Part shown: positions 1 through 54,616 of the stretch, one piece after another
Layout: each line of letters opens with the position of its first letter
Position numbering within the stretch: the stretch's first letter is position 1
NCBI GenBank assembly: GCA_002477755.1
Contig: DLKD01000114.1
Coordinates: 1 to 54,616 of the forward strand
Source: Gordonia sp. UBA7599
Lineage (GTDB): Bacteria; Actinomycetota; Actinomycetes; Mycobacteriales; Mycobacteriaceae
DNA length: 54,616 nt
Direction of reading: 5' to 3'
Notes under the pieces: generated by a model
Told to the model about the DNA's origin: nothing
The model's database searches: none
What the model saw: only the letters and a program-made list of their open reading frames with translations
Translations under genes and position numbers: made by a program

Positions 1-663
1 GCGGAAGTCCTCGTCGCGATAGGCACGCGCGATCTGGTAGTACCGCTCCATCCCGGCGACCATCAGCAGCTGCTTGAACAGCTGCGGACTTTGCGGGAGG
101 GCGTAGAACGTCCCAGGCTGCAGGCGTGCGGGAACCAAGAAGTCGCGCGCGCCTTCGGGGGTGGAGCGCGTCAGCGTCGGGGTCTCGATCTCGATGAAGT
201 CATGGGCCGCGAGCACTCCGCGGGCCGCCGCGTTGGCACGTGAGCGCAGTCGGATCGCTGCTGCGGGGCCCTCACGGCGCAGATCGAGGTAGCGGTGGCG
301 CAACCGGACTTCCTCACCGGGCTGCTCGTCGAGCTGGAACGGCAGCGGAGCCGATTCGTTGAGCACCTCGAGCTGCGCGGCACTGATCTCGATCGCACCC
401 GAAGCGAGGTTCGCGTTCTCCGATCCTTCGGGGCGCAGCTCGACGACACCGGTCACCGCGATGACGAACTCGGCGCGCAGCCGGTGCGCAGCGGCCGCGA
501 CGGCCTCGTCGCGGAAGACCACCTGCACCACACCCGACGCGTCACGCAGATCGATGAACACGACGCCGCCGTGGTCGCGCCGACGCGCCACCCATCCGGC
601 CACGGTGACGGTCTGTCCGGCCGTGTCCCGGCGCAGCGAACCGGCGAGATGAGTGCGCAGCAC
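1..663 (-). CDS. aspS: Aspartyl-tRNA synthetase, N-terminal part (cut by window edge)
   Basis: Class II aminoacyl-tRNA synthetase that loads aspartate on tRNA-Asp. The first 221 residues are visible. They begin [11 protein letters not shown], continue with the OB-fold anticodon-binding domain (about 1-105), and reach class II motif 2 at the edge ([11 protein letters not shown], then [14 protein letters not shown]). The GTG start at 663 is preceded by a purine-rich ribosome site (GGGAGGGGA) about 5 nt upstream. In many actinobacteria without AsnRS this enzyme also misacylates tRNA-Asn for GatCAB, but that cannot be judged here. It is read divergently from the zinc peptidase at 890. Confidence 0.95.
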
Positions 664-744
664 GAAAGTCCCCTCCCAAGGGTTGTCACAAAGGTTCCCG
701 CACGATCGCCCGTTCCTGGGAGTGATCATGCTGATCGACGTTCG

Positions 745-750
745 AGTCTA
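745..750 (-). promoter_or_regulatory. Candidate -10 box (TAGACT) for aspS
   Basis: TAGACT on the minus strand lies about 80 nt upstream of the aspS start. The same hexamer precedes ruvC, pdxS and dxs in this window, which supports it as a housekeeping sigma -10. No clear -35 is visible. Confidence 0.4.
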
Positions 751-840
751 CGGTCCCGCCCGCCCGCAGGGCCAAACGGTCCCCGGCGCCCCTCCGCCGC
801 GCTGGACGGGGAAACGTGGCGCACGCGGTCGGCGCCCGAA

Positions 841-846
841 TATGCT
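841..846 (+). promoter_or_regulatory. Candidate -10 box (TATGCT) for the zinc peptidase gene
   Basis: TATGCT lies 43 nt before the ATG at 890, in the 226-bp divergent region between aspS and the peptidase. The leader would be about 35-40 nt and contains the AGGAG ribosome site at 881-885. No convincing -35 is visible. Confidence 0.35.
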
Positions 847-889
847 GAAGTACATCGATCGCTTCACTGATCGCAATGACAGGAGAACC

Positions 890-1771
890 ATGACTTTCCA
901 AGGCAGCGGACCGCTCGATACGTCGACAGTCTCCAGCGGCGGTCTCGGCGGTGGCGGCGGCCTCGGCGGTGGTGGGCTCGGCGGTGGCCGTATCGCCCTG
1001 GGTGGTGGCGCCGGCCTGATCATCACGCTCATTGCGCTCTTCCTCGGCCTCAACCCGGGCAGTCTGCTCGGCAGCACCGGTAGCGGCTACGCGCCCACCG
1101 GGGACACGACCAACGATGCGATTTCCCAGCACATCCAGTCCTGCACCATTGAGAAAGCAAACACCGACGACATCTGCCGCATCGTCGGCACGGTCGACAG
1201 CGTCAACCGGGTCTGGTCGCAGATCCTGCCCGGCTACACCAAGCCGCGGACGAAGATCTTCAGCGGGTCGGTCAACACCGGGTGTGGCCCGGCGTCGTCG
1301 GGCATGGGGCCGTTCTACTGTCCGGCCGACCAGACCGCGTACTTCGATCCGTCGTTCTTCGAGACCCTCAAGCGCATGGGCGGCAGCGACGGCCCACTGG
1401 CTCAGATGTACGTCGTCGCCCACGAGTACGGCCACCACGTCGAGAACCTCACCGGAGTCCTCCAGAAGGGCAACCGGATGGGCAACAACGGCTCGGTGCG
1501 CATCGAGCTGCAGGCCGACTGCTTCGCCGGTGTGTGGGCGTCGCACGCCGACAAGGGCCCCGACGCGATGCTGGCGCCGGTGAGCAAGGACCAGATCGCC
1601 TCGGTGATCCAGACCGCCAAGGCGATCGGCGACGACACGATCCAGGGCTCCCGATCCAACCCCGAGGGGTGGACGCACGGCTCCGCGCAGCAGCGGGCGC
1701 GCTGGTTCATGATCGGTTACGAGTCCGGCGACCCGCGCCGCTGCGACACCTTCGCCACCAACGACCTGTAG
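890..1771 (+). CDS. Membrane-anchored neutral zinc metallopeptidase (YpfJ-like, PF04228)
   Basis: The 293-residue protein has a glycine-rich cytoplasmic N terminus (about 17-38), one membrane segment (about 40-58) and an extracytoplasmic peptidase domain. The zinc signature HEYGH is at residues 178-182, and ELQAD at 206-210 offers the third metal ligand. This is the YpfJ/PF04228 family; the glycine-rich membrane form matches what I remember of M. tuberculosis Rv2575. Substrates are unknown. ATG 890 was chosen because AGGAG sits 4 nt upstream; an in-frame ATG at 842 lacks such a site. The gene converges on hisS, and a strong hairpin follows its stop. Confidence 0.88.
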   Translation: MTFQGSGPLDTSTVSSGGLGGGGGLGGGGLGGGRIALGGGAGLIITLIALFLGLNPGSLLGSTGSGYAPTGDTTNDAISQHIQSCTIEKANTDDICRIVGTVDSVNRVWSQILPGYTKPRTKIFSGSVNTGCGPASSGMGPFYCPADQTAYFDPSFFETLKRMGGSDGPLAQMYVVAHEYGHHVENLTGVLQKGNRMGNNGSVRIELQADCFAGVWASHADKGPDAMLAPVSKDQIASVIQTAKAIGDDTIQGSRSNPEGWTHGSAQQRARWFMIGYESGDPRRCDTFATNDL

Positions 1772-1790
1772 CGCCACCAGCAACTGCTAT

Positions 1791-1825
1791 CTGATCGGCC
1801 GCCCGCTGCTCGGGCGGCCGATCAG
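1791..1825. terminator. Bidirectional terminator hairpin, overlapping the hisS stop codon
   Basis: A perfect 15-bp inverted repeat (1791-1805 with 1811-1825) has a 5-nt loop, CTGCT. It lies between the convergent zinc peptidase gene and hisS. The hisS stop codon (1822-1824) is inside the right arm. There is no long U tract, as is common for actinobacterial terminators. Confidence 0.85.
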
Positions 1826-3102
1826 GCGTCTTGGTCGATCTCGGCGGCGAGGAGGCGGACCTCCTCGACGACGCTGTCCAGCGACACGCGTTCCTGCGCG
1901 CCCGTCTTCAGCTTCTTGAGCTCGATACTGGCGTCCTCCAGCTCGCGCTCGCCCAGCACGAGGGCGAAGTCCGCGCCGGAGCGGTCGGCAGCCTTCATCG
2001 CACCCTTCAGCCCCCGGTCGCCATAAGCCAGGTCGACGGCGATCCCGGCATTGCGCAATTGTGCCGCGATGACGACCAGCCGGTCCTTGGCCGCCTCGCC
2101 CATGGGCACCCCGAACACGCGGCAGCGCGCCGGCTCGTCGACGGCCACGCCCTCGGCGCGCAGCGCGAGGACTGTGCGGTCCACGCCCAGGCCGAAACCA
2201 ATCCCGGAGAGGTCCTGCTTGCCGCCGAGTTGGCGCATCAGACCGTCGTAGCGGCCACCGCCCCCGATGCCCGACTGAGCACCCAAGCCGTCGTGGACGA
2301 ACTCGAAGGTCGTCTTGGTGTAGTAGTCCAGGCCGCGCACGAGGCGCGGGTTGATCTCGTAGGCCACGCCGAGGCGGTCGAGGTGTCCGCGCACCGCCGC
2401 GAAGTGCCGCGCCGACTCCTCACCGAGGTGGTCGATCAGCAGCGGGGCGTCCGCGGTCATCTCACGGACCTCCGGGCGCTTGTCGTCGAGGACTCGCAGC
2501 GGGTTGATCTCGGCGCGCGCCCGGGTCGCCTCATCGAGGGGAAGACCGGACAGGAAATCCACCAGCAGTTCCCGGTAGGCCGGCCGGTCCTCGGCCGTGC
2601 CCAGCGAGGCCAGTTCCAGCCGGTACCCGGTGAGCCCCAGACGGCGGTACCCCTCGTCGGCGATCGCGATGACCTCGGCATCCAGCGCCGGATCGTCGAC
2701 GCCGATCGCCTCGACCCCGACCTGCTGCAACTGGCGGTAGCGCCCCTCCTGAGGCTTCTCATAGCGGAAGAAGGGACCGCTGTAGCACAGCTTCACCGGC
2801 AACTGCCCCCGGTCGAGCCCGTGCTGCAGGACCGCCCGCATCACACCGGCCGTGCCCTCCGGGCGTAGCGTGACGCTCCGTTCACCGCGATCGGCGAACG
2901 TGTACATCTCCTTGGAGACGACGTCGGTCGACTCCCCCACGCCACGGGCGAACAGCGCGGTGTCCTCGAAGATTGGCAACTCGATGTGCCCATAGCCGGC
3001 CAGTGCGGCAGCCTTCGCGAGGGTGTCCCGGACGCGGGTGAAGTCGGCCGAACGCGGTGGGAAATAATCCGGGATGCCGCGCGGGGCCTGGAACTCGCTC
3101 AC
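1822..3102 (-). CDS. hisS: Histidyl-tRNA synthetase
   Basis: Class II synthetase that loads histidine on tRNA-His; 426 residues, full length. RPEGTAG is at 80-86, motif 2 ([16 protein letters not shown]) at 112-127, the HisRS-specific RGLDYYT at 256-262, and GGGRYDGL at 281-288, followed by the C-terminal anticodon-binding domain. The GTG start at 3102 overlaps the stop of the upstream metallo-beta-lactamase-fold gene as GTGA, so the two are translationally coupled. This pairing is the same as Rv2580c-Rv2581c in M. tuberculosis. Confidence 0.97.
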
Positions 3103-3839
3103 AGTCCGTGTCGTCCTTTCGGGGGCGCCGAGGCGCCCGATCCGCCGATGCCGGCGAGGAATGGGTTGGCGGCACGCTCGGCGCCGATGGTCGTCTGCGG
3201 GCCGTGGCCGGGAAGCACCACCGTATCGTCGGGCAACGGCAGCAGCTTGGCGGCGATCGAGTCCAGCAGCTGCTGGTGATCGCCTCCCGGCAGGTCCGTC
3301 CGGCCAATCGACCCCTGGAAGAGTACGTCGCCGGCGAAACAGATGCGCACCGGGTTTTCGTCGTCACCGGGCACGTCGATGCCCAGCAACACCGAACCCT
3401 GAGTGTGTCCGGGGGCAAGGTCCACTACGAATCGCAGGCCGGCCAGCTCGACCTCCTCGCCGTCGGTGAACTCGATGACCTTCTCCGGTTCCACAAACTT
3501 CATCACCCCGATCATCGTGCCCAGCGCCCGGCCCAGGCCTTTGCCCGGATCGGTCAGCATCGGCCGGTCGGCGGCATGGATGTAGCAAGGGATCCCATAG
3601 GTCTCGCAGACTTTCGCTGCATTCCACGTGTGATCGAGGTGTCCGTGGGTCAGGAGCACCGCGACCGGCGTGAGCCCGTACTGCGCGCACACCTTGTCGA
3701 CCTGCTCGGCGGCATCCTGTCCGGGATCGATGATGACGGCCTCACCGCCCGGCCCGTCCGGCGACGCATCCGCCGAGACGAGGTAGCAGTTCGTCTGGAA
3801 CATGCCCGCGGGGAATCCAGTGATCAGCATGGTCGTCAT
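3099..3839 (-). CDS. Metallo-beta-lactamase-fold hydrolase, glyoxalase II-like
   Basis: The 246-residue cytoplasmic protein carries the family metal ligands: THGHLDH (64-70), PGHTQGS (143-149, ligand H145), AGDVLF (169-174, bridging Asp) and PGHGPQT (210-216, ligand H212). This places it with the glyoxalase II/hydroxyacylglutathione-hydrolase-like group. Actinobacteria of this type usually make mycothiol rather than glutathione, so a mycothiol or other thioester substrate is an inference. ATG 3839 begins MTTMLITGF; a second ATG at 3830 is possible. It is transcribed ahead of hisS with a 4-base overlap and lies divergent to the cyclophilin gene. Confidence 0.88.
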
Positions 3840-3956
3840 TGTCTCAGAAACGCAGCCCGACCCACCACGCGGCGCGGACCCGGTGTCACCACGACGCCCG
3901 CGGGACTGGCAGTATGGCAGCTGACCCATGACCGCGCCCGAGGAGAGTTCCCGCAC

Positions 3957-4937
3957 GTGACCAGCAACGACGAGCAAGTGACCAGCAACGAGGATCGCCG
4001 TCTGGCCGCCAAGCGCAAGCTGGAGGCCAGGCTAGCCGCCGAGCGCGCCCGCCAGGTCCGCAGCCGCAACATCCTCATCGGCGTCCTCTCGGTGATCACA
4101 CTGCTCGTCGCAGCCACCATCGTCTGGGTAGCGCAGAACTTCATCGGCACGGTCACCTGTGATTGGGGCAAGCCGCAGAACACGCTGGCCGACACGGTCA
4201 AGGACCGCGCCAAGATCGTCGGAGGCCAACCCCCGGAGCGCCGTGCCGAGGCCGAGAAGTACATGAACACCCTCGCCGCCGGCGTACCCAAGGAGCGCAC
4301 CTCGCCCCAGCCGTCGTCGAACGTTCCGGTGCCCTTCCCCGGCACCAAGCGCTACATCAAGACCGGTTCATGGTTCGCCAGCTCCACCACCCCGATGACG
4401 CTGGACACCAACCACGGCTCCCTGCCGATCACGCTGGATCACGCGTCCGCGCCGTGCAACTCCGCGGCTATCCAGTCCCTGGCATCGCACGGCTACTACG
4501 ACGGCACCGACTGCCACCGCCTGACCCGTAGCGAGAACCTGAAGGTCCTGCAGTGCGGCGATCCGACGGGGACCGGCATGGGCGGGCCCGGATGGACCAC
4601 CATCGATGAGCCGCCCACCCAACTCAAGAAGGTCCCGGGCACCCAGGACTCGATGATGGGCGCCGGTCCGGTCGTCTACCCGCGCGGCACGGTCGCCATC
4701 GCCAACTCCAACAACCCGATGATGGGCCGCTCCAACACCGGCGCCGCCCAGTTCTTCATCGTCTGGTCCGACTCCCAGCTGTCCCCCGACTTCGCGGTCG
4801 TCGGCAAACTCGACGAGAGCGGGATGAAGACACTGGACGCGATCTCCAAGATCCCGACCGAACCCGGCCCCGACGGCAACAAGGACAGCGGTCGTCCCAA
4901 GGACGCCGTGACCATCAAGTCGGCCAAGGTCGGCTGA
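3957..4937 (+). CDS. ppiB: Membrane-anchored peptidyl-prolyl cis-trans isomerase (cyclophilin)
   Basis: The 326-residue protein starts with a basic cytoplasmic stretch, crosses the membrane once (about 39-60), and has an extracytoplasmic linker followed by a cyclophilin domain from about 150 to the end. Cyclophilin landmarks include GYYDGTDCHRLT, a GxGxGGP loop and SNTGAAQFFI. It would catalyse proline isomerisation during folding of exported proteins. GTG 3957 was chosen because GAGGAG lies about 10 nt upstream; an in-frame GTG at 3978 is the alternative. Position and architecture match Rv2582. Confidence 0.93.
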   Translation: MTSNDEQVTSNEDRRLAAKRKLEARLAAERARQVRSRNILIGVLSVITLLVAATIVWVAQNFIGTVTCDWGKPQNTLADTVKDRAKIVGGQPPERRAEAEKYMNTLAAGVPKERTSPQPSSNVPVPFPGTKRYIKTGSWFASSTTPMTLDTNHGSLPITLDHASAPCNSAAIQSLASHGYYDGTDCHRLTRSENLKVLQCGDPTGTGMGGPGWTTIDEPPTQLKKVPGTQDSMMGAGPVVYPRGTVAIANSNNPMMGRSNTGAAQFFIVWSDSQLSPDFAVVGKLDESGMKTLDAISKIPTEPGPDGNKDSGRPKDAVTIKSAKVG

Positions 4938-4941
4938 GTAC

Positions 4942-4989
4942 GCTACGCGGCTGACACCACCGGGCCGCTCCGCAAGCTACGCGGCTGAC
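4942..4989. repeat. Two direct copies of a 14-bp relA-tail sequence
   Basis: GCTACGCGGCTGAC occurs at 4942-4955 and again at 4976-4989. The second copy is the relA stop codon and last codons read on the plus strand; the first lies in the 39-bp gap after ppiB. It looks like a small duplication of the relA 3' end. Confidence 0.7.
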
Positions 4990-7370
4990 GTAACCCGGTA
5001 GACGTCGTACACGCCCTCGATGTTGCGGACGACGTTGAGAACGTGACCCAGGTGCGTCGGGTCGCCCATTTCAAAGGTGAAACGGCTGACGGCCACGCGG
5101 TCGTTGTTCGTGGTGACCGACGCCGACAGGATGTTTAGCTTCTCGTCGGCGAGGGCCTTCGTCACGTCCGACAACAGCCGATGCCGGTCCAGCGCCTCCA
5201 CCTGAATCGCCACGAGGAACACCGACGAATCCGACGGCGCCCACACCACGTTGATGAGCCGCTCGTCCTGCTCGCGAAGCGCCGCCGTGTTCGGACAGTC
5301 GGTGCGGTGCACGCTCACCCCGCCACCGCGGGTGACGAAGCCGAGGATGTCGTCACCGGGCACCGGTGTGCAGCATTTGGCCAGTTTGATCAGGACGTTG
5401 TCGACACCCTCGACGACGACTCCGGCATCGCCACCCGCGCGTCGGCGCGGTGGCATCGTCGACGGGGTGGAGATCTCGGCGAGCTCTTCCTCGGCGCTGT
5501 CGAGGCCGCCGAGCTGGGCCACCAGTCGGCTCACCACGCGGTGGGCCGACACCTGGTTCTCCCCCACCGCGGTGTAGAGCGCCGTCACATCCGGGTAGTG
5601 CAGCTCGACGGCGACCGCACTCATGTTCTCGACTGTCAGCAACCGCTGCGGGGGCAAACCACCGCGGCGGACCTCTCGTGCGATCGCCTCCTTGCCCGCG
5701 TCGAGGGCCTCTTCGCGACGCTCCTTGGCGAACCACTGACGGATCTTCGTCTTCGCGCGCGGGGAGACGACGAAATTCTGCCAGTCCCGGGACGGGCCGG
5801 CGTTGGGCGCCTTGGAGGTGAACACCTCGACGACCTCGCCGTTGTCGAGCTTTCGCTCCAGCGCCACGAGCCGACCGTTGACGCGCGCGCCGATGCAGCG
5901 GTGGCCGACCTCGGTATGGACGGCGTAGGCGAAGTCGACCGGCGTCGAACCGGCCGGGAGGGTGAACACGTCGCCCTTGGGGCTGAAGACGAAGATTTCC
6001 TTGACGGCCAGGTCGTAGCGCAGCGATTCCAGGAACTCGCCCGGATCGGCCGCCTCCCGCTGCCAATCGAGCAACTGCCGCATCCAGGCCATGTCGTCGA
6101 TCTCGGCGAGCTCGGCACCCTTGTGCCCCTTGCGGTCGGCGCGGGTGCCACCCTCCTTGTAGCGCCAGTGCGCGGCGATGCCGAACTCGGCGGTGCGGTG
6201 CATGTCGCGCGTGCGGATCTGCACCTCGAGCGGTTTGCCCTCCGGGCCGATCACGGTGGTGTGCAGCGACTGGTAGACGCCGTAGCGCGGCTGGGCGATG
6301 TAGTCCTTGAACCGTCCTGCCATCGGCTGCCACAACGAATGCACCACGCCGACCGCCGCGTAGCAGTCGCGCACGTCCTCGCACAGGATGCGAATGCCGA
6401 CAAGATCGTGGATGTCGTCGAAGTCGCGGCCCTTGACGATCATCTTCTGATAGATCGACCAATAGTGTTTGGGCCGGCCCTCGACGATCGCCGACAGGCG
6501 CGCCCCGGCCAGCGCCTCGTTCACCTCGTCGCGGACCTTGGTCAGATAGATGTCGCGCGAGGGTGCGCGATCGGCGACGAGCCGGACGATCTCTTCGTAC
6601 CGCTTGGGGTGCAGGATCGCGAACGACAGGTCCTCGAGCTCCCATTTGACGGTCGCCATGCCGAGGCGATGCGCCAGGGGCGCGATCACCTCGAGCGTCT
6701 CGCGCGCTTTCCGGGCCTGCTTCTCCGGCGGGAGGAACCGCATGGTGCGCATGTTGTGCAACCGGTCGGCCACCTTGATGACCAGTACCCGCGGGTCCCG
6801 CGCCATCGCGATGATCATCTTGCGGATCGTCTCGGCCTCGGCGGCCGTGCCCAGTGCCACTTTGTCGAGCTTGGTGACACCGTCCACGAGGTGGGCGACC
6901 TCGGGACCAAAGTCGTCGGAGATCTGTTCCAGTGAGTAGCCGGTGTCCTCGACGGTGTCATGCAGCAATGCCGCGATCAGCGTCGTCGTGTCCATGCCGA
7001 GGTCGGCCAGGATCGTCGCGACCGCCAACGGGTGGGTGATGTAGGAGTCCCCCGACTTGCGGAACTGCCCCTCGTGTTGGGCCTCGGCCACGTCGTATGC
7101 GCGCTGGAGCAGCGCGATATCGGCCTTCGGATAGATCTCTCGGTGTAGCGCTGCCAGGGGTTCGAGGACCGGACGCACCGACGAGCGGGTCGACGTCATG
7201 CGGCGCGCCAGTCGGGCGCGGACGCGACGCGTCGCCGAGGTCGAGACGGGCATGTGGTCGGGAGTCGCCAACCGGTCGGGTGGTCCGGCGGAGTCGACTT
7301 CGGCCGGTGGGGCGGCCGGTTCGGGCGCGGCGACGATGGCGACGTCGTCGATATCGGGCGATTCGTCCAT
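4977..7370 (-). CDS. relA: Bifunctional (p)ppGpp synthetase/hydrolase Rel
   Basis: This enzyme makes and degrades the stringent-response alarmone (p)ppGpp; 797 residues. The hydrolase HD domain has the intact HDTVEDT motif at 137-143. The synthetase domain has [13 protein letters not shown] (298-310), GVYQSLHTT and [11 protein letters not shown] (382-392). These are followed by TGS, a cysteine-bearing conserved segment ([10 protein letters not shown]) and a C-terminal ACT domain. The first 60 or so residues are a poorly conserved extension. The ATG at 7370 follows a purine-rich GGGAGAGGGGAG. It lies 58 bp after apt; TAAACT near 7411-7416 could be its own -10 box. Confidence 0.97.
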
Positions 7371-7428
7371 CCGCGCTCCCCTCTCCCCGCCGGGCGGTTC
7401 GTTCCAGTTTAGACGGGCGCGGCCATCC

Positions 7429-7971
7429 TCATCCGGTCACCAGCGCGCGGACCTGAACTGAATCCGGCACCGACCCCGCCACCACTGCGCGTCCCTCCAT
7501 GCCGTCGAGTTCCATGACGACCGCTACGCCCGCGACACGTGCACCGGCCTGCGTCAACAAACGCGCAGTCGCCCCGATCGTTCCACCGGTGGCGAGCACG
7601 TCGTCGACGATCAGAACCCGGCGTCCGTCGAGGTCGAGCGCATCGGCGGGGATCTCGAGGGTCGCGGTCCCGTACTCCATTTCATAAGTGCAGGCCAACA
7701 CCGGGGGCGGCAGCTTCCCGGTCTTGCGGACGGCGATCACGCCGACCCCGAGGCGTTGGGCGACCGCACCGCCGAGTAGGAATCCGCGTGCGTCGATTCC
7801 GGCGACGGCATCGACGGCGTACCCGTCACTCAATGCCGACACGACGGCATCGAACCCGGCCGCATCGGCCAGCACCGGGGTGAGATCGCGGAAGAGGACG
7901 CCCGGCGACGGGAAGTCGGGAACATCGCGGCTAAGCGCGGCGATCAGCGATCGCGCGCGCTGCGCGCTCAC
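7429..7971 (-). CDS. apt: Adenine phosphoribosyltransferase
   Basis: Purine salvage enzyme that converts adenine and PRPP to AMP. It has 180 residues from GTG 7971, which overlaps the stop of the upstream lipoprotein gene as GTGA. Family landmarks are [13 protein letters not shown] near the N terminus and the PRPP-binding loop [17 protein letters not shown] at 7983 is a possible alternative start. The order secD-secF-lipoprotein-apt-relA is conserved in mycobacteria. Confidence 0.94.
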
Positions 7972-9662
7972 GAGCGCGACCACCGATCCATGTTCCACCC
8001 GGTGCCGTTGCGCGCCCGGCCGGCGATCACTCCGGACAACTTGTCCGACCACACCTGTTCACGCGGCGTCGCAAACAGCGGGATCGATGCGAGTTCACGC
8101 CACGCGACGGTCTCCAGCTCGCGCAGCTGGGCGAGCTGGTCGCCGGCGACCACGCTGACGGAGAACCGCGTCACCGCGTCGGTGGCCGGCGGATACCGGA
8201 AGTCCCCGATGTTCAGCGGATCACCGCCGAAAAAGGCATAGGCGCTCCGGACGTCGGATGCGGCGCCAGCTGCGGCGAAGCTCGCCCCGGTGTTCACCAG
8301 AAGCGCGTCGAACGCCGTGCCCAGGCCCGTGACGGTGACTGCTGGACCACCCGCGTCGACGACGTCGATTCCCGCGCGGCGGCACGATTCGGCCATGGCC
8401 GCGACCATCCCGGCACGTCGCGCGTCGGGTCCGAGGTAGGCGACGCGGACACGCATTGGCGGCGGTGGCGCGCCGTTGGGCAGCGGCGGACGCTGACCGG
8501 CGGCTTCACGTGCCCGGACGATGTCGGGACGGGCGTAACGCACACCGAACTGCGTGTTGATCGGATCGGCGAGATCACTTGCCGGGGTGAGCACATGCAG
8601 ATTCCACGGCTGCGACCCGTACCCGGCGGTGCGGGCCAGTGCGTCCCGCGGCACGCATGCGCCGAACGCCTGACGGGCCTGCGGCGGGCCGAGCACGCCC
8701 CGCTGCGCCAGAACCACCTGTTCGACGGACAGGGAGTGCCCGGCGGGCGAGACCTGGGGCTGCGCCGGCTCCGCTCCCGCCGCCGGGGCGTCGATGCCCA
8801 CGGCGGTGTCGGTGACGTCGAATCCGCCATGGGCGGTGCGCGCAGCTGCATCGGTGTTGCGGCCGTGGACGACGATGTTGCGGACCGCGGGTGCCTGTCC
8901 CCACCACTTGTCGTTGGGCACCAGTCGCAACCCAGACTTGGGGTCGAAAGACTCGGCACGATAGGGGCCGAGAGCGACGAACCGCGCCGGGTCGAGCGGC
9001 CCGGCCGACAGGCGGAATCCGGCGTTCCACGACTTCGCCACCGCCTCGAGGACAGCAGGTTTGCGGGCGCGGATGGCGTCGAGGATCGACGGTGCTCCGG
9101 CGTCGCGGGCCACAATGTGGGCCGGCAGCAGTGCCCCCGCCCCGAACAGCGAGCGCCAATCCCGGTAGTCGCGGCCCTTCACGTAGTGCACGACCGCCGT
9201 GTCGGCACCCGGCGCGCAGTCCACCCGCTCGATGTCGCGGTAGCCGGCGGTGGTCGCCGGGGTGAACCCCGGGAACCGACCGCTCTGAGCCACCCACGAG
9301 AGCAGGACGTCGTCGCAGGTCGGTTTCACCCCGTCGGAGTAGAGCGCCTTCGGTGAGAAGGTGTACTTCACGGTCAGCGTCGGGCCCGGTACCGCAGTGG
9401 CTTCGCCGACGTCGCGGTCGGACACCACCTGGCCCTGCGGGCCCAGGAAGCTGAAACCGCCCAGGACCCGGGTGAACGCCATGGCCACGCCGTCGGCATT
9501 GCCCTCCCGGCTGGCCGCGTTGTATGTCGACAGCCGTGCGTCAGTCCGGTAGTAGATCGGTGTGTTCTCGTCGATTCCGCATCCGGCGACCAGCGGCAGC
9601 ACCACGGCGGCCGACGCCGCGATCAGGCCGAGGGTGCGGCAGTCGCGCTTGGTGATTGGCAC
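7968..9662 (-). CDS. Oligopeptide-binding-like lipoprotein (family 5 solute-binding fold)
   Basis: The 564-residue protein has an N-terminal signal ending in the lipobox LVAGCG (cysteine near 28), so it should be lipidated and face the outside. The rest resembles family 5 extracellular solute-binding proteins (DppA/OppA type). No ABC permease or ATPase lies nearby, so it may be an orphan binding protein or serve another role. It sits 9 bp after secF and overlaps apt by 4 bases. The position is that of Rv2585c. The GTG start is at 9662. Confidence 0.8.
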
Positions 9663-9671
9663 GGTCCGAGA

Positions 9672-10949
9672 CTAGCGCGTACGCCGTCGTTTCCCGGTGG
9701 GGCGCGCGGCATCGCCCGACGAGGCCGGCGCGGCCTCGTCTGCGGCGGTGTGGCGTGCGCTGTGGCGCCCGACGGCCACCGGCTCACCGGCGTCGACCCG
9801 CGCCCGTCGGGCCAGAACCTTGGCCGTGTGTTCGGCGATCGTGCGGTTGCGCTCCTTCAGGGTCACCAACAGCGGGGTCGCGAGGAACACCGACGAGAAG
9901 GTGCCCACGACGACACCGACAAGCTGGATGAGGGCGAGGTCCTGCAGCGTGCCGACGCCGAGCATCCAGACCGCGATCACCATGAGCGCGATGATGGGCA
10001 GCACCGAGATGATCGTCGTGTTGATCGACCGCATCAGCGTCTGGTTGACCGCCAGGTTGGCCTGCTCGGCATAGGTGCGCCGATAGGTCTTCGTGAACGA
10101 CCGGGTGTTCTCCTCGACCTTGTCGAAGACGACGACGGTGTCGTAGATGGAGAAGCCCAGGATCGTCAACAGGCCGATGACGGTCGCCGGGGTCACCTCG
10201 AAGCCGACCAGCGAGTACACGCCGGCGGTGACCACGACGTCGAAGAACAGCGTCGCCAGCGATGCGGTCGACATCTCCTTGTCGAAACGGATCGCGATGT
10301 AGACCGTCACGATCACCAAGAACACGATCAGGGCGATCAGCATCTTGCGCGTGATCTCCGCGCCCCACGTCGAACTGACATCCGACGACGAGACGTCGGC
10401 GCGCGTCAGATCCGGCGCGAACCGAGTGGCCAGGGCGTCGAGCACGCGGTTGGCCTGCTGCTCGTCGAGGTGCTCGGTGCGCACCTGGATGGTCTTTGCC
10501 GCGCCGGATCCGGCGGTCTGCACGGTCTCAGGAGCCTTGCCGAGGGTGTCGCTGAAGACCTTCTCCACGCCCTCGACGGTCACCGAGGCACTGGTCGCGG
10601 GAATCGACACCTGGGTGCCGCCCTCGAAGTCGATGCCGAAGGTGAACCCGCGCACGACCATTGACAGGAGGCAGATCGCCAGGATCACACCGGTGACGAT
10701 GTACCACCGCTTGCGGTGTCCGACGACCTCGAACGCCCCGGTACCGGTGTACAGGCGCGAGAGGAACGACCGATCGGTGTCGGCGTGGAAATCCGCATCG
10801 GCGACGAACGTGTCGACCGCCTCTGCCTTCTCCGAGCGCTCCTTGGCGAGCCGGTAACCGGCCGGCAACGGATCGTCACCGTCACCGGTCGCGCGCTTGG
10901 ACAGGCCGTCGACACTGTCGCTCCCGAGTCCTCCCCTGCTGAAACTCAT
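9672..10949 (-). CDS. secF: Protein translocase subunit SecF
   Basis: Integral membrane partner of SecD that uses the proton gradient to help preproteins leave SecYEG on the outer face. It has 425 residues: a cytoplasmic N terminus of about 75 residues, a first membrane helix, the motif FGIDFEGGTQV at the start of the periplasmic domain, then five more helices with STASLATLFFDVVVT and GFSIYDTVVVFDKV. The ATG at 10949 overlaps the secD stop as ATGA, so the two are coupled. Confidence 0.96.
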   Translation of the reverse strand: MSFSRGGLGSDSVDGLSKRATGDGDDPLPAGYRLAKERSEKAEAVDTFVADADFHADTDRSFLSRLYTGTGAFEVVGHRKRWYIVTGVILAICLLSMVVRGFTFGIDFEGGTQVSIPATSASVTVEGVEKVFSDTLGKAPETVQTAGSGAAKTIQVRTEHLDEQQANRVLDALATRFAPDLTRADVSSSDVSSTWGAEITRKMLIALIVFLVIVTVYIAIRFDKEMSTASLATLFFDVVVTAGVYSLVGFEVTPATVIGLLTILGFSIYDTVVVFDKVEENTRSFTKTYRRTYAEQANLAVNQTLMRSINTTIISVLPIIALMVIAVWMLGVGTLQDLALIQLVGVVVGTFSSVFLATPLLVTLKERNRTIAEHTAKVLARRARVDAGEPVAVGRHSARHTAADEAAPASSGDAARPTGKRRRTR

Positions 10950-12634
10950 CGCTGGCCTCCTCGTGCTGCGGCCGTGGTTGTGCCGTTGTCGGCGGATGCT
11001 TCGTCGCCGGTCGCGAGTCCGACGGCCGCGCGGGCCGCCTCACGACGCTGGCGTGCCACCTCGCTGACCGCGCCGAGGCCGTTGACCGACGGCTTCGACA
11101 GGAACGGCGACCGGGTCGCCAGGACCACGAGCGGATGGGTGACCAGGAAGACGACCATGACGTCGAGGATCGTGGTCAGGCCCAGGGCGAACGCGAATCC
11201 CCGCACCGATCCGACGGCGAGGACGTAGATGACGACCGACGCGATCAGGCTGACCGCGTTACCCGTCCACACCGTGCGACGCGCACTGGCCCACCCGCGC
11301 GGTACCGCGGAACGGAACGATCTGCCCTCACGCATCTCGTCCTTGATGCGCTCGAAGTACACGACGAAGCTGTCGGCTGTCATACCGATACCGATGATGA
11401 AACCGGCGACGCCAGCCAGGTCGAGGGTGAACCCGATCCACCTGCCGAGCAGCACGATCAAGCCGTAGGACATCGCCCCGGCGAGCACCAGCGAGGCAAA
11501 CGTCAGCACGCCGAGCATGCGGTAGTACGCCAAGGCGTAGAGCAGCACGGCGATGAGGCCGACGAGGCCTGCGAGCAGGCCGGCGCGCAGCGCCGACAGG
11601 CCCAGCGTCGACGAGACGGTCTCCGCATCGGATGCCTCGAACGAGAGCGGCAGCGAACCGTACTTCAGCACGTTGGCCAGGTCACGGGCCTCAATCTCGG
11701 AGAAACCGTTCTGACCGCCTGAGATCTCCGTCGAGCCGGTGATCGTCGACTGGATCACCGGCGCCGAGACGACCCGCGAGTCCAGCGTCATCGCCGTCTG
11801 GGTACCGCGGTTCTGGGCGGTGTACGTCGGCCACAGCTTCTGCGCCGCACCCTTGAAGTCCAGGCCGACCGTCCACTGGTTGGTCTGGGGCGACAGATTC
11901 GCCGACGCCGACGCGATATCGCGGCCGTCGATGATCATCGGTTCGAGGAGGTAGACCTCCTTGCCGTCGGTGCTACACGCGACCAGGTAGGACTCGGGGT
12001 CGTCGTTGCCCAGGAGCGGGTCATGGGCTTTGGGGTCGCAATTCATCTTCAGCATGTACGCCTGCAGAGCGGCGATCTGCTGCGGCGAGGCGTCCTTGGG
12101 CGCCTGGCGCAGCTTGCGCTGCTCGGCGACCGCTTCGCGTTGCTGCTCGGGCGTCAGGTTCGGAACTTCTTCAGCTCCGGTCTGGGGCTTCTTCTGCTGG
12201 GGCGCCGGCATCACCACGCCCTGTCCGTTCGGAGCCTTCGCCACGGGGCGGATGTAGAGCCGCGCGGTCTGTCCGAGGTTGCGCGCCTGGCGGCCGTCGT
12301 CGCCGGGCACCGTGATGATCAGGTTGTCACCACTGACCACGACTTCCGACCCTGCGACGCCGAGGCCGTCGACGCGCTGGGAGATGATCTGCTTGGCCTT
12401 GTCGAGTTGGTCGCGCGAGGGTCGCTTACCGTCGGGCGTCCGCGCGGTCAGCGTGACGCGGGTACCACCCTGCAGGTCGATGCCGAGCTTGGGCTCTGGG
12501 TCGCGGTCGCTGGTGAAGAACACCAGGCCGAAGACGATGGCGAGCAGGGCTAGAAAGGCGAGCAGCGGCTGCCACGGCGGGGTCTCCCGCGTCGGTCGGG
12601 CACGCTTCGCCGCTGGGCGACGCGGTGTGGTCAC
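10946..12634 (-). CDS. secD: Protein translocase subunit SecD
   Basis: The 562-residue protein has an N-terminal membrane helix followed by the SecD signature LGIDLQGGTRVTL, a large extracytoplasmic domain (about 70-380) and a C-terminal bundle with GIGMTADSFVVYFERIKDE. The extracytoplasmic part contains a Q/P-rich insert (PAPQQKKPQTGAEE region). The GTG start at 12634 lies 23 bp after yajC, which is the order of the classic yajC-secD-secF operon. Confidence 0.96.
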   Translation of the reverse strand: MTTPRRPAAKRARPTRETPPWQPLLAFLALLAIVFGLVFFTSDRDPEPKLGIDLQGGTRVTLTARTPDGKRPSRDQLDKAKQIISQRVDGLGVAGSEVVVSGDNLIITVPGDDGRQARNLGQTARLYIRPVAKAPNGQGVVMPAPQQKKPQTGAEEVPNLTPEQQREAVAEQRKLRQAPKDASPQQIAALQAYMLKMNCDPKAHDPLLGNDDPESYLVACSTDGKEVYLLEPMIIDGRDIASASANLSPQTNQWTVGLDFKGAAQKLWPTYTAQNRGTQTAMTLDSRVVSAPVIQSTITGSTEISGGQNGFSEIEARDLANVLKYGSLPLSFEASDAETVSSTLGLSALRAGLLAGLVGLIAVLLYALAYYRMLGVLTFASLVLAGAMSYGLIVLLGRWIGFTLDLAGVAGFIIGIGMTADSFVVYFERIKDEMREGRSFRSAVPRGWASARRTVWTGNAVSLIASVVIYVLAVGSVRGFAFALGLTTILDVMVVFLVTHPLVVLATRSPFLSKPSVNGLGAVSEVARQRREAARAAVGLATGDEASADNGTTTAAARGGQR

Positions 12635-12657
12635 GGTGGTTCGGTTCTCCTGCGCTG

Positions 12658-13020
12658 TTACTTGTCGTCGGTGGGCTCGTCGGAGGCCGACAGCTCGGGC
12701 TGGGCGTCCTCATCGTCGGCGTCGGCGACCTCCAGGGCCGCACCCACGTAGGTCTGTGCCGCGTCCTCGAGGTCGACGATCGAGCGCACCGCGAGCTTGG
12801 TCCAGCGGCCCACGACACCCGGTGAGATCTCGACGTCGACGTACTCGTCGTTGGCGTCGATCACGGTGCCGAAGAGACCGGACATCAACTGGATCCGCGT
12901 GCCGGTGGTGAGGGCGGCCTGCATCTCCTGGATCTGGGCCATCTGCTTCTTCTGCTTGCGCGTGCCCATGAACAGCATCGCGCCCATCATGACCAACATC
13001 CCGAGGATGAGTATTTCCAT
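12658..13020 (-). CDS. yajC: Preprotein translocase accessory subunit YajC
   Basis: A 120-residue protein with one N-terminal membrane helix (MEILILGMLVMMGAMLFMG), a basic RKQKKQ patch, and the conserved YajC core with GTRIQLMSGLFGTV. The C terminus is acidic and low in complexity. ATG 13020 places the hydrophobic helix at the very N terminus, as in the family; an upstream in-frame start would add unconserved residues. It lies 22 bp after ruvB, so transcription from the ruv promoter could reach it. Confidence 0.92.
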   Translation of the reverse strand: MEILILGMLVMMGAMLFMGTRKQKKQMAQIQEMQAALTTGTRIQLMSGLFGTVIDANDEYVDVEISPGVVGRWTKLAVRSIVDLEDAAQTYVGAALEVADADDEDAQPELSASDEPTDDK

Positions 13021-13042
13021 GTCGACCAGTCTGCCAGACGTG

Positions 13043-14131
13043 TCAGTCCAACTCGTCGAACAGGTTGGGTTCCCCGCCCAGGCCGCGGACACCCCAGGTC
13101 GCGCTCAGCGCCCCGGCGGGCGGCACCAGGCCGAGGTGGTGCCACGCAGCCGCGGTGGCGACGCGTCCGCGCGGGGTGCGCGCGATGAGCCCGGCGCGCA
13201 CCAAGAAGGGTTCGCAGACCTCTTCCACCGTCGCCGGCTCCTCGCCGACTGCCACCGCCAGCGTCGACACGCCGACCGGCCCGCCGCCGAAGCCCGAGAC
13301 GAGCGCCGACAGCACCGCCCGGTCGAGCCGGTCGAGGCCCCGCTCGTCGACGTCGTAGACCGCCAGTGCGGCCCGTGCGATCGGCAGCGTCACCTCGCCG
13401 TCACCGCGGACCTCGGCGTAGTCGCGTACGCGTCGAAGCAGCCGGTTGGCGATACGCGGTGTGCCACGGGATCGGCCTGCGACCTCGACCGCGGCATCGT
13501 CGTGCAGCGCGATGCCGAGGATCCCCGCCGATCGGGTCAACACCGCGACGAGCTCGTCGACCTCGTAGAACTCCATATGGGCGGTGAACCCGAAACGGTC
13601 GCGCAGCGGACCGGTCAGAGCACCGGAGCGCGTCGTGGCGCCGACGAGCGTGAACGGCGCGACGTCGAGCGGGATCGACGTCGCGCCCGGGCCCTTGCCC
13701 ACGACGACGTCGACGCGGAAGTCCTCCATCGCCAGGTACAACATCTCCTCGGCGGGACGTGCGATGCGGTGGATCTCGTCGATGAACAGCACATCGCCCT
13801 CGATGAGATTGGACAGCATGGCCGCGAGGTCACCCGCGCGCTCGAGCGCCGGGCCAGAGGTGACGCGGATCGCCGATCCCAATTCCCCGGCGATGATCAT
13901 GGCCAGCGACGTCTTGCCCAGTCCGGGCGGGCCGGAGAGCAGGATGTGGTCGGGTGTCCCGCCGCGCCCCTTGGCGCCGCGCAGAACCAGCTCGAGCTGT
14001 TCGCGGACTTTCGCCTGACCGATAAAGTCGGCCAGCGACCTCGGCCGCAGGTTCGCGTCGAGCTCCCCGTCGGCGGCCACACGGCCCGCGCTCACGGTCC
14101 GTTCCGCCTCATCGGCGCCGTCGTCGTGCAT
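13043..14131 (-). CDS. ruvB: Holliday junction branch-migration ATPase RuvB
   Basis: Hexameric AAA+ motor that drives branch migration with RuvA; 362 residues. Walker A is GPPGLGKT (67-74), Walker B is LFIDEIHR (115-122), sensor 1 is in VGATTRSG, and [16 protein letters not shown] is the arginine-rich C-terminal signature. The start is 3 bp after the ruvA stop. Confidence 0.97.
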
Positions 14132-14134
14132 CGG

Positions 14135-14725
14135 CTACTTCTTCCCCAGTAGGGACAGGCCCGCGCGCAGCGCGGCCGACGCGTCGGCGTCGGGGTTCTC
14201 GGCGAGGACGGCGGCCACGGCCTTCTCCGCCGCTGCGGCCGGGAACCCGAGGCCGACGAGGGCCTCGGTGACCTCGCCGCCCACCGTCGCACCACCAGAC
14301 AGCGAGGATGCGGCACCTCCGGAGACCACGCCGACCTTGTCGCGCAGTTCGACGGTCAGCCGCTCGGCCACTCGCTTGCCGATGCCCGGCACCGCGGTGA
14401 GCGCGGTGATGTTCGACGAGGCGAGGGCCGCGGCGAGCTCGGCCGGCTCGTGCACGGCCAGGGCCGCCATCGCCAGCCGCGGCCCCACCCCGGTCACCGT
14501 TTGAAGCAGCACGAACAGGTCGCGGGCGGCCCCATCGGTAAACCCGTACAGCGTCATCGAATCCTCGCGCACGATCATCGTCGTGAGCAGCGTCGCCTCG
14601 ATTCCGCGCGTCAGCGTCGCGATCGTCGCCGGTGTGGCCAGTACCCGGTAGCCCACGCCCGCACAGTCGACCACGACGTGGTCGAGGGCGACGTCGATGA
14701 CCGGTCCCCGCACCGCCGCGATCAT
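14135..14725 (-). CDS. ruvA: Holliday junction-binding protein RuvA
   Basis: The 196-residue protein has the N-terminal OB-fold, two helix-hairpin-helix stretches ([16 protein letters not shown] and [15 protein letters not shown]) and a C-terminal RuvB-contacting domain ([17 protein letters not shown]). ATG 14725 overlaps the ruvC stop as ATGA. It forms the tetramer that holds the four-way junction for RuvB. Confidence 0.96.
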
Positions 14726-15300
14726 TGGCCGGCCCTCACCGCTGCAGCGTGCGCCGCCTTGAGGCGTGCGCGGTGCACCCGGGCCAGCTCCTCGGCCTTG
14801 GCCTGGGCGGCGACGAGACGGTCGTCCATCGGTCCGCGCCAGCACTGACAGATCGCCAGCGCGAGCGCGTCCGCGGCGTCGGCCGGGGTCGGACGGGTCT
14901 GCATGCCGAGGATACGGGTGACCATGGTCGTGACCTGGGCCTTGTCGGCGCGCCCCGAGCCGGTGACGGCGGCCTTCACCTCGCTGGGCGTGTGGAAGCG
15001 GACCGGGACGTCGTGCTGGGCGGCCGCCAGCGCCACGACTCCGGCGGCTTGGGCCGTACCCATCGCCGTGCTCACCTGTTGCTGGGCGAAGACGCGTTCG
15101 ACGGCGACCACTTGCGGTCGGTGGGTCTCGAGCCATTGGACCGCCGCCGAATACACCAGGAGCAACCGGTCGGCGAGATCCATCGATGCGGGCGTGCGCA
15201 CGACGTCGACGTCCAGGGCCGTTACCGACCGACCGCCACCGGACTCCACCAGCGCGATACCGCACCGCGTCAGCCCGGGGTCGACGCCCATCACCCGCAT
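14722..15300 (-). CDS. ruvC: Holliday junction resolvase RuvC
   Basis: Dimeric endonuclease that cuts four-way junctions; 192 residues. The four acidic catalytic residues are visible: D7 (GVDPG), E68 (AVERVF), D141 and D144 (DAADALALA). ATG 15300 (MRVMGVDPG) is preceded by AGGAGGGAAGGA; an upstream in-frame start at 15327 would run through the LexA site. It is the first gene of ruvCAB. Confidence 0.97.
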
Positions 15301-15319
15301 CGTCGGTCCTTCCCTCCTG

Positions 15320-15335
15320 GCGAACAACTGTTCGA
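15320..15335. promoter_or_regulatory. LexA (SOS) box upstream of ruvCAB
   Basis: GCGAACAACTGTTCGA matches the actinobacterial LexA consensus TCGAAC-N4-GTTCGA at all but the first of the 12 specified positions. It lies between the candidate -10 box and the ruvC start, where LexA would block transcription. Confidence 0.85.
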
Positions 15336-15336
15336 C

Positions 15337-15342
15337 AGTCTA
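15337..15342 (-). promoter_or_regulatory. Candidate -10 box (TAGACT) for ruvC
   Basis: TAGACT lies directly upstream of the LexA box and 36 nt before the ruvC ATG. The same hexamer is found before aspS, pdxS and dxs. Confidence 0.55.
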
Positions 15343-15385
15343 GGAGGCGGGTCAGACAGATCGGCGGACCGACACGCGGGGAGAG

Positions 15386-16138
15386 TCAGTCGTCGAGCTG
15401 TGCGAGGACCTCGTCGGGGATGTCGACGTTGCTGTACACGTCCTGCACGTCGTCGCAGTCCTCGAGGGCGTCGATCAGTTTGAGCACCTTGCGGGCGCCA
15501 TCGGCGTCCACCGGCACCTCGACGGAGGCGCGGAAGTCGGCCTCGGCGGAGTCATAGTCGATCCCGGCCTCCTGCAGGGCCGTGCGCACCGCGACGAGGT
15601 CGGTCGGCTCGCTGACGACCTCGAAGCTCTCCCCCAGGTCGTTGACCTCTTCGGCACCCGCGTCGAGGACGGCCATCAAGACGTCGTCCTCGGATTGGCC
15701 GCCCTTCTCCAGCGTCACCACACCCTTGCGGGTGAACAGGTAGGCGACCGAGCCTGGATCGGCCATGTTTCCGCCGTTGCGCGTCATCGCCGTGCGGACC
15801 TCGCCAGCCGCCCGGTTGCGGTTGTCGGTAAGGCATTCGATGAGCAGCGCGACACCGTTGGGCCCGTAGCCCTCGTAGGTGATGTTCTGCCAGTCCGCAC
15901 CGCCGGCCTCTTCGCCGCCGCCGCGTTTGCGCGCCCGTTCGATGTTGTCGTTAGGCACCGACGACTTCTTGGCCTTCTGGATCGCGTCGTAGAGCGTGGG
16001 GTTGCCGGTCGGGTCACTGCCCCCGGTGCGGGCCGCGACCTCGATGTTCTTGATCAGCTTGGCGAACATCTTGCCGCGCTTGGCATCGATGACAGCCTTC
16101 TTGTGCTTGGTGGTCGCCCATTTGGAGTGTCCGCTCAT
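15386..16138 (-). CDS. yebC: YebC/PmpR-family protein
   Basis: A 250-residue, full-length member of the YebC family beginning [18 protein letters not shown], with GRNKxK-like basic residues near the N terminus and the [16 protein letters not shown] and [15 protein letters not shown] motifs. The family has been described as transcription factors and, more recently, as acting on translation at proline-rich stretches; which applies here cannot be told. The ATG has no ribosome site but lies 8 nt after a TAATAT box, so the mRNA is probably leaderless or nearly so. It ends 85 bp before ruvC. Confidence 0.94.
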
Positions 16139-16146
16139 GGGCTGCG

Positions 16147-16152
16147 ATATTA
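16147..16152 (-). promoter_or_regulatory. Candidate -10 box (TAATAT) for a leaderless yebC mRNA
   Basis: TAATAT on the minus strand ends 8 nt before the yebC ATG, and no Shine-Dalgarno sequence lies between. Transcription would begin at or within a few nt of the start codon. Confidence 0.55.
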
Positions 16153-16175
16153 CCCGCCAGCAGTTCCCCGCCGAA

Positions 16176-16802
16176 TCAGTGCCGCACCCGGTCGACGAAG
16201 AACTGGTGCACGCGCAGGTCGCCGGTGACCTCCGGGTGGAACGACGTGGCTACGACCGCGCCCTGTGCCACGGCCACGATCCGCCCGTCGGCACGCCCAT
16301 CGGGAGTCGCCCCCTCGGGCACGCGCGCCAGCACCGACACCTCGGGACCCACCTGTTCGACCCACGGCGCGCGGATGAACACACCGCGCAACGGTGCCGC
16401 CTCGGGAAGGTCGGTGATACCGGTGAATTCGAGGTCAGCCTCGAAGGAGTCGGTCTGGCGTCCGAACGCGTTGCGGCGCACGGTGATGTCGAGCGCATCG
16501 AGGTGACGGGCGTCGGGGCGGGTGTCGAGGATGCGCGATGCCAGCATGATCATCCCCGCACACGACCCGTAGGCCGGCAGCCCCTGCGCCAGCAGGTCGT
16601 GCAACGGGTCGAAGAGCTCGAACACGCCGAGCAGCTTGGAGATCGTCGTCGACTCGCCGCCGGGAAGGACGATCCCGTCGAGTCCGTCGAGCTCGGCCGG
16701 GCGGCGCACCGGCCGCGGATCCGCACCGACGGCGCGCAGGGCAGCAACGTGCTCGCGAACATCGCCTTGGACTGCGAGTACGCCGATGGTAGGTGCGGTC
16801 AC
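16176..16802 (-). CDS. pdxT: Pyridoxal 5'-phosphate synthase glutaminase subunit PdxT
   Basis: Glutaminase that supplies ammonia to PdxS; 208 residues. Class I glutamine amidotransferase triad: C81 (YGSCAGM), H189 and E191 (SFHPEVTGD). The PGGEST loop is at 47-52. GTG 16802 overlaps the tesB stop as GTGA. Its partner pdxS is in the same cluster but is separated by tesB, a 162-bp gap and a PP2C gene. Confidence 0.96.
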
Positions 16803-17656
16803 TCTTCGAGCCGGTTCGGGAAGCCGTGCTTACTCGGATCGATGAGGGTTCGCGCCAGCCCCTCCTGGGTCACTGCCGCGACCAGGCGTCCCCGCTGGTC
16901 GAACAGGCGGCCCTGTGTGAGGGCGCGCCCGTGCCCGGCCGAGGGCGAGGTCTGGTCGTAGAGCAGCCATTCGTCGGCGCGGAACGGGCGCAAGAACCAC
17001 ATGGCGTGATCGAGCGACGCGGATTGCACGTGCTCGTCGCGGTGGATCGACGACGCCGACCCGAGCAGCGTCATGTCGCTCATGTAGGCCAGCACGCACA
17101 CGTGGGCCACATCGTCGTCGGGCAGGCGGTGCCGGTAGCGGAACCACACCCGCTGTTGGGCGGCGAAGTAGTCCGACAGCGACATCTGGTCGCGCGGCAC
17201 GATCCGGATGTCGAAGTTCTCCCACTCGGCGAAGAGTTTGCGGTCGAATTCCGTCGGCGCATCGCGCCGGTCGTGAAGTTCCTCGGGCCCGACGACCGGC
17301 GGCATCTTGTCCTGGTGCTCGATCCCCTTGTCGTCGCGGATGTGGAACGACGCCGACATGGTGAAGATGGCCTCGCCGTCCTGTACGCCGGTCACACGCC
17401 GTGTGACGAAGGAGCGGCCGTCGCGGATGCGGTCAACGAGGAAGACAGTCGGCAGGTCGGGGTTACCCGGCCGCAGGAAATAGCCGTGCAACGAGTGCAC
17501 ACCGAACTCGTCGGGCACCGTCCGCGTCGATGACACGAGTGCCTGGCTGGCCACCTGTCCGCCGAAAGTACGGCGCAGCACGCTCGGATACGACGGTCCG
17601 CGGTAGATGTCGGTCTCGATCCGCTCGACGTGCAGGATTTCATCGATGGTGGGCAT
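16799..17656 (-). CDS. tesB: Acyl-CoA thioesterase II (TesB-like, double hot-dog)
   Basis: The 285-residue cytoplasmic protein has two hot-dog repeats. The N-terminal half has [15 protein letters not shown] and [12 protein letters not shown]; the C-terminal half has [14 protein letters not shown] with the family Asp, followed by [11 protein letters not shown] and [13 protein letters not shown]. It would hydrolyse acyl-CoA to free acid and CoA. ATG 17656 lies 7 nt after a GATAAT box with no ribosome site, so it is probably leaderless. It is coupled to pdxT, as Rv2605c-Rv2604c. Confidence 0.93.
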
Positions 17657-17663
17657 GGCACCG

Positions 17664-17669
17664 ATTATC
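17664..17669 (-). promoter_or_regulatory. Candidate -10 box (GATAAT) for a leaderless tesB-pdxT mRNA
   Basis: GATAAT on the minus strand ends 7 nt before the tesB ATG. This is the spacing expected when the first transcribed base is the start codon. Confidence 0.55.
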
Positions 17670-17756
17670 ACCGATTGCCGCCGCCCTGTTCGACCGGACC
17701 GGCGAATGCCCGACGTTTGTGCGCTGTGCCGATCGGCAGGCGGCGAGATCCGCCCA

Positions 17757-17789
17757 CAACAGTTGCGGGTCAACAACAGCTGCGCTGTT
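17757..17789. repeat. Direct repeat plus palindrome in the PP2C-tesB gap
   Basis: In the 162-bp gap, CAACAGTTGCG (17757-17767) is repeated 17 bp on as CAACAGCTGCG (17774-17784). The second copy is the left part of a perfect 15-bp dyad, AACAGC-TGC-GCTGTT (17775-17789). It is either an operator or the stem of a terminator after the pdxS-PP2C unit. Confidence 0.55.
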
Positions 17790-17818
17790 CGACGCAAATT
17801 GCCGCAGCGTCGCCAGGA

Positions 17819-18667
17819 TCAGGAGGTCGCGGCCGCGTCGTCGGCCGCGTCGTCGGTGGCGTCGTCGTCGGCATCGCCGAGCACGCGGACGACGATTGCG
17901 GTCACGTTGTCGTGCGCACCGACAAGCAACGCCCCCTCGACGAGCGCGTCGACGGCGTCCTGTGCGGTCTGCGCTTCGTCGAGGACCGCCTCGAGCTCCT
18001 CGTCGGGCAGCTCACCGGTCAGCCCGTCCGAACACAGCAGCAGCAAGTCGCCGGGCTCGGTGGCGAAGGAGAAGAAATCGGCGCGCGGCGGCAGCATCCC
18101 GGCGCCGAGCGCCCGGGTGATGACGTTGCGCCGCGGATCGACGCGGGCCTGTTCGGCGGTGAGCATCCCGGCGTCGAGGTACTCCTGGACCTGCGAATGG
18201 TCCACGGTCACCTGCTCGAACACGCCGTCGCGCACACAGTAGGTCCGCGAATCGCCGATGTTGGCCACCAGCCAATGGGGCGTCTCGTCGTGCTCGACGA
18301 GGATGGCGCCGGTGAGAGTCGTGCCGGCGCGCCGCTCGCTGGAGGTGTCGATTTCGCCGATCTCGTCCTGCGCGGCGACGAATAGTTGCTCCAGCTCGTC
18401 GCGGGTCTCGGTTTGACCACCCCCGGCCTCCACGCCCGACAGCACCGTCAGTGCGATCTCGCTGGCGATCTCACCACAATCGTGGCCGCCCATGCCGTCA
18501 GCGATCAGGAACACTCCCGCACGCGCGACCGCGCCGTCCTCGTTCGCCTCGCGCACGCGTCCGACGTTGCAGGCCACGGACCACTCCAGGTGCACGCCGC
18601 CGACGACGCCGCGGCCGGAGGCCACATCGTCGCGGATGATCCCCGGCCCCTCCACCAGCGGTGTCAC
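17819..18667 (-). CDS. PP2C-family serine/threonine protein phosphatase
   Basis: The 282-residue soluble phosphatase has the metal-binding PP2C motifs: NEDG (42-45), [14 protein letters not shown] (from about 56), [31 protein letters not shown] and GAHDNVTAI. It has no membrane helix, and its C terminus is a short Asp/Ala tail ([13 protein letters not shown]). It is similar in plan to bacterial PstP/PrpC catalytic domains but lacks the PstP membrane anchor. GTG 18667 overlaps the pdxS stop as GTGA, so it is translated with PLP synthase. I do not recall this gene at the M. tuberculosis pdxS locus. The target is unknown. Confidence 0.9.
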
Positions 18668-19551
18668 CAACCGCGTTCGGCGAGGCGGTGCGGCGCCGGG
18701 ATGTCGTCGACGTTGATCCCGACCATGGCTTCACCCAGGCCGCGCGAAACCTTGGCGAGCATGCCCGGATCGTCGTGGAAGGTGGTCGCCTTAACGATCG
18801 CGGCGGCCCGCTGGGCGGGATTGCCGGACTTGAAGATGCCCGAGCCGACGAACACGCCCTCGGCACCGAGCTGCATCATCATCGCGGCGTCCGCAGGTGT
18901 CGCGATCCCGCCGGCGGTGAACAGCGTGACCGGCAGCTTGCCGGCCCGGGCCACCTCGACGACGAGCTCGTAGGGTGCCTGCAGCTCCTTGGCGGCAACG
19001 TAAAGCTCATCCTCGGGAAGCGAGGTCAGCCGCCGGATCTGGTCGCGGATCTGGCGCATATGGGTCGTCGCGTTGGAGACGTCGCCGGTACCGGCCTCCC
19101 CCTTGGAACGGATCATCGCCGCACCCTCGGTGATGCGCCGCAGCGCCTCGCCCAGGTTGGTGGCACCACACACGAAGGGCACGGTGAACGCCCACTTGTC
19201 GACGTGGTTGGAGTAGTCGGCCGGGGTGAGCACCTCGGATTCGTCGATGTAGTCCACGCCGAGGCTCTGCAGGATCTGGGCCTCCACAAAGTGGCCGATC
19301 CGGGCTTTCGCCATCACCGGGATCGAAACGGCGCTGATGATGCCATCGATCATGTCCGGGTCGCTCATGCGCGACACACCGCCCTGAGCGCGGATGTCGG
19401 CGGGCACGCGCTCCAATGCCATGACGGCCACAGCGCCGGCATCCTCGGCGATCTTCGCCTGCTCCGGCGTGACGACGTCCATGATGACGCCACCCTTGAG
19501 CATTTCTGCCATGCCCCGCTTCACACGCGCAGTGCCGACGTTCTCACTCAC
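18664..19551 (-). CDS. pdxS: Pyridoxal 5'-phosphate synthase subunit PdxS
   Basis: It makes PLP from ribose 5-phosphate, glyceraldehyde 3-phosphate and ammonia, as a dodecameric TIM barrel. It has 295 residues. Catalytic lysines K82 (MAKARIGH) and K150 (RSKGEAGTG), D25 and the phosphate loop [13 protein letters not shown] are all present. The GTG at 19551 has AGGAG 9 nt upstream. It leads a unit with the PP2C phosphatase. Confidence 0.97.
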
Positions 19552-19591
19552 TAAAACCCACTCCTGAGGTTGTTACCACGATTACCCCGAC

Positions 19592-19597
19592 AGTCTA
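19592..19597 (-). promoter_or_regulatory. Candidate -10 box (TAGACT) for pdxS
   Basis: TAGACT lies 40 nt before the pdxS GTG. Twelve bases around it (CGACAGTCTAGG on the plus strand) are identical to those around the ruvC box. No clear -35 is visible. Confidence 0.5.
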
Positions 19598-19638
19598 GGC
19601 CAGCAGCAGGTCACCGGACGGATCGGGGCGGTGGCGAC

Positions 19639-20172
19639 TCAGGCGCTGACCCGCTCGATGATCTCGAAGTAGTCCGGCAGCGGGGCGCGCCCGCCCAGTC
19701 GCAGCCAGCGCACCGACCGGCGCTCCGCCAACGCACGGGTGTCGCGCACCGCGTCGTTGTAGAAACGTCGCGCCATGATGACGCGCGTCTGCGCGTCGGC
19801 CATCTCCGCGATCAACTCCGTCGGCGGCGGAATGATGCCCTTGGTCGCCGCGGAAACCCGGCTCAAGACGAGAGACATCTCGTTCTCGGCGGCTTCACGC
19901 TGCGCAAAGGGTTCCGACTCGGCGCGATCGGCGTCGACCGCCAATTGCACCCCCAGTGCGTCCAGGTCCTCCTCCTCGCGCGCCCGCAACGCCGCGGCGA
20001 TGGCGCGCGCGACGACGGCGCGCCGGTCCAGCGTCGCCACCAGTGCCTGCCGCGCAAGGTCTGTACGCACATGCAGGCGGTCCAGGCGGTTCGCCACGCG
20101 GTAGGCCCACAGCGCGATTGCCACCAGCAGCACCGAGCCGACGACGATCGCCACGATGGCGATTGCTCCCAC
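19639..20172 (-). CDS. Small single-pass membrane protein, LemA-like
   Basis: The 177-residue protein has one N-terminal membrane helix (about 3-24) followed by a long, charged, mostly helical cytoplasmic or surface domain (ANRLDRLHVRTDLARQAL onward) and a late RRFYNDAVRDTRALAERR segment. That resembles the R-x-YN signature of LemA proteins. I also recall similarity to the N-terminal part of mycobacterial Rv2609c, which carries a Nudix domain; no Nudix box is present here. The function is unknown. The GTG at 20172 has AGGAG 7 nt upstream. It lies 21 bp after pimA and ends that operon. Confidence 0.75.
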   Translation of the reverse strand: MGAIAIVAIVVGSVLLVAIALWAYRVANRLDRLHVRTDLARQALVATLDRRAVVARAIAAALRAREEEDLDALGVQLAVDADRAESEPFAQREAAENEMSLVLSRVSAATKGIIPPPTELIAEMADAQTRVIMARRFYNDAVRDTRALAERRSVRWLRLGGRAPLPDYFEIIERVSA

Positions 20173-20193
20173 AGTCCACTCCTCGCTTGTTCG

Positions 20194-21318
20194 TCAGTCC
20201 GCCAGCGCGACCGGGTCGTGGGCCAGCGACACCGTCTCGTAGACCCGCATGATCTGATCGGCGACGCGCGACCAGTCGTAACGCCATGCCCACTCCGCTC
20301 CGACCCGGATCTGTTCTTCGCGTGCGGCATCGTCGGTGAGGAGTTCGATCACCCCGGTGGCGAGGTCCTCGGCGGACCCCACGTCGACGAGGCGTCCGGC
20401 CCGCCCGTTGTCGAGGACGCGGCGGAACGCGTTGAGGTCGCTGGCGAGCACCGCGGCCCCCGCGGCCATTGCCTCCACGAGCACGATCCCGAAGCTCTCC
20501 CCACCGAGATTCGGCGCACAGTACACATCGGCCGACCGCAGCGCCCGGGCCTTCGTCTCGTCGTCGACGAGGCCGAGGAACACCAGCCGGTCGGCCAAGT
20601 CGCCCGCCCGGCGCCGCAGCGCCGATTCATTGCCGCCGCCGACGACGAGCACGGTGATGTCGGGGAACTCCTCGACGATCCGCGGCAGGGCCCGCATGAG
20701 GATGTCGATGCCCTTGCGGGGTTCGCCGTAGCGACCGAGGAACACGATGGTGCGACCGGGTCGCGGGTAGCCGGGCAACGGCTCTGCGTCGGCGAAGAAC
20801 GGCACATTGATGCCGTTGGGGATCTCCACCGCGTCGGAACCGAGCGACTCCATCTGCCATCGGCGGGCCAGCTCGGAGACGGCGATCTTGCCCTTGATCC
20901 GCTCGTGGTACGGACGCAGGACGCCCTGGAAGATGCTCAGTATCAGCGACTTCGTCGTCGATGTGTGGAACGTGGTGACGATCGGACCATCGGCGACCAT
21001 CAGGGACAGCATGGAGATCGACGGGGCGTTGGGCTCGTGCACGTGCAAGACGTCGAACTCCCCGTCGACGATCCACTGTCGCAACCCCCGGTATGCATGG
21101 GGCGAGAAGGTCACCCGCGACACCGACCCGTTGTACGGGATCGCCAGCGCCGGACCGGCGGAGACGACGTAGTCCGGCAGTTCCACGTCCTTACCCGCGG
21201 GCGCGAGCACGCTGACGTCGTGACCGCGCTCGATGAACACCTGGGCAAGCTCCACGACATGCGCCTGGACGCCGCCGGGGACGTCGAAGCTGTACGGGCA
21301 GACCATCCCGATTCTCAC
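20194..21318 (-). CDS. pimA: Phosphatidyl-myo-inositol mannosyltransferase PimA
   Basis: GT4 glycosyltransferase that adds the first mannose from GDP-mannose to phosphatidylinositol at the inner face of the membrane. It has 374 residues. N-terminal GGVQAHVVELA and the HVHEPNAPSIS motif bind the acceptor side; FLGRYGEPRKGID and the EX7E-type segment GGESFGIVLVEAMAAG bind the donor. GTG 21318 overlaps the patA stop as GTGA. The order pgsA-patA-pimA is the conserved PIM cluster. Confidence 0.95.
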   Translation of the reverse strand: MRIGMVCPYSFDVPGGVQAHVVELAQVFIERGHDVSVLAPAGKDVELPDYVVSAGPALAIPYNGSVSRVTFSPHAYRGLRQWIVDGEFDVLHVHEPNAPSISMLSLMVADGPIVTTFHTSTTKSLILSIFQGVLRPYHERIKGKIAVSELARRWQMESLGSDAVEIPNGINVPFFADAEPLPGYPRPGRTIVFLGRYGEPRKGIDILMRALPRIVEEFPDITVLVVGGGNESALRRRAGDLADRLVFLGLVDDETKARALRSADVYCAPNLGGESFGIVLVEAMAAGAAVLASDLNAFRRVLDNGRAGRLVDVGSAEDLATGVIELLTDDAAREEQIRVGAEWAWRYDWSRVADQIMRVYETVSLAHDPVALAD

Positions 21319-22241
21319 TGGTCGGCCTCCAGCCGGGCACGGCGCTGCGCACTCCAGTCCGCCTCCCACAGCGGTTGCAGCATGTGCCAGTCGGCGGGGT
21401 GTGCGGCGATGTTCTGCTCGAACACCGAGGCCAGTGCCTGGGTCGCGGCGTCCACGCCACCGCTCACGTCGATCGGTTCGCCGCAGGAGGCGGTCGAATA
21501 AGGCTCCTCGTCGAACCAGTGGTGGACCGGGATGAGTGCGGCACCCGTCTCGATCGCAAGCTTCGCCGGGCCGGCCGGCATTCGGGTCGGCTCGCCGAAG
21601 AACGTGACGGGCACGCCGTGCCGGGCCAAATCCCGCTCGCCGAGCAGGCAGACGATCCCACCTGCGCGCAGCCGCTTGGCCAGTTCGCCGAACGGAGGCT
21701 GCTCCCCGCCCGACAGCGGGAAGATCTCGAACCCCAGGGATTCGCGGTAGTCGACGAACCGACGGAAGAGGGACTCGGGCTTGAGCCGTTCGGCGACGGT
21801 GGCGAAGGTCCCGTAGTTCTGGACCAGCCACAAGCCCGCCATGTCCCAGTTGCCCGAGTGCGGCAGCGCCAGGACCACGCCCTTGCCCCGTGCGTGCGCC
21901 TCGGCCAGCCGCTGCCGGTCCGGGGCCGGCAGGTCCATCGTCGCCGCGGTTGGTCCCGGATCCATCGAGGGCAGCCGGAATGCCTCACACCAATAGCGCA
22001 TATACGACGTCATCGCGTCGACGATGAGGTCGTCGGGCACGTCTTGGGGCGTGGTGCCGATGACCCGGGCCAGATTGCGCCGCAGCTGCTCGGGTCCGCC
22101 GCCCCGGCGCCCCATCACCGTTCCGATGCGGTCGAACAGCCCCCTCGCAACGCCATCGGGTGCGTAGCGCAGCGCTGCCCAACCGGCGCCGTAGCCCGCA
22201 TCGGCGAGGCGCTCGGTGACGCGGGTGCGCAGGTCGGCCAC
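21315..22241 (-). CDS. patA: Phosphatidylinositol mannoside acyltransferase PatA
   Basis: Membrane-associated acyltransferase that palmitoylates the mannose of PIM1/PIM2. It has 308 residues and belongs to the LpxL/HtrB lysophospholipid acyltransferase group. The HX4D catalytic motif is LPHSGNWD (H128, D133), and the later conserved glutamate is in CLLGERDLARHG (E202). GTG 22241 lies 5 bp after pgsA. CTG or other starts a few codons upstream cannot be excluded. Confidence 0.92.
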   Translation of the reverse strand: MADLRTRVTERLADAGYGAGWAALRYAPDGVARGLFDRIGTVMGRRGGGPEQLRRNLARVIGTTPQDVPDDLIVDAMTSYMRYWCEAFRLPSMDPGPTAATMDLPAPDRQRLAEAHARGKGVVLALPHSGNWDMAGLWLVQNYGTFATVAERLKPESLFRRFVDYRESLGFEIFPLSGGEQPPFGELAKRLRAGGIVCLLGERDLARHGVPVTFFGEPTRMPAGPAKLAIETGAALIPVHHWFDEEPYSTASCGEPIDVSGGVDAATQALASVFEQNIAAHPADWHMLQPLWEADWSAQRRARLEADQ

Positions 22242-22246
22242 CGCGA

Positions 22247-22927
22247 TCAGTCCTCGTCGGTGCCGGCAGCCGACTGATCGCCACTGTCTGCGGCGGTGGC
22301 CACCAGCGGGTCGCGGGCACCCGGCGAGTTGTGGATGTTCCACATCCGCTGGCCGACGGTGATCACGCTCAGCACGGCAAGCGCCCACATCGCGATGTGG
22401 ATCGCCCACGTCAGGTGCAGCCCCGGGAAGTCGGTGAGCCCGGCACCGGTCAAACCGATGATGAGGCGTTCGGGGCGCTCGATCCACCCACCGTCGCCGT
22501 TGAGTCCGGCGGCCTCCGCACGCGACTTGGCGTAGGAGATGACCTGGCTGGTGACCAGGCAGATGAGGGTCGCGACGAGGAGCAGGCGGTGCGGGGATAC
22601 GACCGCCGCCCACCACGCGAGGGCGCCGAAGATCGCGCCGTCGGCGATCCGGTCGCAGGTCGAGTCGAGCACCGCGCCAAAGCGGGTACCCCACCCGCGG
22701 GCGCGCGCCATGGCGCCGTCGACCATGTCGAGCATCACGAATGCCCAGCACACCAGAGCGCCCGCGAACAGGTAGCCGTTGCCGAAGAGGACGATCGCCG
22801 CGACGACGGTGATCACCGTCCCCATCACCGTCATCATGTCCGGGGTCAGCCCGATCCGCAGCAGTGCCCGTCCGATCGGATCGGTCACCTTGGACACCGC
22901 CTGCCGACCGCCCTTGAAGCTGATCAC
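22247..22927 (-). CDS. pgsA: Phosphatidylinositol phosphate synthase (CDP-alcohol phosphatidyltransferase)
   Basis: Joins CDP-diacylglycerol with inositol 1-phosphate, the first step of PI and PIM synthesis in actinobacteria. It has 226 residues and about six membrane helices. The family signature D-x2-DG-x2-AR-x8-G-x3-D-x3-D is complete: D67, D70, G71, A74, R75, G84, D88 and D92. GTG 22927 overlaps the HIT-gene stop as GTGA. The name is that used for Rv2612c. Confidence 0.94.
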   Translation of the reverse strand: MISFKGGRQAVSKVTDPIGRALLRIGLTPDMMTVMGTVITVVAAIVLFGNGYLFAGALVCWAFVMLDMVDGAMARARGWGTRFGAVLDSTCDRIADGAIFGALAWWAAVVSPHRLLLVATLICLVTSQVISYAKSRAEAAGLNGDGGWIERPERLIIGLTGAGLTDFPGLHLTWAIHIAMWALAVLSVITVGQRMWNIHNSPGARDPLVATAADSGDQSAAGTDED

Positions 22928-23463
22928 GCCTGGCCCTCCGTTCCCCGCGCCTCGTCCATCTCGCGCCACGCATCAGCCAGCAGTTGACGCGTCTCCCGCA
23001 ACAGTTGCGGCAGCACCTTGGTGTCGCCGACCACCGTGATGAAGTTCGCGTCCCCGGTCCACCGCGGCACGACGTGCTGGTGGAGGTGATCGGCCAGCGA
23101 GCCACCGGCCGCGGCGCCGAGGTTGAGGCCGACGTTGAAGGCGTCCGGCGAGGACACCGACTTGATCACCTGGATCATCCGCTGGGTGAAGGCCATCAGC
23201 TCGGCCGACTCGGCGGGCGTCAGTGCCTCGAGCTCGGCGACGCGACGGTACGGCACGATCATGGTGTGGCCCGGGTTGTACGGGTACAGGTTGAGGACGG
23301 CGTACACCGTTTCGCCGCGGGCGACGATGAGCCCGTCCTCGTCGGACATCATCGGGATGTCGATGAAAGGGTGCCCGGTCGCGCCGACCGGCCGCTCCGC
23401 GGCGGTGACATAGGACATACGGTGCGGCGTCCAGAGCCGCTGCAGGCCGTCGCCGGGAGTCAT
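22924..23463 (-). CDS. HIT-family nucleotide hydrolase/phosphorylase
   Basis: The 179-residue cytoplasmic protein has the histidine triad HLHQHVV (H126, H128, H130) followed by PRW, and the GHTMIVPYR segment typical of the family. The M. tuberculosis orthologue Rv2613c has been reported as a diadenosine tetraphosphate phosphorylase; the same role is plausible here. ATG 23463 overlaps the thrS stop as ATGA. Coupling to thrS is notable because aminoacyl-tRNA synthetases produce Ap4A as a side product. Confidence 0.92.
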
Positions 23464-25532
23464 CGCCGTTTCCTCGCAGCGTCGAGCACGACGCTCATCG
23501 ACTCGGCGGTCGGCGAGTCGTTGCGCCGCGACTCTTCCCATTCGTCGATGGCCACCACGGCATCGTCGACCGGCACACCGTTGAGCTGGGTGCCGTCGCG
23601 GAAGCGGAAGCTGACTGCGCCCGCCTCGACGTCGCGCTCGCCGGCCAACAACATGAACGGCACCTTGGCGGTGGTGTGGTTGCGGATCTTCTTCTGCATG
23701 CGATCGTCGGAGTAGTCCACCTCGGCGCGCACCCGACGGTTGCGCAGGCGGTCGACCACCGTCTGCAGGTGCGGCGCGAATGTCTCGGCGACGGGGATGC
23801 CGACGACCTGGACGGGCGCCAACCACACCGGGAAGGCGCCGGCGTAGTGCTCGGTGAGGACGCCGAAGAACCGTTCGATTGACCCGAACAGCGCGCGGTG
23901 GATCATCACCGGACGCTTCTTGGTGCCGTCCGAGGCGGTGTATTCGAGTTCGAAGAGCTCCGGCTCGAAGAAGTCCAACTGCAGCGTCGACATCTGCCAG
24001 GTGCGGCCCAGCGCGTCCTTGACCTGCACGGAGATCTTGGGCCCGTAGAAGGCGGCGCCGCCGGGATCGGGCACGAGCTCGAGACCGGAGGCCTCCGCCA
24101 CCTGCCGCAGGGTCTCGGTGGCCTCCTCCCAGACCTCGTCGGAGCCGACGTACTTCGCCGGGTTCTTCGTGGAGAGCTCGAGGTAGAAGTCGTCGAGTCC
24201 GTAGTCCTTGAGCAGTTGCAGCACGAACTGCAGGGTGCTCGTCAGCTCGGCGTTGACCTGCTCTTGTGTGCAGTAGATGTGCGCGTCGTCCTGGGTGAAC
24301 CCGCGAGCCCGGGTGAGGCCGTGAACCACACCGGACTTCTCGTACCGGTACACCGACCCGAACTCGAACAGCCGCAGCGGCAACTCGCGATACGACCGCC
24401 CGCGGGAGCGGTAGATGAGGTTGTGCATCGGGCAGTTCATCGGCTTGACGTAATAGTCCTGGCCGGGCTTGCGGACCGTGCCGTCCTCGTTGTACTCGGC
24501 ATCGAGGTGCATCGGCGGGAACATGCCGTCGGCGTACCACTCGAGGTGCTTGGACACCTCGAAGAGGTGGCCCTTGGTCACGTGCGGGGTGTTGACGAAC
24601 TCGTACCCGGCCGCGGCATGTTGCTCGCGCGAGTAGTCCTCCATCTCCTTGCGGATGATCCCGCCCTTGGGGTGGAAGACCGGCAGGCCCGAGCCGAGCT
24701 CGTCGGGAAAGCTGAACAGGTCCAGTTCGGCGCCGAGCCGACGGTGGTCGCGCTTCTCCGCCTCGGCCATGCGGTCGAGGTAGGCGTCCATCGCCTCCAC
24801 CGACTCCCACGCCGTGCCGTACACGCGCTGCAGATCGGCCAGCGACTGGTCGCCGCGCCAGTACGCCGCCGACGTCCGGGTGAGCTTGAACGCCGGGATG
24901 TACTTGGTGGTCGGCACGTGCGGGCCGCGGCACAGATCGCCCCAGATCCGTTCCCCGGTGCGGGGATTCAGGTTGTCGTAGGCGGTGAGCTCGGCGCCGC
25001 CGACCTCCATGACCTCGTCGTCGTCGGCTGCGCCCTTGTCGTCGATCAACTCGAGCTTGAACGGCTCGCCGGCCAGTTCGGCGCGCGCCTCGTCAGTCGA
25101 GGCGTACACGCGCCGGGAGAACCGCTGCCCCGACTTGATGATCTTGCGCATCGAGCGCTCGAGCGTGTCGAGATCGTCCGGGGTGAACGGCTCGGCGACG
25201 TCGAAGTCGTAGTAGAAGCCGTCGGTGATCGGCGGACCGATCCCGAGCTTCGCGTCGGGAAAGTGGTCCTGCACGGCCTGGGCGAGCACGTGTGCGGCGG
25301 AATGGCGGATCACACTGCGCCCGTCCTCGGTGTCCGCGGCGACGGGCTCGACGTCGACGTCGGCGTCAGGTGCCCACGACAGGTCGCGCAGATTGCCGTC
25401 GGGATCACGCACGACGACGATCGCCTCCGGGCCTTTGTTGGGAGCCTCGAGGTCGCGCAACGCGGCGCCGGCCGTCGTCCCCGCGGGCACCCGGACGGTG
25501 GCGGGCACGGCGGACTGGGGTTGCGACGACAC
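23460..25532 (-). CDS. thrS: Threonyl-tRNA synthetase
   Basis: The 690-residue enzyme has an N-terminal TGS domain, an editing domain with [12 protein letters not shown], a class II core with MNCPMHN (zinc Cys) and [18 protein letters not shown] (motif 2), and a C-terminal anticodon-binding domain. GTG 25532 has AAGGAG 7 nt upstream. It leads the thrS-HIT-pgsA-patA-pimA operon, so lipid synthesis genes share its promoter. I see no T-box leader in the 84 bp between it and the tRNA-Val gene. Confidence 0.97.
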
Positions 25533-25586
25533 GGACGGACTCCTTGGGCGTTGGGTGGATTCAGGCGGGAAGACAGTTCGCCCTAG

Positions 25587-25592
25587 ATCGTA
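25587..25592 (-). promoter_or_regulatory. Candidate -10 box (TACGAT) for thrS
   Basis: TACGAT on the minus strand lies about 55 nt before the thrS GTG, in the gap after tRNA-Val(CAC). Read-through from the tRNA cluster is also possible. Confidence 0.35.
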
Positions 25593-25616
25593 TCCGTGGT
25601 GCGTCGAGGTGAGGTG

Positions 25617-25691
25617 TGGTGGTCCCAGCTGGGTTCGAACCAGCGACCCCTCGCGTGTGAAGCGAGTGCTCTTCCACTGAGCTATGGGACC
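25617..25691 (-). tRNA. tRNA-Val(CAC)
   Basis: A complete cloverleaf: acceptor GGTCCCA/TGGGACC, anticodon stem CTCGC/GCGAG with loop TTCACAC, TTCGAAC T-loop, discriminator A. The 3' CCA is encoded (25617-25619). Last tRNA of a four-gene cluster, just before thrS. Confidence 0.97.
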
Positions 25692-25704
25692 TCCGACGCT
25701 GTGA

Positions 25705-25732
25705 ACCGGGAGCCCATGAGCGGGCACCCGGT
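25705..25732. terminator. Hairpin between the two tRNA-Val genes
   Basis: ACCGGG (25705-25710) pairs with CCCGGT (25727-25732), then an A/A mismatch, then GCCC with GGGC, closing a 6-nt loop. It is 14 bp from one tRNA and 12 bp from the other. It could be a partial terminator or a processing signal in the tRNA precursor. Confidence 0.45.
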
Positions 25733-25743
25733 GCCCAGTGCCG

Positions 25744-25818
25744 TGGTGCGCGATACAGGGATTGAACCTGTGACCTCTTCCGTGTCAGGGAAGCGCTCTC
25801 CCGCTGAGCTAATCGCGC
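25744..25818 (-). tRNA. tRNA-Val(GAC)
   Basis: Acceptor GCGCGAT/ATCGCGC, anticodon stem CTTCC/GGAAG with loop CTGACAC, T-loop TTCAATC, discriminator A, encoded CCA (25744-25746). Confidence 0.97.
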
Positions 25819-25844
25819 GGGTATGGAGTTGGTGAAACGCCTTG

Positions 25845-25918
25845 TGGAGGTGGCGACGGGAATCGAACCCGTGTGCACGGCTTTGCAGGCCGTTGCCTCA
25901 CCACTCGGCCACACCACC
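25845..25918 (-). tRNA. tRNA-Cys(GCA)
   Basis: Acceptor GGTGGTG/CGCCACC with one wobble pair, anticodon loop CTGCAAA, discriminator U73 as expected for tRNA-Cys, encoded CCA (25845-25847). Confidence 0.97.
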
Positions 25919-25938
25919 AATGCGAGGATCTCGCCTCG

Positions 25939-26011
25939 AGCGGATGACGGGATTCGAACCCGCGACCCTCACCTTGGCAAGGTGATGCGCTACCAGCTGC
26001 GCTACATCCGC
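25939..26011 (-). tRNA. tRNA-Gly(GCC)
   Basis: Acceptor GCGGATG/CATCCGC, anticodon stem TCACC/GGTGA with loop TTGCCAA, discriminator T. Unlike its three neighbours it has no encoded CCA (CGA follows), so the CCA-adding enzyme must complete it. First tRNA of the cluster. Confidence 0.97.
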
Positions 26012-26064
26012 ATTCGCGCCCCGCCACTCCGGTCTCCCGTCGTCAGCGCGGTGCGAGTGGAAAC

Positions 26065-26091
26065 ATTATCCGAGGATCGCGGCATTGCCAA
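26065..26091 (-). promoter_or_regulatory. Promoter of the Gly-Cys-Val-Val tRNA cluster
   Basis: On the minus strand TTGGCA (26091-26086) and GATAAT (26070-26065) are each one base from consensus, separated by 15 nt, a little short. The -10 lies about 54 nt upstream of tRNA-Gly. Confidence 0.6.
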
Positions 26092-26177
26092 ATTCGCCGG
26101 TCAGAGCTGCAGGGACCGAATCACAACGATCGGATTCCCGCCTGTCGGCCTGTCGCGGGACGTGGCAAGCTCAACAG

Positions 26178-26735
26178 ATGCCCATCGTCGAGACCGTGAC
26201 CGATCCCACTCTCGCCGCGGACGTCGCGGCCATTGCCGCGGCCACCTTCCCCCTCGCCTGTCCCCCGCACTCGCGTCCGCAAGATATCGAGGCATTCATC
26301 GCGGCGAACCTGACGGCGACCCAATTCGAGGCCTACATCGCCCATTCCGACTCCGAGGTCTTCGTGGTGCGCAGCGCCCCCGACGGTCCGATCATCGGCT
26401 ACAGCCTCGTCCACCACCGCCCGCCGGCCGACCCCGGTGTCGCCGCCGTCGTCGCAGAGCCGTCGTCGGAGATCTCCAAGGTCTACGTCGCACCCGATCA
26501 TCACGCACACCGGACCGGTGTGGCAGCGTCCGCGTCCCGCGCGCTGATGGCCGCGGCGATCGATTCCGCCCGGGCGCACGGCAGCACCGTGGCCTGGTTG
26601 GGGTGCAACGAGGAGAACGCCCGCGCTCTGCGCTTCTACGAGAAGTCCGGTTTCATCCGTGCCGGTACCAAGACCTTCGACCTCAACGGCGCGATCGAGC
26701 ACGACTACGTACTGGTCCGGCCGGTGGACGGCTGA
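26178..26735 (+). CDS. GNAT-family N-acetyltransferase
   Basis: The 185-residue protein has the GNAT acetyl-CoA-binding motif A (SKVYVAPDHHAHRTGVAASA), followed by ALMAAAIDSARAHG and the closing NARALRFYEKSGF. This is the usual plan of small-molecule or protein acetyltransferases. The substrate cannot be inferred. The position matches Rv2669. ATG 26178 is chosen because the sequence upstream in frame is unconserved; no ribosome site is obvious. Confidence 0.88.
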   Translation: MPIVETVTDPTLAADVAAIAAATFPLACPPHSRPQDIEAFIAANLTATQFEAYIAHSDSEVFVVRSAPDGPIIGYSLVHHRPPADPGVAAVVAEPSSEISKVYVAPDHHAHRTGVAASASRALMAAAIDSARAHGSTVAWLGCNEENARALRFYEKSGFIRAGTKTFDLNGAIEHDYVLVRPVDG

Positions 26736-26768
26736 CGCTGAGGACAGCGCAGCGACTGGGACCCGGCG

Positions 26769-27788
26769 CTATGCCGCGTCGGCCTCGGCGAAGCGCGACA
26801 GTGCCAGCAGGCGCGACGTGGCACGCAGGTACTTCTTGCGGTAACCGCCGGCCAGCATCTCCTCGGTGAAGATCTCATCGAGCTTGCAACCGGACGTAGT
26901 GAGCGGGATCCCGGCGTCGTAGAGCCGGTCGGCAAGGACCACCAGGCGCAGCGCGACCGACTGGTCTGTGGCCGGTGAGACGTCGGAAACGCAGACGAGG
27001 GACACGCCGTCGACCAGCGCCTTGTATTTCGACGGATGCAAGGTACTCAAGTGCTCGCAGAGGGCGGTGAAGTCGTCGAGGCTCGCACCGGGCGTCGTCT
27101 CCGCCAACCCGCCGAGCTCGGCGTCGGTGCGCGGATCGGGCGCGGGCGGGAGGTCACGGTGACGGTAGTCGGGGCCGTCGACGCGGACCGGCTCGAAGAT
27201 CGCCGACAGTTTGCGGATCTCGCGCAGGAAGTCCTGGGCGGCGAAGCGGCCCTCGCCGAGCTGACCGGGCAGCGTGTTGGAGGTCGTGGCGATCGACACG
27301 CCCTTCCCGCTGAGCTCGGTCAATAGGCGGGAGACGAGCATGGTGTCGCCGGGGTCGTCGAGCTCGAACTCGTCGATGCAGATGACGGTGTGCTCGGAGA
27401 GTCGCTCGACGGTGTTGATGAAGCCCAATGCGCCCACGAGCTGGGTCAGCTCGACGAACGTCGCAAAGGCCTTGGGCCCCGGCATCGCGTGGTAGATCGA
27501 CGCCAACAGGTGGGTCTTGCCGACACCGAACCCACCGTCGAGGTAGAGCCCGATCCCCTGCTTCGGGGCGTGTCTGCGGCCGAAGAAGCCGTGCTTGCCG
27601 CCGCGGACCTGACGGGCCCGGTCGGCGAAGGAACGGGCCGCCGCCAGCGCGGCCGTCTGGCTCGGCTCGCTGGGGCTGGGGATGTACGTGTCGAAGCTCA
27701 CGTCGTCGAACGTCGACGGCGGGACCATCTCGGCGATGAGGGTCTCCGGCGCGACGGTCGGGTTCCGATCACACAAATGCAGCGTCAT
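26769..27788 (-). CDS. zapE: AFG1/ZapE-family ATPase
   Basis: The 339-residue P-loop ATPase has Walker A LDGGFGVGKTHLLA (about 82-95) and Walker B VICIDEFELDDPGD, plus ATTSNTLP as sensor. It belongs to the AFG1/ZapE family, linked to cell division in E. coli and to mitochondrial protein quality control in eukaryotes; its role in actinobacteria is not established. It converges with the GNAT gene and is divergent from the RibD-like gene across only 38 bp. A -10 box TACCCT (27803-27798) lies 9 nt before its ATG. Confidence 0.88.
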   Translation of the reverse strand: MTLHLCDRNPTVAPETLIAEMVPPSTFDDVSFDTYIPSPSEPSQTAALAAARSFADRARQVRGGKHGFFGRRHAPKQGIGLYLDGGFGVGKTHLLASIYHAMPGPKAFATFVELTQLVGALGFINTVERLSEHTVICIDEFELDDPGDTMLVSRLLTELSGKGVSIATTSNTLPGQLGEGRFAAQDFLREIRKLSAIFEPVRVDGPDYRHRDLPPAPDPRTDAELGGLAETTPGASLDDFTALCEHLSTLHPSKYKALVDGVSLVCVSDVSPATDQSVALRLVVLADRLYDAGIPLTTSGCKLDEIFTEEMLAGGYRKKYLRATSRLLALSRFAEADAA

Positions 27789-27814
27789 GACCCTCGAAGG
27801 GTAACCGCCCGGGA

Positions 27815-27820
27815 CACAAT
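27815..27820 (+). promoter_or_regulatory. Candidate -10 (CACAAT) for a leaderless RibD-like mRNA
   Basis: CACAAT ends 6 nt before ATG 27827, the spacing seen at other probable leaderless starts in this window. It lies in the 38-bp gap shared with the zapE promoter. Confidence 0.35.
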
Positions 27821-27826
27821 GGCGTG

Positions 27827-28528
27827 ATGTGGTTAACGGACAAAGCGAGCGAGGTCACATCCGAACGGCTCACCAGCCTGTACGCCTATCCGCCGGGCGG
27901 CGCGTATGTGCGGGCCAACATGGTTGCCTCGATCGACGGTGCGGCCGGTCTCGAGGGCCGTTCGGGCGGGCTCGGCGGACCCGGGGACCGGAAGATCTTC
28001 AGCCTCCTGCGCGCCTGCGCCGACGTCGTGGTCGTCGGGGCCAGCACCGCAGTCACCGAGGGCTACCACCAGCCCGACGGACCAGCCCTGGCCCTCGTCT
28101 CGCGCTCACTGTCGATCCCCGACGACTATGGGCCGCTGTCGCACCCGCAGACTGTCGTCCTCACATGCGCCTCCGCACCGGAGCAGCGTCGTGCGGACCT
28201 CGGCCGCGTCGGCGCGACCCTGCTCGACTGCGGCACCGACACCGTCGATCCGGCGGCGGCCATCGCCGCGTGCGTCGAGCGTGGCTGGACGCGCATCCTC
28301 CTCGAGGGCGGACCGCGCCTGTTGGGCTCCTTCGTCGCCGCGGACGCGCTCGACGAGTTGTGCCTGACCACCAGCCCGGTCATCGTCGGCGGTAGCGCAC
28401 CACGCCCGGTCGTCGTCGATGCCGAGAAGGTACATCCCATGACACGCGCCCACCTGCTCTCCGACGATGACGGCTATCTGTACGCCCGATGGATCCGCGG
28501 GACCGACCAGGCACCGGGCGACGCGTAA
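27827..28528 (+). CDS. RibD C-terminal domain reductase
   Basis: The 233-residue protein corresponds to the NADPH-dependent reductase half of RibD, with no deaminase domain. Landmarks are VRANMVASIDGAAGLEG, DVVVVGASTAVTEGY and RILLEGGPRLLGSFVAADAL, ending with PVIVGG. It may reduce a pyrimidine intermediate of riboflavin synthesis; the M. tuberculosis orthologue Rv2671 has been reported to act as a dihydrofolate reductase analogue. ATG 27827 is chosen on promoter spacing; GTG 27824 is one codon earlier. Confidence 0.86.
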   Translation: MWLTDKASEVTSERLTSLYAYPPGGAYVRANMVASIDGAAGLEGRSGGLGGPGDRKIFSLLRACADVVVVGASTAVTEGYHQPDGPALALVSRSLSIPDDYGPLSHPQTVVLTCASAPEQRRADLGRVGATLLDCGTDTVDPAAAIAACVERGWTRILLEGGPRLLGSFVAADALDELCLTTSPVIVGGSAPRPVVVDAEKVHPMTRAHLLSDDDGYLYARWIRGTDQAPGDA

Positions 28529-28552
28529 CAGCCCGTGCCGACGACACCCGAC

Positions 28553-28558
28553 TAGTCT
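28553..28558 (+). promoter_or_regulatory. Candidate -10 (TAGTCT) for the hydrolase lipoprotein, leaderless
   Basis: TAGTCT ends 7 nt before ATG 28566, with no ribosome site between. It lies in the 37-bp gap after the RibD-like gene. Confidence 0.5.
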
Positions 28559-28565
28559 CGGTCCC

Positions 28566-30140
28566 ATGCACTTGCACGGCGCGCGCGCGGGCACCGCTGC
28601 CCGGTTCCTGCTCCTCCCTCTGGCGACCCTGCTGGTCGCCGGATGTGCCGTCGGCCCCAACACCGGGCCCGCCGTGGTGCGCGAGGGCGGTTCGCCCGGG
28701 ATACCGACCACGTCCGCGAAGAAGGCCGGGTTCCCCGTCCTGTCCGGGGTCCGCGCCGATCTCCCGTGGCAGGCGTGCCCACCGGCGATGGTCGCCCAGT
28801 ACGGCATTCGCCCGGGCGCACAGGTACGTGTCGAGTGCGCGACGATGGTCAACCGCGCCGACCCGAACGTCGGCGGCGGCGAGGCGGTGACCGTCCCACT
28901 CGTGCGGGTGCGCCTGGCTGCCACCCCGACCGATGCGGTACCGGTCGTGGCCGTCACCGGTACCGACCTGCCCGCCGGGCAACTCGCGCTGGCACTGGCC
29001 GACGGGCCGGGCGGACAGGCCCTGCTGGCCAAACACCCCGTCGTGGCGGTCGAGCAGCGCGGCGTCGTGGACATCGACTGCATGACCCGCGCCGACCGCA
29101 CCGCGATCGCCGACAACGGCATGTCCGGGCCCGGCACCTCCGCCCGCGCCCGGGTGAACCGACTGGCCGCCGCCGCGCGCAGCGCCTCCGACTCCTGCAC
29201 CGACACCCTCGACGAGAACGTGCTGGCATTCACCTATGCCCTCGCGGCAACCGACGTCGAGGCGTTGCGCCGCAAGTGGGACGTCGACCGGATCGCATTG
29301 CTGGGCATCGGCACCGGGGCCCAGGTGGCACTGTCGTATGCCGCGCAGTACTCCGACCGGGTCGGGCGGCTCATGCTCGACACGCCGACGCCGTTCACCG
29401 GCTCGGCCAAGGACCGCGCGACGATCCGTGTGCGCGGTGTGGAAGACGCGTTGGCCGTCTTCACCCGGCGCTGCGCCACCAACCCGGCGTGTCGCGGGCC
29501 GGTGGATGATCCGGGCTACGTCCTGCGGTCGGTGCTGGGCAAGGCCCGCGCCGGATCCTTGACCGGGCTCTCCGACGCCGGTGTCGTCGACGCGGTGACG
29601 ACCACCGTGGGGCTGGCCACCAGCCCAGACGAACTCGCTGCCCTCGTCGGCGCGCTGGCCGCCGCCGATCGCGGCAACACCGACGATCTCGCGTCGATCG
29701 TGCGGCGCACCGCGGCGTTGCAGACGCCCGACGGCATCCTCGTCAGCCGCTGCAACAACGTCACCGGTACGGTCGGGCTCAACGAGATTGAGACGCTGAC
29801 GGGCGATTGGACGAAGCAGTACCCGATGGTCGGGCAGACAATGGCGATCGGCCTGGCCCGCTGCACCGGCTGGGGCACCACCTCGCCCGCGGCCGCCCCC
29901 GCCGGATTCATCGTGCCGCCCCTGGTCTTCGGGGCCAGTGCCGATCCGGTCAACGGTAGTGACCCGACCGTCCTGAACCGCCTGTTCACCGATGCGCGCA
30001 CCCAGCCCGCGACGGTCACGTGGGACGGCGTCGGGTACTCGGTGGTGGCGCACAGCGACTGCGCCGCTGGCATCCTCGCCGACTTCATCGCCGCGCGAGC
30101 CGCGGGCACGACTCGCACCCACGCCTGCCCGGCCGGTTAG
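28566..30140 (+). CDS. Exported alpha/beta-hydrolase-fold lipoprotein lacking the serine nucleophile
   Basis: The 524-residue protein begins with a signal peptide ending in the lipobox LLVAGC, so it is probably lipidated. It has the layout of the mycobacterial secreted protease group (SlpE/Hip1-like with a TAP-type C terminus): an N-terminal half, a cap with paired cysteines (CATNPAC), and a C-terminal VFGASADPVNG Asp loop and VVAHSDC His. At the nucleophile elbow the usual GxSxG is instead LGIGTGAQ, so the expected serine is glycine. Either another residue acts or it is a binding protein. The locus matches Rv2672, annotated as a possible protease. Confidence 0.82.
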   Translation: MHLHGARAGTAARFLLLPLATLLVAGCAVGPNTGPAVVREGGSPGIPTTSAKKAGFPVLSGVRADLPWQACPPAMVAQYGIRPGAQVRVECATMVNRADPNVGGGEAVTVPLVRVRLAATPTDAVPVVAVTGTDLPAGQLALALADGPGGQALLAKHPVVAVEQRGVVDIDCMTRADRTAIADNGMSGPGTSARARVNRLAAAARSASDSCTDTLDENVLAFTYALAATDVEALRRKWDVDRIALLGIGTGAQVALSYAAQYSDRVGRLMLDTPTPFTGSAKDRATIRVRGVEDALAVFTRRCATNPACRGPVDDPGYVLRSVLGKARAGSLTGLSDAGVVDAVTTTVGLATSPDELAALVGALAAADRGNTDDLASIVRRTAALQTPDGILVSRCNNVTGTVGLNEIETLTGDWTKQYPMVGQTMAIGLARCTGWGTTSPAAAPAGFIVPPLVFGASADPVNGSDPTVLNRLFTDARTQPATVTWDGVGYSVVAHSDCAAGILADFIAARAAGTTRTHACPAG

Positions 30141-30155
30141 GGCGCCGACCTGTAG

Positions 30156-30161
30156 TACGGT
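30156..30161 (+). promoter_or_regulatory. Candidate -10 (TACGGT) for aftC, leaderless
   Basis: TACGGT ends 6 nt before GTG 30168, giving a transcript that begins at or next to the start codon. Confidence 0.4.
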
Positions 30162-30167
30162 TCGGTC

Positions 30168-31439
30168 GTGACGATTTCAGACCGTTACCTGTTCCCGGCC
30201 GTGCCGACCGAGAAGATCATCCGCTCCATCATGTGGCCCGTCAGCGTCATGATGATCTTCCACAAGAGCGTGGTCCTCGGTATCAACGGCCACGACACCA
30301 CCGACGACTTCAAACCCGTCTACGAGGCCGCACTACGGTTCCTCAACGGTCAGTCGGTCTACGGCGAGAGCTACCTGACGGTCGAGCCGCACTACCTGTA
30401 TCCACCGTCGGGAACGCTGTTGATGGCGCCGATCGCCTACATCGACCCGGAGCGCTCGCGGTGGATTTTCATCGCCCTGTCGGTGATCGCGCTGGTCGCA
30501 TCGGCGTACGTCCTCACGCGGCTGTTCGGCTACCGGGCTTCGTCCTGGGTCTTCCCGACGGTGCTGTTCTTCTTCTTCCTCACCGAATCGGTCGCGAACA
30601 CCCTGATCTTCACGAACTTCAACTCGTTCGTCCTGCTGGGCCTCGTCCTGTTCCTATGGTGCCTGCGCCTGGAGCGACCGTGGATCGCGGGCATCGCCAT
30701 CGGATTGACGATCGCGGTCAAACCAGTACTGCTGCCCGTGCTCCTGCTGGCACTGTTCAAGTCGCGGATGTGGCGCGCGCTGATCCCCGCCATCGGCATC
30801 CCGGCGGTGCTCAACGCGGTGGGCTGGAAGATGATCGTCGATACCGACAACTTCATGGACCACACGTTCCCGTACCTGCGGGAGACGCGTGACTACTACA
30901 ACAGCTCCATTCCGGGCATGGGCTCGTACTACGGTCTGCCCCCCTGGTTGAACATCGCACTTCGGGTGATGTTCGTGGCGATGGCGGCGTTCGGCCTGTG
31001 GTTCCTGTGGCGGTACTACCGCAACACCGACGAGGTGCTGTGGCTGTGCGCATCGTCGGGCATCCTCCTCGGGACGTCGTTCCTGGTCGGCCCCCTCGGC
31101 CAGGGCTACTACTCAATGCTGCTGTTCCCACTGGTCATGACCGTCCTCCGGCCGGGTTCACCGATGCGGAACTGGCCGGCGTGGCTCGGCGTGTACGGCT
31201 GTATGACCTTCGACTCCTACTACACAATCCGACTCAAGGTATGGGAGCACCTGGCGCGCAATTGGGAGGACTTCGGCAAGCACATGGAGCGGCTGACCGT
31301 CACTTTCGGCTGGTCGCTGCTGTTGATCGCGGTGTTCTTCTCGCTGCTGTGGCGCTACCTGGACGTGCGCGAGGCGGAGCGCGAGCCTTCGTCGGCCCCC
31401 GGCCCCGACGCCCCCGTCGCGGCTACGCTGGACGCGTGA
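30168..31439 (+). CDS. aftC: Arabinofuranosyltransferase AftC (GT-C, alpha-1,3 branching)
   Basis: Polytopic GT-C enzyme that adds alpha-1,3-linked arabinofuranose from decaprenyl-phosphoryl-arabinose to cell-wall arabinan and lipoarabinomannan. It has 423 residues and about ten membrane helices. An aspartate-rich first loop (GHDTTDDFKPVYEA, near 41-54) fits the catalytic loop of GT-C enzymes. It is the Rv2673 orthologue by position and content. The GTG start is at 30168. The final codons overlap msrB as GTGA. Confidence 0.88.
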   Translation: MTISDRYLFPAVPTEKIIRSIMWPVSVMMIFHKSVVLGINGHDTTDDFKPVYEAALRFLNGQSVYGESYLTVEPHYLYPPSGTLLMAPIAYIDPERSRWIFIALSVIALVASAYVLTRLFGYRASSWVFPTVLFFFFLTESVANTLIFTNFNSFVLLGLVLFLWCLRLERPWIAGIAIGLTIAVKPVLLPVLLLALFKSRMWRALIPAIGIPAVLNAVGWKMIVDTDNFMDHTFPYLRETRDYYNSSIPGMGSYYGLPPWLNIALRVMFVAMAAFGLWFLWRYYRNTDEVLWLCASSGILLGTSFLVGPLGQGYYSMLLFPLVMTVLRPGSPMRNWPAWLGVYGCMTFDSYYTIRLKVWEHLARNWEDFGKHMERLTVTFGWSLLLIAVFFSLLWRYLDVREAEREPSSAPGPDAPVAATLDA

Positions 31440-31852
31440 GCACCGACCCCACCGATTACACCGCCCTGACCGACGAGGAGTGGGCCGCCCGGCTCACCCC
31501 CACGGAGTTCCGGGTGCTGCGCCGCGCCGGCACCGAACCCGCGTTCTCCGGCGAATACACCGACACGAAGACGACCGGCGTATACCGCTGCCGCGCGTGC
31601 GGCGAAGAGTTGTTCCGCAGCGACGCCAAGTTCGAATCGCACTGCGGCTGGCCGTCGTTCTTCACACCGCTGGCCGGCGACAAAATCATCGAGCGCTCCG
31701 ACACCTCGGCCGGCATGCTCCGCACCGAAGTCCTGTGCGCCAACTGCCACAGCCACTTGGGTCACGTCTTCGCCGGCGAGGGCTACGGCACACCGACCGA
31801 TCTGCGCTACTGCATCAACTCGGTCTGCCTGTCGCTCGAACCCGCAGAATAG
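31436..31852 (+). CDS. msrB: Peptide methionine-(R)-S-oxide reductase MsrB
   Basis: It repairs oxidised methionine (R-sulfoxide). It has 138 residues. Zinc cysteines are C52/C55 (CRAC) and C101/C104 (CANC); the catalytic cysteine is C126 (RYCINS), and C131 nearby could help resolve it. HCGWPSFF and SHLGHVF are family motifs. GTG 31436 overlaps the aftC stop as GTGA, so an oxidative repair enzyme is translated with a cell-wall enzyme, as at Rv2673-Rv2674. Confidence 0.95.
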   Translation: MSTDPTDYTALTDEEWAARLTPTEFRVLRRAGTEPAFSGEYTDTKTTGVYRCRACGEELFRSDAKFESHCGWPSFFTPLAGDKIIERSDTSAGMLRTEVLCANCHSHLGHVFAGEGYGTPTDLRYCINSVCLSLEPAE

Positions 31853-31884
31853 CCGCTAGATAGCGGACGGTCCGACCTGGCCGG

Positions 31885-32580
31885 TTACGGTAGGGCGCGC
31901 ACCAACTCCGCCGGGTCGGTGCGGGGCCCGGTGAAGAACGGGATCTCCACGCGCACGTGACGTCGCGCCTCGGTGGCACGCAGGTCCCGCATGAGGTCGA
32001 CGATCCGGTGCAGTTCTGGCGCCTCGAACGCCAAGACCCACTCGTAGTCGCCGAGCGCGAACGCCGGCACCGTATTGGCCCGGACGTCGGCGTAGCCGCG
32101 CGCGGCCTTGCCGTGATCGGCGAGCATCGTGCGCCGATCCTCGTCGGGCAGCAGGTACCAGTCCAATGACCGCACGAACGGGTAGACGCACACATAGGCG
32201 CCGGGGTCCTCGCCCGCCAGGAACGCCGGAATGTGGCTCTTATTGAACTCAGCCGGCCGATGCAGCGCGGCGGCGCTCCAGAACGGGTCGCACGCGCCTC
32301 CCAGCGCCGTCTCTCGGCGGAACCGCTTGTAGGCGGCCTGCAACTCCTCGATGGTCTCCGCATGCCACCAGATCATGAAGTCGGAGTCACCCCGCATGCC
32401 CGAGACGTCGTAGACGCCGCGCACGACCAACCCGTCACGCGTGATGTCGTCGAGGAACGCCACGAATTCGGCGGCCGCACCGTCACGGTCGGTGGGCAGA
32501 TCCGCCGGCCGCACGGTGAACACCGAGAACATCAGGTAGCGGATCGTGTTGTTCAGTTCGTCATAGTCCAAGCGCGCCAT
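31885..32580 (-). CDS. hemQ: Coproheme decarboxylase HemQ (ChdC)
   Basis: The last step of the coproporphyrin-dependent haem pathway: oxidative decarboxylation of coproheme to haem b. It has 231 residues with the chlorite-dismutase-like fold. The radical-forming tyrosine is Y133 ([11 protein letters not shown]), and the proximal haem ligand is H156 (ADHGKAARG). The ATG at 32580 lies 9 bp after cgoX, forming hemE-cgoX-hemQ. It converges on msrB across a 32-bp gap. Confidence 0.95.
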
Positions 32581-32589
32581 GACTTCACG

Positions 32590-33966
32590 CTACAACGCCG
32601 CGAGATGGCCCTCGACGGTGGCAGCAGCAGCGCGCGCGGACGCGATACACGCCGGCACCCCCACGCCGCGATAGGCCGAGCCGGCCACGGCCAACCCGGG
32701 AGGTAGACCGGCGAATACGGTGGCGATCCGGGACTCGTGACCGGGCGCGTAGCACGGCAGGCCCTGTGGCCACCTCGCGACGACGGAGTCGACGACCGTG
32801 ACGGATACGCCCGTGCCGCACACCTGACCCATCGCGACTGCCGCGGCCGCGCGCAACTCCTCGTCGGTCGCGACGACCGGCTCGTCCAGGCGTCCGAAGG
32901 ACACGCGCAGCCGAATGGGACTCGCGTCACCGTCGTAGTGCGGCCACTTGCGCGAGCTGAGTGTGAGCGCCTTCGCCGGATTCGCACATGCCTGCCGCGC
33001 CAATTCCCCGCCGGTGGCCGCGAGCACACCGGAGTACTCGGGCATCGGCGTCGCCGGGTCGACCGCCAGGGCCACCACCGCCGACGACGACGTCGCGATC
33101 CCCGCCAGTGCTTCCGCACTGTCGGGGGCTGCCACCCCCAGCAGCCGTGCCGCAACCGGCGCCGGGACGGCGACGACGACGGCGTCGAATGGCTCCCCGT
33201 CGACCTCCCACCCGCGTCCGGCCGGATCCAGCCGCGACACCTCTGCGCTCAAGTGGAGCCGGGCACCGGCCGACTCGACGAGCGCGTCGATGAGCTGGCG
33301 GTAGCCCCCGCGCAACGCGCCGAAGACCGGCGTGGTGGGCGCGCCGGGGGCCGGGAGCAGTGCCGCGATCGCCGCGGTGAGGCTGGGTGCGCCCTCATCG
33401 AGGAGGGCCGCCAGCGCGGGCGTGGCGGCCCGGACACCGGTGTCGGCCGCCAGTGCCGCGTACACGCCGCCGATCATCGGATCAACGCTGCGGGCCACGA
33501 CCGAGGGGCCGAATCGGTCGGCGACCAGCTCGCCCAGCGAGCAGTCCCCACCGGGCGTCCACACCAGCGGGCGCGTCGGTTCGACCGTCATCCTGGTGAT
33601 ATCGGCGTCGTCGGCCAGACCATGCACCGCCTGCGGTAATGCCGGAATCCCCATCCAGGCCGGGGCCGGCAGCGGGTGGAGGCGGTCACCTGCCCACACC
33701 GCCGGCCGGGCCCCCGTGGGCACCACCAGGTCGGCGGACAGGCCTAGTTCGGCGACGAGATCGCGCGCCTCGGGCCGACGCAGCACGAACGCCTCGGCGC
33801 CGACGTCGGTACGGCGGTCGGCCACCGTCGCGTCATGGAGGAGCCCCCCGGCTCGATCCGCCGAATCGAACACCTCGATACCCGCGCCGGGGCCCAGCCC
33901 CCGGCGCAGCGCATGGGCTGCGACCAGGCCGGAGACTCCGGCTCCGATGATCCCAACCCGGGTCAC
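32590..33966 (-). CDS. hemY: Coproporphyrinogen III oxidase (CgoX/HemY type)
   Basis: FAD enzyme that oxidises coproporphyrinogen III to coproporphyrin III in Gram-positive bacteria; long annotated as protoporphyrinogen oxidase. It has 458 residues. The N-terminal dinucleotide fold is [11 protein letters not shown] with E35 binding ribose, followed by DRAGGLLH, and the C-terminal FAD contact is [17 protein letters not shown] 33966 overlaps the hemE stop as GTGA. The presence of HemQ next door supports the CgoX role. Confidence 0.93.
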
Positions 33967-35000
33967 GCCGAGTGCACCAGGTCGACCACGCGTGTCAGGG
34001 TGTCGGGATTCGTGTCAGGAAGGACGCCGTGGCCGAGGTTGAAGATGTGTCCGCGCGCTCCGGCGACGACGGCCCGATCCGCGTCGGCGACGACCCGCGC
34101 CACATGCTCGGCGATCACCGCGTCGCCGGCGAACAGGACCGTCGGGTCCAGGTTGCCCTGCAGCGCCGGACCCGGTCCGATCCGGCGTTGCGCCTCGTCG
34201 AGCGGCACGCGCCAGTCGACGCCCACCACGTCGGCACCCACCCGTGCCATCGGCGCCAACAGCTCACCCGTTCCGACGCCGAAGTGGATTCGCGGCACGT
34301 CGAAATCGCTGATCTCGGCGAACACTCGAGAACTGTGCGGGGCGACAAAGGTTTCGTAGTCGCGCCGCGACAGCATCCCGGCCCACGAGTCGAACAGCTG
34401 GACCGCCTGGGCACCGGCATCGAGCTGGACGCGCAGGAATGTCACCGTGATGTCGACGAGGCGCCCCATCAGGTCGTGCCACAGCGGCGGATCGCCGTAC
34501 ATCATCGCCTTGGTGTTCGCATAGTGACGACTCGGACCGCCCTCGATCAGATAGGACGCCAGCGTGAACGGTGCACCGGCAAAACCGATCAGAGCGGTCG
34601 GCGTCGGATCGAGCTCGGCGCGCAGCAGGGACACCGCGCGGCCGATGGCGCCAACCGCCTCGGGCACCAGCCGGCCAACAGCCGCGACGTCGGTGGCACT
34701 GCGCACCGGATTGACGATCACCGGCCCGGTACCCGCCACGATGTCCAGGTCAATCCCGGCCGCCTTCAGCGGCACGACGATATCGGAGAACAGGATCGCT
34801 CCGTCGGTGTCGTGCCGGCGTACCGGCTGCATCGTGATCTCGCAGACCATGGCCGGGTCGAAGCAGGACTCGAGCATGCCCCGGTCGGCGCGCAACGCTC
34901 GGTACTCGGGCAGGGAACGCCCGGCCTGGCGCATGAACCACACCGGTCGACGCGTCGGGGTCTGCCCGGCGGCAGCGGCAAGGAGAGGTTTCATGCTCAC
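33963..35000 (-). CDS. hemE: Uroporphyrinogen decarboxylase
   Basis: It converts uroporphyrinogen III to coproporphyrinogen III. It has 345 residues from GTG 35000. Signatures are [43 protein letters not shown] and [14 protein letters not shown]. The start could also be ATG 34994. CACAGT lies 6 nt before GTG 35000, which would fit a leaderless message from that codon. First gene of hemE-cgoX-hemQ. Confidence 0.96.
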
Positions 35001-35087
35001 GCGACCACTGTGCCACAAGGCGCCGGGCACAATCTCCCTCGCTGCGCTCGACCGGCGCGCCTCCCACGGGGGCGGACCGCCGCGACC

Positions 35088-35093
35088 TACGTT
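35088..35093 (+). promoter_or_regulatory. Candidate -10 (TACGTT) for the DUF3000 gene, leaderless
   Basis: TACGTT ends 6 nt before GTG 35100. The same hexamer with similar spacing lies before ceoB. It is in the 99-bp divergent region shared with hemE. Confidence 0.45.
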
Positions 35094-35099
35094 GGAGCG

Positions 35100-35777
35100 G
35101 TGATCCGATCAGGTACCCCCGACGGTGGTGCCGCGACGAGCCGAGCGGGTGAACCCGCCGATTTCACGCTCGCCGTGGAGTCATTGCAGACGGCGAAGGT
35201 GCGGGCCGACATCGAGGTGTCTCCCATCCGCCCGCCGCAACGGCTTGCGCCCTACAGCTACGCCGTGGGTGCAGAAGTCCAGGCCCCCGAGCTGTTGGAC
35301 GGCTCTGGCCGATCCCTCGACGACGTCCCCGCCGACGCTTCCGGTTCGGCGTTCGGCCGCCTCATCCTGCTCTACGACCCCGAGGGTCACGAGGCCTGGA
35401 GTGGCACGATCCGCCTGGTGGCCTATATCCAAGTCGACATGGAAGCCGACTTGGCCACCGACCCGATGCTGCCCGAAGTCGCGTGGAGCTGGCTGACCGA
35501 TGCGCTGGGCGTGCCCGAGGGACAGAATTCCACTCCCCCCAACGCCGACCCGTCCGCACCTGTGCTCACCGCTTTGGGCGGCACCGTCACCTCGACGACT
35601 TCGGTCCGCTACGGCGACATCGCCGGCCCGCCCCGTGCCCACCAACTCGAGTTGCGCGCCTCCTGGACCGCACTCGACCCCGCCCTGGCACCACATCTGG
35701 AAGCCTTCTGCGACGTACTGGCCGCCGCCGCCGGCCTCCCGCCGACCGGGGTCACCCGGCTCAAGTCCACCGACTGA
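35100..35777 (+). CDS. DUF3000 protein
   Basis: The 225-residue cytoplasmic protein of unknown function is widespread in actinobacteria and sits beside hemE (Rv2680 position). It has a conserved core with [17 protein letters not shown] and [17 protein letters not shown], and later [10 protein letters not shown] see no catalytic motif. It lies 17 bp before the RNase D-like gene and probably shares its mRNA. The GTG 35100 start is supported by promoter spacing rather than a ribosome site. Confidence 0.8.
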
Positions 35778-35794
35778 GGCGGCGCATCGCCCCC

Positions 35795-37072
35795 ATGTGC
35801 CCAGCTTCCGATCCCACCGAACCCCCGCCGGACGGGACTGCGCCCGACGCCGATTCGTCTGGGGTCGACGCGCAGCCCGCTCCTGAACCTCTGCTCGCCC
35901 CCGCCGACGGGGTACCCGCCGTGCTGGTGGAACCCGATGGGTTCGCCGAAGCGGCGGCCCGGCTGCGATCAGGCACCGGCCCCATCGCCCTGGACACAGA
36001 GCGGGCGTCGGGTTTCCGGTACTCGCAACGCGCCTATCTGATCCAGATCAGGCGGGCTGGCGCGGGCACTTTCCTCATCGATCCGATCGCTCACCCCGAC
36101 GGGTTGTCGGAGGTCATCGCGGCGCTGAACGGCCCCGAATGGGTGCTGCACGCCGCAGACCAGGACCTCCCCTGCTTACGCGAACTCGGATTCAGCTGCG
36201 CCACCCTCTTCGACACCGAGCTGGCCGGCCGTCTCTTGGGAATGACGCGGGTGAACCTGGCGGCGATGACCGCGCAATTCCTGGGACGCGAGCTGCTCAA
36301 GGGCCACGGCGCCGCCGACTGGTCAAAACGGCCGCTGCCCCACGACTGGCTCAATTACGCCGCGCTCGACGTCGAACTACTCGTCGAGTTGCGCGACGCC
36401 ATGGACGCAGAGCTCCGCGAACACGGCAAGGACGACTGGGCGGCACAAGAGTTCGCCTATGTGCTGGCGCGGCCCCCCGCACCGCCTCGTCCGGACCGGT
36501 GGCGGCGCCTCTCTCACATCCACAGCCTGCGGACACCGGCTGAACTCGCCGCCGCGCGCGAACTGTGGCATGCCCGCGAGGACCTCGCACAGGCCCGCGA
36601 CGTCGCGCCCGGGCGCGTCCTACCCGACGCCGCGATCATCGATGCGGCGCGCGCCAACCCCACCACCGTCGACGAGTTGACCAAACTCAAGATCTTCGGC
36701 GGGCCGCGCCAGCGCCGCCACGCGCGGCGCTGGTTGGCCGCACTGCACCGGGCCCAGGCGCTGCCCACCGGCGAGCTCCCCCCGCGCACCGCACCGACCA
36801 CCGGACTGCCGCCGATCAACCGATGGGACCAACGCAATCCCGAGGCCGCCGCACGAGCGGCGGCCGTGCGCCCCGCGATCGCGCAGATCGCCGAATCGGT
36901 GTCCGTCCCGGCGGAGAACCTGCTGTCCCCGGAGGTGGTGCGTCAACTCTGCTGGCAAGGGGTGGCCGCTACGCCCGACGCCGTCGACGACGCACTGCAG
37001 TCCGGCGCGGCGCGGCGATGGCAACGCGACCTGACCCGCGACGCCATCGCGCAAGCGCTGCGCGAGATCTGA
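35795..37072 (+). CDS. rnd: RNase D-like 3'-5' exonuclease with HRDC domain
   Basis: The 425-residue protein has a Pro/Asp-rich N terminus of about 45 residues, a DEDD exonuclease domain with ALDTERASG (Asp and Glu), HAADQDLPCLRELG (Asp) and the final YAALDVELLVEL (Tyr and Asp), and an HRDC domain later (RPDRWRRLSHIHSL through PRQRRHARRWL). It would trim RNA 3' ends, for example tRNA precursors. ATG 35795. Its stop is 8 bp from the convergent dxs stop. Confidence 0.9.
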   Translation: MCPASDPTEPPPDGTAPDADSSGVDAQPAPEPLLAPADGVPAVLVEPDGFAEAAARLRSGTGPIALDTERASGFRYSQRAYLIQIRRAGAGTFLIDPIAHPDGLSEVIAALNGPEWVLHAADQDLPCLRELGFSCATLFDTELAGRLLGMTRVNLAAMTAQFLGRELLKGHGAADWSKRPLPHDWLNYAALDVELLVELRDAMDAELREHGKDDWAAQEFAYVLARPPAPPRPDRWRRLSHIHSLRTPAELAAARELWHAREDLAQARDVAPGRVLPDAAIIDAARANPTTVDELTKLKIFGGPRQRRHARRWLAALHRAQALPTGELPPRTAPTTGLPPINRWDQRNPEAAARAAAVRPAIAQIAESVSVPAENLLSPEVVRQLCWQGVAATPDAVDDALQSGAARRWQRDLTRDAIAQALREI

Positions 37073-37080
37073 AGCCAGGT

Positions 37081-39021
37081 TCAGCCGGCGTCGTCAGCGG
37101 TAGCGCGTTCAACCGACGAATCCGAGGAGTCGTCGATCCGCTGCGACACCGTCTCGGTGATGGTGCGCGACAACTCCTGGGCCGACAGTCCCAGGTCGGC
37201 GAGGATCTCGCCGCGGGTCGCTGCGGCGATGAACTCCTTGGGAATCCCCCGCTGCATCACCGGGGTGCCGATCCCGGCAGCGGCCAACGCGTCGATGAGT
37301 TCGGCCCCGACGCCGCCATCGACCAGCCCGTCCTCGAGCGTGACGACGAGTCGGTGGTCGGCGGCCATGGCCACGATCGACTCCGGCACCGGCAGCACCC
37401 AGCGCGGATCGACGACGGTCACCTCGATGCCGTGCTTTTCGAGCACACTGGCCGTGTCACAGGCCAGAGCCGCGAAGGCCCCGATCCCGACCACCAGGAC
37501 ATCGCCGACGGGACGCGCCGAACCGGAGTTGGTCCGGCCCAGGATGTCGACACCGTCGGTGGTCCGCTCGACTGCCCGGATGTCCTCGGGCACCGCACCC
37601 TTGGCGAACCGGATGGCCGTCGGGCCGTCGTCGGTGCCCAGCGCCTCGTCGAGCTCCTCGCGCAGCCGTACCGCGTCGCGCGGTGCGGCCACCCGCAGCC
37701 CGGGAACCATCGCCATCAGCGACAGGTCCCACATCCCGTGATGGCTCGGTCCGTCGGGGCCGGTGATCCCCGAGCGGTCCAGGACGAGGGTCACCGGCTG
37801 GCGCAGCAGCGCCACATCCATCAGTAGCTGGTCGAACGCACGATTGAGGAACGTCGAATAGATGGCGACGACGGGGTGCATACCGCCCAGCGCCAGCCCG
37901 GCGGCGGACGTCAACGCATGCTGTTCGGCGATGCCGACATCGTAGAGCCGGTCTGGGAAGCGCTCCCCGAATGCGGCCAGCCCGGTCGGTGCGGCCATGG
38001 CGGCCGTGATGGCCACGACGTCGGTGCGCCGGGTCCCGGCCTCGACGAGGGCCGCGGAGAACACCGACGTCCAATCGGGCGCGGTCACCGATGCGGGTCG
38101 CCCGGTGGCCGGGTCGATCACGCCGATACCGTGCATCTGGTCTTCCTCGTGGTCCTCGGCGGGGCCGTACCCGTTGCCCTTGCGGGTTACCGCGTGCACG
38201 ATTACCGGTCCGCCGAACGCCTTGGCATGGCGCAGTGCGGCCTCCAACGCGGCGGTGTCGTGGCCGTCGACGGGCCCGACGTACTTGAGTCCAAGATCGG
38301 CGAACAGCGCCTGCGGTGCCAGCAGGTCCTTGATGCCGCTCTTCATGCCGTGCATCACGGCATAGGCGGGTTCGCCGACGACGGGCATCTGCTTGATGAG
38401 CTTGCGACCCTCCTCGAGGATCCGCTCGTAACCGGGCTGCAGCCGCAACCCCGCCAGGTGTTGGGCGAGCCCGCCGATCGTCGGGGCGTAGGAGCGGCCG
38501 TTGTCGTTGATCACGATGACCACTGGCCGACGTGCGGCGGCGATGTTGTTGAGCGCCTCCCAGCACATCCCACCGGTCAGGGCGCCGTCACCGACCACCG
38601 CGACGACGGTGCGGTGCTCGCCGCGCAGCTCGAATGCCTTCGACAGCCCGTCGGCGTAGGACAGGGCGGCCGAGGCGTGCGACGACTCGACCCAGTCATG
38701 TGGGCTCTCTGCCCGCTCCTGGTACCCGGTGAGGCCGTCGCGCTGCCGCAGTTCGTCGAAGCCGTCGGCGCGTCCGGTGATGATCTTGTGGACATAGCAC
38801 TGGTGGCCGGTGTCGAAGATCACTGGATCCGAGGGCGAGTCGAAGACGCGGTGGATGGCCAGCGTCAGTTCGACGACACCGAGATTCGGACCGAGATGCC
38901 CACCTGTCGCGGACACCTTGGCGACGAGGAATTGGCGGATCTCGTCGGCCAGCTGGTCCATCTCGTCCCTGGTCAGGCCAGTGAGGTCCTCCGGGGAGTG
39001 GATCGAATCCAACAGACTCAT
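37081..39021 (-). CDS. dxs: 1-Deoxy-D-xylulose-5-phosphate synthase
   Basis: First enzyme of the MEP isoprenoid pathway, using thiamine diphosphate to join pyruvate and glyceraldehyde 3-phosphate. It has 646 residues. The N-terminal [11 protein letters not shown], the ThDP motif [16 protein letters not shown], the catalytic Glu in DVGIAEQHA and the [14 protein letters not shown] segment are all present. The ATG is preceded by AGGAGG. TAGACT 50 nt upstream should be its -10 and overlaps the stop codon of the preceding gene. Confidence 0.97.
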
Positions 39022-39071
39022 CGACGAGTCCTCCTGTCCAACTCGAGATCGCGGGCCGTGCGAATGGGACC

Positions 39072-39077
39072 AGTCTA
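39072..39077 (-). promoter_or_regulatory. Candidate -10 box (TAGACT) for dxs, overlapping a stop codon
   Basis: The first three bases of TAGACT are the TAG stop of the upstream methyltransferase gene (39077-39075). The leader would be about 40 nt with AGGAGG near its end. Confidence 0.5.
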
Positions 39078-40373
39078 CGGACGTGGCGGATCGCGCAGGA
39101 GAAGTGCCATCGCCTCGACGTGATGGGTCAGCGGGAAGGCGTCGAGGCCACGGACCTCCGCGAGGCGATAACCGGCGCCGACGGCGGTCGCGACGTCGCG
39201 GGCGAACGACGCGGGGTCACAACCTACGTGGACGATCGTGGCTGGACCGGCCGCCACGACCGCCTCGATGACCGCGCGTCCGGCGCCGCTGCGCGGCGGG
39301 TCGAGGATGACTGCTCCGGGCGCGGGCAGAGCGTCGATCGCCGACGGGTTCACCGCCGACCGGTGCGTCCGGACCTGCTGGCCCTCGAAGACTGCGTCAG
39401 CCGCGCCGAGTGCGGCCGCATCGGTGTCGACAACACACACCTGTGCCGCGCCCGCGTCCAGTGCTGCACCGGCAAACACGCCCGCACCGCCGTAGAGGTC
39501 CCACACCACCGCGCCGTCCACCCGGTCGGCCAACCAGTCCGCTGCGATGCCCGCGAACACCTCCGCGGCTCCACGGTGGGCCTGCCAGAACGCCCCCACC
39601 GGCAGCTCCCAGGTGCGATCACCGACGCGGTAGCGCGCACTTCGACCGCCGACCAACGTTCGCGGCGGGAGTTGTACCGGGCGCGCGGCCCGACGCCGCT
39701 GGGCCTTGGCCCGCCTGCTACCCCGACCGCCTGCGCGGGCGTCGGTCGGTGTCGGCTTGGCGGCGATCTCGGCGAGATGGATGCCACCGAGGTCGTCGTG
39801 GACGGCCAGTACTTCCGAACCCGGCTCCAGGTCAGCGGTCGGCAGTGCCTCGAGAGCGTCGGAGAGCACAGGCTCCAGGGCACTGCAGCGCCGCGCCACG
39901 ATCGCGTTGCTGTGGACCGCGCGGAATCCGACCGCCCGATCGGCGTCGACGCCCAGGCGGGCGCGGATGCGCCACCCGTGTCCCGACTGCTCGCCGGGCA
40001 GCGCCTCGACGACGAGCCCCGCGGGCGGCTCGAGTGCTCCGATGCGCGTGAGTGCGTCGGCCAGGATCGTCGTCTTGGCCGCCCGGATGGCGTCAGCCGT
40101 GCCGAATGCCAGATCGCAGCAACCCGCCCCCGCCGCCGCGGCTGGACATGACACCGGTGTCCGGTCGGGCGACGGCGAATCCACCGCCACCGTGGCTGCC
40201 CGCCAGAACGACGCATGCGAGGTATCGGTGATCTGCGCCCGCACCGTCTCGCCGGGCAGCGCCCCGGTGACGAAGACGACGCGCCCGTCGACGCGGGCCA
40301 CGCCGGCACCGCCATGGGCCAGGCCGGTGATCTCGCAGCGCAGTTCCCCGTGCGCGTCGGGTTGAGCCGGCAC
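39075..40373 (-). CDS. RNA m5U methyltransferase (TrmA/RlmC/RlmD family)
   Basis: The 432-residue SAM-dependent enzyme has an N-terminal TRAM-like domain ([20 protein letters not shown]), a cysteine set compatible with an iron-sulfur cluster (SCP, GCC, RRC), and a C-terminal Rossmann domain with [24 protein letters not shown] and the catalytic cysteine in [12 protein letters not shown]. The rRNA or tRNA target cannot be told. GTG 40373 shares one base with the TAG stop of the potassium-transporter gene (TAGTG), so the two are coupled. Rv2689c position. Confidence 0.9.
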
Positions 40374-42376
40374 TAGGACCCCACGCCCCGGCGGGTCTCC
40401 CCCGGCGCGACGTAGTGGGGTGCGTCCTTCAGACGGTCCGACGATCGCAACAGCCACGGCACCGAGGTCACCATCACACTCGGTTCGAACAACAACCTGC
40501 CCTTGAGACGCAGTGCGGACTGGTTGTGCAGGATCTGCTCCCACCAGTGACCGACCACGTATTCGGGGATGAACACCGTGATGACGTCGCGTGGGTTGTC
40601 GCGGCGCACGCGACGCACGTAGTCCAAGACCGGCCGCGTGATCTCGCGGTAGGGCGACGCGATGACCTTGAGGGGCACGGTGATGTCGCTACTCTCCCAC
40701 TCGGCGACCAGCTTGCGGGTATCGCGGTCGTCGACGTTGACGGTGATCGCCTCAAGTGTGTCCGGGCGCATGGCGCGCGCGTATCGCACGGCGCGCCGGG
40801 TCGCCAGGTGCAGCGACGAAACCAGCACGATCGAATGGGTGCGCGGGGGCAACACCTCGTCCTCGTCGACGGCCTCGTCCAACTCCTCCTGCACCGTCCG
40901 GTAGTGGCGGTGAATCAGCTGCATCAACCCGTACAGGACGGCCATCGACACAACGGCGATCCACGCACCGGCGACGAACTTCGTGATGAGGACGACGACG
41001 AGGACCGTCGCCGTCATGACCAGCCCGATCGCGTTGACGACGCGCGAGCGCCGCATCCGCCCGCGGGCGGCAGGGTCTGATTCGACGCTCAGCAACCGCG
41101 TCCAATGCCGGACCATCCCGGCCTGGCTGAGTGTGAACGACACGAACACGCCGACGATGTACAGCTGGATCAGTGCGGTGACCTCGGCCTGGAAGACCAG
41201 GATGAACACGATCGCGGCCAGCGCCAGGAACACGATTCCGTTGGAGAAGGCCAGGCGGTCGCCGCGGGTGTACAGCTGGCGCGGCAGGTAGCGGTCCTGC
41301 GCAAGCACCGAGCCGAGGACCGGGAACCCGTTGAAAGCGGTGTTGGCGGCCAGCATCAAGATGAGGGCCGTAGCGATCGCCACCACGTAGAACGCCGGCG
41401 TGAATCCGCCGAAGACGGCGTGGGCGAGCTGGGCGATCATCGAACTCTGCCGGTAGCCCTCGGGAGTGCCGGTCAGCTCGGTGGCCGGATTGGCGACGTA
41501 CTTGACCCCGGCTTCACGCGCCAGCAGGACGAGCCCCATCAACAGCGTGATCGAGAAGGCGCCGAGCAGCAGCAGGGTCGTTGCCGCATTTCGGGATTTG
41601 GGTTTGCGGAACGCCGGCACTCCGTTGCTGATGGCCTCCACACCGGTCAGCGCGGCACAGCCCGACGAGAAGGCGCGCGCCAACAGGAACACCATGGCGA
41701 ATCCCGCCCAGTGCCCGGGTTCGGCTCGCACACCGAAATCTGCGGTCTCGGCGTGGATGCCGGAGCCGAAGAGCACGCGCCCGAAACCCCATGCGAGCAT
41801 CACCACGATGCTGACGATGAACAGGTAGGTCGGGATGGCCAGGAATGCGCCCGATTCCCGCAATCCGCGCAGGTTGACCGCGGCGAGCAGCACGATCGCC
41901 CCCACGGCGAACCACACCTTGTGGTGGTGCACCAGGTCCACCGCGGATCCGACGTTCTCGATCGCCGAGGCGATCGATACCGCGACGGTCAGCACATAGT
42001 CGACGAGCAGAGCGCTGCCCACGACCAGGCCCGCGCGGGGCCCGAGGTTCACGGTCGCCACCTCGTAGTCACCACCGCCGGACGGGTAGGCGTGCACGTT
42101 CTGGCGGTAGCTCGCCACCACCACGGCCAGGACCACCGCCACCGCGAGCGCCACCCATGGTGTGTAGGCGTACGCGGTGAGACCGGCGACGGACAGCACC
42201 AGGAAGATCTCCTGCGGCGCGTACGCGACCGACGACATCGCGTCCGAGGCGAAGACCGGTAGCGCTATCCGCTTGGAGAGCAGCGTCTCACCCAGGCGGT
42301 CACTGCGGAAGGGACGGCCGACGAGCAGGCGCTTGAGCGCGACCGGCACCTGGGACAGGGAGGACACCACGCTCAC
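40373..42376 (-). CDS. KimA-like potassium transporter (APC superfamily, KUP-type)
   Basis: The 667-residue protein has about 12 membrane helices (to about residue 475) and a cytoplasmic C-terminal domain. It is usually annotated as an amino acid permease, but it aligns from memory along its whole length with B. subtilis KimA. The polar residues I recall from the KimA structure are present: D45 and Y52 (ASDAMSSVAYA), D126, T130 and S134 (LLVDYVLTVAVS), and T244 and E247 (ALTGVEAIS). K+/H+ symport is therefore the best inference. It is divergent from two TrkA-type genes across 29 bp. Rv2690c position. Confidence 0.82.
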   Translation of the reverse strand: MSVVSSLSQVPVALKRLLVGRPFRSDRLGETLLSKRIALPVFASDAMSSVAYAPQEIFLVLSVAGLTAYAYTPWVALAVAVVLAVVVASYRQNVHAYPSGGGDYEVATVNLGPRAGLVVGSALLVDYVLTVAVSIASAIENVGSAVDLVHHHKVWFAVGAIVLLAAVNLRGLRESGAFLAIPTYLFIVSIVVMLAWGFGRVLFGSGIHAETADFGVRAEPGHWAGFAMVFLLARAFSSGCAALTGVEAISNGVPAFRKPKSRNAATTLLLLGAFSITLLMGLVLLAREAGVKYVANPATELTGTPEGYRQSSMIAQLAHAVFGGFTPAFYVVAIATALILMLAANTAFNGFPVLGSVLAQDRYLPRQLYTRGDRLAFSNGIVFLALAAIVFILVFQAEVTALIQLYIVGVFVSFTLSQAGMVRHWTRLLSVESDPAARGRMRRSRVVNAIGLVMTATVLVVVLITKFVAGAWIAVVSMAVLYGLMQLIHRHYRTVQEELDEAVDEDEVLPPRTHSIVLVSSLHLATRRAVRYARAMRPDTLEAITVNVDDRDTRKLVAEWESSDITVPLKVIASPYREITRPVLDYVRRVRRDNPRDVITVFIPEYVVGHWWEQILHNQSALRLKGRLLFEPSVMVTSVPWLLRSSDRLKDAPHYVAPGETRRGVGS

Positions 42377-42384
42377 ATTAGGCC

Positions 42385-42402
42385 GATGAGTGTACGTTCA
42401 TC
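42385..42402. promoter_or_regulatory. Opposed -10 boxes inside a dyad between the KimA-like gene and ceoB
   Basis: In the 29-bp gap, GATGA (42385-42389) and TCATC (42398-42402) form a dyad with GTAC at its centre. TACACT on the minus strand (42394-42389) and TACGTT on the plus strand (42393-42398) share the central TA. TACGTT ends 7 nt before the ceoB GTG, so ceoB would be leaderless; the KimA-like leader would be a few nt. The two promoters cannot be occupied together. Confidence 0.5.
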
Positions 42403-42405
42403 AAC

Positions 42406-43071
42406 GTGCGGATAGTCATCATGGGTTGTGGCCGCGTCGGGGCCTCCCTCGCCGAGGCGATGGCTCGCCGTGGGCACAGTATTTCGGTGATCGATCGCGA
42501 CCCTGCCGCCTTTGCGCGGCTGGGGCCCGACTTCACCGGGACGACGACGGTGGGGCTCGGTTTCGACCGAGATGTGTTGACCCGCGCGGGAATCGAGACG
42601 GCGGACGCTTTCGCCGCGGTGTCCTCGGGCGACAACTCCAACATCGTGGCCGCCCGCGTCGCCCGGGAAACCTTCGGCGTGGGGCGCGTCGTCGCCCGCA
42701 TCTACGACGCCGGCCGCGCCGAGGTCTACGCACGGCTCGGCATTCCGACGGTGGCGACAGTGCCGTGGACCACCGAGCGCTTCGTCGCCGAGCTCGACGA
42801 CGACGGTGACGCGGTCGCCTGGCGCGACCCCAGCGGCAGCGTGGACCTCATCGACCTCGACATCGACGAATCGTGGATCGGGACGTCGGTGGCGCGGTTC
42901 GAGGAGGAGACCGGGTGCCACATCGTCTTCCTCAACCGTGTCGGGCGGGCCATTCTGCCCGAGGCACGGACCGCACTGCAGGACGAGGACATCGTCTACG
43001 CCGCGGTGCGCTCCACCGACCGCGCGGCCGTTCGCGCCGCTGCCGCCGCACCCCGACCGGCACACGACTGA
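42406..43071 (+). CDS. ceoB: TrkA/KtrA-type potassium channel-gating subunit CeoB
   Basis: The 221-residue cytoplasmic regulator has an N-terminal RCK/TrkA-N Rossmann domain (MGCGRVGASLAEAMARRG, with acidic D29/D31 in VIDRDP for NAD(H) or nucleotide binding) and a C-terminal TrkA-C domain (about 135-215, VDLIDLDIDESWIGTSV). Such proteins gate Trk/Ktr K+ uptake in response to nucleotides. No TrkH/KtrB membrane partner is in the window; the divergent KimA-like transporter is a candidate. GTG 42406. Confidence 0.9.
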   Translation: MRIVIMGCGRVGASLAEAMARRGHSISVIDRDPAAFARLGPDFTGTTTVGLGFDRDVLTRAGIETADAFAAVSSGDNSNIVAARVARETFGVGRVVARIYDAGRAEVYARLGIPTVATVPWTTERFVAELDDDGDAVAWRDPSGSVDLIDLDIDESWIGTSVARFEEETGCHIVFLNRVGRAILPEARTALQDEDIVYAAVRSTDRAAVRAAAAAPRPAHD

Positions 43072-43090
43072 GCACCGGAGGACCCACACC

Positions 43091-43750
43091 GTGAAAGTCG
43101 CCATCGCCGGAGCCGGCGCCGTCGGACGATCCATCGCCCGCGAACTGCTCGCCAACCGCCACGAGGTCACGCTGTTCGAGCGGGAGGCCCGCAATGTCGA
43201 CCCCGACGCCGTCGTCGGTGCCGACTGGGTGACCGGCGACGCCTGCGAGCTGGCGAACCTCGAACGCGCCGACCTGCAGGACTACGACGTGATGATCGCG
43301 GCCACCGGCGACGACAAGGCCAACCTCGTCGTCGCCCTTCTCGCCAAGACGGAGTTCGCGGTGAACCGCGTCGTCGCCCGCGTCAACGACCCGCGCAACG
43401 AGTGGCTGTTCGGCGAGGACTGGGGCGTGGATACGGCGGTGTCCACACCGCGGATCCTGGCCTCCCTCGTCGAAGAGGCCGTCAGCGTCGGCGACCTCGT
43501 CCGGTTGATGACGTTCCGTCAGGGCCAGTCGAATCTGGTCGAGATGACGCTGCCCGACAACACACCCCTGGCCGGGCGGCCGGTGCGCAAGCTGACACTG
43601 CCGCGCGACGCTGCACTGGTGGCCATCTTGCGCGGGAACCGCGTGATCGCACCGCAGCCAGACGACTCAGTGGAGGGCGGCGACGAACTGGTCTTCGTCG
43701 CTCCCGAGGACGTGGAAGGCGACCTCAAGGCGGCGATGCACCTGGAGTGA
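43091..43750 (+). CDS. ceoC: TrkA/KtrA-type potassium channel-gating subunit CeoC
   Basis: The 219-residue paralogue of CeoB has the glycine-rich loop IAGAGAVGRSIARELL, acidic residue in LFERE, and a TrkA-C domain ending with PQPDDSVEGGDELVFVAP. GTG 43091 has GGAGG 9 nt upstream, and the gene follows ceoB by 19 bp. The two probably form a mixed ring. A terminator hairpin overlaps its stop codon. Confidence 0.9.
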   Translation: MKVAIAGAGAVGRSIARELLANRHEVTLFEREARNVDPDAVVGADWVTGDACELANLERADLQDYDVMIAATGDDKANLVVALLAKTEFAVNRVVARVNDPRNEWLFGEDWGVDTAVSTPRILASLVEEAVSVGDLVRLMTFRQGQSNLVEMTLPDNTPLAGRPVRKLTLPRDAALVAILRGNRVIAPQPDDSVEGGDELVFVAPEDVEGDLKAAMHLE

Positions 43751-43765
43751 GCGGGTCTCACTCCA
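43743..43765. terminator. Bidirectional terminator between ceoC and the DUF3159 gene
   Basis: A perfect 9-bp stem (43743-43751 with 43757-43765) and loop CGGGT overlap both convergent stop codons. Confidence 0.7.
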
Positions 43766-44465
43766 CCACGTGCTCTTGCGAGTCCTCCGCGGCAGGCTCT
43801 TCCAGCGTCTCTTCCGACTTCTCGGCGCGGCGCACCAGCAGGATGGTCGCGAACACCGCCGCGATCGTCAGGGGCCAGCCCATACCGATACGCGTGGCGG
43901 CGAGCAGACCGGTGTGCCCGGTGTCGTAGAGGTGCGACTGCACCAGGTAGCGGGCGATGAACACCGCAGCCCACACCGCGGTCGCCAGGTCGTAGGCGAT
44001 CAGCGTCGGCCGGTGCGCACGCCACTGCGTGCCGGCGCCGTTGACGAGGTTCCACACGACACCGATCAGGGGCCACCGGACGATGATCGAGACGACAAGC
44101 ACCGCCGAGTAGACGAGCATCGTCCAGATGCCGAACAGGAAGTAGCCCTTCGCGTCGCCGGTGCGGTGCGCGATGAACGCGCAGATCGCCACCCCGATGA
44201 AGCCCGACAGTGCCGGGCTGAGGTCCTCTCGGCGCACCAACCGGTACACGAGGATCGCCGTTGCCGTGGCAAGCGCGGCGATGATTGCCCCGCGCAGGCC
44301 GAACCAGGCATTGGCGGGGACGAAGACGAGAATGGGAAGCGACGAATAGACCAGGCCGGACACGCCACCCATCTGCTCGAGCAGCGTGCGGGTCGGCGCC
44401 TCGTCGTCAGAGTCGTCGGCGTCGTCGCCGATTGCCGCACCGTCCCCGATCCGCGACTCAGTCAC
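43758..44465 (-). CDS. DUF3159 multi-pass membrane protein
   Basis: The 235-residue protein has an acidic N terminus (DDADDSDDEAP), about five membrane helices and an acidic C-terminal tail. LLEQMGGVSGLVYSSLPILVF opens the conserved domain. The function is unknown; Rv2693c position. GTG 44465 overlaps the end of the OB-fold gene by 8 bp; a TTG two codons earlier is possible. Its constant presence beside ceoBC in related genomes, as I remember it, suggests a link to ion or membrane homeostasis, but nothing in the sequence proves it. Confidence 0.8.
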   Translation of the reverse strand: MTESRIGDGAAIGDDADDSDDEAPTRTLLEQMGGVSGLVYSSLPILVFVPANAWFGLRGAIIAALATATAILVYRLVRREDLSPALSGFIGVAICAFIAHRTGDAKGYFLFGIWTMLVYSAVLVVSIIVRWPLIGVVWNLVNGAGTQWRAHRPTLIAYDLATAVWAAVFIARYLVQSHLYDTGHTGLLAATRIGMGWPLTIAAVFATILLVRRAEKSEETLEEPAAEDSQEHVVE

Positions 44466-44826
44466 CGGCAAGCTCGTAGTAGGGGTTGAAAATCATCTTG
44501 GTGCCGTCGTGCTCGGCCACCCGGCCGCTGACCCACAGCTTGCGCCCGGGTTCGATGCCGGGGATCCGGTTGCGCCCCAACCACTTCAACGTGACGGTGT
44601 CGGTCCCGTCGAAGAACTCCGCGACCACGCCGGCTTTGGCATTGGCCGAACACGTCTGCACCGAGCGGAGTTCGCCAAAGATGCGGACCCGCTCCCCTCG
44701 CGAGCACTCCGACGCGCATTGCGCGCCGTGGGAGCGAGACTCGTCGGCGATCTCCGCCGCATCGGCGACTTCGAGGTCCTCGACGAGCCTGCGCGTCATC
44801 CGCCGCAGATAGCCCGCTGTGGCCAT
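44458..44826 (-). CDS. OB-fold nucleic-acid-binding-like protein
   Basis: The 122-residue protein has an N-terminal helix (YLRRMTRRLVEDLE) and a C-terminal OB-fold of the RecG/AspRS anticodon-binding type (RVRIFGELRSVQT through LKWLGRNRIPGIEPGRKLWVSGRVA). It may bind RNA, DNA or another ligand. ATG 44826 (GTG 44829 is one codon earlier). It is coupled to the DUF3159 gene and divergent from an alpha/beta hydrolase gene. Rv2694c position. Confidence 0.82.
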   Translation of the reverse strand: MATAGYLRRMTRRLVEDLEVADAAEIADESRSHGAQCASECSRGERVRIFGELRSVQTCSANAKAGVVAEFFDGTDTVTLKWLGRNRIPGIEPGRKLWVSGRVAEHDGTKMIFNPYYELAGD

Positions 44827-44852
44827 CACACCCCCTGGGCGAGAGAATTCCT

Positions 44853-44858
44853 TACGTT
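44853..44858 (+). promoter_or_regulatory. Candidate -10 (TACGTT) for the alpha/beta hydrolase gene
   Basis: TACGTT lies 38 nt before ATG 44897. The message would carry a GGGAGG ribosome site (44882-44887). The hexamer is the same as at ceoB and the DUF3000 gene. Confidence 0.35.
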
Positions 44859-44896
44859 TGCGTTGCCCAGGGTAAACCTTGCGGGAGGATCACGTC

Positions 44897-45592
44897 ATGC
44901 CCAGTCCGTTGGTCGCGATGGCCGGCACCGGCTCCGACGCCGACTACGTCGTGCGGGCGTTCGGACCCGCCGCCCGCCAGGCCGGGCGCGAGCTGGTCGC
45001 GCTGCAGCCGGGGGCCGACCTCGTGGACGACTACGTCCGCGCCCTGGACGCCGCCGCCGACGAGTACGGCCCGATCCTCGTGGGCGGGGTGTCCATCGGC
45101 GCCAGCATCGCCACCGCGTGGGCCACTCGCGCCGGCCCGCAGCGCTGCGCGGGCGTATGGGCGGCCCTGCCCCCGTGGTCCGGGTCGCCGGCCGGCAGTC
45201 CTGCGGCGGCCTCGGCCAGCGCCACCGCCGATGCGATGGAGCGCGACGGACTCTCGACCACCATCGAGACCATGGCTGCTGGCAGCCCGCGATGGCTGGC
45301 CGACGAGCTGACTCGCTCGTGGACCGCCCTGTACCCCGGTGTCATCGGGCAGTTGCGCGCCGCCGCCGGCCTGGTCGGGCCCGACCCTTCACTACTGGCC
45401 GGGCTGGCCGTGCCGCTGGCCGTCGTCGTCAGTGACGACGACCCGATCCACCCGGCCGCGGTAGGCCTGCAGTGGGCGGCGGCCGCACCCCGAGCCGCCG
45501 TGCGGCGGACCACCCTTGATCAATGGGGCCACGAGCCCGCGGTGTTGGGCCGGTTGGCTACGCAAGCCTGGGCTGACGCCGTCGCGCGCTAA
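44897..45592 (+). CDS. Alpha/beta hydrolase
   Basis: The 231-residue cytoplasmic hydrolase has the nucleophile elbow GGVSIGAS (Ser near 64), the acid loop VVSDDDPIHP and the catalytic His in QWGHEP. Substrate unknown. ATG 44897 has GGGAGG about 9 nt upstream, preferred over an in-frame ATG at 44879. Converges on the DUF3710 gene with a 10-bp gap. Rv2695 position. Confidence 0.85.
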   Translation: MPSPLVAMAGTGSDADYVVRAFGPAARQAGRELVALQPGADLVDDYVRALDAAADEYGPILVGGVSIGASIATAWATRAGPQRCAGVWAALPPWSGSPAGSPAAASASATADAMERDGLSTTIETMAAGSPRWLADELTRSWTALYPGVIGQLRAAAGLVGPDPSLLAGLAVPLAVVVSDDDPIHPAAVGLQWAAAAPRAAVRRTTLDQWGHEPAVLGRLATQAWADAVAR

Positions 45593-45602
45593 GTGTGGCC
45601 AG

Positions 45603-46355
45603 CTACCAGCGCCGCGACCGGTTGCGCAGCCGCTGCATCGCCGTGCCCCGCGACACACCCGACGACGAGCGGCCCGACGGGTTCGCCTCCTGCACGGTTT
45701 CGGCGTCCTCGGCCCCCGGTGCGGCGTCATCGGCAAAATCGGCGGGCAGGTCGTCGATCGAGAGCTGACCGTCGTCGACCATCTGCTGCTGGGCCACGCG
45801 CACCTGCTGGGCGAGGATCGACGGCAGGATGAGCGGCAGCGGTTCGCGCGGCGGACAGGGGTCGGCTCCGCGACGGACGACCGATTCGGCGAGGACCGCG
45901 CGCGCCAGCTGCGCGAGCTGGTCCGTCGTTTCCGGCGGCCCGCTGGCCACGCAGCGGACCATCCAGCGCGGTCCGTCGACGCCGATGAAGCGGTGCGTCT
46001 CGTCGCCGGGAACTTCGGCGACGAGTTCGCGGCCCCAATGCCCGAACTCGGTGCGCGTGGACGCGCCTTCGGCTCGCACGGACTCGGCCAGTTCGCGCAC
46101 GACCTCGCGCCACTGGCCCGGTGACCTCGGCGCCGCGTAAGCGGCCACGCTCACGCGCCCGACCGGGGTGAGCAGGTAGACCGCCTCCGGCTCGTGCTCG
46201 ACCGACATCTCCACACTGACCTGGCCGCCCTCGACGACCGGGACCAGCACCGACCCTAGGTCCAGGTGCGAATTGGCCAGTTCTTCGGAGGTGGTCGCCA
46301 AGTCTCCAATGTCGTAGGGGCCGCCCGCTTCACCGACCCGCGCCGTCGCCGTCAT
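45603..46355 (-). CDS. DUF3710 protein
   Basis: The 250-residue cytoplasmic protein of unknown function contains PRWMVRCVASGP and PREPLPLILP, and the C terminus is basic (RLRNRSRRW). It follows dut by 24 bp on the same strand, as Rv2696c follows Rv2697c. No catalytic motif is visible. Confidence 0.85.
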   Translation of the reverse strand: MTATARVGEAGGPYDIGDLATTSEELANSHLDLGSVLVPVVEGGQVSVEMSVEHEPEAVYLLTPVGRVSVAAYAAPRSPGQWREVVRELAESVRAEGASTRTEFGHWGRELVAEVPGDETHRFIGVDGPRWMVRCVASGPPETTDQLAQLARAVLAESVVRRGADPCPPREPLPLILPSILAQQVRVAQQQMVDDGQLSIDDLPADFADDAAPGAEDAETVQEANPSGRSSSGVSRGTAMQRLRNRSRRW

Positions 46356-46379
46356 CTCGTCAATCCTTCCGATACCGGC

Positions 46380-46856
46380 CTAGAGGGCCGCGTGTCCACC
46401 GCTCGACCCGTATCCACCGGCCCCACGGCTCGTGTCATCGAGCTCGTCGACTTCACACAGGTCGGGCAGTTCGACGCGCTGCACCACCAGCTGCGCGATC
46501 CGATCGCCCCGCTTGATGACGATCGGCTCATCCGGGTCGAGATTGATCAAGCAAACCTTGATCTCGCCGCGATAGCCCGCATCGATCGTGCCCGGCGTGT
46601 TGACGATCGACAGGCCCGCGCGCGCGGCCAGTCCCGAGCGCGGGTGGATGAGGCCGACGGTGCCGTGCGGCAGTGCTACTGCGATCCCGGTCCCGACCAG
46701 CTGGCGGCGCCCGGGAGCCAACTCGGCATCGGTCGTCGAGTACAGGTCGACGCCGGCGTCGCCGGGGTGGGCCCGGACGGGCAGCGGAAGGTCCTTGTCG
46801 AGGCGCTTGACTCGCAGCGGGACGGAGGGGGCGGGTGACGCGATTCGATCGGGCAC
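46380..46856 (-). CDS. dut: Deoxyuridine 5'-triphosphate nucleotidohydrolase (dUTPase)
   Basis: It hydrolyses dUTP to dUMP, keeping uracil out of DNA and feeding thymidylate synthesis. It has 158 residues and is a trimeric dUTPase: motif 1 AGVDLYS, motif 2 [11 protein letters not shown], motif 3 [16 protein letters not shown], motif 4 [10 protein letters not shown], and motif 5 [12 protein letters not shown]. The GTG at 46856 lies 6 nt after TAGTCT, so it is probably leaderless. It is divergent from the DUF3093-PyrD gene across 23 bp. Confidence 0.96.
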
Positions 46857-46862
46857 AACCGC

Positions 46863-46872
46863 AGACTACGCT
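46863..46872. promoter_or_regulatory. Overlapping opposed -10 boxes between dut and the DUF3093-PyrD gene
   Basis: TAGTCT on the minus strand (46868-46863) ends 6 nt before the dut GTG, and TACGCT on the plus strand (46867-46872) ends 7 nt before GTG 46880. They share the central TA. Both genes would be leaderless and their promoters mutually exclusive. Confidence 0.5.
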
Positions 46873-46879
46873 GAGCGGC

Positions 46880-48520
46880 GTGACTAGTGACGCCCAGACT
46901 CTTCGATACGACGAACGGCTGTGGGTGCCCCTCTGGTGGTGGGGTGCGGCGGCCGTCGTCACCGTGGTCCTCGGCTACGAGATCCGACTCGGTGCCCACC
47001 GCGCGGCCTGGAGCTGGTGGGCGTTCCCGGTCGTCGCCCTCGTCTTCGCCGCCCTGTTGGTGTCGATGGGCCGCCACCGCGTACGCGTCGGTGGCGACGG
47101 TGAACTACTCGCCGGTGGCGCCCGCCTGCCCCGTTCGGTCGTCGGTCGGGGTGCTTCGGTCCCGGCGAGCGCAAAGAGCGCGGCCATGGGCCGCCAACTC
47201 GACCCGGCCGCGTTCCTGGTCCACCGCAGCTGGGTCGCTTCGATGGTCCTGCTCGTCCTCGACGACCCGGACGACCCCACGCCGTACTGGCTGGTCTCCA
47301 CCCGTCACCCGGACAAGGTGTTGGCTGCGATGGGCATCGCCGACGCCCGTCTCGACGGCACCCCCGAATCCCCCGTCCACGTCGAGCCGCAGGGACGCGG
47401 CATCCTCGGCGCCGTGGCCGCCGCCACGTTCCCGCCGTTTCTGTGGTTGATGTTCCGCATCCCGCCCGAATCGATCCACGGCCTGGTGTCGCGTCTCATC
47501 CGGCTGGTCGGCACGCTTCCCGGACTCGGCCGACTCACCGGTGGTGTTCTCGTCGTCGACGACCCGATCTTGCGCCAGGACGTGCTGGGCACGACCTTCC
47601 CCGCACCGATGGGCCTGGCCGCCGGATTCGACAAGAGCGCCGCGGCCGCACGCTCGTGGGGGCCGCTGGGATTCGGATACGCCGAGGTCGGGACGATCAC
47701 CGGCCAGGCCCAACCCGGCAACCCCAAGCCGCGTCTGTTCCGACTGCCCGCCGACCGCGCCCTGGTGAACCGGATGGGGTTCAACAACCCCGGCGCCGAC
47801 GCGGCCGCCGCACGTTTGGCCCGCGCTCGCCGCTCACCGCGAACCCACTCGGTGCCGATCGGGGCCAACATCGGCAAGACCAAGGTCGTCGACCTGGCGC
47901 AGGCCGCAGACGACTACACCCATAGCGCCGCAACCCTCGGCCCCCTGGCCGACTTCATCGTCGTCAACGTCAGCTCTCCCAACACGCCGGGCCTGCGCGA
48001 TCTGCAGGCCGTCGAGGCGCTGGCGCCGATCTTGGCCGCAGTGCGCGCCGCCACCGACCGCCCGGTGCTGGTGAAGATCGCCCCCGATCTCGCCGACGAC
48101 GACGTCGATGCCGTCGCCGACCTGGCCGTCGAAGCGGGTTTGGCCGGCATCGTCGCCACCAACACGACCATTTCGCGCGATGGCCTGCAGTCGCCGGCAG
48201 CACAGGTGACCGAGGCCGGGGCGGGTGGCCTGTCCGGGCCACCTGTCGCGGACCGGTCCCTGGAGGTGCTGGCACGCCTGCACGCACGCGTCGGCGACCG
48301 CCTGGTGCTGGTCAGCGCCGGCGGTATCGAGAACGCCGACGACGCCTGGGCGCGCATCCGTGCCGGGGCCACCCTGCTGCAGGGCTACACCGGGTTCATC
48401 TACGGCGGACCGCTGTATGCAAACCGCATCCACGCGGGCCTGGCGGCCCGGGTGCGCGGCGCCGGCTTCGCGTCGATCGCCGACGCCGTCGGCACGGCTG
48501 CGCGCAACACCCGGTCCTGA
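46880..48520 (+). CDS. pyrD: DUF3093 membrane domain fused to dihydroorotate dehydrogenase (quinone)
   Basis: A single 546-residue reading frame. Residues 1-155 are a DUF3093 protein with two membrane helices (about 16-36 and 46-64). Residues from about 179 are a complete class 2 dihydroorotate dehydrogenase, including the membrane-associating N-terminal helix ([16 protein letters not shown]), [24 protein letters not shown], the catalytic serine loop [12 protein letters not shown] (365/366), NTTISRDG and [11 protein letters not shown]. No stop separates them. In M. tuberculosis these are distant genes (Rv2698 and Rv2139). An internal GTG at 47414 could give free PyrD but lacks a clear ribosome site. 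Confidence 0.88.
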
Positions 48521-48536
48521 CCAACGCGACGCCGGG

Positions 48537-49091
48537 CTATCCCGCGGCCGGCTCCTCGTAGGTGCCCACGATCACCGCACGGGCGATGGCATGTCCGAAC
48601 AGGTTGAACCCCAGATAGGCGGGAGTGGCGCCCTCGGGCAGGCCCAGCGACTCCACGTCGAGTGCGTGCACGGCGATGAAGTACCGGTGCGGGCCGTGCC
48701 CGGCGGGCGGGGCGGCGCCGACGAAACGGCGGCCCGACGCGTCGTTGGCGAGGGTCACCGCGCCGGCGGGCAGCGAACCCGGCTCACCGTCGCCGACCCC
48801 GGTGGCCAGTGAGGTCACCGACGCCGGGATGTCGGCGACCGCCCAATGCCAGAAGCCCGACGCGGTGGGCGCATCGGGGTCGTACACGGTGATCGCGAAA
48901 CTGCGCGTCTGCTCCGGGAAGCCCGACCAGCTCAACTGCGGCGACGCATCCTCACCGCCCGCGCCCATGATGCCGCTGACCTGCGGCTTGGCCAACGGGG
49001 CGCCGTCGGTGACGTCGGTCGACGTCAGCGTGAACCCGGGCAGCACGGGTAGCGCGGCGTACGGGTCGTAGGTGCGGGTGGAGTCGGACAT
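48537..49091 (-). CDS. PEBP/YbhB-family protein
   Basis: The 184-residue phosphatidylethanolamine-binding-protein fold has the ligand-site motifs [16 protein letters not shown] and [13 protein letters not shown]. There is no signal peptide. The bacterial role is unclear; the mycobacterial orthologue (Rv2140c) binds phospholipid-like ligands. ATG 49091 has GAGAGG upstream. It follows the M20 peptidase gene by 23 bp and converges on the DUF3093-PyrD gene. Confidence 0.92.
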
Positions 49092-49114
49092 GGGGCGATC
49101 ACCTCTCGATGGGT

Positions 49115-50449
49115 TCAGCTGTGCAGGAGGAAATGCTCGAAAACCTTGGTACCGAACAACACTGAGTCGACGGGTACCCGTTCGTCAACCCCGTGGAACA
49201 GGGCGGAGAAATCGAGGTCGCGCGGCAGCTGCAATGGGGAGAATCCGAAGCACCGAATGCCCAACTTGGCGAACGCCTTGGCATCGGTGGCTCCCGACAG
49301 CATGTACGGCACGGTGCGCCCGTCGGGGTCGTGGGCCAGGATCGCCGCGTTCATTGCGTCGACGAGGCGCCCGTCAAAAGTCGTCTCATACGGCTCCAGG
49401 CGGGTGATCCACTCCCGTTCGACGTTCGGACCCAGCAACGCGTCGATCTCCGCCTCAAAGGCCGCCTGTCGGCCGGGCAGCACGCGGCAGTCGACGACCG
49501 CCTCCGCGTGCTGCGGGATCACGTTGGCCTTGTATCCGGCGCTCAGCATCGTCGGGTTGGCCGTGTCGCGCAGCGTCGCACCGATGACGCGCGCGAACCC
49601 GCCGATCTTGTGGAGTGCTGTCTCCAGGTCGGGTGTGTCGACGCCCAGATCCAGGCCGGTCTCCTCCGACACCGCGGCCAGGAACTCGCGCACCGCGTCA
49701 GTGAGGACCAGTGGGAAGCGGTGGGCACCGATCCGGGCGACGGTCTCCGCCAGCGCGGTGACCGCGTTGTCCTCGTGCAGGAACGACCCGTGCCCGGCGA
49801 TGCCGGTGGCGCGCAGCCGCATCCACGAGACGCCCTTCTCAGCCGTCTCCACCAGGTACAGGCGCTTGTCGCTCCCATCGGGCCGGTCGACGGTCAGGGA
49901 GAAGCCGCCGACCTCACCAACGGCCTCGGTGACCCCGTCGAACAACTCCGGACGGTTCTCAACCAGCCAGTGCGATCCCCACGTGCCGCCGGCCTCCTCA
50001 TCGGCGAGGAAGGCGAACACCAGCTCACGTGGCGGTACTGTGCCCTCCCGACCGAATTGGCGGGCCAGCGCCAGCGTCATCCCGGCGGTGTCCTTCATGT
50101 CGACGGCGCCGCGCCCCCAGATGTAGCCGTCGGCGATCGCACCGGAGAACGGGTGCACCGACCAGTCCGCCGCCTCGGCGGGCACGACGTCGAGGTGGCT
50201 GTGCACGAGCAGGGCGCCCGACGTGCTCGCCGGATCGCCCGGCAGGCGCGCGAAAACGTTGCCCCGGCCCGGCTGACCGGACTCGACGTAGGTCGTCTCA
50301 TACCCGGCCTCGGCCAGCTGATCGGCGACCCAGTGCGCGCACTGCGCCTCCCCCTTCGTGGTCTCCGGCTCGCCGGTATTCGACGTGTCGAAGCGGATCA
50401 GTTCGGCAATCAGGTCGACGACTTCGTCGAGGGCGCGGGGGGTGTTCAC
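49115..50449 (-). CDS. M20-family metallopeptidase/deacylase
   Basis: A 444-residue dizinc enzyme. Metal and catalytic residues include VHSHLDVVP (His, Asp), GRGAVDMKD (bridging Asp), FLADEEAGG (Glu-Glu) and the late [11 protein letters not shown] (His). The family includes carboxypeptidases, aminoacylases and DapE; the substrate is unknown, though the M. tuberculosis neighbour (Rv2141c) is labelled DapE2-like. GTG 50449 lies 6 nt after CATAAT, so it is probably leaderless. Confidence 0.9.
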
Positions 50450-50455
50450 ACCTCC

Positions 50456-50461
50456 ATTATG
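50456..50461 (-). promoter_or_regulatory. Candidate -10 (CATAAT) for a leaderless M20-PEBP mRNA
   Basis: CATAAT on the minus strand ends 6 nt before GTG 50449. GGAGG lies in that 6-nt gap, too close to the GTG to act as a ribosome site. Confidence 0.5.
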
Positions 50462-50466
50462 CGAAT

Positions 50467-50496
50467 TTGGGTAAACCGCGCGTCCTCGGTTAGGGT
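50467..50496 (+). promoter_or_regulatory. Promoter of tRNA-Leu
   Basis: TTGGGT (50467-50472) and TAGGGT (50491-50496) are separated by 18 nt; the tRNA begins 13 nt after the -10. Confidence 0.55.
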
Positions 50497-50508
50497 TATC
50501 CGGCACTC

Positions 50509-50594
50509 GTCCGAGTGGCGGAATGGCAGACGCGCTAGCTTGAGGTGCTAGTGCCCTATTAACGGGCGTGGGGGTTCAAGTCCCCCCTCGGACA
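50509..50594 (+). tRNA. tRNA-Leu(GAG)
   Basis: Acceptor GTCCGAG/CTCGGAC, anticodon stem CTAGC/GCTAG with loop TTGAGGT, and a long class II variable arm. The discriminator is A; no CCA is encoded (CAA follows). 86 nt. Confidence 0.97.
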
Positions 50595-50895
50595 CAACAG
50601 CTTTGCCCACCTGGGCGCGGCGCGCTTCGATCGATCGCCCGCCCCAATCGATGCATCAGCCGTGGATCAACCATCATGAGTCGACGTTCGACGGCTGGCG
50701 CGTAACGCGGACTCCCTGATTTCGGCACTGAGATTTCCCCGACGCTGTGCGATTCCGCCGGGTTTCCGGTGAATGCGCGTTCTTACCCGGCAACCGTGAT
50801 CGCAGCGTGATACGTTCCCCGCACTGTGACACGCGTCATCATCTGGGGGCGGCAAGTGCTCGTCGCAGTAGTCCTACTACACAGGGAGTTTCTCG
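50595..50895. other. Gene-free region between tRNA-Leu and the lipoprotein gene
   Basis: No credible gene is seen in these 301 bp. A weak 4-bp hairpin follows the tRNA (GCCC 50605-50608 with GGGC 50613-50616). TGATAC at 50808-50813 may be a -10 box. Downstream lie the dyad TGAC-ACGC-GTCA (50827-50838) and the hairpin GTAGT-CCT-ACTAC (50868-50880), which ends just before the ribosome site of the lipoprotein gene. Confidence 0.5.
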
Positions 50896-52044
50896 ATGAG
50901 TAAAGAATTGTCCCTCGACACCGCGGCAGCGGTGTCGAGGCTGCGGAGTACGAGGGGGGGGGGAGGACTTCGCGTTCTAGTCGCTTTGGCGACGTTGATC
51001 GCGCTCCTATTCGTCTCTGCTTGCGGTCCCGACAAGAGCGATAGCGGTTCAGGTACAGACGCACCATCGCAGGGTGAGGTATTCCTGACCCCGGCCAATG
51101 CACCGGGACCCGATGCGTTCAGCGCCGCACCATTGGCACCACAACCCAATCCGGCCGTGGCGCAACCGGTGACCGAGCCCAACGCGCGGGTCGACGTACC
51201 CAAACCTCCGCCGGCAACAGCCGCCCCCGCCGGCGGCCCCGGCCTCTACGGCGGCACCAATGACAACAGCCTCAATGACCCACAAGGCGTCATCGACTTC
51301 TTGGCCGCCAATCCCGACAAGGCCAAAGCCTGGGTCGATGCCCTCAACAAAGACCCCGAACTCCTCGTTCCCGGAGGCCTTCCGCTCACGGTGGAGAAAA
51401 TCCCCGCCTACATCAATTCCTTGGTGGGGGTGATCCTGATGACCGACACGCGCGTGACCAATCACGGATTCAAGAACGGTGTGGCCAACCCGTTCCAAGC
51501 AGTCCTGCAAAAGGGCACCGCGGTACTCGTCGATGCAAAGGGCGTGCCACGCGTCCGCGGCTTCTGCGGAAATCCCCTCATTCGCCCGAAGGCCGTCAGC
51601 ACCAAGGTCGTCTACGTGGGAAACCGCTGGGCCGACTTCAACCTGACCAAAATCACTGTCATTCAGTCCTCCACGACGATCTTGACGTCACTCCAAGTCG
51701 TCAACATCTCGGCCATCAACACCAATGTCGAAAACCGGCTGTATATCAATATGCCGTGCTTCTACCAGTTGATCACCATCTGGTTCCCGCCGCCCACGTT
51801 CCCCGGCCGGATACCACCACCGCAACAGCCGCAGCGGACACCGCCGCCGCAGCAGCCGCCCGCGGAGGGCGAGTACCCGCCACCACAGGAGCAGCAGCCG
51901 CCGACCGAAACGCAAGAGCGACCGCCGACCGAGACGCAAGAACAACCGCCTGCTGAGCAGCACCACGAACCGCCTCCGCAGCAACAGGAACCGCCGCCGC
52001 AGCAGCAAGAACAGCCACCGAGCGGTGGGGAGAGCTTCAAGTAA
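50896..52044 (+). CDS. DUF6777-like surface lipoprotein with Pro/Gln/Glu-rich tail
   Basis: The 382-residue protein has an unusually long n-region (about 25 residues, including RGGGG encoded by a 10-G run), a hydrophobic core and the lipobox VSACG (Cys near 43). The central part has EVFLTPANAPGPDAF, GLYGGT, DTRVTNHGF and FQAVLQKGTAVLVDAKGVPR, which I recognise as DUF6777-like, ending in a conserved Cys (FCGNPL). The last 90 residues are low in complexity with repeats PPTETQE and PPPQQQE, perhaps a spacer through the cell wall. ATG 50896 follows AGGGAG. The function is unknown. Codons are less GC-rich than neighbours in the central part. Confidence 0.75.
   Translation: MSKELSLDTAAAVSRLRSTRGGGGLRVLVALATLIALLFVSACGPDKSDSGSGTDAPSQGEVFLTPANAPGPDAFSAAPLAPQPNPAVAQPVTEPNARVDVPKPPPATAAPAGGPGLYGGTNDNSLNDPQGVIDFLAANPDKAKAWVDALNKDPELLVPGGLPLTVEKIPAYINSLVGVILMTDTRVTNHGFKNGVANPFQAVLQKGTAVLVDAKGVPRVRGFCGNPLIRPKAVSTKVVYVGNRWADFNLTKITVIQSSTTILTSLQVVNISAINTNVENRLYINMPCFYQLITIWFPPPTFPGRIPPPQQPQRTPPPQQPPAEGEYPPPQEQQPPTETQERPPTETQEQPPAEQHHEPPPQQQEPPPQQQEQPPSGGESFK
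50954..50963 (+). repeat. Ten-G homopolymer inside the lipoprotein signal region
   Basis: The run covers codons 20-23 (Arg-Gly-Gly-Gly), upstream of the hydrophobic core and lipobox. Loss or gain of one G would shift the frame before any exported sequence is made. Confidence 0.9.
51898..51945 (+). repeat. Two tandem 24-bp units in the lipoprotein tail
   Basis: The units encode PPTETQER and PPTETQEQ and differ at a few bases. Confidence 0.85.
51970..52011 (+). repeat. Two tandem 21-bp units in the lipoprotein tail
   Basis: Each unit encodes PPPQQQE; third-base differences suggest the repeat is not newly formed. Confidence 0.85.
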
Positions 52045-52056
52045 TTAGCAACTGAC

Positions 52057-52124
52057 CTCGCGCGCCTCGGTTGTGATCCCCCGCCGCCAATCGGCGGTGC
52101 CCGATCACAATCGGGGCGCGCGAG
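52057..52124. terminator. Large bidirectional terminator between the lipoprotein gene and meaB
   Basis: Arms 52057-52078 and 52103-52124 pair over 22 bp; the only two non-Watson-Crick positions can form G-U pairs in the plus-strand RNA. A second stem inside (CCGCCG 52081-52086 with CGGCGG 52092-52097) closes a 5-nt loop. The genes converge here. Confidence 0.85.
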
Positions 52125-52130
52125 TCTCGT

Positions 52131-53126
52131 TCAGGATCGGTCGAAGGCGGCGAGGATCTCGGCCGCACCGAGTGCGGGGGTCAATTCCCCCGCATCGATG
52201 CGCGCTTCAATGCCTGCTCGGGCCGCATCGACAGCCGGATCTGCGTCCAACCGCGCCAACAGGGCGTCGTGGACCATCGTCCACATCCAGTCGACCTGCT
52301 GGCGGCTGCGGTGCGAGTCGAACCGGCCGTCGGCGACCATCGCTTCGCGGTGGCGCTGCACCGCCGCCCAGTACTCGTCGACGCCGGTGTCCTCCAACGC
52401 GCTCATGGTCAGTACCGGCGGTGTCCAGAACGCGTCGTGCGGGTAGATCAGGCCCAGTGCACCGCGCAGCTCGCGGGCGGCGGCGCGTGCCTCCATGATG
52501 TGCTTGCCGTCGGCCTTATTCACAACGACGACGTCGGCGAGCTCCAACACGCCCTTCTTGATCCCCTGTAACGAGTCACCGGTGCGCGCCAGGGTTAAGA
52601 AAGTGAACGTGTCGACCATGTTGGCAACCGTCACCTCCGACTGCCCGACGCCGACTGTTTCCACCAACACCACGTCGTAGCCGGCGGCCTCGACCAGCAC
52701 GATCGTCTCCCGCGTCGCCTTGGCGACACCACCGAGCGTGCCGGCCGTCGGGGACGGTCGGATGTAGGCGTCGGGATGGGCGGCCAGCCGGCCCATGCGC
52801 GTCTTGTCGCCGAGGATCGATCCGCCGGTCCGCGTGGATGACGGGTCGACGGCCAGCACCGCGACGCGATGCCCCTGCGAGATCAGGTACATCCCGAGCG
52901 TCTCGATCGTGGTCGACTTCCCCACCCCGGGGACGCCGGTGATGCCGACGCGGAACGACTTGCCCGCATGCGGCGTCATCGCCAGCAGCAACTCCTGGGC
53001 ACGGACCCGGTGCTGCGGGTTCGTCGATTCGACGAGGGTGATCGCGCGTGCCAGATCGGCGCGGCGCCCCGCCAACACCCCCGCACCGAGTACCTCCGGA
53101 TCGGTACGGTCCGAAGCAGGAGGCAC
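52131..53126 (-). CDS. meaB: Methylmalonyl-CoA mutase-associated GTPase MeaB
   Basis: G3E-family GTPase chaperone that loads and protects adenosylcobalamin in methylmalonyl-CoA mutase. It has 331 residues. The P-loop GITGVPGVGKST is at 61-72, followed by AVDPSSTRTGGSILGDKTRM, the switch DVVLVETVGVGQSE and the guanine-specificity motif VVVNKADG. GTG 53126 shares its first base with the mutB stop (TAGTG), so the two are coupled. Confidence 0.96.
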   Translation of the reverse strand: MPPASDRTDPEVLGAGVLAGRRADLARAITLVESTNPQHRVRAQELLLAMTPHAGKSFRVGITGVPGVGKSTTIETLGMYLISQGHRVAVLAVDPSSTRTGGSILGDKTRMGRLAAHPDAYIRPSPTAGTLGGVAKATRETIVLVEAAGYDVVLVETVGVGQSEVTVANMVDTFTFLTLARTGDSLQGIKKGVLELADVVVVNKADGKHIMEARAAARELRGALGLIYPHDAFWTPPVLTMSALEDTGVDEYWAAVQRHREAMVADGRFDSHRSRQQVDWMWTMVHDALLARLDADPAVDAARAGIEARIDAGELTPALGAAEILAAFDRS

Positions 53127-54616
53127 TACTTCGCGCCCGAGAGCTGCAGCCCCAAGCTGTCGGCGAGCTTGGTGATCAGTTCCACCGCAGAGTCGGCGAT
53201 GACCGTGCCAGGCGGGAAGATGGCCGCGGCCCCGGCCTCGTAGAGCTCGTCGAAATCGCCGGGTGGGATGACCCCTCCGACGACGATCATGATGTCGGGC
53301 CGGCCGACCTCGGCGAGCGCATCGCGCAGCGCCGGCACCAGGGTCAGGTGGCCCGCGGCCAGCGACGAGACGCCGACGACGTGGACGTCGTTGTCGGCGG
53401 CCTGGGCGGCCACCTCTTCCGGCGTCGAGAACAGCGGGCCCACGTCGACGTCGAAGCCCAAATCTGCGAACGCGGTGGCGATCACCTTCTGGCCGCGGTC
53501 GTGTCCGTCCTGGCCCATCTTGGCGACCAGGACGCGCGGGCGGCGGCCCTCGGCCTTGGCGAACGCGTCGACGATCGCCGTCGCGGCGTCGATGCTGCCC
53601 GATTCTCCCGCCTCATGGCGATACACACCGCTGATGGTACGGATCTGGGCCTGGTGGCGCCCGAACACCTTCTCCATCGCGTCGGAGATCTCACCGCCGG
53701 TGGCGCCGTGCCGGGCCGCATCGATGGCCAAAGCCATCAGGTTGTTGTCCAGGTTCGAACCGCCGGCCTCGCCCGCCGCCCGGGTGAGGTTGGCCAACGC
53801 GGAGTCCACCGCGGCCTGATCGCGGTCGGCACGCAGACGCGCGAGCTTGTCCAGCTGTTCGGCACGCACCTTGGAGTTGTCGACCTTGAGGACGTCGATC
53901 TCCTCGTCCTGCGCGGGACGGTACTTGTTGACGCCGACGAGCGGCTGGTGACCGGAGTCGATCCGGGCCTGGGTGCGCGCCGCCGCCTCCTCGATGCGCA
54001 GCTTCGGCAGGCCCTCGTTGATGGCCTGTGTCATGCCGCCGGCCTCTTCGACCTCGGCAATGTGCGCCCGAGCTCGTTCGGCGAGCTGCGCGGTGAGCCA
54101 TTCGACGTAGTACGAGCCAGCCCACGGATCGATCGGGCGCGTCGTCCCAGACTCCTGCTGCAGGAGTAGCTGCGTATTGCGGGCGATGCGCGCGGAGAAG
54201 TCGGTCGGCAGCGCGATCGCCTCGTCGAGTGCGTTGGTATGCAGCGACTGCGTGTGCCCCTGGGTCGCGGCCATCGCCTCGACGCAGGTCCGTGCGACGT
54301 TGTTGAACACATCTTGGGCGGTGAGCGACCAGCCCGAGGTCTGTGAATGCGTGCGCAGTGACAGGCTCTTGGCCGACTTGGGATCGAACTTCGCGACCAA
54401 CTCACTCCAGATCAGGCGCGCCGCGCGGAGCTTGGCGACCTCCATGTAGAAGTTCATCCCGATGCCCCAAAAGAACGAGAGGCGCGGCGCGAATTTGTCG
54501 ATGTCGAGGCCGGCAGCGAGGCCCGCGCGGATGTACTCGACGCCGTCCGCGAGTGTGTAGGCGAGCTCGAGGTCGGCCGTGGCTCCGGCTTCCTGGATGT
54601 GATAGCCGGAGATCGA
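53126..54616 (-). CDS. mutB: Methylmalonyl-CoA mutase large subunit, C-terminal part (cut by window edge)
   Basis: B12-dependent isomerisation of (R)-methylmalonyl-CoA and succinyl-CoA in propionate and odd-chain lipid metabolism. The last 496 residues are visible. The TIM-barrel part opens with [21 protein letters not shown] and includes [15 protein letters not shown]. The C-terminal cobalamin domain has the base-off motif GQDGHDRG (DxHxxG) and [14 protein letters not shown]. The N terminus lies beyond the window; the small subunit mutA probably lies further upstream. Confidence 0.96.

Follow-up and report, generated by a model that had tools for sequence, protein, structure and literature searches.

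A DUF3093-PyrD gene fusion in one clade of Gordonia marks a chromosomal rearrangement and probably yields a membrane-anchored dihydroorotate dehydrogenase

The 54,616-nucleotide stretch of Gordonia DNA analysed here (the window) carries a true gene fusion, DUF3093-pyrD. It is a single open frame of 546 codons plus TGA, with no internal stop in the translation of 46880-48520, and it joins a whole DUF3093 domain to a whole class 2 dihydroorotate dehydrogenase (PyrD). Taken as a whole, our account is that a rearrangement created a leaderless gene that is translated as a single chain and gives a membrane-anchored PyrD, and we consider this account probable. The features on which it is built are collected in Table 1.

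Table 1. Features of the fused gene, its surroundings and the reciprocal junction. Positions are those of the window unless another contig is named; residues are those of the fused protein.
Feature	Position	Strand	Remarks
dut (dUTPase)	46380..46856	-	Divergent neighbour of DUF3093; Pfam; adjoins 7/7 separate DUF3093 loci examined
TACGCT, -10-like element	46867..46872	+	7 nt upstream of GTG 46880; putative leaderless start, from spacing
Fused gene DUF3093-pyrD	46880..48520	+	GTG start, 546 aa + TGA, 57.0 kDa
DUF3093 domain, residues 9-151	46904..47332	+	Pfam, whole profile
Predicted transmembrane helix 1, about residues 14-32	46919..46975	+	One Kyte-Doolittle window, 1.64 at residue 14
Predicted transmembrane helix 2, about residues 42-66	47003..47077	+	Kyte-Doolittle windows 1.71-2.02 starting at residues 42-48
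Linker as tested, residues 158-185	47351..47434	+	28 codons; end overlaps first PyrD helix
ATC (Ile175)	47402..47404	+	Commonest start-codon position of free Gordonia pyrD
Class 2 PyrD, residues 183-542	47426..48505	+	With N-terminal part and catalytic Ser loop
PEBP/YbhB-like gene	48537..49091	-	Convergent to pyrD; Pfam PF01161
M20 peptidase	49115..50506	-	Next in pyrD block; Pfam PF01546; 7/7 separate pyrD loci
Reciprocal scar: uppP, lppL-like, DUF5703, DUF4193, suhB-like gene	G000:C102:20852-25376 (L196)		Same in all five fused genomes

Both halves of the frame are complete. The Pfam profile PF11292 (DUF3093) matches residues 9-151 over its entire length (profile positions 1-140 of 140) with an E value of 2.7e-48 and 164.3 bits against a gathering cut-off of 23, which assigns the N-terminal half to the DUF3093 family. 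In the C-terminal half, PF01180 (DHO_dh) lies on residues 231-523, and both NCBIfam equivalog models of the class 2 enzyme exceed their curated cut-offs, TIGR01036 (pyrD_sub2) on residues 190-542 (411 bits against 200) and NF003648 on residues 184-542 (558.6 bits against 433), which makes this half a class 2 dihydroorotate dehydrogenase. When it was aligned with the Mycobacterium tuberculosis DHODH (8ofw), the first aligned stretch was MYPLVRRLLF, opposite window residue 183; the alpha1-alpha2 microdomain, that is, PyrD's own N-terminal part, is therefore included. Pfam, NCBIfam and the 8ofw alignment thus agree with the initial annotation, which had placed a whole DUF3093 and a whole class 2 PyrD with its own N-terminal part in one frame. 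Six PyrD motifs of our choosing, which include the catalytic Ser loop and the FMN and orotate motifs, are intact in all five fused proteins that we found. The calculated mass is 57.0 kDa for the whole chain and 37.5 kDa counted from residue 183.

The same fused frame is present in 5 of the 59 genomes of the genus, namely that of the window (G000), G005, G008, G015 and G062, and the fused genes are 77-82% identical to the window's. The genus is Gordonia, since the PyrDs of three named Gordonia loci are identical to group members. Five species at this level of identity keep the frame open, with gaps only in the last few residues, so that its openness is beyond chance. In the remaining 54 genomes DUF3093 and PyrD are separate matches, two per genome and three in G036; the latter genome has two DUF3093 matches (G036:C1:2127146 and 2399424). 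The gene had been read at the outset as a true fusion to be sought in related genomes; its recurrence in five of them, with the two genes apart in the other 54, bears this reading out, as does the single origin described below. At E <= 0.001 the query matches each fused genome once, in the fused gene itself. As this match stands alone and its motifs are intact, the fused protein most likely supplies the dihydroorotate dehydrogenase of the cell.

Outside these 59 genomes the fusion was sought at two levels. A junction query, applied with a cut-off of E <= 1e-35 that a diverged independent fusion could escape, returned 3 matches in 401 genomes of the family, all of them within Gordonia. G008 and G015 are not among these matches, and presumably they were not drawn into the 401-genome sample. 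At the level of the class, DUF3093 is present in 294 of 394 sampled genomes, and none of the seven DUF3093 frames of at least 488 aa among the matches listed (the window's excluded) is a further fusion.

According to two trees, the fusion has one origin. In a PyrD tree with 68 rows, 59 of them from the genus genomes and 9 named, the five fused rows form one clade with a support of 100/100, adjoining G064 and G025, in which the genes are separate. A tree of DUF3093, dut and DUF3710 from 12 genomes groups the fused five again as one clade, also with 100/100. A long branch leads to the fused clade, with 0.3 changes per column on the PyrD tree and 0.25 on the DUF3093, dut and DUF3710 tree; overall, this lineage seems to be either fast-evolving or sparsely sampled.

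A missed stop, a frameshift or a chimeric contig could also have produced such a frame, and the assembly to which the window belongs is split into 173 contigs. However, the identical joint is found in five genomes, one of which (G005) is a single contig of 3.75 Mb, and the reciprocal joint is also present in each of the five. The suspicion of a missed stop or frameshift that accompanied the first reading is refuted by these two observations. An assembly or sequencing artefact was rejected on the same grounds, and we give it practically no chance.

The surroundings of both genes were informative about how the fusion was formed. DUF3093 regions were compared in 12 of the 59 genus genomes (5 fused, 7 separate). 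In the seven relatives with separate genes, DUF3093 adjoins dut and DUF3710, matching the left block of the window, and pyrD lies near the PEBP and M20 genes, matching the right block; the PEBP/YbhB-like gene is downstream of pyrD in 7/7 separate loci examined, not in every case directly adjacent. The distance from DUF3093 to pyrD is 159-430 kb in 26 separate-gene Gordonia genomes selected for having both on one contig. On the far side of DUF3093 in G064, G025 and G077 there is DUF4193 and then a suhB-like gene (3/3), and upstream of pyrD in the same genomes there are an lppL-like gene and uppP/BacA (3/3). The name of the lppL-like gene is our presumption, Pfam showing just a sub-threshold PQQ_2 match. 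In G064 an additional gene (L136:9325-9858), which we take to be SRPBCC-like, separates DUF3093 from DUF4193.

All five fused genomes carry the reciprocal junction, in which DUF5703 is flanked on one side by the lppL-like gene and uppP and on the other by DUF4193 and the suhB-like gene. Since the genes that bordered the segment on its outer sides now adjoin one another in 5/5, the rearrangement joined the two ends of the segment that runs between pyrD and DUF3093. A DUF5703 gene immediately before pyrD was detected in two of the seven separate pyrD loci scanned for it (L132, L134, L135, L137, L140, L141 and L144), those of G077 and G016 (L134 and L141), compared with all five fused scars, and this gene seems to come and go.

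A gene-by-gene map of G005, the single-contig genome, against G077 comprised 123 gene pairs, one of which (G077 4,802,899) fell outside the blocks and was set aside as a likely paralogue. G077 has the block order A-B-C-D-E, where B begins at DUF3093 and D ends at pyrD. In G005, D runs straight on into B (1,698,533-1,830,111), E adjoins A (1,996,102-2,020,000), and block C is found elsewhere and inverted (L179-L180, 1,938,858-1,959,782). The position and inversion of block C imply further rearrangements after or alongside the fusion. A single inversion was rejected, as it would give DUF4193-pyrD and DUF3093 on the lppL side, whereas the joints seen are DUF3093-pyrD and lppL-DUF5703-DUF4193. Both joints can be explained by excision of a segment with its ends joined, followed by a reinsertion in which it was opened elsewhere, or else by several successive rearrangements. 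The change of synteny block at the fusion, pointed out in the initial annotation, is real according to both the neighbour comparison and the G005/G077 map, and its proposal that the fusion marks a rearrangement is confirmed by the finding of both products. It seems that the fusion came about a single time, when a rearrangement displaced a large segment. In the common ancestor of this Gordonia clade, the chromosome would have been cut shortly downstream of DUF3093 and shortly upstream of pyrD, and the DUF3093 end and the pyrD end would have been joined in frame. The outcome could be a tolerated accident.

It is tempting to propose that the old DUF3093 promoter drives the fused gene and that a leaderless mRNA begins at GTG 46880. 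In all 12 DUF3093 loci compared, five of them fused and seven separate, a TANNNT element lies 6-7 nt upstream of an in-frame GTG, and the DUF3093-type GTG start is kept in the fused genes. This spacing suggests that the transcript is leaderless and starts at GTG 46880. A longer frame from GTG 46835 comes second, as the pattern common to the 12 loci would favour 46880 and the -10-like element lies within the longer frame. Only 23 bp separate the start codons of dut (46856, minus strand, as listed) and of the fused gene (46880, plus strand), so the promoters of the two genes would overlap.

Translation of the fused gene as a single protein is supported by the comparison of the five fused sequences. 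The linker contains neither gaps nor stops across the five species. Its pN/pS is 0.57, compared with 0.21 for DUF3093, 0.29 for the PyrD N-terminal part and 0.22 for the PyrD core, and its variable sites comprise 25 of 28 third codon positions against 33 of 56 first and second positions (p = 0.0054, on 28 codons only). The pN/pS value and the variability of codon position 3 together indicate that coding constraint on the linker is weaker but still visible. We regard this constraint as the best evidence that the linker is probably translated.

Alternatively, one frame could give two proteins, with PyrD produced from an internal start (GTG 47414 or ATG 47450) or by cleavage, and the fusion would then be transcriptional only. 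The faster evolution of the linker relative to the domains would suit this explanation, as would the start-type codons available around the joint. Every fused gene has at least one GTG within residues 152-190, at positions not common to all five, and Met191 (ATG 47450) is present in 5/5 fused and 53/54 free genes. Moreover, start positions vary among free pyrD genes too, each of which has a start-type codon somewhere in the range of residues 152-190. However, no start codon (ATG, GTG or TTG) within residues 152-190 is common to all five fused genes. GTG 47414 (residue 179), put forward earlier as a possible internal start, does exist in the window, but it is a start codon there alone among the five and is thus weakly placed for this role. 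By eye, no conserved Shine-Dalgarno-like sequence was seen in the fused linkers; an AGGAG-like sequence does precede the start of some free pyrD genes. In addition, 28 stop-free codons kept in five lineages, with position 3 the freest, would be needless upstream of an internal start unless they were also translated. On balance we think two proteins unlikely; cleavage of the linker is possible.

The codon at residue 175 also bears on this question. A start codon occupies this position in 40 of the 54 free pyrD genes (22 ATG, 18 GTG), against one of the five fused genes, where the codons are ATC, ATC, GTC, GTG and ACG. Such scarcity of starts is suggestive and would favour the single protein. 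However, 14 of the 54 free pyrD genes are also without a start codon at this position, and among them are those of the closest separate relatives, G064 and G025, with Ile at position 175 and frames opening further upstream. The absence of a start at residue 175 is thus not peculiar to the fusion.

Read as a single chain, the product would begin with two transmembrane helices, continue through the remainder of DUF3093 and a linker of about 25-28 residues, and end with a complete class 2 dihydroorotate dehydrogenase. Two N-terminal transmembrane helices are, we assume, typical of DUF3093. The topology proposed for this domain is based on hydropathy (helix 1 by one window) and on the requirement for a cytoplasmic PyrD; two helices and a PyrD that has to be cytoplasmic would place both ends in the cytoplasm. 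An AlphaFold model was built with 17 free PyrDs, PyrD relatives only. Its PyrD core is mostly confident, and residues 1-184 have a pLDDT below 50 except residue 55. The model contains helices at 18-37 and 45-64 in the low-confidence DUF3093 half, and at 175-193 (block pLDDT 41-60) and 196-212 (60-80) in the PyrD N-terminal part. The most likely product, as predicted from the domain order and hydropathy, is a PyrD with a transmembrane anchor of two helices, and the anatomy of the chain makes membrane tethering likely. The enzyme would then be permanently anchored, instead of resting on the membrane by its N-terminal helices alone.

It had been suggested that the fusion could reveal what DUF3093 does, and this is not supported by our results. 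In Rosetta-stone fashion, DUF3093 would normally partner PyrD, for instance in menaquinone access, and the fusion would have made the partnership permanent. Both proteins are membrane-linked, and the fusion has been retained through divergence to 77-82% identity, as this explanation would expect. However, a hand count of 24 same-order genomes outside Gordonia gave both in 9, DUF3093 alone in 5, a class 2-like PyrD alone in 4 and neither in 6, that is, no association (Fisher p = 0.41; n = 24, some of them incomplete, with one query). Moreover, the separate genomes examined have DUF3093 beside dut and pyrD beside other genes, and one fusion only was found, among the matches listed for the class and at E <= 1e-35 in the family. 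A normal partnership made permanent by the fusion is therefore, in our opinion, quite improbable. We are only slightly less doubtful that DUF3093, when fused to PyrD, does more than anchor it passively and positions or controls the oxidation of dihydroorotate at a certain membrane site or quinone pool, with a partnership in trans elsewhere. Among solved structures, the DUF3093 sequence found a single match, a chance one (E 2.1), and no mention of Rv2698 or PF11292 was found in the literature searched. A DUF3093 gene does appear in a table of a kansasii transposon study, where the essentiality call carries a caveat (PMC10470612).

The fusion was also compared with known dihydroorotate dehydrogenases. 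It shares the catalytic domain, the catalytic Ser loop and the N-terminal part with the PyrDs of M. tuberculosis (8ofw, 4xq6) and Escherichia coli (1f76). Unlike these free enzymes, it has about 180 additional N-terminal residues with two predicted transmembrane helices, and its own upstream context has been lost. The human mitochondrial class II DHODH likewise has a transmembrane anchor ahead of a class II catalytic domain, although in the fusion this anchor is a predicted one. However, the human N-terminus is a mitochondrial signal plus a transmembrane segment, whereas that of the fusion is a DUF3093 protein, predicted to have two helices, that was gained by bacterial gene fusion. The fusion is not a member of the mitochondrial-type anchored DHODHs, being a bacterial gene to which DUF3093 and its two predicted helices have been added, although it may work like one. 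PMC8910288 describes the E. coli class 2 enzyme as peripheral and the transmembrane domain as an acquisition of eukaryotic class II enzymes. By analogy, the Gordonia fusion could be an independent bacterial counterpart of the eukaryotic anchor.

No prior description of a DUF3093-PyrD fusion was found in the literature searched, which consisted mostly of titles and abstract openings; those listed for dihydroorotate dehydrogenase in connection with gene fusion or with Gordonia contain nothing on it. The case is a clear bacterial gene fusion in a core metabolic gene (a listing in PMC12862964 gives the pyrD homologue of M. tuberculosis as essential), and both products of the causal rearrangement have been found. 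If the product is one chain, it provides a natural bacterial parallel to the transmembrane anchor of eukaryotic class II DHODH.

The comparison with free DUF3093 proteins of Gordonia points in a further direction. They have the whole domain, the dut neighbour and the GTG start type in common with the fusion, and the seven that we compared end about 5-20 residues past the domain, whereas the fused chain continues into PyrD. If that chain is made as one, DUF3093 tolerates a large C-terminal cargo, and its C-terminus is then probably cytoplasmic.
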